The position numbers were made by a program, and so were the translations under genes. Source: Blastopirellula sp. (GTDB taxonomy: Bacteria > Planctomycetota > Planctomycetia > Pirellulales > Pirellulaceae). Taken from it: a stretch of DNA of 64,000 bases. The notes under the pieces are model-generated. The model had not been told where the DNA came from and did not search any database. It was given only the letters and a program-made list of their open reading frames with translations. Position 1 is the stretch's first letter; the number at the start of each line of letters is the position of its first letter. Location: contig NVWB01000012.1 in assembly GCA_002733575.1 (NCBI GenBank), forward strand, positions 1-64,000, in the 5' to 3' direction. Shown piece after piece: positions 1 to 64,000 of this stretch.

Positions 1-22
1 AACCCAACCTAAAGACCTTTTC

Positions 23-164
23 GGGTGCCACTGGCTATTTCCAGTGAATCCAGGACCCTCATAGCCAATCAGATTCATAGATGCATTATAATTTGGGTTG
101 TGATAAAACATTGGGATATCTCAATTCCATTGCAGCACACACTGGCGAAGCCAGTGGCACCCGG
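23..164. repeat. Dispersed inverted-repeat element, copy A (GTGCCACTGGC family)
   Basis: The left end reads GGGTGCCACTGGCTATTTCC and the right end CACTGGCGAAGCCAGTGGCA followed by CCC. Each end can form a small hairpin and the two ends are inverted copies of each other, about 140 bp apart. Four more copies lie at about 46.3, 50.6, 51.4 and 59.2 kb. The short flank CCTTTTCG just left of this copy is shared with copies C and D. No transposase is encoded, so it resembles a miniature non-autonomous element. It sits directly in front of the small membrane-protein gene at 192. Confidence 0.85.
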
Positions 165-191
165 CGTAAGCAACTCAAATGGACCCAAACC

Positions 192-440
192 ATGAAATCC
201 CACCGCGTCAGCCACATCCTACTCCTCGGTATCCTCGGCCTTGTCTTGGTTATTCCAGCCCCGCTTGCTTGGTATCTGGGCGAGGTGGATCTTGCTGAGA
301 TGCACAGCGGCACGATGGACCCTTCGGGTAAACGCTCCACTTATCTCGGGCGGTTCATGGGTATGAGCGTTACGGTGTTGGTTGGGTTCATGCTGTTCCT
401 TGTTTGCGTGGTTACTGTCTGGCAAGCGTTCATGGCCTAA
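192..440 (+). CDS. Small two-helix membrane protein, hypothetical
   Basis: This 82-residue protein has two hydrophobic segments, about residues 8-27 (LLLGILGLVLVIPAP) and 55-78 (VTVLVGFMLFLVCVVTV), with a polar loop between them, so it is probably an inner-membrane protein. The frame stays open upstream to 81, but that extension lies inside repeat copy A and encodes unlike-protein sequence, so the ATG at 192 is the better start. No family is recognised. A perfect inverted repeat begins three bases after the stop codon. Confidence 0.5.
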   Translation: MKSHRVSHILLLGILGLVLVIPAPLAWYLGEVDLAEMHSGTMDPSGKRSTYLGRFMGMSVTVLVGFMLFLVCVVTVWQAFMA

Positions 441-442
441 AA

Positions 443-514
443 GTAGGTCAGTGCTGTGCCTGACGATGAAGCAAGATCGGTTCTCAATCTCCGTCAGGCA
501 CAGCACTGACCTAC
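443..514. repeat. Perfect 23-bp inverted repeat
   Basis: Arm one (443-465, starting GTAGGTCAGTGCTGTGCC) is the exact reverse complement of arm two (492-514). The 26-bp loop contains no gene. It starts just after the stop codon at 440. It has no T-tract typical of a terminator on the plus side, and looks like one of the small mobile palindromes of this genome, perhaps doubling as a 3'-end hairpin. Confidence 0.8.
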
Positions 515-529
515 GTTCTTTTTCTTTTG

Positions 530-875
530 CCTTGTGATTACCACCAAGGCTCGAAGACACGAAGGGTTTGATTTCACAATCTTCTCTTCTTTGTGCCTTA
601 CTGCCTTCGTGGTGTATATCCTTTCCTTCTTTTTTCTTCGCGCCTTAGCGGCTTAGCGTGACAAATTCTTCTTTTGACAGGATGAACATGATCAACAGGA
701 TAAGGTATGAATCAAACTCTCTGTATTCTCCGTGCCCTCTGTGTTTTAATCTTTTCTTTGTGCCTTCGTGGTAATATCTCTTCTTACTTCTTACTTCCCC
801 TCTCTGCGTCTCCGCGTCTCTGCGCGAGGCCCTTCTTTTTTCTTCGTGCCTTAGTGACTTCGTGTGAGAACCTTT
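530..875. repeat. Composite low-complexity repeat cluster (CACGAAGACACGAAGG type)
   Basis: The stretch strings together several short motifs and their variants: ACCAAGGCTCGAAGACACGA, TTTGTGCC...CCTTCGTGGT, CGCCTTAGCGGCTTAGCGTG, AGGATGAACATGATCAACAG and CTCTGCGTCTCCGCGTCTC. The same set occurs in the other orientation at 12.9-13.15 kb. Open frames across it give sequences such as RRDAETQR, which recur as spurious proteins in many genomes. I treat it as non-coding repeat DNA; its function is unknown. Confidence 0.7.
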
Positions 876-1413
876 TCTTTTGCAGTTCAAAAGGCGGCTG
901 ATGAACAGCACACCCTACAAAACTTTCCGGCGGGCCTTACATTTCGTTTGTAAATTGGACCAGAGTGAAGTTGGGTTTTGCGGAAGAAGTTGTAGGATGT
1001 TTTTGAAGGACAGAAGACAGGTAATGGTAGGTACAAATATTGATGTACGCCGGTTTCTACTGGGGGGAAAGGTCGGTTTTATCGTCTCTCGAAAACGCAC
1101 GAAAAGAGAATATGTCCATGGACACATTTATAGCCAATGGACAAATTTTGGTTATGTCATTTTGGCAGAAGAAACAACACTCGACACAAGCACTTGGTAT
1201 GAAAGCGTTTGCAGCGAATCACAATGCCCTAGCGAAGCTGTTTTCGCCACTGAATTTGGGCCTATTTGCATGATAAAAATACATCCACTGGCTAAACAGT
1301 TGTCCAACAGAGGGGTTTTCTTGAAAATATGGCCAGTGGCTATATTGGACAACGAACCATCAGAACCGATATGATTACTGGCTCAATTCAACATAAAATG
1401 AAAGACAAACAAG
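876..1413. other. Stretch without a convincing gene
   Basis: Open frames exist (880-1374 and 1040-1273 on the plus strand) but none has a recognisable domain, a good ribosome-binding site or protein-like composition; the longest begins inside the repeat cluster. The words CCACTGGCTAAACAGTTGTCC and CCAGTGGCTATATTGGAC near 1290-1350 are similar to each other and hint at degraded repeats. A decayed gene cannot be excluded. Confidence 0.35.
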
Positions 1414-1899
1414 ATGAACATTCAACCCTTTGGCGAAATTAACCCGGCGGAGTTAGAAGAATTTTATGATGGCGAAATCAAGGTCAATGGCAAGCTGATC
1501 GAGATTGATCTCAACTTTGAAGAAGAATCAATCGAGGCCGAGGAACTGACCAAAGTTGAAAGCTTCATCAAAAATATCGAGCAACACATGAAGCAGGCAT
1601 TCAACGCGATCTCTGCCGACTATGATCTCGGCGAGGAATCGGATACCGCACTGTTCTATTTAGAGCATCACCGGAAAGAATTGAGCAAAATAATATTTAG
1701 TACAATTTTTGGCCCAAACCCAGTCACCAAAGAATTGTTCATGCAGAACCTATCCGCAAACCGGATTGGGCTGTACCCCGAAGAGGAAGAAGCCTTTGCC
1801 ATTATCGATATCCAACTGCCTAAGGAATTCACCAACTACATTATGGCAGTCACTTTCGATAACACCGGCAAGTTTGCGTTTATCTCGATGGACAGTTAA
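1414..1899 (+). CDS. DUF2004-like hypothetical protein
   Basis: This acidic 161-residue soluble protein has no signal peptide or membrane segment. The C-terminal part (about residues 118-161), with GLYPEEEEAF, a run of alternating hydrophobics and FDNTGKFAFISMDS, resembles the end of the DUF2004 family, small bacterial proteins of unknown function. The assignment rests on pattern recall. It stands alone: repeat DNA lies upstream and the convergent alkylation-repair gene ends 19 bases downstream. No function can be given. Confidence 0.6.
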   Translation: MNIQPFGEINPAELEEFYDGEIKVNGKLIEIDLNFEEESIEAEELTKVESFIKNIEQHMKQAFNAISADYDLGEESDTALFYLEHHRKELSKIIFSTIFGPNPVTKELFMQNLSANRIGLYPEEEEAFAIIDIQLPKEFTNYIMAVTFDNTGKFAFISMDS

Positions 1900-1917
1900 A
1901 CGAACACTATGGCCCTA

Positions 1918-2628
1918 CTAGCACTTGATCGTTTTCCGTTTTTTAAATGCTCGGCCTGCTGATTCCATTTTGGCGATGTATTCGGTTGCCAGTGGAACTT
2001 TACAGGCTGTGTCGCCCATGTTGACTTCGACCTTGCCAATTTTTTTGGCGGCTGCTTTGGCTGCCTTGGAAAGTGGTTTGACATACCCGCCGACCGAGAT
2101 CACAAATCCATTCATCGTGCAGCGAACTTGATCGGTTGTCTGATGGATTGTCTGCTCAACTTGCTTCAGCAGATCTTTGATTTCTGCCAAGTCGAGTTCA
2201 TCGTCTGCCACGGTTGCGACCACGCCGGAGTAAGTACACCAGCCGGTGCAAGCAATGCTTGTGTTCTTCGATTTGATCCACTTCATCGCCAAATCACGGC
2301 CATGCCCGCTTTCAACCGCCACGCCAGGCACAGTGTATTCTGCGATCATGTGCCACGGTGCATTTTTGGCCCAGGTGTTCAACAGCCGCTTGTTCATCTG
2401 TTTTCCATCGGCCACAATGCCGGCCAAATACATGGCATCAACATTGCCTGTTTCATAGAGCTCGCAAGCCAGTTCTTGATTTCCCTTGATTTGCTTAGCA
2501 ATCACTTTCAGATCGCCAATCTTGACCCCAAACACATCACACGAGACCCCATGACGCTCGTAGGTTTTCCGAGTTTGTGCTGACCCTTTTTTCTTTAAAG
2601 CGGCCATGACTTGGTTAACGGTATTCAT
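1918..2628 (-). CDS. DNA alkylation repair protein (AlkD-like HEAT-repeat family)
   Basis: The 236-residue protein matches the DNA alkylation repair family (PF08713). Characteristic stretches are VFGVKIGDLKVIAKQIKG and ELYETGNVDAMYLAGIVADG near residues 32-75, followed by helical repeats. Known members are glycosylases that remove N3- or N7-alkylated purines, binding the DNA backbone through HEAT-like helices. The C-terminus is Lys/Arg-rich (FKKRKTIKC), consistent with DNA contact. The start ATG is followed by MNTVNQVMAALKKKGSAQTR, a normal N-terminus for the family. It is convergent with the DUF2004-like gene. Activity on a particular lesion is inferred. Confidence 0.85.
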   Translation of the reverse strand: MNTVNQVMAALKKKGSAQTRKTYERHGVSCDVFGVKIGDLKVIAKQIKGNQELACELYETGNVDAMYLAGIVADGKQMNKRLLNTWAKNAPWHMIAEYTVPGVAVESGHGRDLAMKWIKSKNTSIACTGWCTYSGVVATVADDELDLAEIKDLLKQVEQTIHQTTDQVRCTMNGFVISVGGYVKPLSKAAKAAAKKIGKVEVNMGDTACKVPLATEYIAKMESAGRAFKKRKTIKC

Positions 2629-2775
2629 TGTTTGTTCTCACAATAGAAGAAAAGAGAGCGTTGGCGGAGATCATTAAAGAAAGGGTATCGCAATCTGATC
2701 GATGGTTCAACTTATTGAGAACTTACTACAGATTATCCTCACGTTGGATATTAAATTTACATCGAGGAGTAAAGT

Positions 2776-3219
2776 TCAAGTCACTTCTGGCACACTCTTA
2801 GTAAAGTAGTTGACTACGCATCCATCCCTAATCTCAAACACTACCGAGAGAGTATAATCTGGACCCATTATACATAGTCCACCTTCTGAAAAATCATAGG
2901 GAACTCTGTTATTGCAATGCAACAAATCAACATGCTCATACTTCGTCTTCATCCGTGAGCCATTTTCTAGAACAGTCTCATCATAGAAAGTTGCATCCTC
3001 TTCATACGAAGTGTCAAAGCCTTTATTGATCATAAACTCTTCAACGGTTGCCACATCTGATCCAAGCGAGACGTGTTGCAGTAAGCTCAATCCAGAGTCT
3101 TTACTATCGAGAAGAACTTTTCTGGATGGCGTGCTAGAACAGCCAATGAAGAAGAGCACGCCACAACAGGAGAGCAGGGCAGCTCTCTGAGCTTGCTTAA
3201 GCTGAATGAGATGATTCAT
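2776..3219 (-). CDS. Putative lipoprotein, hypothetical
   Basis: The 147-residue product has a short N-terminal helix ending in a lipobox, FFIGC, with Cys at about residue 27, so it is probably lipid-anchored. The mature part is acidic and contains YDFSEGGLCIMGPDYTLSVV, which matches no family I know. Its start codon lies one base after the stop of the upstream membrane-protein gene (3221-3499), so the two are co-transcribed and probably act together. Confidence 0.6.
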   Translation of the reverse strand: MNHLIQLKQAQRAALLSCCGVLFFIGCSSTPSRKVLLDSKDSGLSLLQHVSLGSDVATVEEFMINKGFDTSYEEDATFYDETVLENGSRMKTKYEHVDLLHCNNRVPYDFSEGGLCIMGPDYTLSVVFEIRDGCVVNYFTKSVPEVT

Positions 3220-3220
3220 T

Positions 3221-3499
3221 TTAAAACGCCCGAGTCGCAGGCTCCTTCTTCAAATCCACCACGCAAGCAATTACCAACAGCGGCAACGTAAAACCGCCGA
3301 GGAGCCATGATTGGTTATCGGTGAAGACTTGCAGCATGGTAAGGCCGCTGAGTGTTGCCAGGCAGACCATGGCAAAGCACTGGTAGAATGCGTGATACGA
3401 AGAGCGTTCTGACATGCGTACCAGTAACACACTAAAAATGCACAACGCCTGGGCCACTAAGCAAATTGCGAACAGATAGGTCAAGTTCGTGAGTAACAT
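3221..3499 (-). CDS. Small membrane protein, hypothetical
   Basis: The 92-residue product has three hydrophobic stretches: about residues 5-26, 40-60 and 65-83. The tail, DLKKEPATRAF, is polar. It is the first gene of a two-gene unit with the lipoprotein that starts one base after its stop. No domain is recognised. Translational coupling with the lipoprotein suggests both belong to the same envelope function. Confidence 0.55.
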   Translation of the reverse strand: MLLTNLTYLFAICLVAQALCIFSVLLVRMSERSSYHAFYQCFAMVCLATLSGLTMLQVFTDNQSWLLGGFTLPLLVIACVVDLKKEPATRAF

Positions 3500-3715
3500 C
3501 CTTGCTCTCTCATTGATATATGAAAAGGAGTGGGACTGAACTGAATAGATAATGCATTTCAGTCCCTGGTAGTCAAAACAACTGAATCATCCTTGACTCA
3601 ATCACCTAGACCTTTGTTACGCAGCAAAAAACTTCTTGTTTTCTGGGCGATGAAAGAATTTTAGCTAAAGTGGCCCTGTTTCACGAATAGCAGTTTCAGG
3701 AGAATGTGTGATATT

Positions 3716-3751
3716 TCACAAAAAAACGCACCGAGATAATCCCGGTGCGTT
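3716..3751 (-). terminator. Rho-independent terminator of the thioredoxin-like gene
   Basis: AACGCACCG (3725-3733) and CGGTGCGTT (3743-3751) form a perfect 9-bp stem with a 9-base loop. Read on the minus strand the stem is followed by TTTTTTGTG. It lies about 40 bases after the stop of the minus-strand gene at 3793. Confidence 0.85.
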
Positions 3752-3792
3752 GTAGAACTGCAACTGCTAGCAGTTCATTTAATCTACTTAAT

Positions 3793-5694
3793 CTACTTAA
3801 GCAACTTACTCAATTCAGCATCCAACTGGCTTACATGAATGCTGCGGCTGATGACCTTGCCATCTTTGCCGATCAAGTAGACCGTTGGCAGCGTCAACAC
3901 ACCTTGCTCGCTGGCCAGGCGGCTATCGAGACCACCTTCTTCATACAACTGCGGCCACGACAAACGACTGGTTGACAGGAATGCGTCAAGCTCTTGTCGA
4001 CTCGAATCAAGACTGATGCCAATAGGGTGAAAACCGCGAGCCCCATACTTGGCTTGTAGCTGGCGAATGACCAGCATGTCTTGCTTACAAGGTTCACACC
4101 AAGTGGCCCAATAATGAATGAACACCACTCGGCCCTTATAGGCAGCCAAGTCAAACTGCTTGCCATTGGTCGTTTCTCCTTTGATCGAGATCGCCTTGCC
4201 AACAGAGCCTAATCGACGAATGGCCCCTTCCGCTTTAATCGCCAGTGGCGTTTGCGAGAAGTTGTCCTGAATTTTGGTGTACCACTTTTTGGCTTCCGTT
4301 TCCTCGCCAGCAAATTCATGAGCAATCGCCAACTGCAATATGGCTTCCGCCGCATCGTCGGTCTTCGGATAATCGGTCACAAACTTCTTCAAGCTGACTA
4401 ACCAAGCATCTTGAACCTTAGGGAAGTCGGCTTCAGAGTCTTGCAACTTAGTCGTATATTCGGCTGTCATGTATCGGAATTTGACATAACCGGCGGTGTC
4501 GCTACCCGGCACTGACTTCTCTAGCCCATCGGCCAATTGCTTCAATTTGCCCATGCCAGAATCAAGTTCGCCCGTCTGCACTCCGGCACTAATGGCATCC
4601 GCCATTTGACGTACCCAATTGCCCTTGGACTCGGCATCGCTGGTGGCTGCAATCAATTTTTCAATGAGTTCAATGCGGGTTGCATTCAACTTTTTCCGCT
4701 GATCTAAACTGGCCGCTTCCGCCAATTTGACGTCCAAGGCTTCAAGCTCGGTCAGTAGCAATTGCGTTTTCGTATCGGCAAAAGAAGCCATTGGACCTGC
4801 TGCATCAGGACGGGCACTAAAGGATGCTTGAAAGAAGAAACCCTCTCCGCCTGTGCTTGAACTGGCAATACTCATTGACTTGGGGGCCGAGATAACTTTC
4901 CAAACGTCACCGACCCTGACCAATGTGCCGATATCAATTTGGCCATGTTCGCCTTCGGTTTCCACTACCGAAGCTACATTTTCGTAGACAACCAAATCTT
5001 TGGTGGCACCATCGGTTCCAGCAGGAACTACCCCAGGGCGAGTTGCCCCAAAGTGAACCCACTTGGACTTGGCTGAAATTACCTTCTGCGAACGAACCCA
5101 AGCACCGAAGTCTTCTTTGGACATGGCCAGTTTGGTTTTCAACTCGACCGCTTTATCACCTTGTAGCCCTAAAGCTGAAATATCGGCTTCATTTAAAACT
5201 AGAATTTGAAAGCGATCCGAATCATTTGTGCGAATTGCGGCCACGATCTCAGAAGAGACCTCTTCGGCAGATATCATTTGCCAACTGTCGATCTTTCCAT
5301 CTTCATCGGTATCGAGTCCCCAGCGCGAGCCGCCGGTTGATAACCAGCGATATTGATCGGCCTTGCCGTTGAAATCGGCATCGATATCCCGATAGACTTC
5401 GACCCCATTTTGATAATATGCCCAGACATCGACCTTTTTATCACCATTGGTGTCGAGAAACTGTCGCAATTTCTGCCTGGCAGAACCATAGACAACCCAA
5501 CCGGTACTTTCGCCTATCTTCTCAGGCTTAATTGAGCACTCTTTAATTTGATCAGAATCAGGGATTTCATACTGAATATCAGCCTGAATTGGACCAAACT
5601 GAAGCGCCTGCTCCACTGTAGGAGCAGCAAATACCGAGGCGGGAAAGACTAAGAGTGACAAAACAAACACTCTGGAAATGGAATTCATCTTCAT
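3793..5694 (-). CDS. Secreted TlpA-like thioredoxin-domain protein with acidic repeats
   Basis: A signal peptide (VFVLSLLVFPASVFA, cleavage near residue 23) begins this 633-residue protein. Residues about 75-140 hold three Asp-rich loops (DTNGDKKVDVW, DADFNGKADQY, DTDEDGKIDSW) resembling EF-hand or dockerin calcium loops. A helical, TPR-like middle follows. The last 130 residues form a TlpA/ResA-type thioredoxin fold with the redox motif WCEPC at about 532-536 and a cis-Pro in TLPTVY near 603. Family members reduce periplasmic or extracytoplasmic disulfides, often with an unknown client. Role here: envelope thiol-disulfide exchange, inferred. It is a single gene with its own terminator, upstream of and divergent from the rRNA operon. 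Confidence 0.85.
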   Translation of the reverse strand: MKMNSISRVFVLSLLVFPASVFAAPTVEQALQFGPIQADIQYEIPDSDQIKECSIKPEKIGESTGWVVYGSARQKLRQFLDTNGDKKVDVWAYYQNGVEVYRDIDADFNGKADQYRWLSTGGSRWGLDTDEDGKIDSWQMISAEEVSSEIVAAIRTNDSDRFQILVLNEADISALGLQGDKAVELKTKLAMSKEDFGAWVRSQKVISAKSKWVHFGATRPGVVPAGTDGATKDLVVYENVASVVETEGEHGQIDIGTLVRVGDVWKVISAPKSMSIASSSTGGEGFFFQASFSARPDAAGPMASFADTKTQLLLTELEALDVKLAEAASLDQRKKLNATRIELIEKLIAATSDAESKGNWVRQMADAISAGVQTGELDSGMGKLKQLADGLEKSVPGSDTAGYVKFRYMTAEYTTKLQDSEADFPKVQDAWLVSLKKFVTDYPKTDDAAEAILQLAIAHEFAGEETEAKKWYTKIQDNFSQTPLAIKAEGAIRRLGSVGKAISIKGETTNGKQFDLAAYKGRVVFIHYWATWCEPCKQDMLVIRQLQAKYGARGFHPIGISLDSSRQELDAFLSTSRLSWPQLYEEGGLDSRLASEQGVLTLPTVYLIGKDGKVISRSIHVSQLDAELSKLLK

Positions 5695-5963
5695 CTGAGG
5701 TTACTTCCTTGTGACCTATTAATACAAAACAACAGAGGTACTTCTAAAGACAGTGATCGTGATTATCTACTTTTTTGCGATTCATATCACGACCAATTTG
5801 CAGATTTTTCTTAAACTCTTTTTCCACTACAAGCGAACCACATGCCCCCAAGAACCTCTTATATACAGGAGAATAGGCATATAAAGCGAGAAACAGACAA
5901 GTATGCCAGCATAAAGATCGATATTTAAAGGGTATTTTTTACCCGATAAAGTTCCTCCCCCGT

Positions 5964-5991
5964 TTGACACAAATAGCTTCGGCTTTAGAAT
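5964..5991 (+). promoter_or_regulatory. rRNA operon promoter
   Basis: TTGACA (5964-5969), a 16-base spacer and TAGAAT (5986-5991) make a near-consensus sigma-70 promoter 38 bases before tRNA-Ile. It is the only strong candidate in the 335-base gap between the thioredoxin-like gene and the tRNA. The rest of that gap is AT-rich without other recognisable features; a 62-codon minus frame there is not convincing. Confidence 0.65.
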
Positions 5992-6029
5992 ACGATACTC
6001 CAATCCAGTCAGCATCGATGACTGTGAAA

Positions 6030-6103
6030 GGGCGTATAGCTCAGTTGGTTAGAGCGCGTCGCTGATAACGACGAGGTCCCAGGTTCGAATCCTGGTACGC
6101 CCA
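6030..6103 (+). tRNA. tRNA-Ile (GAT)
   Basis: A 74-nt cloverleaf: acceptor GGGCGTA/TACGCCC, D-loop AGCTCAGTTGGTTAGAGC, anticodon loop CTGATAA with anticodon GAT, and T-arm GGTTCGAATCC. Discriminator A follows and CCA is not encoded. It is the first gene of the rRNA operon, in the place where a 16S-23S spacer tRNA normally sits, although no 16S gene precedes it. Confidence 0.97.
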
Positions 6104-6166
6104 CTAGACTAAAGTGTCAAATTATTGATACTTACCCACTTCACATCCCCAGTGTGAAGAAGAAAC

Positions 6167-6239
6167 GGGGCTGTAGCTCAGTTGGGAGAGCACCTGCTTT
6201 GCAAGCAGGGGGTCGTCGGTTCAAGTCCGTCCAGCTCCA
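6167..6239 (+). tRNA. tRNA-Ala (TGC)
   Basis: A 73-nt cloverleaf: acceptor GGGGCTG/CAGCTCC with one G-U pair, anticodon loop TTTGCAA with anticodon TGC, and T-arm CGGTTCAAGTCCG. Discriminator A follows; CCA is not encoded. The Ile-Ala order is the classical rRNA spacer arrangement. Confidence 0.97.
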
Positions 6240-6847
6240 CTCAGTTTTTAATTTAAGGTGTTTCTAACTCACGTTAGCCAGTTATTTACCTTCATTGGAA
6301 TTTAATTGGACAGTTTTGATAAATTCAAGCACTGTACCACTTTACTTTCACAAGCTGATGTATATAGTTACTTACTTCTCATTAACTGAATGGGGAGCAC
6401 CTAGTGTTTTCAAACTTTGAGACCCACTAGGAAGCGGTAAGAAGATTGCTGCTTAGATTTGATCATTGACAATTTGGTTTTGAATTAGTGTAGATGGCAT
6501 TTTGTGTGTTGTTTGCTGTTGGGTTAGTTGGTTCCTTAGCGGGAATCGAAGACTTGACGTTTTAGCAAGTGATACATGAAATTACACAACAACTATAATT
6601 TTTAAAATAGCATGTGAATAACTACCACATGCGAAGTAATGGGTAAGTTAATAAATTAACGAGCTTCAAGTTGTTTAACGACAACGAGTTGCAAGTTTAA
6701 CATTTAGCGAAGCTGTTATTCTCGAGAAATATAGAATAAATCGTTGCAAATAGGATACCTTTGACTCTGTTCACACAGAGTTGAAATTCCTTCTTAGTTT
6801 GTCAAATGTGACGAGCGATCGCTTTTGCGAGAGCTTTGAATATTTGT
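6240..6847 (+). other. Spacer between tRNA-Ala and 23S
   Basis: About 600 bases contain no credible gene. A word near 6464, ATTGACAATTTGGTTTTG, resembles the antitermination or leader sequences of rRNA operons. The last 20 bases (from about 6829) pair with sequence just after the 23S gene to form the usual RNase III processing stem. Confidence 0.6.
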
Positions 6848-9751
<2,904 letters not shown>

Positions 9752-9973
9752 TTATATTCAACGCTCTTGATCTCGAGAGCTACCTCTACTTGAAAAGCTC
9801 TAACCAGCTTTTACCTAAACAATTGGAATCCGAAGCCTAGCGAGGACGAAGAAAGTTTTCTAGTAGATCATAGTTGATGTAGTTTTGATTTTTCACAAAA
9901 TCAAGCAGCCATCGCAACTAATTCAAATCAAAGTCAACCAGGCTGTATCGGCCTTCACGTCGATACAGTCTTT

Positions 9974-10080
9974 TCCGGTGACTATATCTTGGTGGATATA
10001 CCTGTTCCCATTCCGAACACAGAAGTCAAGCACCTGGAGCCGATGATAGTGCCAAAAGTGCGAAAGTAGGTATCGCCGGA
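9974..10080 (+). rRNA. rrf: 5S ribosomal RNA
   Basis: The ends TCCGGTGA and TCGCCGGA pair to form helix I. The core contains the conserved CCATTCCGAACACAGAAGTC and GCGAAAGTAGGTATCGCC. The gene is about 107 nt and lies 222 bases after 23S, with no gene between. Ends are estimated from pairing. Confidence 0.95.
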
Positions 10081-10095
10081 TTTTTTCTTACAATC

Positions 10096-10145
10096 AAAAA
10101 GCTTGTTGCTTAGTTCAAACCAGAACTAGCAACAAGCTTTTTTTT
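10096..10145 (+). terminator. rRNA operon terminator
   Basis: AAAAAGCTTGTTGCT (10096-10110) and AGCAACAAGCTTTTT (10128-10142) form a perfect 15-bp stem with a 17-base loop, ending in a run of eight T. It is 16 bases after 5S rRNA. Confidence 0.93.
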
Positions 10146-10257
10146 ATGCGCCGATATCTTAGTTCAATTATGCACAAGTTTCGACTAGAATTAGGTTGAT
10201 CTAAATAGATCGTATAGCAGTTTTATTAAAAGATCATTGAATGATGTTTTTGCATAA

Positions 10258-12570
10258 ATGAACCCCAACCAATCGAACATGAATCATGACGCCATTTATG
10301 CTTTTGAACAGCAATTGGCCATCCATGATAAAGATGCACGCAAAGCTTTCGGGGTTTTCTATACACCACGAATTGTTGCACGCTCAATTCTGCTGGGCGT
10401 GCATCAGGTTCTTCAAGACAAATTTGCTTTAAAAGATGGCCTGGCGGATCAGTCAACTTGGTCTGATTTGCAACAGAAGTTTCCCTGTCTATCGAGGCCA
10501 GACTCTGTTAGTGGTAGAGATCCCTTCATTTCTATTCTTGAACCATCATTAGGAACAGGCATCTTTGGCGTTGAATTGATTTTTCTACTGCATTTCATCT
10601 TAGTAAAACGCTGGAAAGGGCAGGGCAGTTCCGATGTGACTTGTGCCTCTAGGTGGCAGGAGTACGTAGATCAGTTTCTGTTCCTGAATTTTCATGCAAT
10701 TGAAATTCTTCAAGAGCCAGCTCATTTGGCTCAGCAGAATATGCTTCAAGCCTTAGAGACCACGGGTTACAAGGAAACCGGGAATCAGCAGTTTGATATT
10801 CGAATCGCAAATGCGTTAAGCGGTGACAGTGAACCAGTTTCACGCTATTATTCTGTCGTGATTGGTAACCCGCCCTACTCTGGCGTCTCTTCAAATCAAG
10901 GCGATTGGATCAATGGACTTCTGCGTGGGAAAAACAGCATAGGTGCAGAGAGCAGAAGTTATTACGAAGTGGCGGGAAAACCACTCAACGAAAAAAAACT
11001 GTGGCTCTCGGATGATTATGTGAAATTTATCCGACTGGCTCATTGGCACATCGATCGATGTGGAGCAGGCGTAGTCGGCATGGTCACCAATCATGGCTAT
11101 CTGGATAACCCTACTTTCCGCGGTATGCGATATCAATTGCAACAAAGTTTTGATCAGATTCAGGTTCTTGATCTTCATGGTAATGTAAAGAAGAAAGAAA
11201 AGGCCGAAGACGGAAGTATTGATCAAAGTGTCTTTCAAACAGAGCAAGGAGCTGCGATTGGATTGTTTGCCAAAACTCCTAATCCGCAGCAATCGTTAGT
11301 GAAGCGAGGTGACCTTAGAGGTACAAGAGTATCTAAGTTAGAACAATTAGATCAATCTTCGTTCAACCAGTTGGCGAATGCAGAAGTGCGGCCCTGTTCG
11401 CCTTTTTACTTCTTTATGCAGCGAAATAATGATTTGGATCAAGAGTATCAGTCTGGTATTTCCATTCTTGACTTGATGCCTGGCTACACTTCGGCGGTTG
11501 TCACAGCCAGAGACCATCTGGTGATTGATATAAATAGAGGTGTGTTACTTGAACGGATTGCCCTGTTACGCGACTCTCGAATCTCTGATGAAGAAATACG
11601 GACTCGTTTCTTTCCGCGGCCTAGATCAAAAAAGTACCCTGCTGGAGATACCCGAGGCTGGAAATTAAGTGCAGCACGAGAAAAATTACGCAATGATTCA
11701 AATTGGAAAGAGCGAATCCAACGTTGTGCCTATCGAGCCTTAGATGATCGATGGATCTATTGGTCGTCTTCGATGATTGATTGGCCCCGTGGAAAGTTGA
11801 TGGAAGCTTGCAGTGAAGAAGGAAATAAGGCGTTGATCGTTAGACGCCAAATGCTCTCAGGTCACGAATGCAACTTTTTTTGGGTCACAAATAAAATTAC
11901 GGTTGATGGAATCATTCGCAGTGATAATCGTGGCAATGAAACGGTTGTTCCGCTTTATGTTCAAGGCGAAGCAAATGTTCAAGTAGATCTTCTTGCGGAG
12001 CATCTTCATCGCTGGGGACTTAACTGGAGCGATGATCGTTCTTTAAAAGAGTCAAATTGTCTTAATACCGAGTCGTTGTTGGCAACGGTTTACGCTCTGT
12101 TCTACAGCACCGAGTATCGAACGCGTTATGCGGATCAGCTTTGTGTTGACTACCCTAGGGTCTTTTTCCCGAAATCAGAAGAACTATTGACGCAACTTAT
12201 TCCACTGGGGAAAGAGTTAATACGACAGCATCTAATGACTGCTGAGGGGCAAACAGACATTGCACTGGAAGAATTAAAGAATCTTCAAGTGGATCGCGGA
12301 TTTCCTAAATACATGAATGGAGAAATCAGGATTAATCGTGAATCAATCCTTGATACGGCGACGGAAGATCAGTGGAACTATAAATTCGGCACGCATCAAG
12401 TGATGCGGAAGTGGCTGAAAGATCGACGCGGTAAAACTCTATCGAGAGATGAAGTGAACTCCTATCGACGAGTCAAGCAAACGATCATCGGTACGCAAGC
12501 GGTTGTTACGCAGATTGATCAATTGATTTCCGAGGCCGGTGGGTTTACGAAAGCATTTTGCGTAACCTGA
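10258..12570 (+). CDS. Stand-alone N6-adenine DNA methyltransferase, type ISP-like
   Basis: The 770-residue protein starts with the FYTP signature of gamma-class adenine MTases (residues 34-37). Motif I, ILEPSLGTGIFG, lies near 93-104 and binds S-adenosylmethionine. The catalytic motif IV, NPPYSG, lies at 204-209. The following GMVTNHGYLDNPTFRGMR and, further on, DDRWIYWSSSMIDWPRGKLM resemble the MTase and target-recognition part of type ISP (LlaBIII-like) restriction enzymes. Those enzymes are about 1,500 residues and begin with a nuclease and an ATPase; here both are absent and no restriction gene is adjacent, so the gene is predicted to be an orphan methylase. It starts 113 bases after the rRNA terminator without an obvious Shine-Dalgarno sequence; ATG at 10279 is an alternative start. 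Confidence 0.85.
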   Translation: MNPNQSNMNHDAIYAFEQQLAIHDKDARKAFGVFYTPRIVARSILLGVHQVLQDKFALKDGLADQSTWSDLQQKFPCLSRPDSVSGRDPFISILEPSLGTGIFGVELIFLLHFILVKRWKGQGSSDVTCASRWQEYVDQFLFLNFHAIEILQEPAHLAQQNMLQALETTGYKETGNQQFDIRIANALSGDSEPVSRYYSVVIGNPPYSGVSSNQGDWINGLLRGKNSIGAESRSYYEVAGKPLNEKKLWLSDDYVKFIRLAHWHIDRCGAGVVGMVTNHGYLDNPTFRGMRYQLQQSFDQIQVLDLHGNVKKKEKAEDGSIDQSVFQTEQGAAIGLFAKTPNPQQSLVKRGDLRGTRVSKLEQLDQSSFNQLANAEVRPCSPFYFFMQRNNDLDQEYQSGISILDLMPGYTSAVVTARDHLVIDINRGVLLERIALLRDSRISDEEIRTRFFPRPRSKKYPAGDTRGWKLSAAREKLRNDSNWKERIQRCAYRALDDRWIYWSSSMIDWPRGKLMEACSEEGNKALIVRRQMLSGHECNFFWVTNKITVDGIIRSDNRGNETVVPLYVQGEANVQVDLLAEHLHRWGLNWSDDRSLKESNCLNTESLLATVYALFYSTEYRTRYADQLCVDYPRVFFPKSEELLTQLIPLGKELIRQHLMTAEGQTDIALEELKNLQVDRGFPKYMNGEIRINRESILDTATEDQWNYKFGTHQVMRKWLKDRRGKTLSRDEVNSYRRVKQTIIGTQAVVTQIDQLISEAGGFTKAFCVT

Positions 12571-12601
12571 TGCTTCTTATTAACGCATTTTAAAATTCCG
12601 T

Positions 12602-13500
12602 GTTCCGATTAACTACGAAAAGCGTCCCTTTGCTTTCCGTTTTTCTCAGTCCCGTTAGGGACGATATCATGTAGCCAGGGAATTCATTCCCTGGAGTAGA
12701 TATGACTCTATTCAAGAAAGCCCCGGATGGGGCGATATCGGGAAGATCAAGGTTGTTTGGACTTCTAATGGCCGATTCTGGGAGGTATAACAGACGCTTC
12801 TCTGTGAACTCCACCGCTTTCAGCCTTATACCCGACAACAATATCGGCATAAAAACCTTTATCGAACTTCAAATTATCATCATAAATTCCTTCAAAAGAC
12901 ATCTCACGCCAAGACGCAAAGGCGCCAAGGACGGAAGAAGAGAGAGTACCACCAAGGCACGAAGACACGAAGGAAAAAAAAGTCTTAAACACAGAGGCAC
13001 AGAGTAAACAGAGGAATGGGGTTCAAACCTTATCCTGTAAGTCATGTGCATCTTGTCAAAAAAAAGATTCTCACGCGAAGCCTCGAAGCCGCGAACAGGT
13101 TTTGCTGCAAACTTTCTTGGCGACTTTGCGTGATTTATTTTTCGTTTGTTTGAGGATTGTTTCTGACGCACAATAATCAACGACCTGCTCCAAACAGAAT
13201 AACAAGGGAATATGGTATCTATAGGGTTTTAGAGACCGTAGCAAGCAGTCTTCGGTGGGGTTCACCGAGAAGTGTCGAAAGATCTTTGTTTTATAGGTTG
13301 AATGTGGCGTTTATAATCGACGTCACCCCATCCGGGGTTTTGAGGATTTTAGATTTTCATTTTCCTGGGGCTGAAGCCAACCAGGCTAGGTGACTTCGTC
13401 CCTACCGGGACTATAAATTCAAGATCAAACTGAGCATCGCCATTCTGTGAACATGAAAAGATCTGAGACCCTTGCAGCAATTTTCGTTAAAACTCGGCAT
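12602..13500. repeat. Interrupted copy of a GTTCCGA-ended element (copy R1)
   Basis: The left end GTTCCGATTAACTACGAAAA (12602-12621) and a right end ATTTTCGTTAAAACTCGGC (about 13480-13498) match the ends of the compact 293-bp copy at 23026. The inner landmarks are in the same order: CCCGTTAGGGACGA, GGACTTCTAATGGCCG, TCTTTGTTTT, CCCCATCCGGGG and CGTCCCTACCGGGA. About 600 extra bases, including the CACGAAG-type cluster at 12895-13150, separate the halves. It fills most of the 965-base gap between the methyltransferase and sialidase genes. An open frame across it (12702-13007) is not a gene. Confidence 0.65.
12895..13150. repeat. Composite CACGAAG-type repeat cluster, second copy
   Basis: This holds CACGCCAAGACGCAAAGGCG, ACCAAGGCACGAAGACACGA, TTAAACACAGAGGCACAGAG, AACCTTATCCTGTAAGTC and TCACGCGAAGCCTCGAAGCC. 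It is the reverse-orientation counterpart of the cluster at 530-875. It lies within the interrupted R1 element, suggesting it arrived after R1. Confidence 0.65.
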
Positions 13501-13535
13501 AGAGACTTTTGAAATGCTCTAGAACGGTCAAGTTC

Positions 13536-14645
13536 TTACTTCTCAGTCCCTTTGATCCAGTCAATCGAAAATTGGGTGAAGGAAATTTTGGCGTAACCAT
13601 CTCGCTCAAACAGAATGCCTACGTTGCCGTTGGGTAGTTGAACCAAGTTGGAATAGGCGGCTGATTTCTCGTAGATTAAACGGCTATGCGACCAGGTTTG
13701 TGCATCATCGATTGAAAGACGAACGGTCATGTGATGGCGGCCCTTGGTGGTTGCCGGGTTCGAAAACAAATACCAAGATCGAGTATTATTGCCTGGCGGG
13801 TTGTATTTGATGAAGCTGCCTTGGCAAACCGATTCAATGAGTGTTGCATCGTTTCTAGTTGGGCCCCAGGATTTGCCACTGTTTTTACTGAAGGTGATGC
13901 CCCTTTGGCCGAGTTCACGATAGCTTCTCATGTTCAATAATAAGTCGCCATTTTCCATTTCAGCAACTGCCGATTCATTCATGGCCCAATCGGTTACGCC
14001 ACCTAGTTCCCAGGTTTTACCGTGGTCATCGGAATAGATGATATGTGAGCGCCCGGCTTGTTTCCAAGCTGTTCCATTTGGAGTCACGCGATGATCACAC
14101 GGCATTACCAAGCGACCGGCATTTGGTCCTTGGGTCAGTTGAATTCCGTTGCCTGGTCCGGTTGCGTACCAATCCCAGTCTTTTAGTTTGGTGGTTGATG
14201 TAATGTCACGAGGCTTTGACCAAGTCTTGCCATCGTCTTCACTATGGGTCACCAGTACACTGCGGTTGTCTCGATTGAATACCATGTGAATGTGACCTGT
14301 CTGTTGATCAACCACAGGGCAAGGGTTGCCGATGGTGATCTTCTTGGTGTCGCCCTCTTCGTAAACGAGCGTTTGTTCGTTCCAAGTTTTGCCGTTGTCG
14401 GAACTTCTTTTGAGAACTAAATCAATGTCGCCGTGGTCGCTGCCGTTGTCTTTTCGGCCTTCGCTGAATGCCAGTAGTGTGCCTTGTTTGGTGCAGACAA
14501 TCGCTGGGATTCGATAAGTGTGATAACCATCGTCACCGCGTGAGAACACATCGACCAAGTCGAGAGATTGCCCAAAAGCGGTGTCTGTGAAGTTCAATAA
14601 AATGGAGAGTGCAATTGCAATGGAGAAGAATGTGGTGCGGATCAT
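13536..14645 (-). CDS. Secreted exo-alpha-sialidase (neuraminidase)
   Basis: The 369-residue protein has a signal peptide (cleavage near FGQS, residue 26). The arginine motif YRIP (R45) is the first residue of the sialidase arginine triad. At least five Asp-box repeats follow: SSDNGKTW, SEDDGKTW, SDDHGKTW, SKNSGKSW and SIDDAQTW, marking the six-bladed propeller of GH33 enzymes. Such enzymes remove terminal sialic acids from glycans; in planctomycetes related proteins often act on algal or host glycans. It is a single minus-strand gene with repeat DNA downstream. The exact substrate is inferred from the family only. Confidence 0.9.
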   Translation of the reverse strand: MIRTTFFSIAIALSILLNFTDTAFGQSLDLVDVFSRGDDGYHTYRIPAIVCTKQGTLLAFSEGRKDNGSDHGDIDLVLKRSSDNGKTWNEQTLVYEEGDTKKITIGNPCPVVDQQTGHIHMVFNRDNRSVLVTHSEDDGKTWSKPRDITSTTKLKDWDWYATGPGNGIQLTQGPNAGRLVMPCDHRVTPNGTAWKQAGRSHIIYSDDHGKTWELGGVTDWAMNESAVAEMENGDLLLNMRSYRELGQRGITFSKNSGKSWGPTRNDATLIESVCQGSFIKYNPPGNNTRSWYLFSNPATTKGRHHMTVRLSIDDAQTWSHSRLIYEKSAAYSNLVQLPNGNVGILFERDGYAKISFTQFSIDWIKGTEK

Positions 14646-14686
14646 GAAAATTCCTTGATATTGAATTGCGAGGGGAAATGGGCGGG

Positions 14687-14729
14687 GTGGAAGAAAGGCC
14701 GAAGGGCAATTGTTGATCCCTTCGACCTT
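14687..14729 (-). terminator. Likely terminator of acs
   Basis: AAGGCCGAAGGG (14695-14706) and CCCTTCGACCTT (14718-14729) pair with one mismatch around an 11-base loop. On the minus strand the stem is followed by TTTCTTCC, a weak U-tract. It lies about 25 bases after the acs stop codon. Confidence 0.6.
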
Positions 14730-14754
14730 GTCTGCTTAATGTCCGTTGAAGCGT

Positions 14755-16710
14755 TTATTCATCTTCTTGAAGACTGGCGATCACCGAATAATCTTCGAGC
14801 GTGCTGGTATCGCCTACGGTTTTAACACCAGAGGCAATGTCTCTCAGTAAACGACGCATGATTTTTCCGCTACGAGTTTTCGGCAGTGCGGCGGTAAAAC
14901 GAATATCGTCTGGCACAGCTAAAGCGCCGATTTCTTTGCGGACATGTTGTTTCAATTCTTTTTTCAATTCTTCACTTGGCTCGACCCCTTTAAGTGAAAC
15001 AAAAACTGAAATCGCTTGCCCTTTGATTTCATGAGGGCGACCGACTGCGGCCGATTCGGCAACTGCGGGGTGCGAGACTAGGGCGCTCTCGACTTCGATA
15101 GTGCTTAGTCGGTGACCAGAGACATTGATCACATCGTCGATTCGACCCATGATCCAGTAGTATCCATCATCATCGCAGCGAGCATTGTCTCCGGCTAAAT
15201 AGCAGTGGGGAACGGTATTCCAATACTGCTCTTTGTATCGCTCTTTATCGCCCCAGATACCGCGAAGCATGCCTGGCCAGGGATGGGTGATTGTCAGTTT
15301 GCCGCCTTGGTTGGGGCCTACTTCGTTGTTTTCGTCGTCGAAGATAGCAGGGATGATGCCAGGCAGCGGTTTGGTACAGCTACCAGGTTTGGTGGCGATG
15401 GCACCAGGCAGTGGAGACATCATGATGCCGCCGGTTTCGGTTTGCCACCAAGTATCAACAATCGGGCAGCGTTCTCCCCCGACCTTTTTGTGATACCACA
15501 TCCAGGCTTCTGGGTTGATTCCTTCTCCGACTGTTCCCAGTAAACGTAAGCTGGAAAGATCGTGTTTATCGACCCACTCATCGCCCCATTTGATGAACGC
15601 GCGAATAGCGGTCGGTGCGGTGTAAAGAATATTGACTTTGTATTTTTCAATCAATGCCCAGAACCGGCCTTCATCGGGCCAGTTGGGGGCGCCTTCGTAC
15701 ATCAGGCAAGTGGCACCAGCGGCCATGGGTCCATAAACAATGTAGCTGTGCCCTGTGATCCAGCCGCAGTCTGCGGTACACCAATAGACATCGGTCTCTT
15801 TATAATCGAAGACCCACTCGAAAGTTTTTTTGGCGAAAAGATTATATCCGGCGGTGGTGTGTTGAATACCTTTGGGTTTGCCGGTGGAGCCACTGGTATA
15901 CAAAATGAACAGCGGGGCTTCGCTGTCGAGTGGTTCGGCGGGACACTTATCGGATGCTTTGTCTGTCAGGTCGTGCCACCAGTGATCGCGGCCTTCTTGC
16001 ATGTCAACTTCGGCACCAGTGCGACGCAGCACAATACAGTTTTCAACGGTAGGCGATTTGGCAAGTGCTTCATCAACGGTTGACTTTAGCGGCAATTGTT
16101 TGCCACGCCGCCAACCAGCATCCGAAGTGATCACCAGTTTTGCATTGGCATCGTTATTGCGATCCGCGATGGCTTCCGCAGAAAAGCCTGCGAAGATTAC
16201 CGAATGAACGGCACCAATCCGAGCACAAGCCAACATGGCGATAGGCAATTCTGGGACCATCGGCATGTAGATCGAAACGACATCACCTTGCTTGATGCCA
16301 AGATCTTTCATCACGTTGGCAAAACGACAGACTTCATCATGCAGTTGTTGGTAGGTGAGGGTGCGTTGGTCGCCTGGTTCACCTTCCCAAATGATGGCAG
16401 CCTTGTTGCGGCGATCTGTGGTGAGATGCCTGTCCAGGCAGTTGTACGAAACATTTGTTTTGCCGCCCACGAACCACTTGGCGTCAGGTTCATTCCAATC
16501 AAGCACTTGGGTGTAAGGTTCAAACCAGTGTAGTTCTTCCTTGGCGTATTTATCCCAAAAAGCGATAGGGTCGGCTTTCGCTGTGTCCCATAGTTGCTGA
16601 TATTCTTCGAGTGACTGGATACTAGACGCTTGCCTGAATTCCTCGCTGGGAGGAAACAAACGATCTTCTTGCATCACACTGTCAATACTACCGGTGGACG
16701 AGTCCGACAT
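14755..16710 (-). CDS. acs: Acetyl-coenzyme A synthetase
   Basis: This enzyme converts acetate, ATP and CoA into acetyl-CoA via acetyl-AMP. The product from ATG 16710 is 651 residues, nearly the length of E. coli Acs. The AMP-binding motif [11 protein letters not shown], the WWQTETGG motif and the C-terminal [10 protein letters not shown] containing the lysine commonly acetylated for control are all present. The frame is open 34 codons further upstream, but those residues are unlike the family, and AGGGG precedes the chosen ATG. It is monocistronic with its own terminator. Confidence 0.96.
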
Positions 16711-16860
16711 AAAATAAAACCCCTGGAGCATACGGTTAGTGGTTGGTTGTTTGCTTTTAATTAGCCAAACCACGATTTTAGAATTCGACCACGAAGGTGT
16801 CAACGAACTCAAACGCTTAGAAGCAGAATAGTAGGAGAATTGTTCAAGAGAAGCGAGAGT

Positions 16861-17640
16861 TTATTCCGCTTTTTTCTCTACTGGGGGATTTAACGCTCTT
16901 AAATAGATGTTTTTAAAATAGAGCTTGCTTTTACCCGCTTCGATTGCGATAGTCCCAATTGCAGCAATGGGCTTATTGGGCTCCCAGAAATTTTCTAACA
17001 CCACTTGGTCGGTTACGAGCTCTCCGTTAAGTCGAACGGTAACGCGGTCTCCTTTGATGCGGATAAAGAAGCGGTTCCATTCGCCTGTGGGGTTATCGGC
17101 TTTTGCCCGCGGCTTGGCCGGGTGTTTTTTGTTGTTCGAGAGCCCGCCAGAACCTTGAAACGGGGCAGGCTGAGTGCTCGTGGCTTCCAGGATATCAATT
17201 TGTGGGATGCCACGCGGGTAAATTCCAGAATTCGCACCAGGGGTGACTTTCCATTCAACAATTAATTCGTAGTCACCATGCTGATCGATGGTCTGAATAT
17301 GCTTGCCTTTGCCGTCGTATTCTAGAACACCAAAATTCGACCGCCAGTGAACGGCCATATCTTCATCGACAAAGGTTTGGAGTTCAGTCAGCTCTTCCTT
17401 GGGCAATGCACGTAACTCAACCGGGTTGCCCGGAATACCTTGCCAACCTTGCAAATCACGCCCATTGTATAACGCCTTGAATCCTTCAGGCGGCACATTG
17501 TCCACCGACTTTGCATCGCCGCCAGAAGGCAGGTAGATTTTAGGGATCTCATCTGCCGCTTGCGATGCTGCACAGCGCAGCATCGCTGATATCACGAATA
17601 CAAAGACAGACAATCGATTTGTAAACAAACGGTCGATCAT
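16861..17640 (-). CDS. Secreted DUF1080 (3-keto-disaccharide hydrolase-type) protein
   Basis: The 259-residue protein has a signal peptide (about residues 1-28). It shows DUF1080 hallmarks: GFKALYNGRDLQGWQG, NFGVLEYDGKGKHIQT, YELIVEWKVTPGANSGIYPR and the late NRFFIRIKGDRVTVRLNGE. The fold is a concanavalin-like beta sandwich; some members hydrolyse 3-keto-glycosides, others are uncharacterised. It starts three bases after the stop of the DUF6807 gene, so both are expressed together. Planctomycetes carry many paralogues of this family. The role in carbohydrate breakdown is inferred. Confidence 0.88.
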   Translation of the reverse strand: MIDRLFTNRLSVFVFVISAMLRCAASQAADEIPKIYLPSGGDAKSVDNVPPEGFKALYNGRDLQGWQGIPGNPVELRALPKEELTELQTFVDEDMAVHWRSNFGVLEYDGKGKHIQTIDQHGDYELIVEWKVTPGANSGIYPRGIPQIDILEATSTQPAPFQGSGGLSNNKKHPAKPRAKADNPTGEWNRFFIRIKGDRVTVRLNGELVTDQVVLENFWEPNKPIAAIGTIAIEAGKSKLYFKNIYLRALNPPVEKKAE

Positions 17641-17643
17641 TTT

Positions 17644-18915
17644 TTAGTTAGCGACTTGGGCAACAGGAGGATTGACGAAGTCGATGCTTAAATGGTCAAC
17701 GCGGTCGACTGATTGTTCACCGGGTAACACAGCAATTCGATAGTTCAAATTAAGCGATTCACCTTTGCTTACTTCGGTGGCGAAATACGAACCAAATCGT
17801 CCGTAGTCACGTTCGCTAAATCGGGCCGGTTTGGGGTTTTGTGGGCTATCAAGATAACAACAGGTATACTGCTGATCAAACGCGGTGAAACACTGAGCAT
17901 TCCAGGCCAAGTTGATGTGTTCTTTTTGACCTGGCCAGTTACGGAAACTGCCCGGTTTATCGGTTCCATCGGGGCGAATGTAGAAGGTCAGTTTTTTCGT
18001 CTTATCTGGAACATGTTGCGTGGCACGAAATTGGAAGCCAGCGTGTTGAGGATCGCCATCGAGTTTCAAGTTGTCAACTTTACTGGTCAGCTTGGAAGCG
18101 AACTCAATCAAGTGACCTTCTTTCACATTATAGACGGTCATCTCTCGTAGTTCTTCTGCAAACACTTTGCCATCTTGCCCGTGCCAATCGATCTGCAACA
18201 GGTGACGCCCAAGCACGGGGCCTGTGTCTTTCTGAACTACTTTTTCTTGTGATTGAAATTCCCCTTTATTGCAATGCCAGATATCGGCCGATCTCTTTTC
18301 GCCATCTTGCGTGTAAGAGATTCGATTGAAACCAAAAAAGAGTCCACGGTGATGAGGGAATAATCCGCCTGGCCCTTTGGTCAAGTGGTTCTTTCCTTCA
18401 AAGTCATAAACATGATGGTAGACCTTGTAAGTCTCGCCACGTCGGGCTGGTGTTGATTCATCGAGCTTCTCGCACATGTATCGTAAAACAGAGCGATCCC
18501 CAAACTTGAGATCATAATGTTTGTCGGAACTTTCGTCCCAAGCGTATTGAGTTTTCCCTTTGCTCGATTTCGAAATTGAAACTTCGGCAGTGATGGGTTT
18601 GCCTGACTCTAATTTCGGTGCAACAAAGACCAGTTCACGAGTGCCCTTGGATTTCTTTGTGTCGGCATATTTTAAACCAGGGGTCACAAACTGCCCGGTT
18701 GTTTTGGTGCCATTGGAAAGCACGATATTTGCCACGGTAGCATCGAGAGAATTCTTGGGTAATTCTACGAGGAGCCGAACTGGGACATTCACTCGATCAT
18801 AGTCACCAGCATCTATGGATAGATTGATGTCAGCCGCACTGATGTCAGTCACACTGAGCACGGTTGAAGTAAAGAGTGAAATACAAAGGGCAGTGGAAAC
18901 GAGCATGCTTCGCAT
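17644..18915 (-). CDS. Secreted PmoA-like DUF6807 protein
   Basis: The 423-residue protein carries a signal peptide (MRSMLVSTALCISLFTS). The central block GGLFPHHRGLFFGF and the later PDGTDKPGSFRNWP, WNAQCF are typical of DUF6807. Members are often annotated 'PmoA family' or methane oxygenase, but that name is misleading: there is no particulate methane monooxygenase here. It is the first gene of a two-gene unit with DUF1080. The pairing recurs in planctomycetes and points to degradation of a complex sugar, which is inference. Confidence 0.85.
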   Translation of the reverse strand: MRSMLVSTALCISLFTSTVLSVTDISAADINLSIDAGDYDRVNVPVRLLVELPKNSLDATVANIVLSNGTKTTGQFVTPGLKYADTKKSKGTRELVFVAPKLESGKPITAEVSISKSSKGKTQYAWDESSDKHYDLKFGDRSVLRYMCEKLDESTPARRGETYKVYHHVYDFEGKNHLTKGPGGLFPHHRGLFFGFNRISYTQDGEKRSADIWHCNKGEFQSQEKVVQKDTGPVLGRHLLQIDWHGQDGKVFAEELREMTVYNVKEGHLIEFASKLTSKVDNLKLDGDPQHAGFQFRATQHVPDKTKKLTFYIRPDGTDKPGSFRNWPGQKEHINLAWNAQCFTAFDQQYTCCYLDSPQNPKPARFSERDYGRFGSYFATEVSKGESLNLNYRIAVLPGEQSVDRVDHLSIDFVNPPVAQVAN

Positions 18916-19022
18916 TGAAATACCTTTCAGGGAGAAGATAGCTTAAAGAGGTGGTTTAAGGGGAATCTATTAAGGATACGTGCTAGAGAAGCGAATCTCA
19001 ATCAGGCTAGAGAGGGGAATTC

Positions 19023-19070
19023 AAAAAAAATGTGGTCCACCACGCCGATAAGAGGGCGATGAACCACATT
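19023..19070 (-). terminator. Terminator of the phosphofructokinase gene
   Basis: AATGTGGT and ACCACATT at the two ends form the base of a hairpin with an inner CGCC/GGCG stem. On the minus strand the stem is followed by TTTTTTTTGA. It is about 30 bases after the pfkA stop. Confidence 0.75.
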
Positions 19071-19101
19071 AAATTGTGTCAGAATTTGAATTAGGCTTCC
19101 A

Positions 19102-20304
19102 TTAGGCTTCAATTTTGGCCAAAGCTTCTATTGCTTCGTCAACAGTTTCCGATGGATCATAATCGGCTTCTGCAGACTCCTTTAGATGCTTTTTGAAAGG
19201 GCTGATTCCTAATTTGCAATCGCCAAAAGTGATACCCATTGCTTTGGCCGCTTGAACCGCTGAACTATCAGGCTCAACCACGCTCAATTTATTTACCGCT
19301 TCCATGATCGGAACCGTATTGATATGAGGAGGGTTGTAGCAGACCATGTGTCCAAAATTTCCTTGGATGACGGAGCGAACAGCATGGGCGCCAAATTGAG
19401 TGGCTAACACGCGATCAAAAGTGGTTGGGGCACCGCCACGTTGCAGATGGCCGAGTACCACGGTTCGGATATCACATTTCAAGCGACTTTCGATTTCGGC
19501 GGCCACAATGTGTCCTACTCCGCCTAATCTGGTTTGGCGATCTAATTGTTCTTGTTCTTGCGTGACCAAATTTCCATCCGGCAGTTCGGCACCTTCGGCG
19601 ACTACAATCAATGTGAATCGCTTGCCTTCGTTTGATCGTTCAAGAATTTTCTGGCAAACGGTTTCGTAGTCCCATTTGATTTCTGGAATTAAAATCACAT
19701 CGGCACCACCACCGATGCCTGAATGCAAAGCAATCCAACCAGCATGACGGCCCATCACTTCCATCACCATCACGCGGTCGTGCGAGGCGGCCGTTGTTTG
19801 TAATCGATCTAAAGCTTCGGTTCCACATTCAACCGCACTATCAAAACCAAAAGTAAAGGCGGTCGCTGAAAGATCGTTGTCAATAGTTTTGGGAACACCA
19901 ACCACTGGCAAACCATATTCATGGAACTGCTGGGCTACGGCCAGGGAACCATCGCCACCGATGCAGATTAAGCCTGAGAGCGAGAGTTGATCGAACGTGG
20001 TCTTCACGCCCTTCATTAGTTCAGGATCAAGTTCTACCCGATCTTGTACACCTACGGTTGCGGCAAAACGCCCTTTATTGGTTGAGCCGAGAATTGTTCC
20101 ACCCCGGCTTAGAATACCACGAGTATTTTTGTCATTCAACGGAATGTATTGCACAGGGTCAACAAGACCTTCGTAGCCCTTCAAAAAGCCGACGACATCG
20201 TAGCCTAATCGATTGGCCGATTTTACTGCGCCACGGATCACTGCGTTAAGTCCAGGGCAGTCGCCGCCTGATGTTAGAATACCGATTCGTTTTGCCTTGG
20301 CCAT
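19102..20304 (-). CDS. pfkA: 6-phosphofructokinase
   Basis: The enzyme phosphorylates fructose 6-phosphate in glycolysis. The 400-residue protein begins KRIGILTSGGDCPGLNAVIRG. The nucleotide loop GGDGS is at about 116-120 and the catalytic PKTIDND at about 138-144. Gly in GGDGS favours ATP (pyrophosphate enzymes normally have Asp there), while Lys before TIDND is shared by PPi-type and group III ATP enzymes. A G/K combination suggests an ATP-dependent group III enzyme. At 400 residues it is longer than E. coli PfkA (320), fitting that group. It is monocistronic with a terminator. Donor specificity is inferred. Confidence 0.9.
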   Translation of the reverse strand: MAKAKRIGILTSGGDCPGLNAVIRGAVKSANRLGYDVVGFLKGYEGLVDPVQYIPLNDKNTRGILSRGGTILGSTNKGRFAATVGVQDRVELDPELMKGVKTTFDQLSLSGLICIGGDGSLAVAQQFHEYGLPVVGVPKTIDNDLSATAFTFGFDSAVECGTEALDRLQTTAASHDRVMVMEVMGRHAGWIALHSGIGGGADVILIPEIKWDYETVCQKILERSNEGKRFTLIVVAEGAELPDGNLVTQEQEQLDRQTRLGGVGHIVAAEIESRLKCDIRTVVLGHLQRGGAPTTFDRVLATQFGAHAVRSVIQGNFGHMVCYNPPHINTVPIMEAVNKLSVVEPDSSAVQAAKAMGITFGDCKLGISPFKKHLKESAEADYDPSETVDEAIEALAKIEA

Positions 20305-20527
20305 AAGTTGCTCTCAATCTTTGATGTCAGTAGTGGGATTGTGTGGGGTTACGTTTCAGAAAGAAACGAGATGAGCAACTCTAGGTCACAGAAACACGGC
20401 AGTTTGTGAGCCGCCGGGAAGAACTTCAACCAAATGAGAAAAATAGATTCAGGAATAGAAGGGCAAGAGAGGATTCGTTTGAATATGACGCTTGTGACGG
20501 TGTCACTGTGCCGAACGCATTGATATC

Positions 20528-20618
20528 GGGTGGCAGCGATGACGATTCCGGCGTTGACTTTGCTTCAAGATCAAACGTATTCGGAACGTCGTCGGTGTGG
20601 CCGTAGGCCATCAGAGGA
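20528..20618. repeat. Dispersed 91-bp repeat, copy 1
   Basis: This stretch, starting GGGTGGCAGCGATGACGATT and containing CGTATTCGGAACGTCGTCGG, is repeated with few mismatches at 55434-55525. About 130 bases later both sites also share a CTCTCTAACCTCT word. It lies in the 543-base gap between pfkA and the glycosyltransferase. The rest of the gap holds only a 9-bp inverted repeat (GCCCTCGAT at 20712 and ATCGAGGGC at 20766). Open frames across the repeat give GGSDDDSGV-type sequences that are likely spurious. Confidence 0.8.
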
Positions 20619-20847
20619 GCAACTGAGTTCGCCGAGCGATGAGCGAGGATGAAGAACGAAGGCGGTAGTAACAACGACGCCAAGAAATCACCGAATTCTC
20701 ATCCCGTTTTTGCCCTCGATAAAGCCTGTGTTTGTAGGGTAATAATGAAAACCTCTCTAACCTCTAATCGAGGGCGCGGCTTCCCCAAATATGAATTCCT
20801 CTTCGAGACTGATATTTCTGCAGCAGAACAACGACATTGAAAATGCT

Positions 20848-21594
20848 CTAAAACCCCAGCCAGTTTCTACAACCGAGACGGAACATGACCCACACGGACC
20901 AATAGGCTTCTTTGAGATTGATCTTGGAAGCCCCTTTAACGCGTTCGGTAAACGTGATTGGAACTTCATGGAACTTCGAATCTACGCGATGCAGACGCCA
21001 GAGGATTTCTTCAAAGAAAGAGTAGCCGTGGGAAACAATCTGCTCGAATTGCAAATCTCTTAAACGAGAAACACGATAGCAACGAAAAGACCCACTGCAA
21101 TCTTTTACCGGCAGGCTCAACATTAATCGGGCATAGATATTAATACACCGGCTCATTAAATGACGTTTCAAAGGCCAGCCTACCATACCCCCGCCCTTGA
21201 CATAGCGAGAGCCGATTGCCACATCGGCATTAATATCTTCAGACTGAACGGCCTCCAATAATTGAGGGATCGCAGCAGGGTCGTGGCTGTAGTCTCCATC
21301 TAGGACGACTAGAAAAGCATATTCATGTTCCATTGCATATTGCATGGCAGCAACCATCGCAGTACCCAGACCTAATTTTCCTTCGCGATGCATGCACGTT
21401 AACCGAGTCTCTTCCTTCGACTTTTTATCGCACCACTGGCCTGTTCCATCTGGCGATTTATCGTCAATTACCAGTAAGTCAGACTGAGGGACATGGGAAA
21501 AAATCGAATTGACCAAATCAGGAAGATTCTCGATCTCATTAAGGGTAGCCACAGCAACCAGAGTATCGTGTTTTGTAGGATTTTCGTTAGGCAT
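20848..21594 (-). CDS. Polyprenol-phosphate sugar synthase (family 2 glycosyltransferase, Dpm1-like)
   Basis: A 248-residue GT-A fold enzyme with ATLNEIENLPDLV at the N-terminus, DDKSPDGTG (about residues 43-51) and the metal-binding DGDYSHDP near 98-105. The second half, with SRYVKGGGMVGWP and KDCSGSFRCYR, is typical of dolichol- or polyprenol-phosphate mannose synthases. Such enzymes transfer a sugar from a nucleotide donor to a lipid carrier at the membrane. There is no C-terminal membrane pair, as in the Dpm1 type. Sugar identity is not readable from sequence. Confidence 0.85.
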   Translation of the reverse strand: MPNENPTKHDTLVAVATLNEIENLPDLVNSIFSHVPQSDLLVIDDKSPDGTGQWCDKKSKEETRLTCMHREGKLGLGTAMVAAMQYAMEHEYAFLVVLDGDYSHDPAAIPQLLEAVQSEDINADVAIGSRYVKGGGMVGWPLKRHLMSRCINIYARLMLSLPVKDCSGSFRCYRVSRLRDLQFEQIVSHGYSFFEEILWRLHRVDSKFHEVPITFTERVKGASKINLKEAYWSVWVMFRLGCRNWLGF

Positions 21595-21751
21595 GATTCA
21601 GTCAAGAAAAATCGGGAAGTTATAAAATTTCCAATGTCAGAAGCGGGGCAGAACATAATTCGTTCTTCATCTATAATAACCGGAGTATTTAAATACCCAA
21701 GCCCTAACTAATACCTGTCCTGAAATATATTTCACAAGTCAGATCCCATTT

Positions 21752-22996
21752 ATGTCAACTGAATCGGCAACAATACCAGCGGAACAGGTTGCTACAGCTT
21801 CGCCCTATGGAACAACTTTCTGGCTTTCGTATCTTGCAAACACAGCATTGATCGTTTGTTTGAGTCTTCAGTTTCGCTATGCTGATTTTATTCTATATCT
21901 CGGTGGAAATGAACTTCTGTTGGGTTATGTCACTGGTTGCGGAATGTTTGGGGCCTTGTTCGCGAGACTCGGGCAAGGGCCGTTGATTGATCGAATCGGT
22001 TCAAAAACGGTGTGGCTGGTTTCGCTCATTGTGCTAAATGTCAGCCTGATGTTACATCTTCTGATTCACGACCTTGGCCCTGCGGTTTATTTGGTCCGGT
22101 TGTTGATGATGATCGGATTTGCTGGAGCCTTTGGCGCTTCGTTGACTTTTATTTCGGTCAGGGCCCCTGCTGGAAGAACTGCCGAGATGATTGGCATGCT
22201 AGGGTCGTCAGGTTTTATTGGATTAGCGATTGGGCCAATCCTTGGTGACTGGATTTATGGGCCGAAGGGGAGCGATATTCTTTGGTCTCAGGTGAGCCAA
22301 ATGTTTGGTATCGCCATTGCGGCGGTTTCGGTCTCTTTGTTTTTTGCATTTTTAGCCACAAGAAACGATCCGCCTGTGATCAAAACCGATCACCCTTCTC
22401 CGTTGCAATTGATTAAGAAGTATCATCCTGGTTGGATCTTATTGATGAGCTTTGTAATGGGTATTGGGCTGTTCCTGCCGCAGATATTTTTGAGTAGTTT
22501 TACAAAAGAGATGGGCCTAAATGGAATCAAAGTCTTTTTTGTTGTGTATGCAATAGTTGCATTTTCGGTTCGCTTGTGTACCGCCACGTTTCCTCAACGC
22601 TATGGTGTGAAGCGGATGACTGTCATTGGTGTGATGTTGCTTGCCATGAGTGCAATTTGCTATCCACTGGTTCATACGGATGCGATGTTGGCCTTGCCTG
22701 CGGTATTTGGAGGTTTGGCACACGCGTTTCTTTTTCCGGCAATTATCGGCGGCGGAAGTTCAGCGTTCCCCAGAAAGTATCGTGGTACTGGCACCACATT
22801 AATGCTTGCCGCTTTAGATACAGGTGGCCTAGTCGGGCAACCGGTCATCGGCACGATGATCGTCTCTGCAAGAGATGCAGGGCTGCCTGCGTATGACACC
22901 ATGTTCTTCGTGGTAGCAAGTTTTATGTGTTTGATGGCTTTGCTATTTGCGTTTTTTGGCAATGACAACAAGTGTGAGCGATTAGAGTCAGAGTGA
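21752..22996 (+). CDS. MFS transporter
   Basis: The 414-residue protein has about 12 hydrophobic segments, beginning with TTFWLSYLANTALIVCLSLQ, and the loop RLGQGPLIDRIGSKTVWL resembles the MFS A-motif between helices 2 and 3. The N-terminal 20 residues are polar and cytoplasmic. Family proteins are proton-coupled exporters or importers of small solutes; the substrate is unknown. It is divergent from the glycosyltransferase gene and followed by repeat element R2. Confidence 0.85.
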   Translation: MSTESATIPAEQVATASPYGTTFWLSYLANTALIVCLSLQFRYADFILYLGGNELLLGYVTGCGMFGALFARLGQGPLIDRIGSKTVWLVSLIVLNVSLMLHLLIHDLGPAVYLVRLLMMIGFAGAFGASLTFISVRAPAGRTAEMIGMLGSSGFIGLAIGPILGDWIYGPKGSDILWSQVSQMFGIAIAAVSVSLFFAFLATRNDPPVIKTDHPSPLQLIKKYHPGWILLMSFVMGIGLFLPQIFLSSFTKEMGLNGIKVFFVVYAIVAFSVRLCTATFPQRYGVKRMTVIGVMLLAMSAICYPLVHTDAMLALPAVFGGLAHAFLFPAIIGGGSSAFPRKYRGTGTTLMLAALDTGGLVGQPVIGTMIVSARDAGLPAYDTMFFVVASFMCLMALLFAFFGNDNKCERLESE

Positions 22997-23025
22997 TCTG
23001 TTTTCTAGAGTGTTTTTAATTTCCT

Positions 23026-23318
23026 GTTCCGAACGCTTTACGAAAAACGGCCCTTTATTCCCAGTTTTTCTTAGTCCCGTTAGGGACGACATCGGGCAAA
23101 TTAAGGATGTTTTGACTTCTAGATACCGGTTCGTGGTAGAAATGTCTTTGTTTTGCAATCTGAAAATGGAGCTTTGAATCGACGTTGTCCCATCCGGGAC
23201 TTACTTGGATTTTAGTAATTCTACCCCTGGGGATGAATCCCCAGGCTAGTTGACAACGTCCCTACCGGGACGAACAAGACATGGGAACTTGTGTCGAATT
23301 TTCGAGAACAATCGGAAC
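23026..23318. repeat. Compact GTTCCGA-ended element (copy R2)
   Basis: The 293-bp element has terminal inverted repeats GTTCCGA...CGAAAA and TTTTCG...TCGGAAC, and a nested inner pair CCCGTTAGGGACG / CGTCCCTACCGGG. Hairpins CCCATCCGGGAC and CCTGGGGATGAATCCCCAGG lie between. An expanded version is at 12602-13500. No protein is encoded. It accounts for almost all of the gap between the MFS gene and the epimerase gene. Confidence 0.8.
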
Positions 23319-23345
23319 ATGGTACTTTGGAATAATCAACTCTGC

Positions 23346-24293
23346 TTATTCAAAACTTGAAGTGGTCTCTCGATAATAGTTCACTGATCGCTGTAGTCCT
23401 TCTTCAATATCGACTTCCACTTCATAGTTCAACAATTTGCGAGCCAAACTATTATCGGCCATGCTGTCAATTATATCTCCAGCTCGAGGCGGAGCATGAA
23501 TAGGATCAATATCGGTGCGTAATTGCTTGTTAAGTATGCGAAGTAGTGCGAGCAGTGTAATGCGTTTTCCATTGGCAATATTAATAATTTTGCCCGCAAC
23601 ATTTTCGGCGGTTGCGGCAGTCAGATTTGCGTTGATCACATTTTTAATGAAGGTAAAGTCTCGGGATTGCTGCCCATCTCCGTAAATGGTCGGTTTCTTT
23701 CCTGCAAGCATCTGGGTCACAAAAAGTGGGATCACCGCTGAGTATGGACTGTCGGGTGCTTGCCTGGGGCCAAACACATTGAAGTAACGCAGGCCGACCG
23801 TTTCCAAGCCATAAGTATGATAAAAGGCTTGGCAGTAGTATTCGCCTGCCAATTTAGCCGCCGCGTAGGGAGAGAGGGGCATGGGCAGATCGGTCTCTAC
23901 TTTAGCCAAATGCGGTTGCTCACCATAGGCACTACTCGACGCGGCATAGATCACGCGTTTTACATCGGCTTGCCGGGCTTCATTCAATACCGTGACTGTG
24001 CCAGTGACGCAGTGATGGTGGGTGTCCAGCGGTCGTTCTACGCTTAGCGGAACCGAAGCGAGTGCTGCTTGATGGAAGACATAATCGATTCCCTGCATGG
24101 CCTGGGAGACTGTTTGGGAATCCGTAATACAGCCTTGGATGAAATCGATTTCATCGATCACGCCAGCAAGGTTTGACTTCTTGCCGGTACTCAAGTTATC
24201 AAGCACACGAACTTGATTTCCTTGGGCAAGTAACCCGTCCACGATGTGCGAGCCAATGAAACCTGAACCGCCTGTTACGAGATAGTGGGCCAT
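23346..24293 (-). CDS. NAD-dependent sugar-nucleotide epimerase (UDP-GlcNAc/Glc 4-epimerase-like)
   Basis: A 315-residue extended short-chain dehydrogenase. The NAD-binding GGSGFIGSH is at residues 8-16. The catalytic YxxxK is Y143-AAA-K147, preceded by a Ser/Ala-rich AASSSAYGE. Sequence around PRQAPDSPYSAVIPLF resembles WbpP-type UDP-N-acetylglucosamine 4-epimerases. It is the last gene of a four-gene minus-strand unit with chain-length and assembly proteins, 43 bases after the previous gene, so it probably supplies a sugar nucleotide for that polysaccharide. Confidence 0.88.
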   Translation of the reverse strand: MAHYLVTGGSGFIGSHIVDGLLAQGNQVRVLDNLSTGKKSNLAGVIDEIDFIQGCITDSQTVSQAMQGIDYVFHQAALASVPLSVERPLDTHHHCVTGTVTVLNEARQADVKRVIYAASSSAYGEQPHLAKVETDLPMPLSPYAAAKLAGEYYCQAFYHTYGLETVGLRYFNVFGPRQAPDSPYSAVIPLFVTQMLAGKKPTIYGDGQQSRDFTFIKNVINANLTAATAENVAGKIINIANGKRITLLALLRILNKQLRTDIDPIHAPPRAGDIIDSMADNSLARKLLNYEVEVDIEEGLQRSVNYYRETTSSFE

Positions 24294-24336
24294 GTGGAAC
24301 TATTAAAAAAGTAGGGGATGTTTCTCAATCGGATGT

Positions 24337-25701
24337 CTAAGTATAACACCACCGGGGAACATTCGTCGCTATCGTGCCCTCGATTTTTGCCCCTAGTGAG
24401 TAAAAATCGTTCGCAACTTTTGATACCGATGCGGCATTTGTTCTGCCTAAACAAGCCGAAAGGTAGACCGCATCGACTTGAGATGCAAAAATGCGTGAAC
24501 TGGCCGCCTCAGAAGAATCTGCGGCAATCAAGATTAAATCATACTGTCGGCTGGCTTCTTCCAATAACTGATGCGTTGCCTGTTTATGACCTGATGTCAT
24601 TGAAAAAGTATAGTTGCCAGAAGAGAGAAAGTCGATTGGACCTGATGTAAGTTGAACTACATTCTCTGTCCACGCAACATTCTTAATCAGTGTTTCTCGC
24701 AGCCCAGATTGCTCGCAAGAATCGAGACTTTTGGTCAAGTGGCGAGTTTCAGTCGCAGCATCGATGAGTAAAATCATCAGCGGCATTTTGGATAAAACTA
24801 GCGATAGTTGCATCGTCAGTTTTGCTACTTGCTCTGGCGTATCGATGTCGACAAACAGCAGTGTCTTTTGCTGTGAGGCATGACACTTATCAACAATGTT
24901 GTTGGCTAATGCAGCAACGTGTGAGTGAAATTCGTGATGGGCCATGTCTTGCAGGCAGACAGTCTCAAATTTGGTTAATTGAACTTGAATATCGTCAGAA
25001 AGAACTGGCTGAAGTTCGTTTGATTCAGAGGTAACCGTTTCAGATAGAGTCGGTGCAGCATCTTGTCTTGACCGAACACTTTCGAGCAGTTGCTCAAGTT
25101 CTGCAATTTTGGAAATCGTTTGTTGAGATTCAAGTTTTGTTTGTGTTTTGAACGCATACAACTGAGAATGAGATTTCTCTATTTCTTCATTCCGATTTTC
25201 AATGATTTGGCTCAGGCTCTTCGATTCTAATTGATGAGCGGCCAATGAACTTTTTAAGGTGTTAATTTCGAGCCGAAACGCTTGAACTTCCCTTTCATGT
25301 TTACTTAGAATTTGTTGTTCATTTTCTGTTGCTGCTTCTTTCTGCATTTGGATTTGTGATTCCAATTGCTCTGCGTGAATGTCTCTTGTTTGAACGAGAT
25401 CGTTCGCTTGCTCAAGCTGAAGTTCGAGTTGATTGACTTCGGTCGGTAATTCCGTCTCACCTTGCGGTGCAATGGATGAACTAGTACTCGCAAGATCTAA
25501 ATAGGGAGGCAGCAGGGAATCTTCTTCAACTATTATTTCTACTGATGTTCGCTCTGGCTCAATAACCAAAGCGACATTCGATTGTCCTTCTCCTACAATT
25601 GAGGCTGGTTTTGCCTGAACCTTGAGCCCCGTATTTGGTACATCGGGTAGTTGATCTGTAAAGGGATCTAATCGCCGAAGCACATTGAGCATTTTGGACA
25701 T
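24337..25701 (-). CDS. BY-kinase/CpsD-like protein with coiled coil, lacking the P-loop
   Basis: The 454-residue protein starts MSKMLNVLRRLDPF, like polysaccharide tyrosine-kinase proteins of this phylum. Residues about 88-212 are a Glu/Gln-rich coiled coil. The C-terminal domain (about 245-454) follows the CpsD/MinD-like ATPase pattern: KTLLFVDIDTPEQVAKLT where the Walker A GxxxxGKS should be, then MILLIDA at the Walker A' site, DLILIAADSSEAASS at the Walker B site and a C-terminal GAKIEGTIATNVP. The GKS is missing, so ATP binding and kinase activity are doubtful. It lies 12 bases after the ATPase gene and is probably a scaffold or regulator of export. This reading rests on motif comparison only. 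Confidence 0.7.
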   Translation of the reverse strand: MSKMLNVLRRLDPFTDQLPDVPNTGLKVQAKPASIVGEGQSNVALVIEPERTSVEIIVEEDSLLPPYLDLASTSSSIAPQGETELPTEVNQLELQLEQANDLVQTRDIHAEQLESQIQMQKEAATENEQQILSKHEREVQAFRLEINTLKSSLAAHQLESKSLSQIIENRNEEIEKSHSQLYAFKTQTKLESQQTISKIAELEQLLESVRSRQDAAPTLSETVTSESNELQPVLSDDIQVQLTKFETVCLQDMAHHEFHSHVAALANNIVDKCHASQQKTLLFVDIDTPEQVAKLTMQLSLVLSKMPLMILLIDAATETRHLTKSLDSCEQSGLRETLIKNVAWTENVVQLTSGPIDFLSSGNYTFSMTSGHKQATHQLLEEASRQYDLILIAADSSEAASSRIFASQVDAVYLSACLGRTNAASVSKVANDFYSLGAKIEGTIATNVPRWCYT

Positions 25702-25713
25702 CTGAGCTTGCTC

Positions 25714-27273
25714 CTATGCCTGTTCCTGACGGAGATTCGTAAACAGTTGTCGATAATCTTGCTTGTTTGCTTTGACGGGTTTCACTCTCGGAACTTCTGC
25801 CAAAGGCTCCTCTTCATCAATGATCAGCAGGTCTCGGTCATCGCTGCGCGGTGTTGTAATAATGGGTTGTTGGTCGACAGTGATTGAATCGTATTGATCT
25901 TGCAAGGTCTGCTGATCTTGCGTTTCTGATAACTGGGCATCCTCTGTTTCCAATGAAGGCATGACCACATCAACCGTTTGATCTGCACGATAGATTTGTG
26001 GCCCTATCGACTGGACGACAACCGAATTCGATTGAAGCATCGCTGCCATTTCGATCCCCTCAATGCTTGTTACTTTATTGGTTGCAGACAGCCTTTGATC
26101 TTCGAGCGAGGCATAGTGATCGATGATGACTTCGACTTCTTCAAACGACTCCTGGAAAGGATCAATGGCAGCCTCTAATGAATTCGCTAATTCTGATTCC
26201 TCTTCAATTGCAATCAACTCTTCATCGGCCATCGCAATTTTGAGATGATGAGAGGGGAATGGCTGTAGCGGCTCCAATTCTTCTGTTGGTTCTTGGGAGT
26301 CCGCTAGTATCTGCTCGCTAGTAGCATCAACTTCTGGAACAAGCGGTGCGAATGAGATCGACGCTGTCTCATCTGCATCGTCATCATCTAATGCACCAAA
26401 TTCAAGTGTGTCGGAAGACGATGTGGAACTTGGAGCGAGTGCTCCCTGTTGTTCTTCCCAAACAGGGGCCGGGATTTGCTGTAGGTCGGCCCAGGCTTCA
26501 GAAACACCAGCCGATGAAATCTGGTGATGCCCAGCGAGAGCTGACATGGTTAAAGTATGATCGCATAATTGATTGATCAAACGAGGGATGCCATCGGTCG
26601 TTTTATGAATCGTGATTAACGCATCTTCCTCGAAAATTGGATGATCGGCGCCGGAGGTGTCTAGTTGAAACTCGACATACCGCATTGATTCTTCTCGTGT
26701 AAACGTATCCAAGTAACGACGCTTGGCAATCCGCTGATTAAACGATTCAAGTCGCGGAGTTGTAAATCGTTCTTCTAAGGCCAAGCCACCTGCTAATAGC
26801 AAATTGATCTGCGGCTTTCCATCTTTTACGATGTTGGTCAATAACCGAAGTTCATCGAGTAGACTTAATGGAAGGGAGTCGGCTTCATCAATGATTAACG
26901 CGACTGCCTTGAGATTGGCAGGGTCATTCAAGAAATCAATCAGCGATAAGCGAAGTTCGCCTTCTTCCATATCTTTATACGATTGCTTGAGTTCATAGAG
27001 AATCGCTTGAAGTAGAGTCCGGCGAGAGCAGATGCGGCCACAGTTCAACGAGACAACATGGAACTCCGTCGAGAGATCATTGGCCGCAATTTGGCAAAGA
27101 ATTGACTTGCCGATGCCAGACGAACCAATCATCAAACTGGGGCCTTCGCCACGTTGGGCCGAGCGAACCATGGTATGACGGACTTGTTCGGTTCCCTCGG
27201 TAGCAAAGTAGTTCGATGAGTTCGGGCTTGCTGGAAATGGGTTTTTAGCTAACTGATAAAATGATCGGTACAT
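25714..27273 (-). CDS. ExeA/XrtA-associated-type AAA ATPase
   Basis: The 519-residue protein opens MYRSFYQLAKNPFPASPNSS, the usual start of ExeA-like ATPases. Walker A is GSSGIGKS (residues 50-57), Walker B ALIIDEAD (about 125-132), and the winged-helix part includes GIPRLINQLCDHTL. Residues about 285-519 are an acidic, low-complexity extension unique to this protein. In related loci such ATPases accompany polysaccharide export machinery. It is the second gene of the unit; its start is 180 bases after the Wzz-like gene. Confidence 0.88.
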   Translation of the reverse strand: MYRSFYQLAKNPFPASPNSSNYFATEGTEQVRHTMVRSAQRGEGPSLMIGSSGIGKSILCQIAANDLSTEFHVVSLNCGRICSRRTLLQAILYELKQSYKDMEEGELRLSLIDFLNDPANLKAVALIIDEADSLPLSLLDELRLLTNIVKDGKPQINLLLAGGLALEERFTTPRLESFNQRIAKRRYLDTFTREESMRYVEFQLDTSGADHPIFEEDALITIHKTTDGIPRLINQLCDHTLTMSALAGHHQISSAGVSEAWADLQQIPAPVWEEQQGALAPSSTSSSDTLEFGALDDDDADETASISFAPLVPEVDATSEQILADSQEPTEELEPLQPFPSHHLKIAMADEELIAIEEESELANSLEAAIDPFQESFEEVEVIIDHYASLEDQRLSATNKVTSIEGIEMAAMLQSNSVVVQSIGPQIYRADQTVDVVMPSLETEDAQLSETQDQQTLQDQYDSITVDQQPIITTPRSDDRDLLIIDEEEPLAEVPRVKPVKANKQDYRQLFTNLRQEQA

Positions 27274-27453
27274 TGCGTAGACTTCCTTGCCTGCCTGGAT
27301 TGCCTGGTTTGTGTCGTAAAGTGTTGCCTGGATTCAAGTTGCGGCTTGCTGCATATCTTTCTTTCGGCACTCTGGAAGGCATCACTTGATGTAGATCGGG
27401 TCCGATTCTGTTGTTCTTTTGGATAGAGTGATCTCAAGTGAAATTTACCAGTG

Positions 27454-28950
27454 TTAGCCCAACAGGCTCCAGAGCGTGTGTTGAGCATCAAATAATGCCA
27501 TAAATGGTGTGTCTATAAAGGTTTGCGTAAAATTTGGCACAAAAATTACAGAGAATAACAGTAAGAGAGCAATCGAGACCAATACATACTCACTGATGCG
27601 AGTTGTCCATTGTGAACCGGAATCTCGCCAAGGGGTGGGCCGAAGTACTGTCGGAGCATGTTGAGTGCTTGGGATCGTACCTACCAGTGGGGTCGAGATG
27701 GCATTGCTTAGTGCTTCTAGGCTGTGAATTACATCCGTTTTGGGTTTTGGGTAGATATAAGTAACGATCCCGCCACAGATAATGGCCCCTAGCATCAAAA
27801 GACAAAGCCGATACCAGGGAAATAGTCCACCGATAGAGCTTGAAATTTTGGCATCGGTCGGGCTGCTGACTAATATCGATTGATAATAGATCTGTAATTC
27901 TGTCGCGAAGGCACGATAGCCGTCTAGCTCAGATTCTTGCTGCTCACTTTTTACTAGATCGTTTTGCAATTTAAGCTGTTGAGCGAGAACTTCTTTTTTT
28001 TGTTTTTGTAGTTCATTCTGGCTCGGATCAGCCTGATTTTCGTTGCCAGATTCAATGACCGCAAGTGCCGAAGTATCTTCCCCTTTGTATTCAGGCGTTT
28101 GCGCTAATTGCGATTTTAACTGAACCACTTTCGCTTGCAGGTTCACTACCGAAGGATGTGCGGCCGTTTGGGTTGATGTCGCATCCCCCAGCTCTTTTTC
28201 TGCTGCTTTTAACAGCGTTGATAGTTCCGTCCACTTGGCCGTTTTAATTTTCTCTAAAAGTGGAGACTCTACTTCTTTCGATTCATGATCTGAGATCTCA
28301 GTGTTGTTTTCGGAACTTGAAATGCCAAGTGTTTCACGATGCTGTTCCTCAAATGCAGCAAGTCTCTGACGTGCATTTTTAACTATTAATCTAGTATGCT
28401 TGGTCTTTTCGGCTGCCGCTTGTTTTACTTGGTTTGCGGCAGTTTCAGTTGCGGATTGGATTTCTTGGGCAAATCGGGCTGCAACTTGGTCGCTTATATC
28501 TAACACGACCGGGGTATTGTTTGCTTCAAACTCAACTTGGATTGCAATTTGATTGGCTTCAGGATGCTCGTGTTTGATTTGAATACGGTGTCTGAGTAAC
28601 TCCAATTCCTTCTCCTGGATCAGGTCCGACGGTAGATCGAGAGAGATGGATAGTTCGGGTGAACTTTCCAAGATTGGGATGAGAGAACTGTCTTGAAGCG
28701 TTTTTGCTACTGCATCGTCAATAAATTGATCTAACGAGCGTATTTGATGCGTTGCATCGAACTGGGAACTGTCTGGAACAGCTTTCGCAGATTCAAGCAT
28801 GATCTCACTTTGACCTACGAGTGCGATTAGTGGAGTACGAATAAAGTAAATTCCAACCACCGTAATCGCCAATGCAACAATAATTGCACGATAAATGGAC
28901 GTTAATATGCCAGACTGTTCGACACGATCCGAAGATGCGTTCACTTCCAA
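27454..28950 (-). CDS. Wzz/GumC-like polysaccharide chain-length or co-polymerase protein
   Basis: The 498-residue protein has a membrane helix at about 23-43, a large periplasmic part with a long coiled coil (about 180-350) and a second helix near 370-390 (LCLLMLGAIICGGIVTYIYP). An extra hydrophobic stretch near the C-terminus (LVSIALLLLFSVIFVP) is unusual. This two-helix hairpin layout marks polysaccharide co-polymerases. It is the first gene of the locus, upstream of an ATPase, a CpsD-like protein and an epimerase; trpF is divergent, 220 bases away. Secretion of an exopolysaccharide is inferred. Confidence 0.8.
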   Translation of the reverse strand: MEVNASSDRVEQSGILTSIYRAIIVALAITVVGIYFIRTPLIALVGQSEIMLESAKAVPDSSQFDATHQIRSLDQFIDDAVAKTLQDSSLIPILESSPELSISLDLPSDLIQEKELELLRHRIQIKHEHPEANQIAIQVEFEANNTPVVLDISDQVAARFAQEIQSATETAANQVKQAAAEKTKHTRLIVKNARQRLAAFEEQHRETLGISSSENNTEISDHESKEVESPLLEKIKTAKWTELSTLLKAAEKELGDATSTQTAAHPSVVNLQAKVVQLKSQLAQTPEYKGEDTSALAVIESGNENQADPSQNELQKQKKEVLAQQLKLQNDLVKSEQQESELDGYRAFATELQIYYQSILVSSPTDAKISSSIGGLFPWYRLCLLMLGAIICGGIVTYIYPKPKTDVIHSLEALSNAISTPLVGTIPSTQHAPTVLRPTPWRDSGSQWTTRISEYVLVSIALLLLFSVIFVPNFTQTFIDTPFMALFDAQHTLWSLLG

Positions 28951-29170
28951 TTTCCCTTCCCTGGGAGAGTGATTCCTTTCGTAGGAACCTTGAGATTATC
29001 ACACTTCTATTATCGGCCATTCCTCCGGTCTCCCTCTACTGGTGCAATAATTTCTGCTCTGATTCAGAAAAGTCTCTACTGGTGCAGTGCTATCATTGCT
29101 TATAATGCATGCTTGTCGATTTTTCTTTTCAGGTATTTTTGCATCAATCTAAGCGAACCAGGAGCGTACG

Positions 29171-29839
29171 TTGTTTCGTATCAAAATTTGTGGAATCACC
29201 TCGGTTGAAGATGCTGTGGCTGTCGAACAGGCAGGCGCAGATGCAATTGGATTGAATTTTTATCCAAAGAGCAAACGGTGCGTCTCAATTGAGCAGGCTT
29301 TAGAAATCCGATCAGCAGTATCAGATAAAGTTCAAATTGTTGGCCTGTTTGTAAACATGCTACCCGCTGATATTGAATTAATTCACGATCAGGTCAACTT
29401 TGATTGGGTGCAACTGCATGGCGATGAATCAGCGGTAGATGTTAAATGCTTGAAGAAGTTTACGACATGTAATGTGATGAGAGCTTTTCGAAGCAAGGAT
29501 GATTGGGAAGTTGAAATAGGGAAATTTCTACATTTTTGTGAACTAAATCTGACTGCGCCTGATGCTGTGCTAATCGATGGCTACAAAGAAGGCGAATATG
29601 GAGGCACCGGAGATGTGGCAGATTGGGGCTCCATTAAGCGTTGGACTCGAAAACTTGAAATCCCCAATTTGGTCCTGGCGGGGGGGCTGACTCCGGTGAA
29701 TGTCGCCGAAGCGATTGAATTTGTATCCCCTGTCGCAGTAGATACAGCCAGTGGAGTTGAGTCTTCACCAGGCGTGAAAGATCATCAATTAGTCCACGAA
29801 TTTGTTGAAAATGCGGCAAAAAGTTTTGATAAGATGTAA
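29171..29839 (+). CDS. trpF: Phosphoribosylanthranilate isomerase
   Basis: This enzyme carries out the third step of tryptophan synthesis from anthranilate. The 222-residue TIM barrel has the catalytic Cys in KICGIT (residues 5-10) and the catalytic Asp in VAVDTASGVE near 190. The phosphate loop LAGGLTPVNV is also present. The start is a TTG: AGGAG (29160-29164) lies 6 bases upstream and the first residues FRIKICGIT fit the family exactly. No other trp genes are near, so the pathway is scattered, as is common in this phylum. Confidence 0.95.
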   Translation: MFRIKICGITSVEDAVAVEQAGADAIGLNFYPKSKRCVSIEQALEIRSAVSDKVQIVGLFVNMLPADIELIHDQVNFDWVQLHGDESAVDVKCLKKFTTCNVMRAFRSKDDWEVEIGKFLHFCELNLTAPDAVLIDGYKEGEYGGTGDVADWGSIKRWTRKLEIPNLVLAGGLTPVNVAEAIEFVSPVAVDTASGVESSPGVKDHQLVHEFVENAAKSFDKM

Positions 29840-30009
29840 ATAATCGCTAGGGATTTATGAAGCTGGTACCTAGGGGTTCTTGGCGAATTATACAGACCCC
29901 TCTAAGATACGCTAGATAAGACAGCACTTTGTCCTGAAATCTGCGTGAATGTAAGCAGGTTATTCACCCCTATGTGCAGGGCACACATCGTAACCGTAAG
30001 GAGCACTTC

Positions 30010-31338
30010 GTGTCTCAAGTTGAAAAGTTACCGTACAAAGTCAAAGATCTAAGTCTCGCCGAATGGGGCCGAAAAGAAATCGGTTTGGCCGAAGTTGAAA
30101 TGCCTGGTTTAATGGCACTTCGTGAGAAGTACAAAGGTCAAAATCCTCTGGCTGGTGCTCGCATCGCCGGTTGTTTGCACATGACCATTCAGACAGCCGT
30201 TTTGATCGAAACGTTGACTGATCTAGGCGCAGAAGTCACCTGGAGTAGCTGTAATATCTTCTCAACGCAAGATCACGCTGCTGCCGCAATCGCTGAAACC
30301 GGTGTTCCCGTTTATGCCTGGAAAGGCGAAACCGACGAAGAATTTGATTGGTGTATCGATCAAACCATTTTCTTCCCAAGTGGCGAACCTTTGAATTTGA
30401 TCTTAGACGATGGTGGTGACTTGACCGCCATGGTTCACGACAAATACCCAGAGCTATTGGCTGGCATCAAAGGTCTTTCAGAAGAGACCACCACAGGCGT
30501 TCACCGCTTGTATCAGATGTTTGAAAAAGGCGAACTCAAGATTCCTGCCATCAACGTCAACGATTCGGTCACCAAAAGTAAATTCGACAACCTGTATGGT
30601 TGTCGTGAATCTTTGGCAGACGGTATCAAACGAGCCACCGACATCATGGTTGCTGGTAAAGTCGTTGTTATCGCTGGCTATGGCGATGTTGGCAAAGGTT
30701 GTGCTCAATCGATGCGTGGCTTTGGTGCTCGAGTTCTCGTCACCGAAATCGACCCGATCAACGCACTACAAGCTGCTATGGAAGGTTATGAAGTAACCAC
30801 CATGGAAGATGCGCTTGCCGAAGCCGATATGTATGTTACCACCACTGGTAACCGAGACATCATCACTGGTGCTCACATGCAGAAGATGAAGAATGACGCG
30901 ATTGTCTGTAACATTGGTCACTTCGATCTTGAAATCGACATGGCTTGGCTCAATGGCCAAGCAGATATCGTGAAAGACACGATCAAAGACGATAGCATCC
31001 CTGGTGGTCCACTAGATCGATATACCTTCCCTGATGGTAAATCAATCCTTATTTTGGCCGAAGGTCGATTGGTCAACCTCGGTTGTGCCACTGGTCATCC
31101 ATCGTTTGTGATGTCGGCGTCATTCGCCAACCAAGTGATTGCTCAACTCGAACTTTGGGAACGAGCCGAAGATTACCCACTCGGCGTTCACGTGTTGCCT
31201 AAACGTTTGGACGAAGAAGTGGCCCGATTGCATCTAGACAAACTGGGTGTCAAGCTGACCAAGATGTCAAAAGAACAAGCAGATTACATCGGTATTCCGG
31301 TTAATGGTCCATTCAAGCCTGAACACTATCGTTATTAA
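30010..31338 (+). CDS. ahcY: Adenosylhomocysteinase
   Basis: The enzyme hydrolyses S-adenosylhomocysteine to adenosine and homocysteine, clearing the product of methylation reactions. The 442-residue protein has [11 protein letters not shown], the NAD-binding [15 protein letters not shown] and the C-terminal [10 protein letters not shown], all hallmark elements. The frame extends upstream to 29974, but AAGGAG at 29998-30003 lies 6 bases before GTG 30010, and the shorter form matches family starts. No riboswitch was recognised in the 130-base leader. A terminator follows. Confidence 0.97.
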
Positions 31339-31406
31339 TTTGTAAATTCAGTGTGAAAACTGAACGAACTGCCCCAAATGCTAGCGTAGGGCGGTTGCAA
31401 CAAACG

Positions 31407-31442
31407 AGGGACTCCGTGATAACAAAACGGTGTCCCTTTTTT
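31407..31442 (+). terminator. Terminator of ahcY
   Basis: AGGGACTCCGT (31407-31417) pairs with ACGGTGTCCCT (31427-31437) with one mismatch, followed by a run of T. It is about 70 bases after the ahcY stop. Confidence 0.88.
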
Positions 31443-31479
31443 CATTCCCAGTCAGAAGCTTAGGATCTGAAACAGCAAT

Positions 31480-32796
31480 ATGCCGGAAATTCAACCTATT
31501 CGCGGTTTACGTTACGATCTCGGTCATGTCGGTGCTTTAAGCGATGTGATTGCCCCTCCTTACGATGTGATCAGCCCTGAGTTTCAAGACGAACTCTACA
31601 AAAAGCATCCAGCCAATGTGATTCGACTCATTTTGAATCGCCAAGAGCCAGGCGATGATGACGAGAACAACCGCTACAGCCGGGCCGCTCGTTTCCTAAA
31701 AAACTGGCAAAGCGAAGGCGTTCTGCAAAAAGAAGCCGACCCTGCCCTGTATGTGTACCACCAAGAGTTTGAAGCCGAAGGCACCAAATACGTGCGTCGC
31801 GGTTTCATGGGCGGAGTTAAAGTGGTCCCTTTTGGCGAAGGCAATATCTACCCACACGAAGAGACACACTCAGCGGCTAAAGTAGATCGTCTGAAACTAT
31901 TCAATGCTACAAAAACCAATTTGAGCCAAATCTTCGGTCTCTATCCTGACCCAGATAATCAGGTTCAATCGGTGCTGGAAGATTACATCATCGGAAAAAC
32001 TCCAATAGAAGCGACTGACCACATAGGCGTACTGCATCGCCTGTGGCCTGTGACCGATGTTGAGTTAATCGCCAAGGTATCACTGGCGATTTCAGAGCAA
32101 CCGATGTACGTGGCCGATGGTCATCATCGCTACGAAACCGCCTGTAACTATCGCCAACAGTTGATCGACAGTGGTGAACTGACGACAGGACATCCGGCCG
32201 AATATGTCATGACCATGCTTGTCAGCATGACCGATCAAGGAATGATTGTTCTGCCAACCCATCGATTATTCCGTGGAATTCCTGAGCTAAGTTCGGCTGA
32301 ACTACTGGAGAAAATCTCTGGTTGCTTTGATACCAGAGTCGTTGGAACTGGCGCTAAACTGGCCGATGAAATCTGGGAAGACATCGAAACTGCCGATCAA
32401 CAAGGAACCGTCGGGCTCTACTGCTCGAAAGATGATACCTGGGTCATGGCTTCCATTAATGATGCAGGCCGGGCCAAAATGGCCGAAGTGGCATCGGAAC
32501 AAAGCACAGACTGGCAAGGGCTCGGTGTCTCGATTCTACATCGCCTGATCATTGAAACCTTGTTAGGTGCAACTGATCTGCCTAAGCCTAAATACGTGCA
32601 TCAAGTCAGTGAAGTCATCGAGGGCATTGATGGCGGCGATCCTGATGGAGGCAAGTTCCCACTGGGCGCAATCGTAATGCCGGCCACTTTGGAGCATATT
32701 CGCTTGATCAGTGAGCATGGCGAACGCATGCCTGCCAAGAGCACCTATTTCTACCCGAAACTTCTCAGCGGTTTGGTCTTCAACCCACTCTCGTAG
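31480..32796 (+). CDS. DUF1015 family protein
   Basis: The 438-residue soluble protein opens with the DUF1015 signature IQPIRGLRYDLGHVGALSDV then IAPPYDVISPEFQ. The core ADGHHRYETACNYR near residue 213 is the most conserved part and could bind a metal or cofactor. Its biochemical role is uncertain; some members are annotated as serine-kinase or SerC-related. It lies between ahcY, whose terminator precedes it, and the parS-parAB region. No membrane segment is present. Confidence 0.9.
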   Translation: MPEIQPIRGLRYDLGHVGALSDVIAPPYDVISPEFQDELYKKHPANVIRLILNRQEPGDDDENNRYSRAARFLKNWQSEGVLQKEADPALYVYHQEFEAEGTKYVRRGFMGGVKVVPFGEGNIYPHEETHSAAKVDRLKLFNATKTNLSQIFGLYPDPDNQVQSVLEDYIIGKTPIEATDHIGVLHRLWPVTDVELIAKVSLAISEQPMYVADGHHRYETACNYRQQLIDSGELTTGHPAEYVMTMLVSMTDQGMIVLPTHRLFRGIPELSSAELLEKISGCFDTRVVGTGAKLADEIWEDIETADQQGTVGLYCSKDDTWVMASINDAGRAKMAEVASEQSTDWQGLGVSILHRLIIETLLGATDLPKPKYVHQVSEVIEGIDGGDPDGGKFPLGAIVMPATLEHIRLISEHGERMPAKSTYFYPKLLSGLVFNPLS

Positions 32797-32810
32797 ACGC
32801 TGAAGAACAA

Positions 32811-32824
32811 GTTTCACGTGAAAC
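32811..32824. other. parS: parS site 1
   Basis: GTTTCACGTGAAAC, a perfect 14-bp palindrome, equals the core of the ParB-binding site parS known from B. subtilis and most bacteria. It is 14 bases after the DUF1015 stop. Confidence 0.93.
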
Positions 32825-32829
32825 AAGAT

Positions 32830-32868
32830 AAGACGATCATGGGGCTTCTCATGATCGTCTTGTTATTT
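32830..32868 (+). terminator. Terminator of the DUF1015 gene, between two parS sites
   Basis: AAGACGATCATG (32830-32841) and CATGATCGTCTT (32850-32861) form a perfect 12-bp stem with an 8-base loop, followed by GTTATTTCTT, a weak T-tract. It is flanked by parS sites 1 and 2. Confidence 0.7.
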
Positions 32869-32887
32869 CTTGATAGTAAGACTAGGT

Positions 32888-32901
32888 GTTTCACGTGAAA
32901 C
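32888..32901. other. parS: parS site 2
   Basis: A second exact GTTTCACGTGAAAC, 63 bases after the first, extended to the 16-bp TGTTTCACGTGAAACA consensus. Confidence 0.93.
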
Positions 32902-32923
32902 AGGCAAGACAAGTGGACTCTAT

Positions 32924-32937
32924 GTTTCACGTGAAAC
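32924..32937. other. parS: parS site 3
   Basis: A third exact GTTTCACGTGAAAC, 22 bases after the second and 130 bases before parA. Three sites within 130 bases form a loading platform for ParB. Confidence 0.93.
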
Positions 32938-32969
32938 TTCGGTTTCTTAGCGAAAATGCCATGGGGCTA

Positions 32970-32978
32970 TTGTCCACA
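32970..32978 (+). promoter_or_regulatory. DnaA-box-like word
   Basis: TTGTCCACA differs from the DnaA box TTATCCACA at one base. It lies between parS site 3 and parA. One box alone does not mark an origin. Confidence 0.3.
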
Positions 32979-33066
32979 AATCGATAGAATCACCCGACCT
33001 GATGTTCTCAAATGAAGATCAGCTTCAATTAGATAGTCATTCAATCGATAAATAGATCCGCAGTTC

Positions 33067-33813
33067 ATGGCACGCATTATCAGCATCGCCAATCAAAAAG
33101 GTGGAGTAGGCAAAACCACGACTGCCATTAATTTGGCGTCCGGTTTAGCCAGTGCCGGAATGCGTACGTTGCTGGTTGATCTTGATCCACAGTGTAATGC
33201 CACGACAGGATTGAACTGTGAACCAACAGATCGACATCCGATGGTGTTGGATCAATCGTTGAATGAATCGATAGTTGAAACACACATCCCAGGTTTAGAC
33301 TTATTGCCTGGCAGTCGCAGCTTCCAAGATGTCGAACTGCTAGCATCCGAGAATATGCCCAATACCGCGTTGCTAGAGAATCATCTCTACCAAGGCATGG
33401 GCAAGTATGATTTTGTATTAATTGACTGTCCGCCTTCGGTAGGCAGTTTAACGCAAACTGCATTGGCAGCTTCAACCGAAGTGTTGATGCCGATCCAGTG
33501 TGAATATTTTGCAATGGAAGGTCTCACGCAAATGATTCACGTTATTCGTGACGTTATGAATCGTGAAAAGGGCCAACTAGAATTTGGTGGAATTGTGCTC
33601 ACTATGCACGATCCACAACTTGAATTAACAAAAGAAGTAGAACAAGAAGTTCGTGAGTTCTTTGGGGAAATCGTGTTCGACACGGTGATCCCAAGAGATG
33701 TTTTAGTTTCCGAAGCACCCAGTCATGGGCAACCGATTCTGCAACATGCTCCACGCTCTCGTGGTGCTCGCGCTTACGTTGAACTTTGCATGGAGGTATT
33801 AGAACGTGACTAA
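33067..33813 (+). CDS. parA: Chromosome-partitioning ATPase ParA (Soj)
   Basis: The 248-residue protein starts MARIISIANQKGGVGKTTTA with the deviant Walker A KGGVGKTT at about 11-18. Walker A' LLVDLDPQCNATT and Walker B FVLIDCPPS follow. Chromosomal ParA proteins of this length lack the extra N-terminal regulatory domain of plasmid types. It binds DNA non-specifically with ATP and is stimulated by ParB. It overlaps parB by 8 bases, so translation is coupled, and parS sites lie just upstream. Confidence 0.97.
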   Translation: MARIISIANQKGGVGKTTTAINLASGLASAGMRTLLVDLDPQCNATTGLNCEPTDRHPMVLDQSLNESIVETHIPGLDLLPGSRSFQDVELLASENMPNTALLENHLYQGMGKYDFVLIDCPPSVGSLTQTALAASTEVLMPIQCEYFAMEGLTQMIHVIRDVMNREKGQLEFGGIVLTMHDPQLELTKEVEQEVREFFGEIVFDTVIPRDVLVSEAPSHGQPILQHAPRSRGARAYVELCMEVLERD

Positions 33814-34813
33814 ACAAAAACGCTTAGGCCGAGGCTTAGCCGCATTACTGGGTGGCCCAATTGATGAGCAACCAATTTCGGCAAATACGCCAACACCTGT
33901 CGAAGAACCGACCTTGCCGCGAGTCTATCGTGGTGAAGAAGAAACATCCACTGATACGCCCATTGAGATCGCTACGCCTGCCGATAGTATCTTGCGGCTG
34001 AATGTTCATGAGATTGATGACAACCCGTTTCAACCTCGTCGAGAGTTTAACGAGTCCGAAATTGTATCGCTGGCTGAAAGCCTAAAAGAACACGATATGC
34101 TTCAGCCGATCGTGGTTCGAGTCGTCGATGGGCGATACCAATTGATCTCGGGCGAACGAAGACTGCGTGCATCGATTCACGCCGGTTGGACAGAAATCCC
34201 GGCTCAAGTCCGAGAAGCCGATGATCGTCTCGTGGCCGAACTGGCGATTGTAGAAAATTTACAACGTAAAGACTTGAACCCTATCGAAAAAGCGTTGTCT
34301 TTTCATCGATACATCCAAGAACACAATTGCACCCAAGGTGATTTGTCCAAACGAATTAAGATCGACCGTTCCACCATCGCCAACTTGATGCGATTGTTAG
34401 AACTACCTGAGGCAATTAAATCGGCAGTCGTAACTGGCAAACTAACCGCCGGTCATGCACGCGCTTTATTACCGTTGGGCGATGAACCATTGCAGCTAGA
34501 GTTCAGCCAGCGTATTGAAACCGAAGGGCTGAGTGTTCGTGCAGTGGAACGGGCGGTCTCGGAATTCCTGCAAGACGAAGACGAAGGCCCCACTGCGGTT
34601 GAGAAAGTAAACAAATCAAAAAAATCGCGAACCACCAGCACGCACATCGAGTCCTTAGAGCAAGAGTTGAAAATGACTCTCGGTACGAAGGTGGCAATTC
34701 AGCAATCAGGAAAAGGCGGTAAAATTTCTATACAGTTTAAGAATGAAGCTGAATTCGAGCGGATTTTCGATCAACTGCAAGGCACAACTGGTGATTTACG
34801 CAAAGCCAGTTAA
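33806..34813 (+). CDS. parB: Chromosome-partitioning CTPase ParB (Spo0J)
   Basis: The 335-residue protein binds parS and spreads as a CTP-dependent clamp. The N-terminus RLGRGLAALLGG contacts ParA. NPFQPRREF and the CTP-binding GERRLRA (about residues 115-121) precede a helix-turn-helix domain (SKRIKIDRSTIANLMRLLELP). The C-terminal 60 residues should dimerise. The start is GTG 33806, inside parA, with GGAGG at 33792-33796 placed correctly. The terminal linker is Lys/Ser/Glu-rich. Confidence 0.97.
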   Translation: MTKQKRLGRGLAALLGGPIDEQPISANTPTPVEEPTLPRVYRGEEETSTDTPIEIATPADSILRLNVHEIDDNPFQPRREFNESEIVSLAESLKEHDMLQPIVVRVVDGRYQLISGERRLRASIHAGWTEIPAQVREADDRLVAELAIVENLQRKDLNPIEKALSFHRYIQEHNCTQGDLSKRIKIDRSTIANLMRLLELPEAIKSAVVTGKLTAGHARALLPLGDEPLQLEFSQRIETEGLSVRAVERAVSEFLQDEDEGPTAVEKVNKSKKSRTTSTHIESLEQELKMTLGTKVAIQQSGKGGKISIQFKNEAEFERIFDQLQGTTGDLRKAS

Positions 34814-34924
34814 TGTAGTGTACAGATGTATAATTTCACTACCCCGATTGCAAGGAACCGGGGTTATCCTGTATCATCATCGTATCACGTAAAACAACCA
34901 CCGTTTTTCGTGGCAAAAACAACT

Positions 34925-34999
34925 CGGGGTGTAGCGCAGCCTGGCTAGCGCATCTGCTTTGGGAGCAGAGGGTCGCAGGTTCGAATCCTGTCACCCCGA
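34925..34999 (+). tRNA. tRNA-Pro (TGG)
   Basis: A 75-nt cloverleaf: acceptor CGGGGTG/CACCCCG, the typical proline start with C1, anticodon loop TTTGGGA with anticodon TGG, and T-arm AGGTTCGAATCCT. Discriminator A follows and CCA is not encoded. Its last 13 bases plus the next few recur at 36636. Confidence 0.96.
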
Positions 35000-35008
35000 C
35001 TTGATATC

Positions 35009-35048
35009 AAAAAAAGCTCGTCACGTTCATTCGTGGCGAGCTTTTTTT
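35009..35048 (+). terminator. Terminator of tRNA-Pro
   Basis: AAAAAAAGCTCGTCACG pairs with CGTGGCGAGCTTTTTTT around TTCATT. It starts 10 bases after the tRNA. A variant copy of this hairpin is at 36659. Confidence 0.9.
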
Positions 35049-35204
35049 GTTTGGTGCCGGTGGTCGTGTAAATAGAGCCATGACCCCTTTAAACGACCGC
35101 ATTTCTTGGATTAGTGCTTCTTCCTTTTAGACTGGATTGAAAAGCAAATTACTATCAGTTAGAACTGAATTTGCGCGTTTAAATCATCCAATGGAGATCT
35201 TCCG

Positions 35205-36422
35205 ATGAAAGTGTCCTTTTTATCTCGTTCTCTTCTGTCCAGCATTCTGTTGGTTTTAGTGGTCATGGCCGGTTTCCTGCAGGCTCAGCCCGCCAAACCT
35301 GCAGCAACAAAAAGTCCAGCGACACAGAACAATGTTGCTGCCAACTCCGCACGCATGACAAAGCAGTGGTTGATCGGCGATAAGAACCAAGATGGCAAAG
35401 TGTCCATTGATGAAACCAAAGGGTTGATGAAGGCGAACTTCAAACGCAATGATCTAGACAAAGATGGTTTTATTGATCAGAAGGAAATGGCCGATCTGGC
35501 CGGTCGGTTGTTGCAGTCACGCCAAGGCAATGCAAACCGGGGCAATACCAATCAGCGTAATACACGCAATAATAACAGGCAATCAACTGTGACGACGGAG
35601 CAGCTTCTGGCTCAAGTGCCGCAAGGTGTCACTGTGGTGCCCGACATTGCTTACCGGCCAGGTAACGAGGCGTGGAAACTCGACATGGCATTGCCATCCA
35701 GTGCTGCCAGTCAGCCACGTCCGGCGATCATCTTTATCCATGGTGGTGGCTGGCGAAATGGCGATAAAAGAGCCGCTTCGTTTATGAAGCCCATGCTTGA
35801 TTATGCGGCCAAAGGTTATGTCTGCGTCTCACTGAATTATCGATTGATTCGCGATGATTCAACCACGGTTAAAGAATGTGTTGAAGATGTGAAATGTGCC
35901 GTGCGCTGGCTGCGGGCACACGCCAAAGAATATAATGTCGATCCAAATCGCATCGGCGCCACTGGCAACTCAGCAGGCGCTCATTTGTCGGCCATGCTTG
36001 GTCTTTGTCCGCCAACTGCGGGCATGGAAGGTGATGGTCCCTGGCAGGAATATTCAAGCCGTGTTCAAGCGGTGTGCGCTAGTGCAACGCCGTCTAGTTT
36101 TATGATCCCGATGAGTAAACGCGGTGAGGCACGTTTTAAAAAGGCGGCCGATGACGCCGAGCAAAAAAAACGGCAAAAAATATCACCCATTCATTTCGTA
36201 ACAGCCAAAGCGCCGCCGTTTTTATTGTTTCATGAAGTGAGTGATGGCACGGTTGGTTTTTATCAGGGCGACAATCTGATCAAGGCATTGAAACAGGCTG
36301 GAGCCAAAGAAGCTGTATTGATGAAGTTTGAAGATGGTTCGGGGCATGGAGTGTTTTTGAAGAATATTGGGGTGACTGAAAAAGCGAGAGAAGCGTTTTT
36401 TAAGCGGACGCTGGGGCTGTGA
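35205..36422 (+). CDS. Secreted EF-hand esterase/lipase (alpha/beta hydrolase)
   Basis: The 405-residue protein has a signal peptide (LLSSILLVLVVMAGFLQA). An EF-hand pair follows: DKNQDGKVSIDE (about 59-70) and DLDKDGFIDQKE (about 78-89). After an Asn/Arg-rich linker comes a BD-FAE/esterase-type hydrolase with oxyanion motif HGGGW, nucleophile motif GNSAG and a late SGHG with the catalytic His. Such enzymes cleave acetyl or feruloyl esters in polysaccharides. It sits between the two copies of the tRNA-Pro end, so it might be cargo of an integrated element, though its codon use looks native. Confidence 0.85.
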   Translation: MKVSFLSRSLLSSILLVLVVMAGFLQAQPAKPAATKSPATQNNVAANSARMTKQWLIGDKNQDGKVSIDETKGLMKANFKRNDLDKDGFIDQKEMADLAGRLLQSRQGNANRGNTNQRNTRNNNRQSTVTTEQLLAQVPQGVTVVPDIAYRPGNEAWKLDMALPSSAASQPRPAIIFIHGGGWRNGDKRAASFMKPMLDYAAKGYVCVSLNYRLIRDDSTTVKECVEDVKCAVRWLRAHAKEYNVDPNRIGATGNSAGAHLSAMLGLCPPTAGMEGDGPWQEYSSRVQAVCASATPSSFMIPMSKRGEARFKKAADDAEQKKRQKISPIHFVTAKAPPFLLFHEVSDGTVGFYQGDNLIKALKQAGAKEAVLMKFEDGSGHGVFLKNIGVTEKAREAFFKRTLGL

Positions 36423-36635
36423 CGGGAATGGAACTCTGGCGCGTCATGTATCCTGGCGGCTAATCCGAGTCTGCCACTCAAGTCGGTGTTGACGACCGAC
36501 ACGCGAAGTCGCAGGAACAAGTGGGCTCGTTTCTCCTGCAAACAGATTACGCCAGGACCGCCACAACATGCGTCCAGATATCGGGTTGCGACGTGTGCCG
36601 TTCATCGACGCCACGGCAAAAAAGTTCTAACCGTG

Positions 36636-36652
36636 TCCTGTCACCCCGACTT
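36636..36652 (+). other. Duplicate of the tRNA-Pro 3' end (possible att site)
   Basis: TCCTGTCACCCCGACTT is identical to 34986-35002, the last part of tRNA-Pro plus its first downstream bases. GTTCTAACC upstream resembles a degraded T-arm. A short exact duplicate of a tRNA end flanking a segment is the usual trace of integrase-mediated insertion. Confidence 0.6.
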
Positions 36653-36658
36653 AAAACC

Positions 36659-36699
36659 AAAAACAGCTCGTTGCATTCATTTGTGACAAGCTGTTTTTG
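36659..36699 (+). terminator. Second copy of the tRNA-Pro terminator
   Basis: AAAACAGCTCGTTGCA pairs with TGTGACAAGCTGTTTTT around a TTCATT loop that is the same as in the terminator at 35009. Several stem bases differ on both sides in ways that keep pairing, with G-U pairs. The words after it (GTTTGTTGTCAGTGG) also parallel those after the first copy. Confidence 0.7.
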
Positions 36700-36933
36700 T
36701 TTGTTGTCAGTGGTTTACTGTTTTGAAATTAACCGCCGCCGACGACGTCCCAAATCGTTCTAACCTGGACAGTACTCGCAGCGGCCCGCCCGCCCTCGAT
36801 TGCAGGAACCATCTCTTTGGTCACAGCCAACTCGCTCTTTTGATCTGCAGTTCCTGTGGGAAACGCAATAGGAAGCGAATGCGAACCGGGTCTTCCCATT
36901 GGCTTCCCTAACCGTTCCGTAGGCATATTGAAA

Positions 36934-37107
36934 ATGCGTGTTAATTTAATTAGCTTGGGATCCGAGGGCCCGCCAACGCCCCGCTTGTACGATTCATTGG
37001 TCGAAGTTTATCGTGTTCGGCATTACAGCTCACGTACTGAAGAAGCATACATCCATTGGATTCAGCGGTATACCGAATTCCATTCACGTTTCCTGTCGTA
37101 TTCGTTT
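36934..37107 (+). pseudogene. Remnant of an integron-type tyrosine recombinase (N-terminal part)
   Basis: The frame encodes PRLYDSLVEVYRVRHYSSRTEEAYIHWIQRYTEFH in two consecutive pieces: PRLYDSLVEVYRVRHYS and SRTEEAYIHWIQRYTEFH. This is the SAM-like core-binding domain of IntI/XerC-type integrases. The catalytic domain with the Arg-His-Arg-Tyr residues is absent: within about 15 residues the frame runs into the next gene. About 60 residues survive of the usual 320. It lies 280 bases after the duplicated tRNA-Pro end, in DNA richer in GC than its neighbours, so it is probably debris of the element that used the tRNA. Confidence 0.75.
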
Positions 37108-37125
37108 CTCGCAAAAGAGAATGAC

Positions 37126-38688
37126 ATGATAAGTCGCACCGTGACCCACTTTCGGTTCTGGTTACTCGCAGTGATTGTCACTGCCGGTTCTTCTGACAGT
37201 CTTTTAGCCGAAACTACAACTGTGTATGTCGTTCGTCACGCCGAGAAAGAGCAACAAACACTTAACGAGTTAATTGAGACATTGTTGGATTCCGAATTAG
37301 CCGATCAAACAAGGCCGCTAACTCCCCAGGGCATGCAACGTGCGCTCGATCTTCGCGATCTATTGCGATTCGAAGGCGTTAAGTTGGACGTCCTCTATTC
37401 CACGCACTTTCTGCGAACATGGCAAACCGCTGCCCCCTGTCTGGATTTGATCAAGTCTCAGGGTCCTAAGAAGGTATGGAGATACACAGCGATTGATGAT
37501 TTGGCGAATAAGATTAGCTCGATGCATTCGGGAAAGAGCATTCTGGTTGTGGGGCATTCGACGCAGGTTGAAAAGATAGTCGAGAGATTGACCGGCAAGA
37601 CTGTAGCACCGATAGGCAATCAGTTTAATAATCTGTTCGTTGTCATGACAGATGGAACGCGTGGGACGTATGAGCGGCGATCTTATGGAGAATTTACGGC
37701 AACTGGAACCATCAATCTTTCTGAGTCGGATAGCATCGCGATCGAAGAGGCTGAGGATATCAGCGGCGTGGCTGTAATGAAAGATGGCAGTTTGCTTATC
37801 GTGAGCGACGAGTCAAAAAACGCCGTGCAGGTAATCAAGAAAGACGGGGTGACCTACGTCGCGCAACGCCCACTTCGGATCGTCGAGAACGAGGACGATG
37901 AATTGGACCTGGAGGCCGTCACTCGTCAGCCAAATTCTCAAAGGTATTTTGCGGTTGGTTCTCATTCATCACGTCGCAGACAGATTTACAAGAAACATGC
38001 AAGCAAGACCGACGAAGAACGCAGGGAGCGATTTGAAGACAAATCCCCCGACCGAGAATCCCATCGCGAACAGATCTTTCGTTTTGAGATTGACGACGAA
38101 GGGCAATTGAAGAACGTAGAATCAAAGGATTTGCAAAATGCAATTCGTAGCCATAAACTGTTATCACATTTCTTTAACAGGAAGATTAATGATGAGAAGG
38201 ACGATGCCATTCCGAGCAAGGAGAACGGCATTGATATCGAAGGCATCGCATGGCACGACGACAAGCTATACATCGGTTTACGCGGGCCCGTACTAAGATG
38301 GAACTTTGTGCCAGTGATGATTGTAGATTTCGATAATCTGGATAACGCCAACGTCCGGTACGTCCAGCTTGACGGACGTGGAATTCGCGATTTAGTCCGC
38401 ATCAATAATGGGTTCTTGATTCTCGCTGGTGCTAACGGAGACGAGCCACTTTCGTTCCAGCTCTATTTCTGGAACGGCAAGAATTGTTTCCCTGGCGAAA
38501 TAAACAAACGCTCCCCGCACGTCGTGCTCTTAGGTACGGTTCCTACTCCGCCAGGAAGTAAAGCCGAGGGTATTGCCGTCCTAAACCTTGACGACCAAGA
38601 TGCCAAGAACTACGAGCTTCTTGTTATTTATGACGGTTTACAGGGTGGTCGTCCAACTCGCTACCTACTACCGAGGGCGAACCGATAG
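37126..38688 (+). CDS. Secreted histidine phosphatase fused to DUF3616
   Basis: The 520-residue protein from ATG 37126 starts with a signal peptide (FWLLAVIVTAGSSDSLLA). Residues about 28-185 form a histidine-phosphatase domain with the catalytic RHAEK and a second His in VVGHSTQ. The remaining 300 residues resemble DUF3616: ISGVAVMKDGSLLIVSDE, GIDIEGIAWHDDKLYIGLRG and GIRDLVRINNGFLILAG, probably a beta-propeller. The frame is open back to 36856, but that part is the integrase remnant. The gene may have come with the mobile element; its function is unknown. Confidence 0.8.
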   Translation: MISRTVTHFRFWLLAVIVTAGSSDSLLAETTTVYVVRHAEKEQQTLNELIETLLDSELADQTRPLTPQGMQRALDLRDLLRFEGVKLDVLYSTHFLRTWQTAAPCLDLIKSQGPKKVWRYTAIDDLANKISSMHSGKSILVVGHSTQVEKIVERLTGKTVAPIGNQFNNLFVVMTDGTRGTYERRSYGEFTATGTINLSESDSIAIEEAEDISGVAVMKDGSLLIVSDESKNAVQVIKKDGVTYVAQRPLRIVENEDDELDLEAVTRQPNSQRYFAVGSHSSRRRQIYKKHASKTDEERRERFEDKSPDRESHREQIFRFEIDDEGQLKNVESKDLQNAIRSHKLLSHFFNRKINDEKDDAIPSKENGIDIEGIAWHDDKLYIGLRGPVLRWNFVPVMIVDFDNLDNANVRYVQLDGRGIRDLVRINNGFLILAGANGDEPLSFQLYFWNGKNCFPGEINKRSPHVVLLGTVPTPPGSKAEGIAVLNLDDQDAKNYELLVIYDGLQGGRPTRYLLPRANR

Positions 38689-38905
38689 ACAAGGACAGGT
38701 GTGCGGGAGTTGGACATTGCAGTGCCACGCGGGTCAACTTTGTCGTTCGCTGACGGAGGCGGCGGCTCTGTCGTCAGAGTGACGGCACGGCAGTAAGGTT
38801 CTCGTTGGCAGAAAACCATGAAAATACCCAGGCATTGAATCGTTTGTTCGCTATACTAAATACGAACATCAGCCATTGTTTAGGCGATGAGTACGGAGAT
38901 TGACC

Positions 38906-39981
38906 ATGAAAACTATTGCTGCCCTTTTACTTCTGTTTCTCACTGCGGGCGTAACGGCTGCGGAAAAGCCGGCCAATTCTGTTGATAAGGAATCCGAACT
39001 GGGTTCTGTTTTTTTAGTTTGATCGTTCTGCCAGACACGCAAGGCTACGCGGATGTCCGGCATAAAGAAACACAGAAGCACTGGCCGAGTATTGGGGATC
39101 AACGTTCCTGCTTCTTTGAACATACCGAGTGGATTAAGAAAAATAAGCAGAAGATGAACATCGTTATGGCGGTTCATGTCGGAGACATTACCCAATCCGA
39201 GCACGAGGAAGAATGGAAGATCGCCGATGCTGCTTTCAAAACGATTGATAACCATGTTCCCTACATCTTGTGCTCAGGAAATCATGATATGGGTTACTCA
39301 CCCGAACACCGAAAGACCAGCCTCTCGCGCACGAGCCATTTTGGTTCCTATTTTCCTCCGTCGCGTTTTACGAAGAACCCTTTGTATGATCCTCATTTCG
39401 GCAAGGATAAAAGTCTGCATTTTTATGAAGAGGGGGAGATCGAAAACTACTACCTGTTTCTAAATGCAGGGGGGATGAAGTTTCTGATCCTCACGCTGGA
39501 ATTCAAACCTCGGGACCAAACCCTGGCATGGGCGAATGAGGTGGTTGCCGCGCATCCCGATTGCCGGACCATCGTTGTGACCCACAGCTATCTCACGAGA
39601 AATAAGGGACAACTGTCGGGTGCTGATAATTATGGGGTAAAAGGGAATTCAGGAAAATCAATCTGGGAGAAGTTCGTCAGTCAACACAAGAACATATTCT
39701 TGGTCCTTTCAGGGCATGCCATGGAGAATCTTCTGACCAGCCAAGGCAAGCATGGAAACACGGTACACCAGGTTCAGGCCGACTATTGGTATTTTGATCT
39801 TCCCAAGATCAAGGCCGGAAGCGGTTTCTTGCGCATCATGACATTTCGTCCTGACAAGAACACGATTGAAGTCCAGACCTATTCGCCTGTGCTCGACGAA
39901 TTTCTCGTACGCCCTAAAAGCAAGTTCTGGCTGGACTACAACATGTCGAGCCCAGTAGGGTCCGCTTCTGCGGACCAGTGA
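38906..39981 (+). pseudogene. Secreted metallophosphoesterase split by a one-base frameshift
   Basis: A frame starting at ATG 38906 encodes a signal peptide (KTIAALLLLFLTAGVTAAE) but stops at 39022. The rest of the protein is in another frame from 39019. Adding one T to the T7 run at 39009-39015 joins them through GSVFFSLIVLPDTQG. The body has calcineurin-like motifs PDTQ, HVGD, GNHD, THSY and SGHA, which bind two metals and cleave phosphoester bonds. The last residues SSPVGSASADQ and the stop codon derive from a palindromic repeat at 39954. Either a true lesion or a homopolymer sequencing error. Confidence 0.8.
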
Positions 39982-40043
39982 ACAGCGTTTTGTTGTCCAC
40001 CAAATTTCCTCGCACATCCTGGTCCGCAATAGCGGACCCTACT
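39954..40043. repeat. Inverted repeat with TAGGGTCCGC hairpin arms
   Basis: The 25-base arms 39954-39978 and 40019-40043 are reverse complements except for the small loop. Each arm is itself a hairpin (GGTCCGC...GCGGACC). The left arm runs into the metallophosphoesterase stop codon. Confidence 0.85.
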
Positions 40044-40062
40044 TCCTTGAAGGAACTCTCCG

Positions 40063-40274
40063 ATGGCTAAGTCAAAACGAAAACTGACTACAGCAGAGAA
40101 GCGAGTTCGTTGCGAGCGGAAAAAGAATTTGAGACCATATTTATCCATGGAAAACAAATACGCATACTTCGAGAGCCAACCATTGATGATATGACAGTGG
40201 ATGAGTTCATTTCTCAAAACGCTGATCCAAGCTGGCTGCATCAAAACGGGAACTGGGAAGATATTCAAGAGTAA
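40063..40274 (+). pseudogene. Small basic protein gene with a one-base frameshift
   Basis: From ATG 40063 the frame gives MAKSKRKLTTAEKRVRCERKK, then stops soon after. One base over, the frame continues as KEFETIFIHGKQIRIL, REPTIDDMTVDEFI and NADPSWLHQNGNWED up to 40274. Restoring one A in the A5 run at 40120-40124 makes one protein of about 70 residues. The pattern (Lys-rich start, then DGxxVDEFI..NADPxWLHQN..W) resembles small planctomycete proteins I have seen, but I know no function. Confidence 0.65.
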
Positions 40275-40329
40275 TAATGAACCTCCTTTAAGCACTTCAA
40301 CTAAATCCCATAAGAATTCTGCAATTTAG

Positions 40330-40358
40330 TTGACCCCTGTTTCTGGGTGGCATATAAT
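40330..40358 (+). promoter_or_regulatory. Strong sigma-70-type promoter
   Basis: TTGACC (40330-40335), a 17-base spacer and TATAAT (40353-40358) precede the gene at 40455 by about 97 bases. AAGGAG lies just before that start codon. Confidence 0.65.
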
Positions 40359-40454
40359 CGCCCTTTTGAGAAGGGTCAATTTTTCATTCAACCTAACACT
40401 TAGGTTTCTCTTTTCTTCTACATTGATTGTTCGATCATCAAGGAGCGGTAGGTT

Positions 40455-42944
40455 ATGAGTCAAGGAAATTCCAAGCAACCAGCATCTAAGGGTAAATACA
40501 AAAAAGCCATTAACATCGCTTGTGGCGTGGTTGCTATGAGTGCTGCGATTGTTTTTGTCATGGCTTCGGTTTTTGCATTGTTGAGTTCAGACCCCGATGT
40601 TGCTGAGAACAATCAACAACCGGATGCCAGCGGTGGATCGAGCTCAGCAACTGCCAAGAAAAAAGTGATCACCGGTTTAGTGACCATGGCCGACACAAAA
40701 AAACCGGTAGCTGGTGCCCAAGTTCGTCTGCTGACAAAACCTGAAGGTGAAGAGCATGCGACGACTCAGGTTGCAATCACCGATGCGAAAGGGGTCTTCA
40801 TCTTCGATGAAATTGGCGAAGGAAACACCCGAGTGATGGGCTACTACAAGGAATATGCTTCGAGAGCAAAACGCTACCAAGGCCAAGGAGTGTGGCCTAA
40901 CAAACAAAATTTAGTCGTTCCCCTGTTTAAAGTTCCTTCGATCAAAGTCAGGGTTATCTCTAGCAAAACAAAGCAGCCGATAAGTGGTGCCACTGTACAA
41001 AATGTTTGGACTGACGCAGAGAAAAACTATCAGACCGATGAGAACGGCGAGGTGGTGATCCATGGTCTGACACCAGAAATGTGGACCATCCAGGTAAACC
41101 AGCCAAGTTATGCTAGTCAAACCAAAGAGATCACATTGAAAGGTACTGGAACAACCGACTTACTTTTTGAAGTAGAACAAGGGGCGGTACTCATGGGCGA
41201 AGTGGTCGATGAACAGGGGGCCGGGATTAGCGGTGTGAGTATTGATCTCATTCGAGATCGTATCAAACATGTAGGTTCAATCAAAAGTGATGCGAATGGG
41301 AAATTTATATTTCCCTATGTGCCTATCTCGGACCTTAATGTTCATTGCTATAAAGATGGTTTCATTGAATCACAAGAAAAGGTTTCAATAACGACTAAAC
41401 CAGGGAGTCAACAGAAATTAAAATTAACACTAGAGAAACGACCCTATGGTGGTTTTGTTCGGGGCATTGTCACTGATGCCGACGGCCAAGTGATTGTTGG
41501 TGCTGAAATAACCAACAAAGGTCGCTCGTCCCGAGATATTCGGAAAGCGATCTCAGACAACTACGGGGCATTTCAGTTAGACGATGTTTTTGAGGGAGGA
41601 GCACTAGGGCACGAGCTGATTGTTAAAGCAAAAGGCTTTGCACCAAAAGTAGTTAAATTTAATCCAGGAAAACGGGAATCATCTGCCGATCTGAAAATCA
41701 TCTTAGAACAAGGCCATAGCATTCAAGGTCTTGTGGTTGATGAAGCAGGAGTCGGAATCCCGGAGGTGTTCATTTCTTATCCTGGAAGAGCCTTGCCTGG
41801 ATTAAGTGGAAGAACAAAAACCGATCAGCAAGGGAAATTCTCCATCGATTCCCTCCCGGCTAAATGCACTTTTCACATGAGCAAAGCAGGCTACTCTTCC
41901 ATTGAGTCAAATACACTAGAGCTCGATAGTAATCAGGTAGTGAAAGTTACCATGCTCTCGCCTGGGATGATTCGCGGACGAGTAGTTGATAGTATTACCG
42001 GGAAAACGGTGAGCCCTTTTGTGGTCAAAGTGACATTTTCTCCTGATAGGATGCCAGATGATCCAAGAGGCGGCTTAAGCTCATCGGTAGTGACTAGAGA
42101 TGGTCAGAAGTTTTCAAAAAAGGATGGGAAATTTCAGATAGGCAAATTCATGCGAAACATGGCCCTTCAAGTGACCGTACTGGCCGATGGTTATCATCAA
42201 AGGGTGGAACGCCGCGTTGTGGCCGAAGGGGCAGCTGAGGCAACGGTCATTGAATATCAATTGACACCCATCGACGAGTCGACCCTGCTCAGTTTTTCAG
42301 GTCAACTTGTCAATAAGAAAGCCGAGCCAATTGCAGGGGCCGAGTTGCGTTTGATCGTGGCGAACGGTCGATCCAACGATCAGATGAGGTCTCCTTTAAG
42401 ATGGGAGATGTTGCCTTATCGCTGGTATGAGATTCAAAGAGACCAGATTCAACGAATGGCTGAAGTGAAACAATTTCTGAGTGTGGTGTCGGATGAGAAT
42501 GGCAAGTTTCAGTTTGACCGCGTCTTCCCCAGTAAACATATCGATTTGGCCTACTGGGGCGATGGGGTATCGCAGGGGCAACTCTCTCAGTTAGAAAATA
42601 TGACTGAGCACGAGAGGAGCGAGATCAAGCTCATTATTGTTACGCCAGGCAGATTAGTAGGGAAGATCGATAGAGAAATCTATCCAACAGTCAAGATGAT
42701 CACGCTGTACGGGTCGGGTTACCAAACGAGTTTTAATAATTCGATCGCTTCTTCTGAGAACTCGTTCGATCTTCCCAACATTCCCCCTGGAGAATATCAA
42801 CTACGACTGGATGCTTACGAAAGAGATTCTGAAAACTCAATGATATTCCGAACTCGCAGCGTCAAAGAGCTCACGGTTGAAATCAAATCTGGTGAGACCT
42901 TAGAGCTTGATCTAGGGTTTGAAAGTAACAAACCGGCGTCCTAG
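40455..42944 (+). CDS. Membrane-anchored protein with carboxypeptidase-regulatory-like repeats
   Basis: The 829-residue protein has one N-terminal membrane helix (about residues 20-43) and then a long extracytoplasmic region. It contains repeated beta-sandwich units of the carboxypeptidase-regulatory type: KPVAGAQVRL, KQPISGATVQN, GAGISGVSIDL, QVIVGAEITNKGR, GVGIPEVFISYPG and EPIAGAELRL, each followed by a DxxGxF segment. The repeat region aligns throughout with the C-terminal 770 residues of the BlaR1-type protein at 47008 (for example PSIKVRVIS/PSIKVKVIS and DENGEVVIHGLTPEMW/DADGEVTLFGLTPEQW). It lacks the protease part, so it may be a structural or decoy relative of that sensor. Confidence 0.8.
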   Translation: MSQGNSKQPASKGKYKKAINIACGVVAMSAAIVFVMASVFALLSSDPDVAENNQQPDASGGSSSATAKKKVITGLVTMADTKKPVAGAQVRLLTKPEGEEHATTQVAITDAKGVFIFDEIGEGNTRVMGYYKEYASRAKRYQGQGVWPNKQNLVVPLFKVPSIKVRVISSKTKQPISGATVQNVWTDAEKNYQTDENGEVVIHGLTPEMWTIQVNQPSYASQTKEITLKGTGTTDLLFEVEQGAVLMGEVVDEQGAGISGVSIDLIRDRIKHVGSIKSDANGKFIFPYVPISDLNVHCYKDGFIESQEKVSITTKPGSQQKLKLTLEKRPYGGFVRGIVTDADGQVIVGAEITNKGRSSRDIRKAISDNYGAFQLDDVFEGGALGHELIVKAKGFAPKVVKFNPGKRESSADLKIILEQGHSIQGLVVDEAGVGIPEVFISYPGRALPGLSGRTKTDQQGKFSIDSLPAKCTFHMSKAGYSSIESNTLELDSNQVVKVTMLSPGMIRGRVVDSITGKTVSPFVVKVTFSPDRMPDDPRGGLSSSVVTRDGQKFSKKDGKFQIGKFMRNMALQVTVLADGYHQRVERRVVAEGAAEATVIEYQLTPIDESTLLSFSGQLVNKKAEPIAGAELRLIVANGRSNDQMRSPLRWEMLPYRWYEIQRDQIQRMAEVKQFLSVVSDENGKFQFDRVFPSKHIDLAYWGDGVSQGQLSQLENMTEHERSEIKLIIVTPGRLVGKIDREIYPTVKMITLYGSGYQTSFNNSIASSENSFDLPNIPPGEYQLRLDAYERDSENSMIFRTRSVKELTVEIKSGETLELDLGFESNKPAS

Positions 42945-43022
42945 ATAACTTTGAATTCGTTCATTATTAAAGATGCTCCGAATCCTCAATGTGATTTTAA
43001 TCAGAAAACGAATTGTTAAATT

Positions 43023-44168
43023 ATGAGCGAAGAATCTACAGAACAATCATCATCGAAGAGTAACTATTCGAGAATGATCAATATCTCTGCATTTCTCCTT
43101 ACCATCTGCGTCCTCGGCTGCGGAGGCGAAGATCCAGTGACGGAAGCGCCGTTACTTTCACTGCAATTTAAAAAACCTTCTACTCCGAATAAAAAATTTG
43201 AGGGGAACGATTTATCGACCTATGATGCCAAGGTTCTTGCCTCAGAAGCATATCAGTCTGTTCTAAAAAAAGAATATGACAAGGCAGTCCAGTTTCAGTA
43301 TTGGTCTGTTGCAAATACCGATGGTGAAGAGGGACTCTATAACTTGGCCTGTTATTACTCCTTGAAAACCGATGTTGAAGCTAGTTTCTATTGGATGAAA
43401 ATTGCGGCACAAAAAGAAGGGGTCGATGCTGATTGGGCTGTTGATGATCCTGATCTAAGAAGTATACGACGGGACTCTCGCTGGCCGTATGTTCGTCAGT
43501 ATCTCCGTAAGTACAACCAATATTGGTCTATTAGCGATATTCAAGAAACGACGCTGATTGTGCCTGCCGGTTACGACGGTATTTCTGAAATTCCAGTCAT
43601 GATAGGACTACACGGCATGGGCAGCCGGGCCAAAAGCTTTGTCGATGAAGACTATCAGGAATATGCGGATGAATTGAATATTGCATTTGTTGGCGTCAGT
43701 GGAACCGTACCGCGTGGCCCTACCAGTTTTGTGTGGAGTGAAGATCACGAAAAAGATTTACAACGGGTGAATCGAGCACTACGAGAAGTGAGTGATCGAT
43801 TGAAACCGGCGAAAGGCAAGTTGATTCTGTTTGGCTTCTCGCAAGGTGCCATGATGTCGGCTGAAATCGCAGCACGTCATCCTGACGATTATGCCGGTGC
43901 CATTATTATGTCTCCCGGCGGTGGATTCAGTCCTGCAACTGGCAGGCTCTCGGCAGAAGAAGCCCACAAACGGCAAGGGTACATTGTGGTGTGTGGGGCG
44001 GAAGAGCATCCCGGTAATGTCTCAAATACCAGAAAATATGCCAGTCACATGAAACGCTTAAACGCACGGGTCAAAGAACGCTTGTATCAAGACGTGTCCG
44101 ACCACGCATTTCCGCCAGACTATTACGAGCAACTGCCAAGCTGGATTGAATTTATTTTAGATGAATAG
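43023..44168 (+). CDS. Lipoprotein alpha/beta hydrolase with TPR-like N-terminus
   Basis: In this 381-residue protein an N-terminal helix ends in the lipobox VLGC (Cys about residue 36). Residues about 70-140 look like TPR helices (EGLYNLACYYSLKTDVEASFYWMKIA). The hydrolase domain contains IPVMIGLHGMGS, the nucleophile motif GFSQGA and a terminal DHAF with the catalytic His, like phospholipase/carboxylesterase or polyhydroxybutyrate depolymerase relatives. Substrate unknown. It follows the repeat protein by 78 bases on the same strand and could be in the same operon. Confidence 0.75.
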   Translation: MSEESTEQSSSKSNYSRMINISAFLLTICVLGCGGEDPVTEAPLLSLQFKKPSTPNKKFEGNDLSTYDAKVLASEAYQSVLKKEYDKAVQFQYWSVANTDGEEGLYNLACYYSLKTDVEASFYWMKIAAQKEGVDADWAVDDPDLRSIRRDSRWPYVRQYLRKYNQYWSISDIQETTLIVPAGYDGISEIPVMIGLHGMGSRAKSFVDEDYQEYADELNIAFVGVSGTVPRGPTSFVWSEDHEKDLQRVNRALREVSDRLKPAKGKLILFGFSQGAMMSAEIAARHPDDYAGAIIMSPGGGFSPATGRLSAEEAHKRQGYIVVCGAEEHPGNVSNTRKYASHMKRLNARVKERLYQDVSDHAFPPDYYEQLPSWIEFILDE

Positions 44169-44207
44169 GCATGAGCATTCCGACCATCGCAATTAAACCC
44201 GACTGAA

Positions 44208-44927
44208 ATGTTGAAGCGTTATCAAGAAGTGAATTTAATGAAATTTATTTCAGCCATATTTTCTTGGATTCTTGAGGAACTGCAATGGCGATTTCGTCAA
44301 TTGCTATGGCGATCATTCGGATCGGAGTTTGAAAAAACGAAAGCGGAATGGCAAGCAGAAAGATTGGAACTGCGATCAGCTATAAAATACGCTAAGGAAA
44401 GTGGAGCAATTGTGGAGCTTGTCGTGATTCCTCGCAAGCTAAAGCTAACTGCTTTCTATCCGAATAAATGTCACAAAAAAGATTTCAATGGAGTACCAAC
44501 GAATGTTTCCTATTCCTCCTGGATTGGTTTTGCTTATTTTCCATTTTTGAAAAAGCATTTGCTGATCAGTGTCTCGGTATGTGACACCAAGCCGACTGAG
44601 TTTCAAATGCAATTTTTGAAAAGCCTGGTGCTTGAGAAACGTGATCTCCGCAAGCACATTAATGGCAAGATCTACGAATACTATCAAAGTGAAGTGTACG
44701 GCAATCGAACCATCATTGATTGGGATTTTCAAGACATCACTGAAAAATGCGTTCCTAAAATCACAGAACCCTCTCAACTCTGGAAGCTTATCTCGGACCC
44801 TGGAATTGATAGCGTTGATGAGGAGGCCAATCAGTTTACTCTAGGTTTTAGATGCTCCTGGGAAGATGATAAACGATTGAAAGTTAAATTGAAGGATTGG
44901 GAAGTTATCAACATCTGGTCATTCTGA
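44208..44927 (+). CDS. Hypothetical protein with C-terminal DUF6985-like end
   Basis: The 239-residue protein has a hydrophobic, amphipathic N-terminus (FISAIFSWILEELQWRFRQL) and a charged helical stretch at about 42-65. The last 40 residues (NQFTLGFRCSWEDDKRLKVKLKDWEVINIW) resemble the end of DUF6985 proteins, seen as possible immunity proteins; this link is weak. ATG 44238, ten codons later, is an equal start candidate. It lies 40 bases after the hydrolase gene on the same strand. Confidence 0.55.
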   Translation: MLKRYQEVNLMKFISAIFSWILEELQWRFRQLLWRSFGSEFEKTKAEWQAERLELRSAIKYAKESGAIVELVVIPRKLKLTAFYPNKCHKKDFNGVPTNVSYSSWIGFAYFPFLKKHLLISVSVCDTKPTEFQMQFLKSLVLEKRDLRKHINGKIYEYYQSEVYGNRTIIDWDFQDITEKCVPKITEPSQLWKLISDPGIDSVDEEANQFTLGFRCSWEDDKRLKVKLKDWEVINIWSF

Positions 44928-45068
44928 TTTATTTACCATGGTTTTTCTGACAAATTCCTGGCACTCACTGTAATCACTTCCTACAATCAAACCAGGACCA
45001 GAACAGAGAAGCGGCGTTTCGACTTAATCTGAATTTCATGTTAATTTTCAGTGGTGAAGGAGAACTCC

Positions 45069-46301
45069 ATGTCGCTCAAATATCTATTCGGAATCACAGC
45101 ATTTTGCGCAGTCATCGCCTGGTGTGCATCGCAGTATGGGTACAGCAGCATTCCATTTTGGATTACTTTAGCCTTGTCACTCGCTATCTCCGGGGTGTTT
45201 GTCATTCTGGCACGCAATGAGAAGACAAAACGATACAGCTACTTAGCTCCGCTGCCACTTATCTTTTTCTGTATCATTCCAATTGCTTCGTTCTCACAGA
45301 TCCTCAACCTCGTCTTGCTCGTAACGTTCAGTGGTTACCTTGCAGCAAGACCTGTGTTCGCCACGAAAGATTTATGCGCGTTTATGATGGTCTTTTGTGG
45401 GGTCTCTCAAGTGCTTGGCACACTGCCTGGAAGAGCGGAAGTAAAAGATTTGATGGCAATGCGTGCAGCCTATCCGATTGTCTCACTCGAAGACCGTTTA
45501 GCGTATGAAAATCAGGTCACTGCAATTCAATCAGATGAGCCGCTTAGTCTGAGTGCCGAGGTATTGTTGCAGTTGACTGATGTGGAAAGTAACTCGGATG
45601 GACATAGCAGGCGAACTTATGATCTGAAAAGAATACATAGCGAACAATACGAGCAGTTTGTTCGATCTGCGGGCTTTGGAGTCTCTCGCATGCGACGTCC
45701 CTATATGGGGTCTCTCACGCTTCCACCGATTCAAAATATCACGTTTAATCACATCACCGATCCTGAAGCAGAAAGCGTTTATCCTTACTGGGATGCCATG
45801 TTTCAGTTGAGCGCTTCTTCGAACATCGATGATTTGCATCAAATTAGTCAGATCGATTTTTTAGATCCTGACGGGTACGGTGCTTTCTTTGAAAAGGAAA
45901 ATAAAGTTGCAGGGTTCACAGAGCATAGTTTTCACTATTCACCACGGGAAGGAATGGACGAACCCGGTCACTGGAAGATCGACCGACTAGAGTTAGTCAG
46001 CCTACTCAAATTTTCTGAACCGCAGGTCTATGTGCTCGATCACTTGCCGCGAATGGATCAACTCAAAGCTGACAAGGTGCCGACGCGGGCTCTGAACGAG
46101 TTTGAACTCGGTGCGTTAGATCAGCTTTGGACCGAACAAGACCTTGTGATTTCCAACAACAAAAACCACTACCAAATGCTCGGCTCATTAAGGGCCGCAA
46201 AAAAATGCCTAGAGTGTCATCAAGTAGAACGCGGGACTCTACTCGGAGCCTTCACCTACCATATTCAACACTTGCCGCCGGAAGACATAGACAAAAATTA
46301 A
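45069..46301 (+). CDS. Membrane protein with a CxxCH haem-binding motif, hypothetical
   Basis: This 410-residue protein has four or five hydrophobic segments in the first 120 residues, then a soluble region. KKCLECHQVERGTLLGAF near residue 380 carries a CxxCH motif like c-type cytochromes and may bind haem. ATG 45069 is preceded by GAAGGAGAACTCC, better than the GTG at 45051. The last codons (DIDKN) and stop lie in the flank of repeat copy B. It might sense redox state or pass electrons at the membrane; that is inference. Confidence 0.65.
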   Translation: MSLKYLFGITAFCAVIAWCASQYGYSSIPFWITLALSLAISGVFVILARNEKTKRYSYLAPLPLIFFCIIPIASFSQILNLVLLVTFSGYLAARPVFATKDLCAFMMVFCGVSQVLGTLPGRAEVKDLMAMRAAYPIVSLEDRLAYENQVTAIQSDEPLSLSAEVLLQLTDVESNSDGHSRRTYDLKRIHSEQYEQFVRSAGFGVSRMRRPYMGSLTLPPIQNITFNHITDPEAESVYPYWDAMFQLSASSNIDDLHQISQIDFLDPDGYGAFFEKENKVAGFTEHSFHYSPREGMDEPGHWKIDRLELVSLLKFSEPQVYVLDHLPRMDQLKADKVPTRALNEFELGALDQLWTEQDLVISNNKNHYQMLGSLRAAKKCLECHQVERGTLLGAFTYHIQHLPPEDIDKN

Positions 46302-46462
46302 CACTACCAACAGCCATTTTTGGGTGCCACTGGCTTCGCCAGTGAGAATCTCGTATCTACTCGTCCATTCAATTTCATGGAACACAACGGACCAGCTTGT
46401 GCTAAAATCTACATGACCTGAGTTCAAATGTTGCACACACTGGCGGAGCCAGTGGCACCCGG
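46284..46462. repeat. Dispersed inverted-repeat element, copy B
   Basis: The ends TGGGTGCCACTGGCTTCGCC (from 46321) and ACTGGCGGAGCCAGTGGCAC (to 46460) mirror each other. The inner part GAATCTCGTATCTACTCGTC matches copy C closely. The left flank from about 46284 (ACAAAAATTAACACTACCAA) is shared with copies C and D and includes the stop codon of the preceding gene. It fills part of a 284-base gap; the rest holds the blaI promoter. Confidence 0.85.
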
Positions 46463-46521
46463 CGAATTCACCTGATCTTCATTTCGCTTCTACTTCTTAT
46501 GGTAAATATCTAAAAACTCTA

Positions 46522-46555
46522 TTGACTACTGCCTTTTCATCCGCTACATTGTGTA
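46522..46555 (+). promoter_or_regulatory. blaI promoter with BlaI-type operator
   Basis: TTGACT (46522-46527), a 17-base spacer and TACATT (46545-46550) form a promoter. The -10 box is part of TACATTGTGTA, a TACA/TGTA dyad like the operators of BlaI, MecI and CopY repressors. TGTAAC words follow at 46552 and 46569. Self-repression of the blaI-blaR1 unit is likely. Confidence 0.6.
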
Positions 46556-46585
46556 ACATTATACGCTGTAACGGAAGGAATTCAC

Positions 46586-47005
46586 ATGTCAAAACAATCG
46601 AAACAGCCGCTAAGTGACTTGGAAAACAAGGTCATGGATGCTGCTTGGGCCGCAGGCTCAGTCACGGCAGACCAAGTTCGGATGGCCCTGGAGCCAGAGC
46701 AGAGCCTTAAAGATTCGACGATACGCACCGTGCTGCGGCGTCTGGAAGAGAAGGGCTACGTCACGCATGTTGTCGAAGGTCGGACTTATATCTACACGCC
46801 AACAGGCGGGGCCCAGGCAGTCGCCGCAGATGCTGTGCGTGGCATTATCGACCGGTTCTGCAAAGGTTCTGTCGAAGACCTGCTGCTTGGTCTGATCGAC
46901 CGAGAAGTGGTATCGCACGAAGAACTATCACGACTTGCCCAGCGGATTGCCAAGAGTAAAGAGAATACGCCTGAAACTAAACCGACTCGAAAGAAAAGGA
47001 ATTAA
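46586..47005 (+). CDS. blaI: BlaI/MecI/CopY-family repressor
   Basis: A 139-residue winged-helix protein with LSDLENKVMDAAW, the recognition region KDSTIRTVLRRLEEKGYVTH and a helical dimerisation part DAVRGIIDRFCKGSVEDLLLGLI, a pattern specific to BlaI. GGAAGGA precedes the ATG. Cognate BlaR1 proteases cut such repressors within this tail. It starts an operon: the BlaR1-type gene begins two bases after its stop. The name is by family; no beta-lactamase gene is nearby, so the signal is likely different. Confidence 0.93.
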   Translation: MSKQSKQPLSDLENKVMDAAWAAGSVTADQVRMALEPEQSLKDSTIRTVLRRLEEKGYVTHVVEGRTYIYTPTGGAQAVAADAVRGIIDRFCKGSVEDLLLGLIDREVVSHEELSRLAQRIAKSKENTPETKPTRKKRN

Positions 47006-47007
47006 CC

Positions 47008-50000
47008 ATGGCCATAAATCTTATTGAACGATTCCCTATGTTCATTGCTGACCTTTCGATCAAAGTGCTAATTCTGGCTTTCATCACCTGGGGAGTCTTG
47101 CAAGTTTTCCGGGTGAAGAGCGAAAGCTGGAAGCATCGGGTATGGTCGTTGATGCTCGCTGGCACGCTGCTGCTTCCAACAGCAGGGCTGCTGGTTCCGT
47201 CCATAATTAACCCAACTTCGTTCGTTACCTCATTACCAATCTCTGGGGTTGAAAAAACTGATGTCCCAGCTGTTCCAGATGTTTCGGCATCTGTTGTATT
47301 AAATAACTTCACGCCCGAAGACATTCCCGCTGATTCAGCAGTTCCTTTAAGCATTCCACCTATGGAAATTGCACCAACGGAAATTGCACCTAAGGTTATT
47401 ACACTGCCACCAACTACACTCGAAAGCTTGATCGCTGACTTTGAACCTGAGCCCGTTTCAAGCGACAACGCATTCTCCCCGCCAGTGGTCGAGATGGCTC
47501 CGATAAAGCCAATTGAAAAAATCGAGGCAACTCAGGCTGAATTCCAAGCTTGGCCTTTCTTTCTAGCAATCGTGCCCTGGGTCTATTTATCTGTCGCGTT
47601 ATTACTCTTGGGCCGTCTCGTCATGGGACTGGTTTTGACACAACGGATCGTGCAACGTGCAGCAATCGTTAAGTCATCTCGCATCGAGGGTTTGCTCTCT
47701 GTTGCAGTGCCCGTTTACGAGTCGAACGAAGTCCAAGTACCGGTCGTGGTAGGGCTGGTGCGTCCTGTGATTTTGCTTCCATCAGACTGGGATGCGTGGA
47801 GTCAATCTACGCTACAAATGGTCTTCACGCACGAAGGCGAACATCTTCTCCGGAAAGACTTGTGGGTCGCCTTGGGGGCCAATATCTGTCAGGCCGTTTA
47901 TTGGTTTCATCCCCTTATTTGGCTGGTTCGACGGCACTTGAGTGAACTGGCCGAGCGTGCCTGTGACGACGAAGTGCTACGTGTGACCGCAGACCATGCA
48001 AGCTACGCCGAATGTCTATTGCACATGGCAAGCCTGCTTTCGACCAAAGGGAAAAGTTTTCAACCACTGGCACTCGGGATGGCCCGGCAATCAAAAGTCG
48101 AAGGGCGAATCAACGCGATCCTTGATTCGGATCGCCCCCTAGCGAATCGAATCGGAACCGGCATAGGGTTGTTACTCTTGCTATCCGTTGCCTCGCTGGT
48201 TGCATTGGTGGCCGGTATTGAGTTCACCAAACAAGCGGTGGCAGAAGAACCCAAGGTTGCAGATGTCACTACTGAACAAGCCACTGCCGAACCAGTCACT
48301 CCCGAAAAAGGAGATGCCCTCAAGCAAATCAGCGGACGAGTGGTAATGGGCGACAGTGGCAAACCGGTCGCTGGGGCAGAAGTCCGTCTTTCTTCATATT
48401 ATAAAACGGCTCCCCGCTCCGTCAATGAAATTGCAATCACCAACAAAGATGGAGTCTTTACGTTCGACCAACTAGCAGAAGGAAAACATCGCTTAGTGGC
48501 CTTCTATCAAGATACCGCATCAAGATCAAAACGAAATGAACATCTGACAGTCAACCTGGGCGAAAAGAATGCCCTGCTCACGCTTCAAAAAGCTCCTTCG
48601 ATCAAGGTGAAAGTGATCTCTGATAGTACACGAGAATTACTTGAGGACGTAACAGTTCAGGTACTTTCGGCAGATGGCAAGGATGAGTATCAAACCGATG
48701 CAGATGGGGAAGTGACCCTGTTTGGATTAACGCCTGAACAGTGGAGTATCAAAGTGATCTCAAACGACTATGTGGTAGAACGCCATACACTGCTTCTCAG
48801 AGGCGATAAAACAGGTGTGGTCTTGGCCGAACTGGATCAAGGCGTTGAACTGCACGGAAAAGTAACGGACGAAAACGGCGTTGGATTGAGCAATGGTTAC
48901 ATCGGTGTGCTTGAGGAAAGTAGTATTCTCGGAAGTCAAGGAGATTCTTTTCAAACGGATGACTCTGGCAATTTTCGGTTTAGGCTTCTTCGAGCGAATG
49001 CAATCTCTCTCTCTATTATTGTACCAGGATATAAACAAGTGCGTCATGATGTTCCTATAAGAGTGAGGGTTGGAGGCAAGCAAGAAGTTAATGTTGAATT
49101 AAAAAAGCGTCCAGTTGGCGGCTCTGTTACAGGGATTGTGACCAACACAAAAGGCAACCCCATCGCTGGTGCCCAAATTACCAATCGTGGACGCTACTCG
49201 GGGTGGCGGAATTCGATAACAGACGTAGAGGGTCGTTTTCAATTAGAGGATGTTCTAGAAGGTGAATCGAATGAATATACACTCGGCGTAAGAGCCCCTG
49301 GATATGTTTCTCAAGGGCTTGCTTTTACCCCTGGTGATAAAGCCAATCCTGCTGAGGTCCAAGTCGCTTTGAAAATAGGGCATCGAGCAAAAGGGCGTGT
49401 CGTGGATGAATATGGAGAAGGGATTTCCGGAGTTACGATCTATTCCAACAATGGCACGAGAGATCCTGGTCAAAATATAACTGTTTTTCGTAAAACCGAT
49501 CAGGAAGGTCGATTCTCTTTGGTTGATCTTCCTGAAAATGCCTCACTTTCGTTCCACAAATTTGGATTGATTCAGCTTCCTGGAAATCAAGTGCCGTTGG
49601 ACAGTGAAGAGGAAACTATTGTAATAATGAAGACGAGTAGCAGTCTTCGTGGGCGTGTTGTCGATGCCATTACAGGCAAGCCGGTGACGTCTTTTTCTGT
49701 CCAAATTCTTTATCTCCCGAGAGGATATCTTTTACCACCGTATGGCGAAAAGTTCTCAAACATAAACGGAGAATTTCAGGTCTATAAGATATCTAATTAT
49801 TCGTGGCTACAGTTACTAGTTTCTGCTGATGGATACCATCAAGGGGTCTACAGGAATCGACCGGTAACACAATTAGTGATAGATAATAAGGAAATTGAGT
49901 TTCGACTTAAACCGATAGTTAAAGAGTCGCTCTTCAAAGTCTCAGGTCGTGTTGTGAATGATCAATCAGAACCCATCGCAAATGCAAAAGTGCGGCTGCT

Positions 50001-50601
50001 CCTCAATGATCAGCACCCTGAGAATCGGGATACGTTCCCTTTTATATGGGCGAAAACAATACCTTACGATGTTGAGAGACACCTCGGTGATCAAAATTTC
50101 CGAAGCACGGTCTCAGACAAAAACGGTGACTTTGAATTCTTAAACGTAGTCCCTTCAAATTATATCGAACTGAATTACTCCTGGGGTCTCGGCAGCTATG
50201 GTGATCGTATCACGGAAGAAAATTACGGTGAACGGATCACCTATCTAGAAGAAATGACAAAGCAAGAACGAACGAACATCCAACTACAATTTAATCCACC
50301 AGGTAAGATCGCTGCTCGTGTTCACATGCTTGCCTACCCAACTGCTCGTGAAGTTTCGATTGTTGGGGTTTCCAATGGACATCGTTTTCGTCGATCCATT
50401 TCCAAGGCCGCCCCTGCCTTTGGAATGAGGAATGTGCCTCCAGGTCGTTATGAACTGACCCTGTATGCACCCTCGGAAGATAAGAGGGGTTTTATCGAAG
50501 GGTATTTGACCAAAGAAATTAAAAGCATGTTCATCGAAGTAAAATCGGGGCAGACGCTCAACCTGGGTCTAGGGTCGACGGGTGACACTGACGAAAACTA
50601 A
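47008..50601 (+). CDS. BlaR1-type M56 protease with giant repeat ectodomain
   Basis: This 1,197-residue membrane protein starts with two or three helices (residues 15-66, 183-212). The M56 zinc site is HEGEH (275-279) and the third ligand region is ERACDDEVLR (316-325). A helix at about 381-405 crosses the membrane again. The following 770 residues, about ten carboxypeptidase-regulatory-like beta sandwiches, are outside the cytoplasm where BlaR1 has its penicillin sensor. It probably binds an extracellular ligand and then cleaves the BlaI partner. The paralogue at 40455 shares the same ectodomain. Translation is coupled to blaI. The last residues (GDTDEN) and stop lie in the flank of repeat copy C. 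Confidence 0.9.
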   Translation: MAINLIERFPMFIADLSIKVLILAFITWGVLQVFRVKSESWKHRVWSLMLAGTLLLPTAGLLVPSIINPTSFVTSLPISGVEKTDVPAVPDVSASVVLNNFTPEDIPADSAVPLSIPPMEIAPTEIAPKVITLPPTTLESLIADFEPEPVSSDNAFSPPVVEMAPIKPIEKIEATQAEFQAWPFFLAIVPWVYLSVALLLLGRLVMGLVLTQRIVQRAAIVKSSRIEGLLSVAVPVYESNEVQVPVVVGLVRPVILLPSDWDAWSQSTLQMVFTHEGEHLLRKDLWVALGANICQAVYWFHPLIWLVRRHLSELAERACDDEVLRVTADHASYAECLLHMASLLSTKGKSFQPLALGMARQSKVEGRINAILDSDRPLANRIGTGIGLLLLLSVASLVALVAGIEFTKQAVAEEPKVADVTTEQATAEPVTPEKGDALKQISGRVVMGDSGKPVAGAEVRLSSYYKTAPRSVNEIAITNKDGVFTFDQLAEGKHRLVAFYQDTASRSKRNEHLTVNLGEKNALLTLQKAPSIKVKVISDSTRELLEDVTVQVLSADGKDEYQTDADGEVTLFGLTPEQWSIKVISNDYVVERHTLLLRGDKTGVVLAELDQGVELHGKVTDENGVGLSNGYIGVLEESSILGSQGDSFQTDDSGNFRFRLLRANAISLSIIVPGYKQVRHDVPIRVRVGGKQEVNVELKKRPVGGSVTGIVTNTKGNPIAGAQITNRGRYSGWRNSITDVEGRFQLEDVLEGESNEYTLGVRAPGYVSQGLAFTPGDKANPAEVQVALKIGHRAKGRVVDEYGEGISGVTIYSNNGTRDPGQNITVFRKTDQEGRFSLVDLPENASLSFHKFGLIQLPGNQVPLDSEEETIVIMKTSSSLRGRVVDAITGKPVTSFSVQILYLPRGYLLPPYGEKFSNINGEFQVYKISNYSWLQLLVSADGYHQGVYRNRPVTQLVIDNKEIEFRLKPIVKESLFKVSGRVVNDQSEPIANAKVRLLLNDQHPENRDTFPFIWAKTIPYDVERHLGDQNFRSTVSDKNGDFEFLNVVPSNYIELNYSWGLGSYGDRITEENYGERITYLEEMTKQERTNIQLQFNPPGKIAARVHMLAYPTAREVSIVGVSNGHRFRRSISKAAPAFGMRNVPPGRYELTLYAPSEDKRGFIEGYLTKEIKSMFIEVKSGQTLNLGLGSTGDTDEN

Positions 50602-50760
50602 AACCACCAAAATCCCTTTTCGCGTGCCACTGGCTTCGCCAGTGAGAATTTCGTATCGACTCGGCCATTCAATTTCTTGTAACACATCGGACCAACTTTC
50701 TGCTGAAATCGACATGATCTCAGATCAAATGTTTCACACACTGGAGCCAGTGGTACCCGG
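50575..50760. repeat. Dispersed inverted-repeat element, copy C
   Basis: The left end CGTGCCACTGGCTTCGCC (from 50622) and right end CACTGGAGCCAGTGGTACCC (to 50758) mirror each other; the right hairpin has lost GCGAA. The left flank GACGGGTGACACTGACGAAA (from 50577) is repeated before copy D at 51349. That flank encodes the last codons and stop of the BlaR1-type gene. Confidence 0.85.
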
Positions 50761-50852
50761 CGTTTCTGCTTTGATTGAATGGGTTTGTTGTGGACGATAT
50801 AATTTATTGGAGTATTTTTTGTTTTAGACCATTCATCCTACTTTGCTAGATA

Positions 50853-51332
50853 ATGAATATGAAGAATAGATTCTTATTAATCACCCTGTCGGTTTTTATA
50901 GTCGCATCGTTGATTATCCCGTTTAGATGGCTGCGTGAATCAAGGCGAGAGCAGCAAGCTCTTGAAAAGATCATTTCCTTCAACGGTGAATATTTATTTG
51001 ATCATCAGATTGGAGCAAAAGAGGTTTTAAAACTCATTAAACCTACATTCCAGAATTGCTTAACAAATGACGTTCAGATGGTATCTTTAGTCAACACGAA
51101 TATTAAATCAGATGATGTACAGCTATTACTACTGCTTCCGAATTTAAAAACTGTTTGGCTTGCAAATACAGATATTGATGATGATTCCCTGAAATATCTT
51201 ATCCAGTTAAAGCAACTTGAAGAACTTGGGATCGAAGAGACAAATATCTCAAGCAGGGGGATTACTCAATTGGAGAGAGAACTTCCGAATACGATTATAT
51301 TAAAGCAACATTATACTCCGTATCTTCCGTGA
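50853..51332 (+). CDS. Small membrane-anchored leucine-rich-repeat-like protein
   Basis: A 159-residue protein with an N-terminal anchor (about residues 6-26) and three irregular leucine-rich units: LLPNLKTVWLANTDIDDDSL, LKYLIQLKQLEELGIEETN and RGITQLERELPN. LRR proteins generally bind other proteins. It follows the BlaR1-type gene by 250 bases, between repeat copies C and D. No ribosome-binding site is obvious. Confidence 0.6.
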   Translation: MNMKNRFLLITLSVFIVASLIIPFRWLRESRREQQALEKIISFNGEYLFDHQIGAKEVLKLIKPTFQNCLTNDVQMVSLVNTNIKSDDVQLLLLLPNLKTVWLANTDIDDDSLKYLIQLKQLEELGIEETNISSRGITQLERELPNTIILKQHYTPYLP

Positions 51333-51346
51333 AATAGATGAATCAA

Positions 51347-51534
51347 CGGGTGACACTAACGAAAATCAACACAATCAACAGCCCTTTTCGTGTGGCACTG
51401 CCATCTTGCCAGTGTGTAGCTTGTACCATCTTAATTAGCTTGAGACATTGAAGCAAAACAAATCAACTTGTGTTAAAATCATGGAACTCATCAATCGACC
51501 GTAGCACACACTGGCAAATTGCCAGTGGCACACC
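51347..51534. repeat. Dispersed inverted-repeat element, copy D
   Basis: The ends TGTGGCACTGCCATCTTGCC (from 51391) and CTGGCAAATTGCCAGTGGCA (to 51530) mirror each other. The inner sequence differs from A-C, while the left flank AACGGGTGACACTAACGAAA is nearly identical to that of copy C. Here the flank is after a stop codon and not translated. It accounts for most of the 267-base gap. Confidence 0.8.
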
Positions 51535-51599
51535 TTGGGCCTCTTGGTTGCTTTGGATGTCCACTTAAAATTGTGACTTCTCTTAATAAGTGTAAATAG

Positions 51600-51851
51600 A
51601 TGGAACCAAGATCCAAGAATTTTAATTCGGCTGTTATTCTCATTATTGTTATATCAGCTCTGACACTAACATCAATTGAGATTAGATGGCGACCCGCTCG
51701 CCGTACTATAAATTATATTCATTTTCTTGCTTACGAAGCAGGTGTAACGGACTCCCCACCTTTTGGATACCTTTTGGATTTAGCAGGTGATGCCCTTGAA
51801 GTGAGTTCAGATGATATGTATGACCAAAGTCAATCTGAAAGTAGCAATTAA
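51600..51851 (+). CDS. Small membrane-anchored protein, hypothetical
   Basis: This 83-residue protein has one N-terminal hydrophobic segment (AVILIIVISALTLTSI, residues about 11-26), then a basic turn (RWRPARR) and an acidic, serine-rich tail. It has no known domain. It ends 8 bases before a terminator. Confidence 0.45.
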   Translation: MEPRSKNFNSAVILIIVISALTLTSIEIRWRPARRTINYIHFLAYEAGVTDSPPFGYLLDLAGDALEVSSDDMYDQSQSESSN

Positions 51852-51858
51852 CATCATT

Positions 51859-51891
51859 AGCCTCCGAAACTTTGTGTTTTGGAGGCTTTTT
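51859..51891 (+). terminator. Terminator of the small gene at 51600
   Basis: AGCCTCCGAAAC (51859-51870) pairs with GTTTTGGAGGCT (51876-51887), followed by a T run that overlaps the stop codon of the convergent gene at 51891. Confidence 0.88.
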
Positions 51892-52385
51892 CAACTTGCG
51901 GCCACCACGTTGGGTCGTTGGGCTACTACGATTTCCTGTCCGTGTTGTTGCATCCAATCCAAAAAATCTTCATGCACTTCGGTAGAATCGGTGACTTTGC
52001 CGATGAGTTGAAACTCTTGGGTGGACAATGCCGTTTCGATTTGCTTTAGTCTTGCTGTGGCCGACTGAATGAAGGCGGTTTGGGCTGGTTCAGCTAGTGT
52101 CTGGCTTACCAAATTGGATTCGCCAGCGGGTCGTTCTCGTCGCATGGAAATCAGTTTGCCATCCTCAGACTTGAAGAGTAATCCATCGACAAAGGCCCGG
52201 CGGAGTTCGCCTTGGGTATTGAATTGATAGACCGGGTCTTGGTCGAGAAACAGGCTCATGGCGCCTACTTTTCTGAAGCCGATGACCACGCTGCCGGGGA
52301 AGCCTGGAATTTGGTACTCGGCGCGTCGAACTAGACCTGTGGCCTCTTTGAGTAGATCTTCACGCGGAGATGCTTCACGTGCCAT
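51891..52385 (-). CDS. Conserved hypothetical protein
   Basis: The 164-residue soluble protein has no signal peptide. It features VVIGFRKVGAMSLFLDQDPV, YQFNTQGELRRAFVDGLLFK and EDGKLISMRRERP. It resembles a conserved planctomycete family I cannot name. It lies 79 bases downstream of the HD-GYP gene on the same strand, so they may be co-transcribed. Function unknown. Confidence 0.65.
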   Translation of the reverse strand: MAREASPREDLLKEATGLVRRAEYQIPGFPGSVVIGFRKVGAMSLFLDQDPVYQFNTQGELRRAFVDGLLFKSEDGKLISMRRERPAGESNLVSQTLAEPAQTAFIQSATARLKQIETALSTQEFQLIGKVTDSTEVHEDFLDWMQQHGQEIVVAQRPNVVAAS

Positions 52386-52464
52386 TAGATTGTAACTGCC
52401 TGAATAAGAGTGTTATCTTTGGAAGATTTAATTTTACCGTAGACAATGCCAGGCAGATAGTCGG

Positions 52465-54111
52465 TTATTCGGCCCAGTCTCGTACATCGAACCGTAGATC
52501 GTCTGGTTCGCTGCTGATGATGGCCTGCATGTCTTCGTGTACGGCAAAAAAGGCTTCAATTACTTTCGGATCCCACTGGGTTCCGGCCCCTTCTCTAAAG
52601 ATCGCTTTCACCTTCTCCTCTGGCATCCCTTTACGGTAAGGTCGATCACTCGTCATCGCATCGTAAGAGTCAGCGACCGCGGTGATGCGTGCCAGGATTG
52701 GGTTTTCTTCTTCCTTGAGTCCATGAGGGTAGCCTTGGCCGTCCCAGCGTTCATGATGATGCAGGACCACTGGCAATACTTCTTCAAGCTGTTTGAGGTC
52801 TTTCAGGATATTATAACCAAGCTGTGGATGCTGTTTGATGTGTTCGTATTCTTCGTCATTTAAACGGCCTGGTTTTCGTAGCACGCTGTCGTCGATTCCA
52901 ATTTTACCGACATCATGCAGCAAGCCTGCCATGTAGAGCAGGTTGAGCGTTTCGGTGTCCAGTTCGAATTCTTGAGCAATGCGTACTGCCAGGCGAGCAA
53001 CCCGATCACTGTGACCACAAGTGTAAGGGTCTTTTGCATCAACCGCTGAAGTCAACGCTTTGACCACGCTGGTGACGAAATCGGCCTGTTGTTTATAGAG
53101 TTCGATGTTGCCGTTGTGAATGCCCAGGATTGTGCCGACGCTGCTAAGCAGGCTCGACTCAACCGAACCGAACCCTTTGTTGTCTTGATGGTTGATGGCA
53201 AAAATCCAACCAAACACATTGTCACCTTCGGCCAAAGGCACAGCGATGACTTGCCGCACGCTAGGGAGCGGCCAGTTTTCTTGACTGGTGATGCGTTCAT
53301 TCGCAACACATACAGCGCAACTTTGATTCAACTTCAGGTGATCGATTAGTTCTGCAAGTTGCGGTTCAGTTAAAGTGAAGTCTCCGACACTCAACAAGTT
53401 TGTGTTGCCGGGCTGTTTCTCATCGGCATTAGAAACAAAATGGATCGCCATTGATTCGCAGGGCATGACTTCCGTTAGCCATTGCAAAGCCTGTTCAGCC
53501 AATTCTGATTGGCTGTTAGAGATTCGCAGGTTCTGCGTGAGCCCATACAGTAGGCTGATTTCTTCGTAGGTCGATGAAAGGCTGTCAGAAACTTTTTCGA
53601 TCTCTTGATTGAGTCTTCCCATTTCGATATCGGAAGACAATTTGGAAACTGCCAGTTTGGCCATTCTCTCTAACGAATCATGCGTCCAAGTTGGTTGAAT
53701 GCTGAGCCATTGATCGACTTGATTTTCAGGCAGTGCCAGAGAATGGGCCACTTGGGTTAAGCGTTGATCTTCGATCAAATCCGACGAAATGCAAAAAGGA
53801 GCAGTCGCGACAAACGGATGACCTGAAGCTTGGAAGGGGATTGCGATGATGCAAATCGGAAAGTCGTCTACGATAAATTCCGAGGTGCCGCGTTGGGCAA
53901 TGGTGGTCACTAAAGAACCGACCAAGTTTTCATCGCCTACAACCGAAGCGGTGTCTCCAGGAAGAATGTTGCCTGTTTCGCCATCCCAAACGGTGAAGGG
54001 TGATCCAAACCAGGATTCCAGTTCTCCACGGATTTCCGCTAAATCCTCGTGCGTCACCAAGTCATGTTGGGTGCGTTGCTGAGTCGTGATTGTTGGGGTC
54101 GAAGTTGCCAT
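52465..54111 (-). CDS. GAF and HD-GYP domain cyclic-di-GMP phosphodiesterase
   Basis: The 548-residue protein has a GAF-like domain at about 185-335 (KLTQNLRISNS.., VIAVPLAEGDNVFGWIFA) and an HD-GYP domain at about 345-530. The HD pair is in LLHDVGKIG (399-400) and the GYP in HHERWDGQGYP (460-462), both intact, so c-di-GMP hydrolysis is likely. The first 180 residues form a further sensor-like region. It should lower c-di-GMP in response to a cytoplasmic ligand. The downstream gene shares its strand. Confidence 0.92.
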   Translation of the reverse strand: MATSTPTITTQQRTQHDLVTHEDLAEIRGELESWFGSPFTVWDGETGNILPGDTASVVGDENLVGSLVTTIAQRGTSEFIVDDFPICIIAIPFQASGHPFVATAPFCISSDLIEDQRLTQVAHSLALPENQVDQWLSIQPTWTHDSLERMAKLAVSKLSSDIEMGRLNQEIEKVSDSLSSTYEEISLLYGLTQNLRISNSQSELAEQALQWLTEVMPCESMAIHFVSNADEKQPGNTNLLSVGDFTLTEPQLAELIDHLKLNQSCAVCVANERITSQENWPLPSVRQVIAVPLAEGDNVFGWIFAINHQDNKGFGSVESSLLSSVGTILGIHNGNIELYKQQADFVTSVVKALTSAVDAKDPYTCGHSDRVARLAVRIAQEFELDTETLNLLYMAGLLHDVGKIGIDDSVLRKPGRLNDEEYEHIKQHPQLGYNILKDLKQLEEVLPVVLHHHERWDGQGYPHGLKEEENPILARITAVADSYDAMTSDRPYRKGMPEEKVKAIFREGAGTQWDPKVIEAFFAVHEDMQAIISSEPDDLRFDVRDWAE

Positions 54112-54394
54112 TAAGTATGTGTTAGATCGTGATTAGAGTTTTCGTCTTAGTGTGTTGAATCTGTAAGTTCCTATGAAAACATAGGTTACAAGTTGCAAAC
54201 CGGCAATCTGTAATCACTGCGGGTTTTACGTTCCCCAATTCTTTCCGTGTGATTTATCGGCAGAACTGGTTCAACATAACCCTGTCCCCTACCCTTGGCC
54301 TAGAACAAAACTTGCTATCGGATTATGATGAGTGACGTTCGTAAAACGGTTGCGATTGCTATCCTCCCTCTTTCTCTGATTTTCAATTTCCTCC

Positions 54395-55402
54395 ATGAAT
54401 TCAAGACCCGCTACCAATCCACCGTTTCCGCTGCTGATTACCGGTATTGCGGGTGTTTCGGGTTATAACGCTTTTCAATACTTTCAGGCCAAATATCCCG
54501 GCCAAGTTTTCGGAATACGCCAGAAGAACAACTGGCCTTTAGATGGCGATGGCGTGCTGCCATGTGATATTGAAGACACTGCTGAGTTAGAGCGATTGTT
54601 TGACAAACATCAGTTTCAGGCGGTGATCAACTGCGGTGGCTCATGTGCGTTGAAGTCGTGTGAACTCGATCCAACAATGGCGTGGCGCATTAATCTGCAT
54701 GGCGTCAGGAACCTGTTAAGTGTTCTCGAAAACAGAGACATCCGGCTGGTCCACCTGTCGATTGACTTGGTCTTCTCTGGCACTGCCGAGGGCGATCATT
54801 TAGAAACGGACACTACCGACCCAATCACGGTGTATGGAAAAACGATGACCGTGGCTGAAAACTTGGTTCAGCTACACTACCCGCAAGCTACGATGCTGCG
54901 GATCTCGCTGCCGATGGGAATTAGTTTCAACGGGCACGCAGGTGCCATCGATTGGATTCAATCTCGCTTTGCCAAGCAAAAACCGGCCACTTTATTCTAC
55001 GATGAAGTACGAACCCCAACGTATACCGACTGCCTGAATCTTTTGTTAGAAGATGTGGTCGCACGCGATATGCCGGGGCTGTTTCATTGCGGCGGACCGA
55101 TCAAGATGAGCCTGTATGAAATCGCCCAAGTGGTGAATCGCGTGGGCGGTTATCGGGCCGAAGACTTAATGGGCTGCTTCCGTGAAGAAGCAGGCCCTAT
55201 GCCACCGCGGGCCGGTGATGTGAGTATGGATTCCTCTAAACTAATCGAAGCACTGGGCTACAATCCGTTTGACCCTTGGCCCCACGATCCCCAATTTATA
55301 CCAACCCACAAAGACTGGCATCTCGAACGCCCGGCCGGCGAAAATGGTTCGCCGGAGTTATTGCAACAGATCTTGTATCGCAATCCAAATCGGAAGAATT
55401 AA
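54395..55402 (+). CDS. RmlD-like sugar-nucleotide reductase, catalytic Lys replaced
   Basis: The 335-residue protein has the NAD-binding GIAGVSG (17-23) and RmlD-type motifs INCGGSCALKSCE, WRINLHGVRNLL and STD-like SIDLVFSG. The catalytic YxxxK reads Y147-GKT-M151, so Lys is Met. It may be catalytically impaired, or use another residue; some relatives act as non-enzymatic regulators (for example the MAT2B type). It is divergent from the HD-GYP gene. Confidence 0.8.
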   Translation: MNSRPATNPPFPLLITGIAGVSGYNAFQYFQAKYPGQVFGIRQKNNWPLDGDGVLPCDIEDTAELERLFDKHQFQAVINCGGSCALKSCELDPTMAWRINLHGVRNLLSVLENRDIRLVHLSIDLVFSGTAEGDHLETDTTDPITVYGKTMTVAENLVQLHYPQATMLRISLPMGISFNGHAGAIDWIQSRFAKQKPATLFYDEVRTPTYTDCLNLLLEDVVARDMPGLFHCGGPIKMSLYEIAQVVNRVGGYRAEDLMGCFREEAGPMPPRAGDVSMDSSKLIEALGYNPFDPWPHDPQFIPTHKDWHLERPAGENGSPELLQQILYRNPNRKN

Positions 55403-55433
55403 AGCGGTGTTGTTGTATGGGAATCTGGGTTTT

Positions 55434-55525
55434 GGGTGGCAGCGATGACGATTCCGGAGTTGGCTTTGCTTCGGGATCAAACGTATTCGGAACGTCGTCG
55501 GTGTGGCCGCTAGGCCATCAGAGGA
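55434..55525. repeat. Dispersed 91-bp repeat, copy 2
   Basis: Matches 20528-20618 with about six differences (GGGTGGCAGCGATGACGATT ... CGTATTCGGAACGTCGTCGG). The rest of this 397-base gap holds only CTCTCTAACCTCTGATCG near 55603, shared with the other site; no gene is seen. Confidence 0.8.
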
Positions 55526-55799
55526 TACAGCAGCCAAGATTTACTGAACTCAAATAGGAATTACAAACTAGTTTAAGCCTTAATTTACAGGATGAAATGG
55601 AAACTCTCTAACCTCTGATCGACTAGCGTCGACCCCGACGTCGTATTGAATATGCGTAATTGAGTGGCGAGTAATCTCCAAAACCAACATCGCGGCCACC
55701 CGAAATTTAAAACCGCGTAACTTCAAAACTTACGCTTCGGGTTAAGATTGCTTTACCACGAGACACCCTGAACTCTTCCGTCTTCGGTGTACGATCATA

Positions 55800-58121
55800 C
55801 TAGTGTTGATGTTGGTGTTCTAAGGCCGATTGCAGTTCTTCTTCTGCGGAGAGTGCTCCTTGCAACTTGGAAAGCCAAACGACAATCGCCACCACAATCA
55901 CGGCACAAAGTCCAACTAACCACGGGGCATACTGTATTCCCGCATCATCCCCTTCAAGCGTGACTTTTACAATCCAATCGAGGTTCAAGTTGAACGCAAC
56001 ATCTACGTGAAACTGGTAAAACCCGAATAGGATAAAATCAGAATCGATATCGATTTGCTGAGTTAAAAGCACGAGTGAAATCGGAATTAAAACCATCAAA
56101 GAGTTATGCAAAAAGTGATACGCCATACCAGGAAAAATGCTGCTGGTTTGGACGGCAATGTATCCGATTAACACTCCGAGAATTGCGGCACCAATCGATT
56201 GTTGTAACAACCCATGCGTGACACCAAACAGAAACGCAGTGATGCATATAGCGGCCCATTTATGGCCCATGTGTCGGAGGCCAGAAAGTATAAATCCACG
56301 GAAGGCCAGTTCCTCACAAATCGCGGGTAACACGGCGATCAGCAAGATTAGTAGCGGGATCGACGTATCTCCCACTTGAGCTAAAAAGCCTTCCAGTTGC
56401 TCTTTCGTGGCAGAGTCCATGGGGAAAGCCTGTTTAATCCAGCCAGCGAGTGCCATCGAGAGTGGATGCACGACAATCGCCAACAACACCATCATCAGAA
56501 TCGTAGTCCACTTTGGAGCGACCAAACGGAATGTTGCGGCTGGACTTCGGCAGGTGAAGTAGGCGAAGACCAAGATCGGAATTAAAATAAATCCAAACTG
56601 CGAGAGCATGGTCATTACCGTTAGCTCCGCGTCGCCTAACCCTTCTGGGAAGAGAATCTTTAATTTCGAGAGCGCGATTGGCACAATAAAGAATCTGAGC
56701 ATCAATAGCATCAGCCCCGCAATTACCGCTGCCCCGAAAGTTGGCGTGGGGCCCCGATCTCGAATCGTGTGCGAGAACCATAAGCGGATATCAAAGCGTT
56801 CGCTTTCGCGGAACAGGACCGATTCGTTATTGAATTGATCGATGGCCCAGCGTATCGATAACCAAATACAGAACCAAGTGACGGCCATCACAGGCACGGC
56901 AAAGACCATCGCCTCGTAATAGTTATCTTCCATCAAGGCTTTCATTAACAGCAATACGCCAGTCACTGGGATAATACTTGTGCCGAGATTTAACGTAACG
57001 CCAGGCAATATCGGTAATACAACCAGCGGTAAATTGATCATTAATAGCGGCACCAAATAATACTGGCCTTCTTTGCTACTTCGGGCCAGTGCGGCCACTG
57101 CCAGTGATAACGCGCTAAACAATGCCGACATCGGAATCAGGGCCAACAACAACCAGCCAATCGACCACAACGGGGGCGGACCGATATTCAATGCGCCGCC
57201 TGATCCAGCTTCGAGTTGCTGCATGACCAGGCCTGCGGTAAGGCCCATGCTGGCCAAGTTCAATAGCGAAGTGGCAATACTAAACATCATGATCGCCAGC
57301 AGTTTTCCACCAACAATCTCGGAGCGCAACGCGGGGCTCGAAAGCAAAGTTTCCAACGTGCCCCGTTCTTTTTCTCCGGCACACAGATCAATGGCCGGAT
57401 AGAAGGCTCCGGTCAATGCCCAAATCACCACGATAAAGGGAAAGATTTTTGACCACAAAAGGGCCCTGCGTTCTGGCTCTTCTGCAAGATCGACAGGATT
57501 GACCACAAAGGGATTCGTCACTTCTTTCGGAACATCGTGGGCTTCAAGATTCTGCTGAATAATCTTCTCTCGCCAGCGGTGAATGACCACTTTGACCCGT
57601 TGGAAATCGGATTGAGATTTATCTTGAGCCAAGTTGACAAATATCCGAGGTTGAGGGAACTCCATTTCTTCTGCGACATCCCCCTCTTCATCAGCGGAAC
57701 TTGATGCCTGACGTTCTTGGTACTTTTTTAATCGATCTGCAAAGCCTGGCGGAAAATAAATGACCACGCCAAACTCGCCAGTTTTAATCGACTGTTGGAT
57801 TGAATCCTCTAAGTCATCCAGCAAACCAGACTTTGGTTCCAGAGTAATCTGAAACATGTCTTGGCGATAACCATCAGGCAACACTTCTTCCGAGAAGGAA
57901 TTATCCGCGACTAAGACAGGGAATTCGGGTAGTTCATCTGATCCAATAATTTGCAGTTCCGTGGTGCTTTGCTGGCGAAACTGAGTCACCTGCATGATCA
58001 ACAGACCGAGCAGTGGATAGAGTAAAACGGGCAGAACCACGACAGAAAATAGAGTGCGGCGGTCGCGCAGCTGATCACGCAGTTCGCGGAACAGGATCAA
58101 CTTGACGTTTATCGCTCGCAT
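55800..58121 (-). CDS. ABC-2 permease fused to a CPBP membrane protease
   Basis: The 773-residue protein begins with an ABC-2/NatB-like permease (first 430 residues): LFRELRDQLRDRRTLFSVVV, then a large extracytoplasmic domain and a helix bundle with CAGEKERGTLETLLSSP typical of NatB. The C-terminal part is a CPBP (Abi/Rce1-type) protease: EELAFR at about 603-608, FGVTH with His near 636, and HFLHN near 669-673. CPBP proteases cleave prenylated or other membrane substrates. The fused pair is preceded by its ATPase gene (58184), 62 bases upstream, forming an exporter. Confidence 0.88.
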   Translation of the reverse strand: MRAINVKLILFRELRDQLRDRRTLFSVVVLPVLLYPLLGLLIMQVTQFRQQSTTELQIIGSDELPEFPVLVADNSFSEEVLPDGYRQDMFQITLEPKSGLLDDLEDSIQQSIKTGEFGVVIYFPPGFADRLKKYQERQASSSADEEGDVAEEMEFPQPRIFVNLAQDKSQSDFQRVKVVIHRWREKIIQQNLEAHDVPKEVTNPFVVNPVDLAEEPERRALLWSKIFPFIVVIWALTGAFYPAIDLCAGEKERGTLETLLSSPALRSEIVGGKLLAIMMFSIATSLLNLASMGLTAGLVMQQLEAGSGGALNIGPPPLWSIGWLLLALIPMSALFSALSLAVAALARSSKEGQYYLVPLLMINLPLVVLPILPGVTLNLGTSIIPVTGVLLLMKALMEDNYYEAMVFAVPVMAVTWFCIWLSIRWAIDQFNNESVLFRESERFDIRLWFSHTIRDRGPTPTFGAAVIAGLMLLMLRFFIVPIALSKLKILFPEGLGDAELTVMTMLSQFGFILIPILVFAYFTCRSPAATFRLVAPKWTTILMMVLLAIVVHPLSMALAGWIKQAFPMDSATKEQLEGFLAQVGDTSIPLLILLIAVLPAICEELAFRGFILSGLRHMGHKWAAICITAFLFGVTHGLLQQSIGAAILGVLIGYIAVQTSSIFPGMAYHFLHNSLMVLIPISLVLLTQQIDIDSDFILFGFYQFHVDVAFNLNLDWIVKVTLEGDDAGIQYAPWLVGLCAVIVVAIVVWLSKLQGALSAEEELQSALEHQHQH

Positions 58122-58183
58122 GCTTTGAAATATCTTCTTTTATTTTAGTAAGGTTTACACTGTGTACTTATAATACAAATAAA

Positions 58184-58942
58184 TTATCCCAGTTCCATTT
58201 CTTCAGGTTCACCAATCAGATGAAAAAACAGTTCCTCTAAATCAGGTTGGCCATATTGTTCACGCAGTTCATCTTGCGTTCCTTCGGCCAGTATTTTCCC
58301 TTTGTGCATGATGGCAACTTGATCACACAGCTTTTCCACTTCCCGCATGATATGCGAGGAGAAAATTATGCACTTCCCTTGATCACGTAGTTCAGAAATG
58401 ATTTGCAATAAGGCACGGCTGACAAAGATGTCGAGCCCCAAAGTAGGTTCATCAAAAACCAGCACCGGCGGATCATGCACAATGGCCCTAGCGATAGAAA
58501 CTTTTTGTTTCATCCCGGTAGACATTTTGGCGCCCAGCACGTCGCGGATCTCTTGCATCTTGAGACGCTGGAAGATGGTTTCCATTCTCTGCTTGAGTTG
58601 ATCTTTTTCCATACCGTAAAGTCGACCAAAGTATTCCACCATTTCCCAAGCAGTCATGCGGTCGTAAATCGCGGTATTGGTTGAAACATAACCAATCTGA
58701 TGCCTGACCATGGCAGGCTCGGTTAGCACGTCATAGCCATTGATCTTCACCGTGCCAGAAGTAGGACGCAGCATCGTGCTCAAAATTCGCAGCACGGTGG
58801 TTTTGCCTGCTCCATTGGGGCCCAATAAACCAAAAATCTGGCCTGGCATCGCGTGCAAACTCACCCCATCAACGGCAACGAATTTTCCGCGATGCAGATC
58901 GTTATAAGCTTTGACTAATTCGCGGACGTGGATCATTGACAA
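58184..58942 (-). CDS. ABC transporter ATP-binding protein (NatA type)
   Basis: The 252-residue ATPase has Walker A GPNGAGKT (about 40-47), the signature LSTGMKQK, and Walker [13 protein letters not shown], with a downstream His switch in IIFSSHIM. It resembles NatA, the partner of NatB sodium efflux pumps. It starts the two-gene unit with the permease-CPBP fusion, 62 bases upstream of it. Substrate is not known; sodium or a peptide are possible. Confidence 0.93.
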
Positions 58943-59226
58943 CTCAAAGTAGCTGGTTCTTGGATGCTAAGAATCAGAGAGCAAAGGCAATGGTACTCTA
59001 CCATACTTGTATTGGCATCCGATAGATTGATGATAAAAAGCCAAGGAAATCAGATGTTATTTAGCCTGGGATCAGGCATCGAAGAGACACTTCGATCAAT
59101 GTGTTCTGGTTGCACTAATTAGATGGATTTTGCAGACCAGATCTAGTGTTGAAGTTACGCTTTTGGAGAAAATCTAAAATTGGCGAAGCGTGAGCGAGGA
59201 CGAAGTTAAATTGCGTTTTGTCCCGC

Positions 59227-59375
59227 GTGTGCCACTGGCATTCTGCCAGTGCGGAGGTAGAGTCGGCTTTACTCAACAGCTTTTTTATTGAAGCGTAATG
59301 GTTTAAATTGTGGATCAATAAACTTGATTTCCGATCCAATCGCAGCACACACTGGCAAAATGCCAGTGGCACCCG
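59227..59375. repeat. Dispersed inverted-repeat element, copy E
   Basis: The ends TGTGCCACTGGCATTCTGCC (from 59228) and CACTGGCAAAATGCCAGTGG (to about 59369) mirror each other. The inner part differs from A-C. The left neighbour carries GCGTGAGCGAGGACGAAG, a word also seen near 9838 and 20635. It sits in the 450-base gap between the ATPase and ACT genes; the rest has no clear feature. Confidence 0.8.
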
Positions 59376-59392
59376 TTTGTTATAGAAATGCT

Positions 59393-59890
59393 CTAGTCAT
59401 CCTCAAATCGCAAATCGTCTTCCGTTAAAATACGGAAGTTTTTTGCGTGCAAAGTTTCAAGAGCCATATCAATGTTATCCACCATGATCGCCACGCCAGG
59501 TCGATGCCGTGGAGTGCTTAACAGCGGATATGCCTGAATGATGTTTACTTCGGTTTGCAAGAGTGCGGTGCAAACTTGCAATAGCGGCTGCGAACCTGAA
59601 GGCAATTCGATTCCGATCAGATCGGTTTCGATTAGGGCCAATCCGGCTCGTTCCAAAATTTCACGTCCTTGTTCAGGATCGCTTAATAGGAATCGAACAA
59701 ACGCGCATTCGGAGGAATCATTGATCGATAACGCCACGATCCGAACTTTAGAGCCTTCAAACCGGCGTACGATTTCCAAAAGTTGCCCGACACGATTCTC
59801 TAAAAAGACCGTGAATTGGGTTAATGCGGGATAGCCTTGGCCTCGCATCGTTTGAAACTCGGTTCCTGAATCTCCACCACCGGTACTCAT
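59393..59890 (-). CDS. Tandem ACT-domain protein
   Basis: The 165-residue protein has two ACT-like units: LTQFTVFLENRVGQLLEIVR (residues 23-42) with VRIVALSINDSSECAFVRFL, and LLQVCTALLQTEVNIIQAYP with PGVAIMVDNIDMALETL. ACT domains bind small ligands, usually amino acids. Length and layout recall acetolactate synthase regulatory subunits (IlvH), but the usual IlvN/H signature is absent and no ilv genes are nearby. It probably regulates amino-acid metabolism. A single gene between two unrelated ones. Confidence 0.8.
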   Translation of the reverse strand: MSTGGGDSGTEFQTMRGQGYPALTQFTVFLENRVGQLLEIVRRFEGSKVRIVALSINDSSECAFVRFLLSDPEQGREILERAGLALIETDLIGIELPSGSQPLLQVCTALLQTEVNIIQAYPLLSTPRHRPGVAIMVDNIDMALETLHAKNFRILTEDDLRFEDD

Positions 59891-60047
59891 AACTCAAACT
59901 CTCTACGTGTCTATCGAATTTCATGGACTTGAAAGATCGGCTTACAGAAGCGCTAACTATAGAGTAGGCTTTAAGTTCGGTCAATGTTAAAGCGAAGATG
60001 GTTTTTCGCATTACCCCATTGGCGGCAATTTTCTGGGAGACTCACTT

Positions 60048-60434
60048 TTGATTACCGAGTATGAACATCAGGTACGTGTCCGATACCAAGAAACAGACGG
60101 TCAGGCACGGGTTCATCACGCAAACTATGCCAACTATTTTGAACTTGCACGTACTGAAATGCTGCGTACAGCAGGGTTTAGCTACCAAAAAATGGAACAG
60201 TCTGGCTTGCTTCTGGTAGTGGCTGAAATAGAAATCAAGTACTTCTTACCCGCCAATTTTGATGATTTATTGCAAATTCAGATCAGAACCACCAAAGCCA
60301 AAGGTGCTCGAATCGAACATCACTATGAGGTCATCTGCGAAGGAAATAAGTTGGCCCAAGGCCGAACATTACTTGCCTGTATTAACCGAGAGGGCAAGCC
60401 ACAGCCGCTGCCCGAACATCTACGAATTAGCTGA
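60048..60434 (+). CDS. Acyl-CoA thioesterase, YbgC/4HBT hotdog fold
   Basis: The 128-residue protein has the 4-hydroxybenzoyl-CoA thioesterase signature RYQETDGQARVHHANYANYF with the catalytic Asp at about residue 17. The start is TTG 60048: GGGAGA at 60035-60040 fits and the first residues ITEYEHQVRVRYQETD match family starts. It hydrolyses thioesters of short or aromatic acyl-CoA or ACP, possibly together with the Tol-Pal system as in E. coli. No neighbour supports a particular pathway. Confidence 0.9.
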   Translation: MITEYEHQVRVRYQETDGQARVHHANYANYFELARTEMLRTAGFSYQKMEQSGLLLVVAEIEIKYFLPANFDDLLQIQIRTTKAKGARIEHHYEVICEGNKLAQGRTLLACINREGKPQPLPEHLRIS

Positions 60435-60451
60435 CCGAAGGTTCTGAAACG

Positions 60452-60494
60452 AAAAAAACCGCTTATCTCAGTGGACTAGACTGAGACAAGCGGT
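60452..60494 (-). terminator. Terminator of the mraZ unit
   Basis: CCGCTTATCTCAGT and ACTGAGACAAGCGG pair with few mismatches, and on the minus strand the stem ends with TTTTTTT. It follows a long paired element behind mraZ. On the plus strand it closes the thioesterase gene but has no T-tract there. Confidence 0.8.
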
Positions 60495-60502
60495 CTAAAT
60501 TG

Positions 60503-60619
60503 GTTACGTTGGTTGAATAGGGCTTCCGTGCCAAGATGGCCATCCCTGGTGACTTGCGATCAATCGGGAAACATAAACGGAATAAGTTTCAACGGGGGTT
60601 CGTGTTCAACCAACGTAAC
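60503..60619 (-). ncRNA. Structured element behind mraZ (candidate small RNA)
   Basis: GTTACGTTGGTTGAA (60503-60517) and TTCAACCAACGTAAC (60605-60619) form a perfect 15-bp stem closing an 87-base loop. The loop carries further pairing potential around GATGGCCATC. On the minus strand it is followed within 10 bases by a strong terminator. It could be a small RNA or the 3' structure of mraZ mRNA. No known family is recognised. Confidence 0.4.
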
Positions 60620-60637
60620 AAAATGGATCGAATGGAT

Positions 60638-61120
60638 TTAACCTGATAGTTGATCAAGTAAACCCTGGAATTGAGGTATATTTTCTTCTAAACTGCTTAG
60701 CCAAGCATCGTGTCGCCAAATCTCAACACAAACTGCGGCTCCGGTAATCATTAATTCAGAATCTGGTTCTGCTTTTAAAAACTCTCGAAATCCTTCCGGA
60801 ATTGAAAGTCGATTCTTTGCGGCAAGCTTAATTTGCCGCTGTCTTGTGGAAAGTAATCGGCCTAATAGCTGAACTTCAGCGACTCGACCGGCTAGTTTTC
60901 CTGCTTCTATTTTGGCTCGCACCAAATTGACGCCTGCATCTAGCTTGCCTTGCCATTGGTTTGAATTCCAAAGGCTCAAACAGCCAGGGCGTTCTTTCAC
61001 CAAAATTAATTCTTCACCCTGCTCAGTCAGTGATTCCACGAATTCGGTCGGAATGGATAAACGATAGCGTTCGTCCAGCTTCCGCTTGAATTCGCCAAGT
61101 ATGAAATCCGCTTGTGCCAT
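60638..61120 (-). CDS. mraZ: MraZ (AbrB-fold regulator)
   Basis: The 160-residue protein has two AbrB-like halves: FKRKLDERYRLSIPTEF and, further on, IKLAAKNRLSIPEGFREF, each with the D/N-x-x-R-x-S-I-P strand that contacts DNA. GAAVCVEIWRHDAW is the typical MraZ end. MraZ normally heads the division and cell-wall (dcw) operon and represses it. Here it stands alone with a terminator behind and no mraW, ftsL or mur gene near; many planctomycetes lack FtsZ. Its targets are therefore unclear. Confidence 0.88.
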   Translation of the reverse strand: MAQADFILGEFKRKLDERYRLSIPTEFVESLTEQGEELILVKERPGCLSLWNSNQWQGKLDAGVNLVRAKIEAGKLAGRVAEVQLLGRLLSTRQRQIKLAAKNRLSIPEGFREFLKAEPDSELMITGAAVCVEIWRHDAWLSSLEENIPQFQGLLDQLSG

Positions 61121-61455
61121 TTAGGGTTGTCTCAATAAATTGCTTTTTTGGCCAAGCATCCGTTCTTGAAAGGTAATGATTAGGGCTTGAATCCCATTAA
61201 TTATGATGTTTCAAGTCTTATTTGGGCTGGTTTCCCAGTTGCAGTTAGTCTACTGATTCTATATGAAATCGCAACTGTTTAATCTGATTTTTTGATGTTT
61301 TCTCTGAAATATCAAAATAGGTAGTTTTTTTGCTCCCGGTTTCACTCTGAAATTGAACTAGCTTGATGTTCCGAAATTGCGTATTCTTTGCCACGCAGTG
61401 TTCTAGATTTCAAGTTCAATTTCATCCTTTTATAAGCCCATTTTCACTATTTACC

Positions 61456-62718
61456 GTGATTTCATTTCCCATCACAGAACCGATTGTCATTACCGGAATC
61501 GGGATGATTACGTCCATTGGGCAAGATCGTGAATCAACCTGGGAGGCGATGCGCCATGGAAAATGTGGAATCAAGCGAGTCAAAAATCTGCCTGGAATTC
61601 CTGACGACCATGTATTAGCGGCCATGGTCGATTTACCAGATCGAGATTTCGACAAACTCAAAGTCATTCAACTCAATGAAATCGCTGCCAAGGAAGCAAT
61701 GCTCGATTCAGGCATTGATCTTGAGCAAGTCGATTTAGAACGCTTCGCTTCGGCCATCAGTGGGCACACTTCCGACTTCACGCATGTGGTCGAGCGACTA
61801 GGGCTTCATGGGCAGTATGTGACCTCGGGCAAAAACTGGTGGGATCAATTTTTCCCCGCCACTTCCAGCGGAAGAATTGCCAGTCACTACAATCTGCAAG
61901 GCCCGCGTATGGTGCATTCAACCGCCTGTGCCAGTGGCCTCATCGAACTGTTAACCGCCGTGCGATCCATTCGTGACGACCAATGTGACATTGCCTTGGT
62001 CGGCAGTGCTGAAGCCATTGACCCAATTTTTGCGGCAGGGTTTAAAAACATGCGAGCCCTTTCAGATTCTGATGACCCTGAAATGTCTTGCCGTCCTTTC
62101 GATAAAGATCGCAATGGTTTTGTCATGGGCGAAGGAGCTGCCATGTTTGTCATTGAGCGCATGAGCCACGCAGTTGGCCGTGGTGCAAAGATCTATGCCG
62201 AGATTCTGGGAGGCAGTGCATTTGCCGAAGCCCACCATCTAACTGGCTTAGATATGGAAAGCGATTCACTCGAACATTTGATCCGCACTGCTTTAAAGAA
62301 AAGCGATCTAGGGCCAGGTGATGTGCAGTATATCAACTGCCACGGAACCGGAACCTTACAAAACGATATCAATGAAGCCCGAGGCATTCACAATGCATTT
62401 GGTGCATGGAACAATCAGACGTGTGTCAGCAGCTTAAAGTCGATGATAGGTCACTTGGTTAGTGCTTCAGGCAGTGTAGAGTTCGCGTCAACGATCTTAG
62501 CACTGCGAGACGGATATCTACCGCCAACCTCGAATCTGACCAATCTTGACCCTGCCTGTGAGATCGATTGCATTGCTAGAACAGGTCGACAAATCAAAGC
62601 ACAACATGCCATGAAACTGTCTATCGCTTTTGGCGGGCATTTGGCAGCGATCACTGCCAGACGTTGGAATGATGCCGCCACAGGATTTGCCTATCCTGAA
62701 GTTCGCCGTGCTGCTTAA
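61456..62718 (+). CDS. Beta-ketoacyl-ACP synthase (FabF-like), divergent
   Basis: The enzyme condenses malonyl-ACP with an acyl chain. The product from GTG 61456 is 420 residues. The catalytic triad is visible: Cys in STACASG, His in NCHGTGT and His in SMIGHLVSASG. The end reads FGGHLAAI instead of the FGGTNGS loop of typical FabF, so it may be a specialised paralogue with other substrates. The frame extends to 61363 but those residues are unlike protein. The 335-base gap before it and mraZ has nothing obvious. No acyl carrier protein is adjacent. Confidence 0.85.
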   Translation: MISFPITEPIVITGIGMITSIGQDRESTWEAMRHGKCGIKRVKNLPGIPDDHVLAAMVDLPDRDFDKLKVIQLNEIAAKEAMLDSGIDLEQVDLERFASAISGHTSDFTHVVERLGLHGQYVTSGKNWWDQFFPATSSGRIASHYNLQGPRMVHSTACASGLIELLTAVRSIRDDQCDIALVGSAEAIDPIFAAGFKNMRALSDSDDPEMSCRPFDKDRNGFVMGEGAAMFVIERMSHAVGRGAKIYAEILGGSAFAEAHHLTGLDMESDSLEHLIRTALKKSDLGPGDVQYINCHGTGTLQNDINEARGIHNAFGAWNNQTCVSSLKSMIGHLVSASGSVEFASTILALRDGYLPPTSNLTNLDPACEIDCIARTGRQIKAQHAMKLSIAFGGHLAAITARRWNDAATGFAYPEVRRAA

Positions 62719-62831
62719 TATTTTTCTCCTTTCTCCTGAAATCCAGGGGCTTTATCTGTGGAATTGTGTCGCAAGGCTGAGTAGAATAGATTTGCTCACT
62801 AAAATTCGATTCAACATCTCAAGGCAATACC

Positions 62832-63062
62832 ATGGCGAGAGGCAATCAGCAGAAACTTATCACTTCTGGCGTCGGAAACCTTGTGAATCCTTACCTCTCT
62901 AGTATCTTTCAAAGAGTCGAACGAGGCCAAGATTTTCAAATGGTTGCGCAGTCAGTCGCGGTTGAAACCAAGCTCTCGGCCAAACAAGTCGCCCGATATG
63001 TACATGCCGTAATTGTTGCAGCCGAGCAGTTCGACAAATCGAATCACAAAAGTTTTGTCTGA
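62832..63062 (+). CDS. Small hypothetical protein
   Basis: The 76-residue protein ends in a predicted helical region (TKLSAKQVARYVHAVIVAAEQFD) and shows no transmembrane segment. I do not recognise its family. It is on the same strand as the ketoacyl synthase and the IclR gene, separated by 113 and 123 bases. The ATG lies just after CAATACC. Confidence 0.45.
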   Translation: MARGNQQKLITSGVGNLVNPYLSSIFQRVERGQDFQMVAQSVAVETKLSAKQVARYVHAVIVAAEQFDKSNHKSFV

Positions 63063-63146
63063 TATCACCCCTAAGTCTTGTTCTAAAAATAACTTGCGAA
63101 TTTCTCGGTAATTGATTCTTGACAGTCTAGAAACCATTTTGCTATG

Positions 63147-63176
63147 TTCATAGGTGAAATCTATTTCATTTATGAA
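63147..63176. promoter_or_regulatory. Palindromic operator in front of the IclR gene
   Basis: TTCATAGGTGAAAT (63147-63160) and ATTTCATTTATGAA (63163-63176) are inverted repeats with two mismatches across a 2-base centre. The core GAAAT-CT-ATTTC resembles the operators bound by IclR-family dimers. It ends 9 bases before the predicted start codon, a place where repressor binding would block transcription or translation. Confidence 0.6.
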
Positions 63177-63185
63177 AGCTCTGTT

Positions 63186-63959
63186 GTGAATCAAGATGAA
63201 ACTCCGCGATCTTTAGCGCCAAATCTTCAACGAGGATTAGGCATTTTGGAATACCTGGCCCAAAACCCAGGCGGTTCCACAGTTACCGAATTGGCCGATG
63301 CCTTGGCACTGCCAACGGCCTCGGTATTTCGCATTACCAAAGCACTGGTTGATCTTGGTTATCTGACGCGCGATCCGAGTAGTAAACGATTTTCGATCAC
63401 CAACAAGTTTTTTCTTTTAGGTCAGCCACGATCATCTCAGTTGAGTCTTTCTCAATGTTCGATCGAATCGATGCGAGACATTCGCCGGGTAACCCAAGAG
63501 ACAACCCAGCTTTGCTGTTTAATCGAAACGGAAATGGTGATCATCGAGCAAATACTGGCTATCCATGCTTTCAAATACTCTGGCGAACTGGGGGCCCGCT
63601 GTCCTGTTTACAGCAGTGCGCCAGGCAAGGCATTAATTGCTTTCCTTCCAGAAGCTGAGCAAGCTACATTGATTGATCAAATTGAATTTAAACACTTCAC
63701 TCAAACCACCATTTCAAGCAAGCAAGAACTGCGGGATGAGTTAGCCCAAGTTCACCAGCAAGGTTGGGCCTGCGACCGAGCCGAAGGTTTGGAAGGGATT
63801 CATTGCGTGGCCGCTCCCATCTTAGATCGGCATCATTACCCAGTGGCCTCAATCACCATCACCGGCCCTTCATCGAGAATCCCCGAAACAGAGTTTGCAA
63901 CAATCGGAAAAATCGTTTGCAAAGGAGCCAACAAGGCATCAGACCTATTCAACAGCTAG
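63186..63959 (+). CDS. IclR-family transcriptional regulator
   Basis: The 257-residue protein has a winged helix (QRGLGILEYLAQNPGGSTVTEL, then ALPTASVFRITKALVDLGYL) and the C-terminal GAF-like effector domain with APGKALIAFLPEAE and AEGLEGIHCVAAPI. GTG 63186 is preferred over 63144 because the earlier codons overlap the operator palindrome. Members repress catabolic genes and often their own. The target is unknown: no catabolic gene is in view to the right end of the window. Confidence 0.9.
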   Translation: MNQDETPRSLAPNLQRGLGILEYLAQNPGGSTVTELADALALPTASVFRITKALVDLGYLTRDPSSKRFSITNKFFLLGQPRSSQLSLSQCSIESMRDIRRVTQETTQLCCLIETEMVIIEQILAIHAFKYSGELGARCPVYSSAPGKALIAFLPEAEQATLIDQIEFKHFTQTTISSKQELRDELAQVHQQGWACDRAEGLEGIHCVAAPILDRHHYPVASITITGPSSRIPETEFATIGKIVCKGANKASDLFNS

Positions 63960-64000
63960 TAACACCAAAGTGATAACCGGTCAACGGATTGGATCTTTTA

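Follow-up and report, generated by a model that had tools for sequence, protein, structure and literature searches.

A BlaR1-type receptor-protease with a carboxypeptidase-regulatory-like outer chain and its protease-less paralogue in a Blastopirellula genome

BlaR1 is known as a beta-lactam sensor. In Staphylococcus aureus and Bacillus licheniformis it is encoded in a blaI-blaR1 operon and consists of four transmembrane (TM) helices, an HExxH...E protease placed between TM3 and TM4, and a C-terminal outer sensor, with a palindromic TACA/TGTA operator lying over the promoter. BlaI_1845 of Clostridium thermocellum uses tandem sites, and its regulon is its own operon only (PMC8457756). Planctomycete-type BlaR1 proteins with CarboxypepD_reg ectodomains were also present among the genomes compared here (G137, G139, G253, G244, G177, G498, and G066), and no publication on BlaR1 with carboxypeptidase-regulatory-type ectodomains was found among the open-access papers searched. 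The locus described below lies in a 64,000-nucleotide window (the whole stretch of DNA that was analyzed) on contig C14 of a Blastopirellula sp. draft genome of 9.25 Mb (438 contigs, 88% complete), which is the sole genome of its genus in our comparison set. It resembles the S. aureus and B. licheniformis systems in all of the above features, but a CarboxypepD_reg-like chain replaces the penicillin-binding domain, there is no beta-lactamase/PBP2a divergon, and the predicted regulon is limited to the operon itself. The products of the genes starting at 40455 and 47008 are denoted W40 and W47, and the features of the locus are listed in Table 1.

Table 1. Features of the W40–W47 locus, in positions of the window (aa, amino acids; PWM, position weight matrix).
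Feature	Position	Strand	Basis or remark
Sigma70-like promoter of 40455, TTGACC-17-TATAAT, no BlaI operator	40330..40358	+	Consensus scan, 11/12
5' segment of 40455 (~30 nt upstream through codon 22), a homologue of the 43023 5' segment	40424..40520	+	Local alignment
W40, single-pass protease-less ectodomain copy	40455..42944	+	ORF, BLASTP, Pfam, hydropathy; 829 aa
Matching 5' segment of the 43023 esterase gene	42992..43088	+	Local alignment
Putative lipoprotein esterase, gene next after 40455	43023..44168	+	TPR-end plus alpha/beta hydrolase
DUF6985 protein, between the W40 and W47 genes; no known link	44208..44927	+	Pfam
Membrane protein, CECHQ motif (CxxCH), weak Tll0287-like match; no known link	45051..46301	+	ORF, Pfam
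blaI promoter, TTGACT-17-TACATT; −10 inside first operator	46522..46550	+	Consensus scan
Predicted operator 1, GCTACATTGTGTAAC	46543..46557	.	PWM 19.0, best of the window; only exact GYTACANNNTGTARC match in 9.25 Mb
Predicted operator 2, ATTATACGCTGTAAC, abutting operator 1	46558..46572	.	Tandem pattern; no other mismatch-free occurrence in the genome
BlaI-family repressor, 139 aa	46586..47005	+	Penicillinase_R 1.6e-29
W47, BlaR1-type receptor-protease, 1197 aa	47008..50601	+	ORF, Pfam, hydropathy, motif
W47 M56 peptidase domain; HEGEH residues 275–279, E316	47416..48120	+	Pfam, motif
W47 ectodomain, residues 439–1189, homologous to W40 62–829	48322..50574	+	BLASTP, tree

W47 had been taken in a sequence-only reading for a sensor-protease linked to a BlaI repressor, and this reading is supported. 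A Peptidase_M56 domain was detected in W47 with 104.4 bits (E = 8.5e-30), well above the curated Pfam cut-off of 31, and its zinc site HExxH...E with the E-x3-D arrangement is intact, D320 following the third ligand. Hydropathy alone predicts the four TM helices at residues 16–34, 49–67, 184–202, and 386–404, the protease being placed before the fourth. The blaI gene ends 2 nt upstream of the W47 gene, and its winged-helix product matched Penicillinase_R with 103 bits (Pfam cut-off 22.6), as BlaI/MecI repressors do. The sensor of W47 is composed of CarboxypepD_reg/transthyretin-like repeats (CarboxypepD_reg 2e-57, Pfam). Neither a transpeptidase nor a beta-lactamase match was obtained for W47 in Pfam, so that it does not present the SxxK penicillin-binding sensor, and it scored 75.8 bits against the blaR1 equivalog (blaR1_generic), for which the cut-off is 400. 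These results support the view that W47 is not a beta-lactam sensor of known type. The absence of a penicillin-binding sensor domain makes a signal other than an acylating beta-lactam likely, which agrees with the novel signal that had been anticipated. Judged by its domains, W47 is a receptor of BlaR1 type in which the sensor has been exchanged, an architecture class already known among the relatives sampled. Candidate signal-peptidase AxA sites were recognized 6–8 residues beyond TM4 in W47 (AVA/EE) and in G137, G139, and G220; at the corresponding place after TM4, signal peptidase cuts the sensor off S. aureus BlaR1 (PMC9834060). The host genome contains two other BlaI/BlaR1 pairs, on contigs C75 and C48. 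The BlaR1 of the C75 pair (L074 9305–14343) ends in leucine-rich repeats, and two genes further along the opposite strand carries a PF00144 beta-lactamase-family gene.

Two abutting 15-bp palindromes (GYTACANNNTGTARC) lie over the −10 element of blaI and are the probable BlaI operator, which gives the predicted site (46543–46572) the position of a BlaI/MecI dyad over its own promoter. A PWM built without the sites of the window scored 19.0 at operator 1, while 40 random sequences of equal length reached at most 14.9. The genome contains a single exact match to the 15-mer pattern; since approximately 2 matches are estimated to arise by chance over 9 Mb, it is the position of the operator and not its rarity that is the evidence. 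The same abutting units precede blaI in three relatives, with two units each in G137 and G253 and three in G139, and a pair of them is found ahead of a derived gene in G111. In these four genomes and the host, the tandem pattern at or near consensus occurs once per genome, only at this locus. A second tandem on contig C87 (2 mismatches) was dismissed, as it lies inside a coding frame and amounts to no more than the reversed-pattern control yielded. Because the tandem is unique to this locus, the predicted BlaI regulon is the receptor's own operon, as judged by a motif search of an 88% complete draft that would miss single degenerate sites. This is similar to C. thermocellum BlaI_1845, for which two inverted-repeat pairs precede its own operon and no other target was reported (PMC8457756), though that operon also encodes two hypothetical proteins, whereas no conserved downstream gene was seen here. 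The earlier reading had further noted that no beta-lactamase is near, and a scan of the genes surrounding the locus indeed found none. It is conceivable that the system controls a beta-lactamase or another resistance gene elsewhere, as the family names and the PF00144 gene near another BlaI/BlaR1 pair on C75 would suggest for an ordinary BlaI/BlaR1. This is, however, the least probable of the explanations weighed here: W47 lacks a penicillin-binding domain and falls far short of the equivalog cut-off, the operator is unique to blaI, and the C75 pair, where no tandem motif was seen, comes with a BlaI of its own. The genome-wide site search thus gave no indication of ordinary beta-lactamase control.

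W40 and W47 had been proposed to share a giant ectodomain, and BLASTP aligned W40 43–821 with W47 411–1189 in one colinear alignment of 799 aa (36% identical, 56% similar, 5% gaps, E = 5e-148), covering the C-terminal ~750 residues of W47. W40 has CarboxypepD_reg repeats (6.8e-62) with no peptidase match in Pfam, and one TM helix is predicted by hydropathy at residues 25–43, in accordance with its earlier description as a single-pass, protease-less paralogue. The carboxypeptidase-regulatory repeat is common and little informative on function. A structure prediction attained moderate confidence for the repeat region 1–460 and poor confidence for the last 230 residues, and Foldseek retrieved pilin, adhesin, and macroglobulin beta-sandwich proteins with low TM-scores that speak for the fold class only. 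Besides W40 and W47, no further copy of this ectodomain family was found in the host genome. A scan of genome contigs with a two-row alignment gave no matches, and a second one gave 21–45% partial repeat matches only, which were mostly generic. In a tree with 12 relatives, W40 and W47 were sisters with a support of 100/99, while the distant BlaR1 ectodomain of G066, which has the same repeat type, gave only 24% identity over 432 aa. The likeness therefore exceeds a generic fold, and on this phylogenetic evidence the pair is a lineage-specific duplication and not merely a case of common fold. The branch lengths (1.29 for W47 vs. 0.61 for W40) and Tajima relative-rate tests, in which W47 was also faster but weakly so (p = 0.02–0.14), indicate that the protease-less W40 is not the faster-evolving copy. 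By the same measures, conservation of the W40 ectodomain against outgroups is no less than that of W47. Four outgroups have 163 invariant columns in common; 109 of them are retained in W40 and 107 in W47, of which 22 and 20, respectively, are retained in one copy only. Both copies hence look constrained, in partly different ways. W40 might otherwise be a neutral leftover of a recent partial duplication that is open by chance, since it occurs in one genome only and a single member of the genus was compared. We regard this as highly improbable, as 829 codons have stayed open after divergence to 36% identity and the shorter branch and the rate tests point the other way.

The W40 and W47 genes lie on the same strand (+) 3.6 kb apart, and both frames are intact. 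The 5' segment of 40455 aligned with that of 43023 with a score of 39 at the DNA level and 49 for the protein N-termini, neither of which was reached in 1000 shuffles, and the two proteins are unrelated beyond this common segment. The 43023 product matched Pfam Abhydrolase_2 and, above cut-off, NCBIfam TPR_END_plus, with a lipobox VLGC read in the sequence. An origin of W40 as a blaI::TM4 deletion fusion, like the G111 gene described below, was rejected, as 494 of 1000 shuffles did as well as its 5' end against blaI and 623 of 1000 did so against TM4. Because this end aligns with 43023 and not with blaI or TM4, W40 can, as far as alignments tell, be described as the ectodomain fused to a local 5' segment. 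In other genera, the orthologues of 43023 do not share this N-terminus. The sigma70-like promoter of 40455 is suggestive only, since matches were equally frequent in shuffled sequences. No BlaI operator was detected upstream of 40455 (40250–40470), where the best PWM score was −1.3 vs. 19.0 at blaI. A shared half-site-like CTACATTG was tried as an operator and discarded, its right half being absent. The 40455 promoter, for which a BlaI operator had been suggested as a check, thus does not belong to the predicted regulon.

The ectodomain family was found at E = 1e-25 or better in 9 of 241 same-family genomes, including the host, and G253, G244, G248, and G220 were added from 396 sampled genomes of the order. 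Two copies were seen only in the host, and the searches of relatives scored 2–5 candidates per genome, which could have missed a second copy. At this depth, no relative was found to combine a BlaR1 copy with a protease-less one. The seven planctomycete-type BlaR1 relatives named above share the layout of W47, with blaI directly upstream where checked, but differ in that no full-length protease-less paralogue was found in the same genome; among the genomes compared, such a paralogue beside the receptor was found in the host only. Genus g45 (G185, G173, and G165) encodes a protein of 820–870 aa with a colinear ectodomain that is 43–45% identical to the G177 BlaR1 ectodomain and, like W40, has no protease. 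Unlike W40, to which it is 25–27% identical, it carries a signal peptide in place of the TM anchor, and no BlaI/BlaR1 bearing this ectodomain was found near the secreted gene. In G111, a 315-aa gene (L028 6327–7274, − strand) sits behind an intact tandem BlaI operator and joins the first 17 residues of BlaI to the end of the M56 region with TM4 and then to the last part of the ectodomain. Its BlaI part was equaled in 0–4 of 2000 shuffles and its TM4 part in 0–1 of 2000, and the gene looks like the product of two in-frame deletions of a blaI-blaR1 operon. As the W40, g45, and G111 forms differ in branch or construction, the ectodomain has been split from the protease more than once, which suggests that this part serves a function of its own. 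Such derivatives could be decaying remnants, but their reading frames are open.

These comparisons bear on the earlier suggestion that W40 is a competitor or partner within the BlaI circuit. As a decoy, W40 would bind the ligand of W47 without signaling and thereby set the threshold of the switch. The same ectodomain at full length in a nearby intact frame would allow this, and a constitutive, operator-free promoter would suit a fixed threshold. We nevertheless consider it unlikely, since the two copies occur together in no relative among the 2–5 candidates scored per genome, no receptor of that ectodomain was found that the g45 form could tune, and W40 and W47 are only 36% identical and have lost different conserved residues. 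As a co-receptor, W40 would pair with W47 via the repeats and be required for signaling, for which one may adduce the same locus, the same repeat architecture, and the fact that S. aureus BlaR1 is a domain-swapped dimer (PMC9834060). This is decidedly improbable: the receptors of G137, G139, and G253, with no second copy found, argue against a general need, and the known dimer contacts involve membrane and protease regions that are absent from W40. Neither role within the BlaI circuit is supported for a gene with no operator and its own sigma70-like promoter.

We prefer to regard W47 as an autoregulated receptor of BlaR1 architecture, and W40 as a lineage-specific duplicate of its ectodomain that serves as a BlaI-independent effector or scaffold and is no component of the switch, a reading to which we give an even chance. 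Ligand binding to, or strain on, the outer chain of W47 would activate the cytoplasmic zinc protease, as expected from homology with BlaR1 (PMC9834060). According to the BlaR1 paradigm, the activated protease would then cleave BlaI at the tandem operator and release transcription of blaI-blaR1. Since no other BlaI target is predicted, the product rising on induction would be the receptor together with its ectodomain, which may be released at the signal-peptidase-like AVA/EE site, like the S. aureus sensor. W40 would have lost, or never acquired, the protease and the operator, and most likely presents a binding surface of the same kind at the cell envelope independently of BlaI. W40, the g45 secreted protein, and the G111 fusion would all be ectodomain products without the switch. 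More tentatively, and with some doubt, the ectodomain itself may be the effector and the BlaI/BlaR1 module its dedicated switch, with lineages freeing the ectodomain repeatedly since it is useful. If this is true, the locus is a one-operon circuit whose sole output is its own sensor, and that sensor doubles as its own effector. The chassis known from beta-lactam sensing here carries a large repeat ectodomain, with itself as the only predicted target. A defined operator and a small regulon make both signal and output directly testable, for which the protease-less derivatives provide natural single-function versions.

Three further observations were made in the course of this analysis. G165 encodes another M56 receptor of 1335 aa (L026 15991–18001, L086 991–4998) at ~5 kb from its secreted ectodomain gene, and the ectodomain of this receptor is unmatched by the g45 secreted protein. 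At 36856–38688 of the window, one frame combines a phage-integrase SAM-like fragment with a histidine-phosphatase/DUF3616 protein, whose actual start may lie further downstream. Copies of a palindromic repeat (ACTGGC..GCCAGT, bordered by GGTGCC/GGCACC) flank the blaI-blaR1 operon at 46302–46480 and ~50640.
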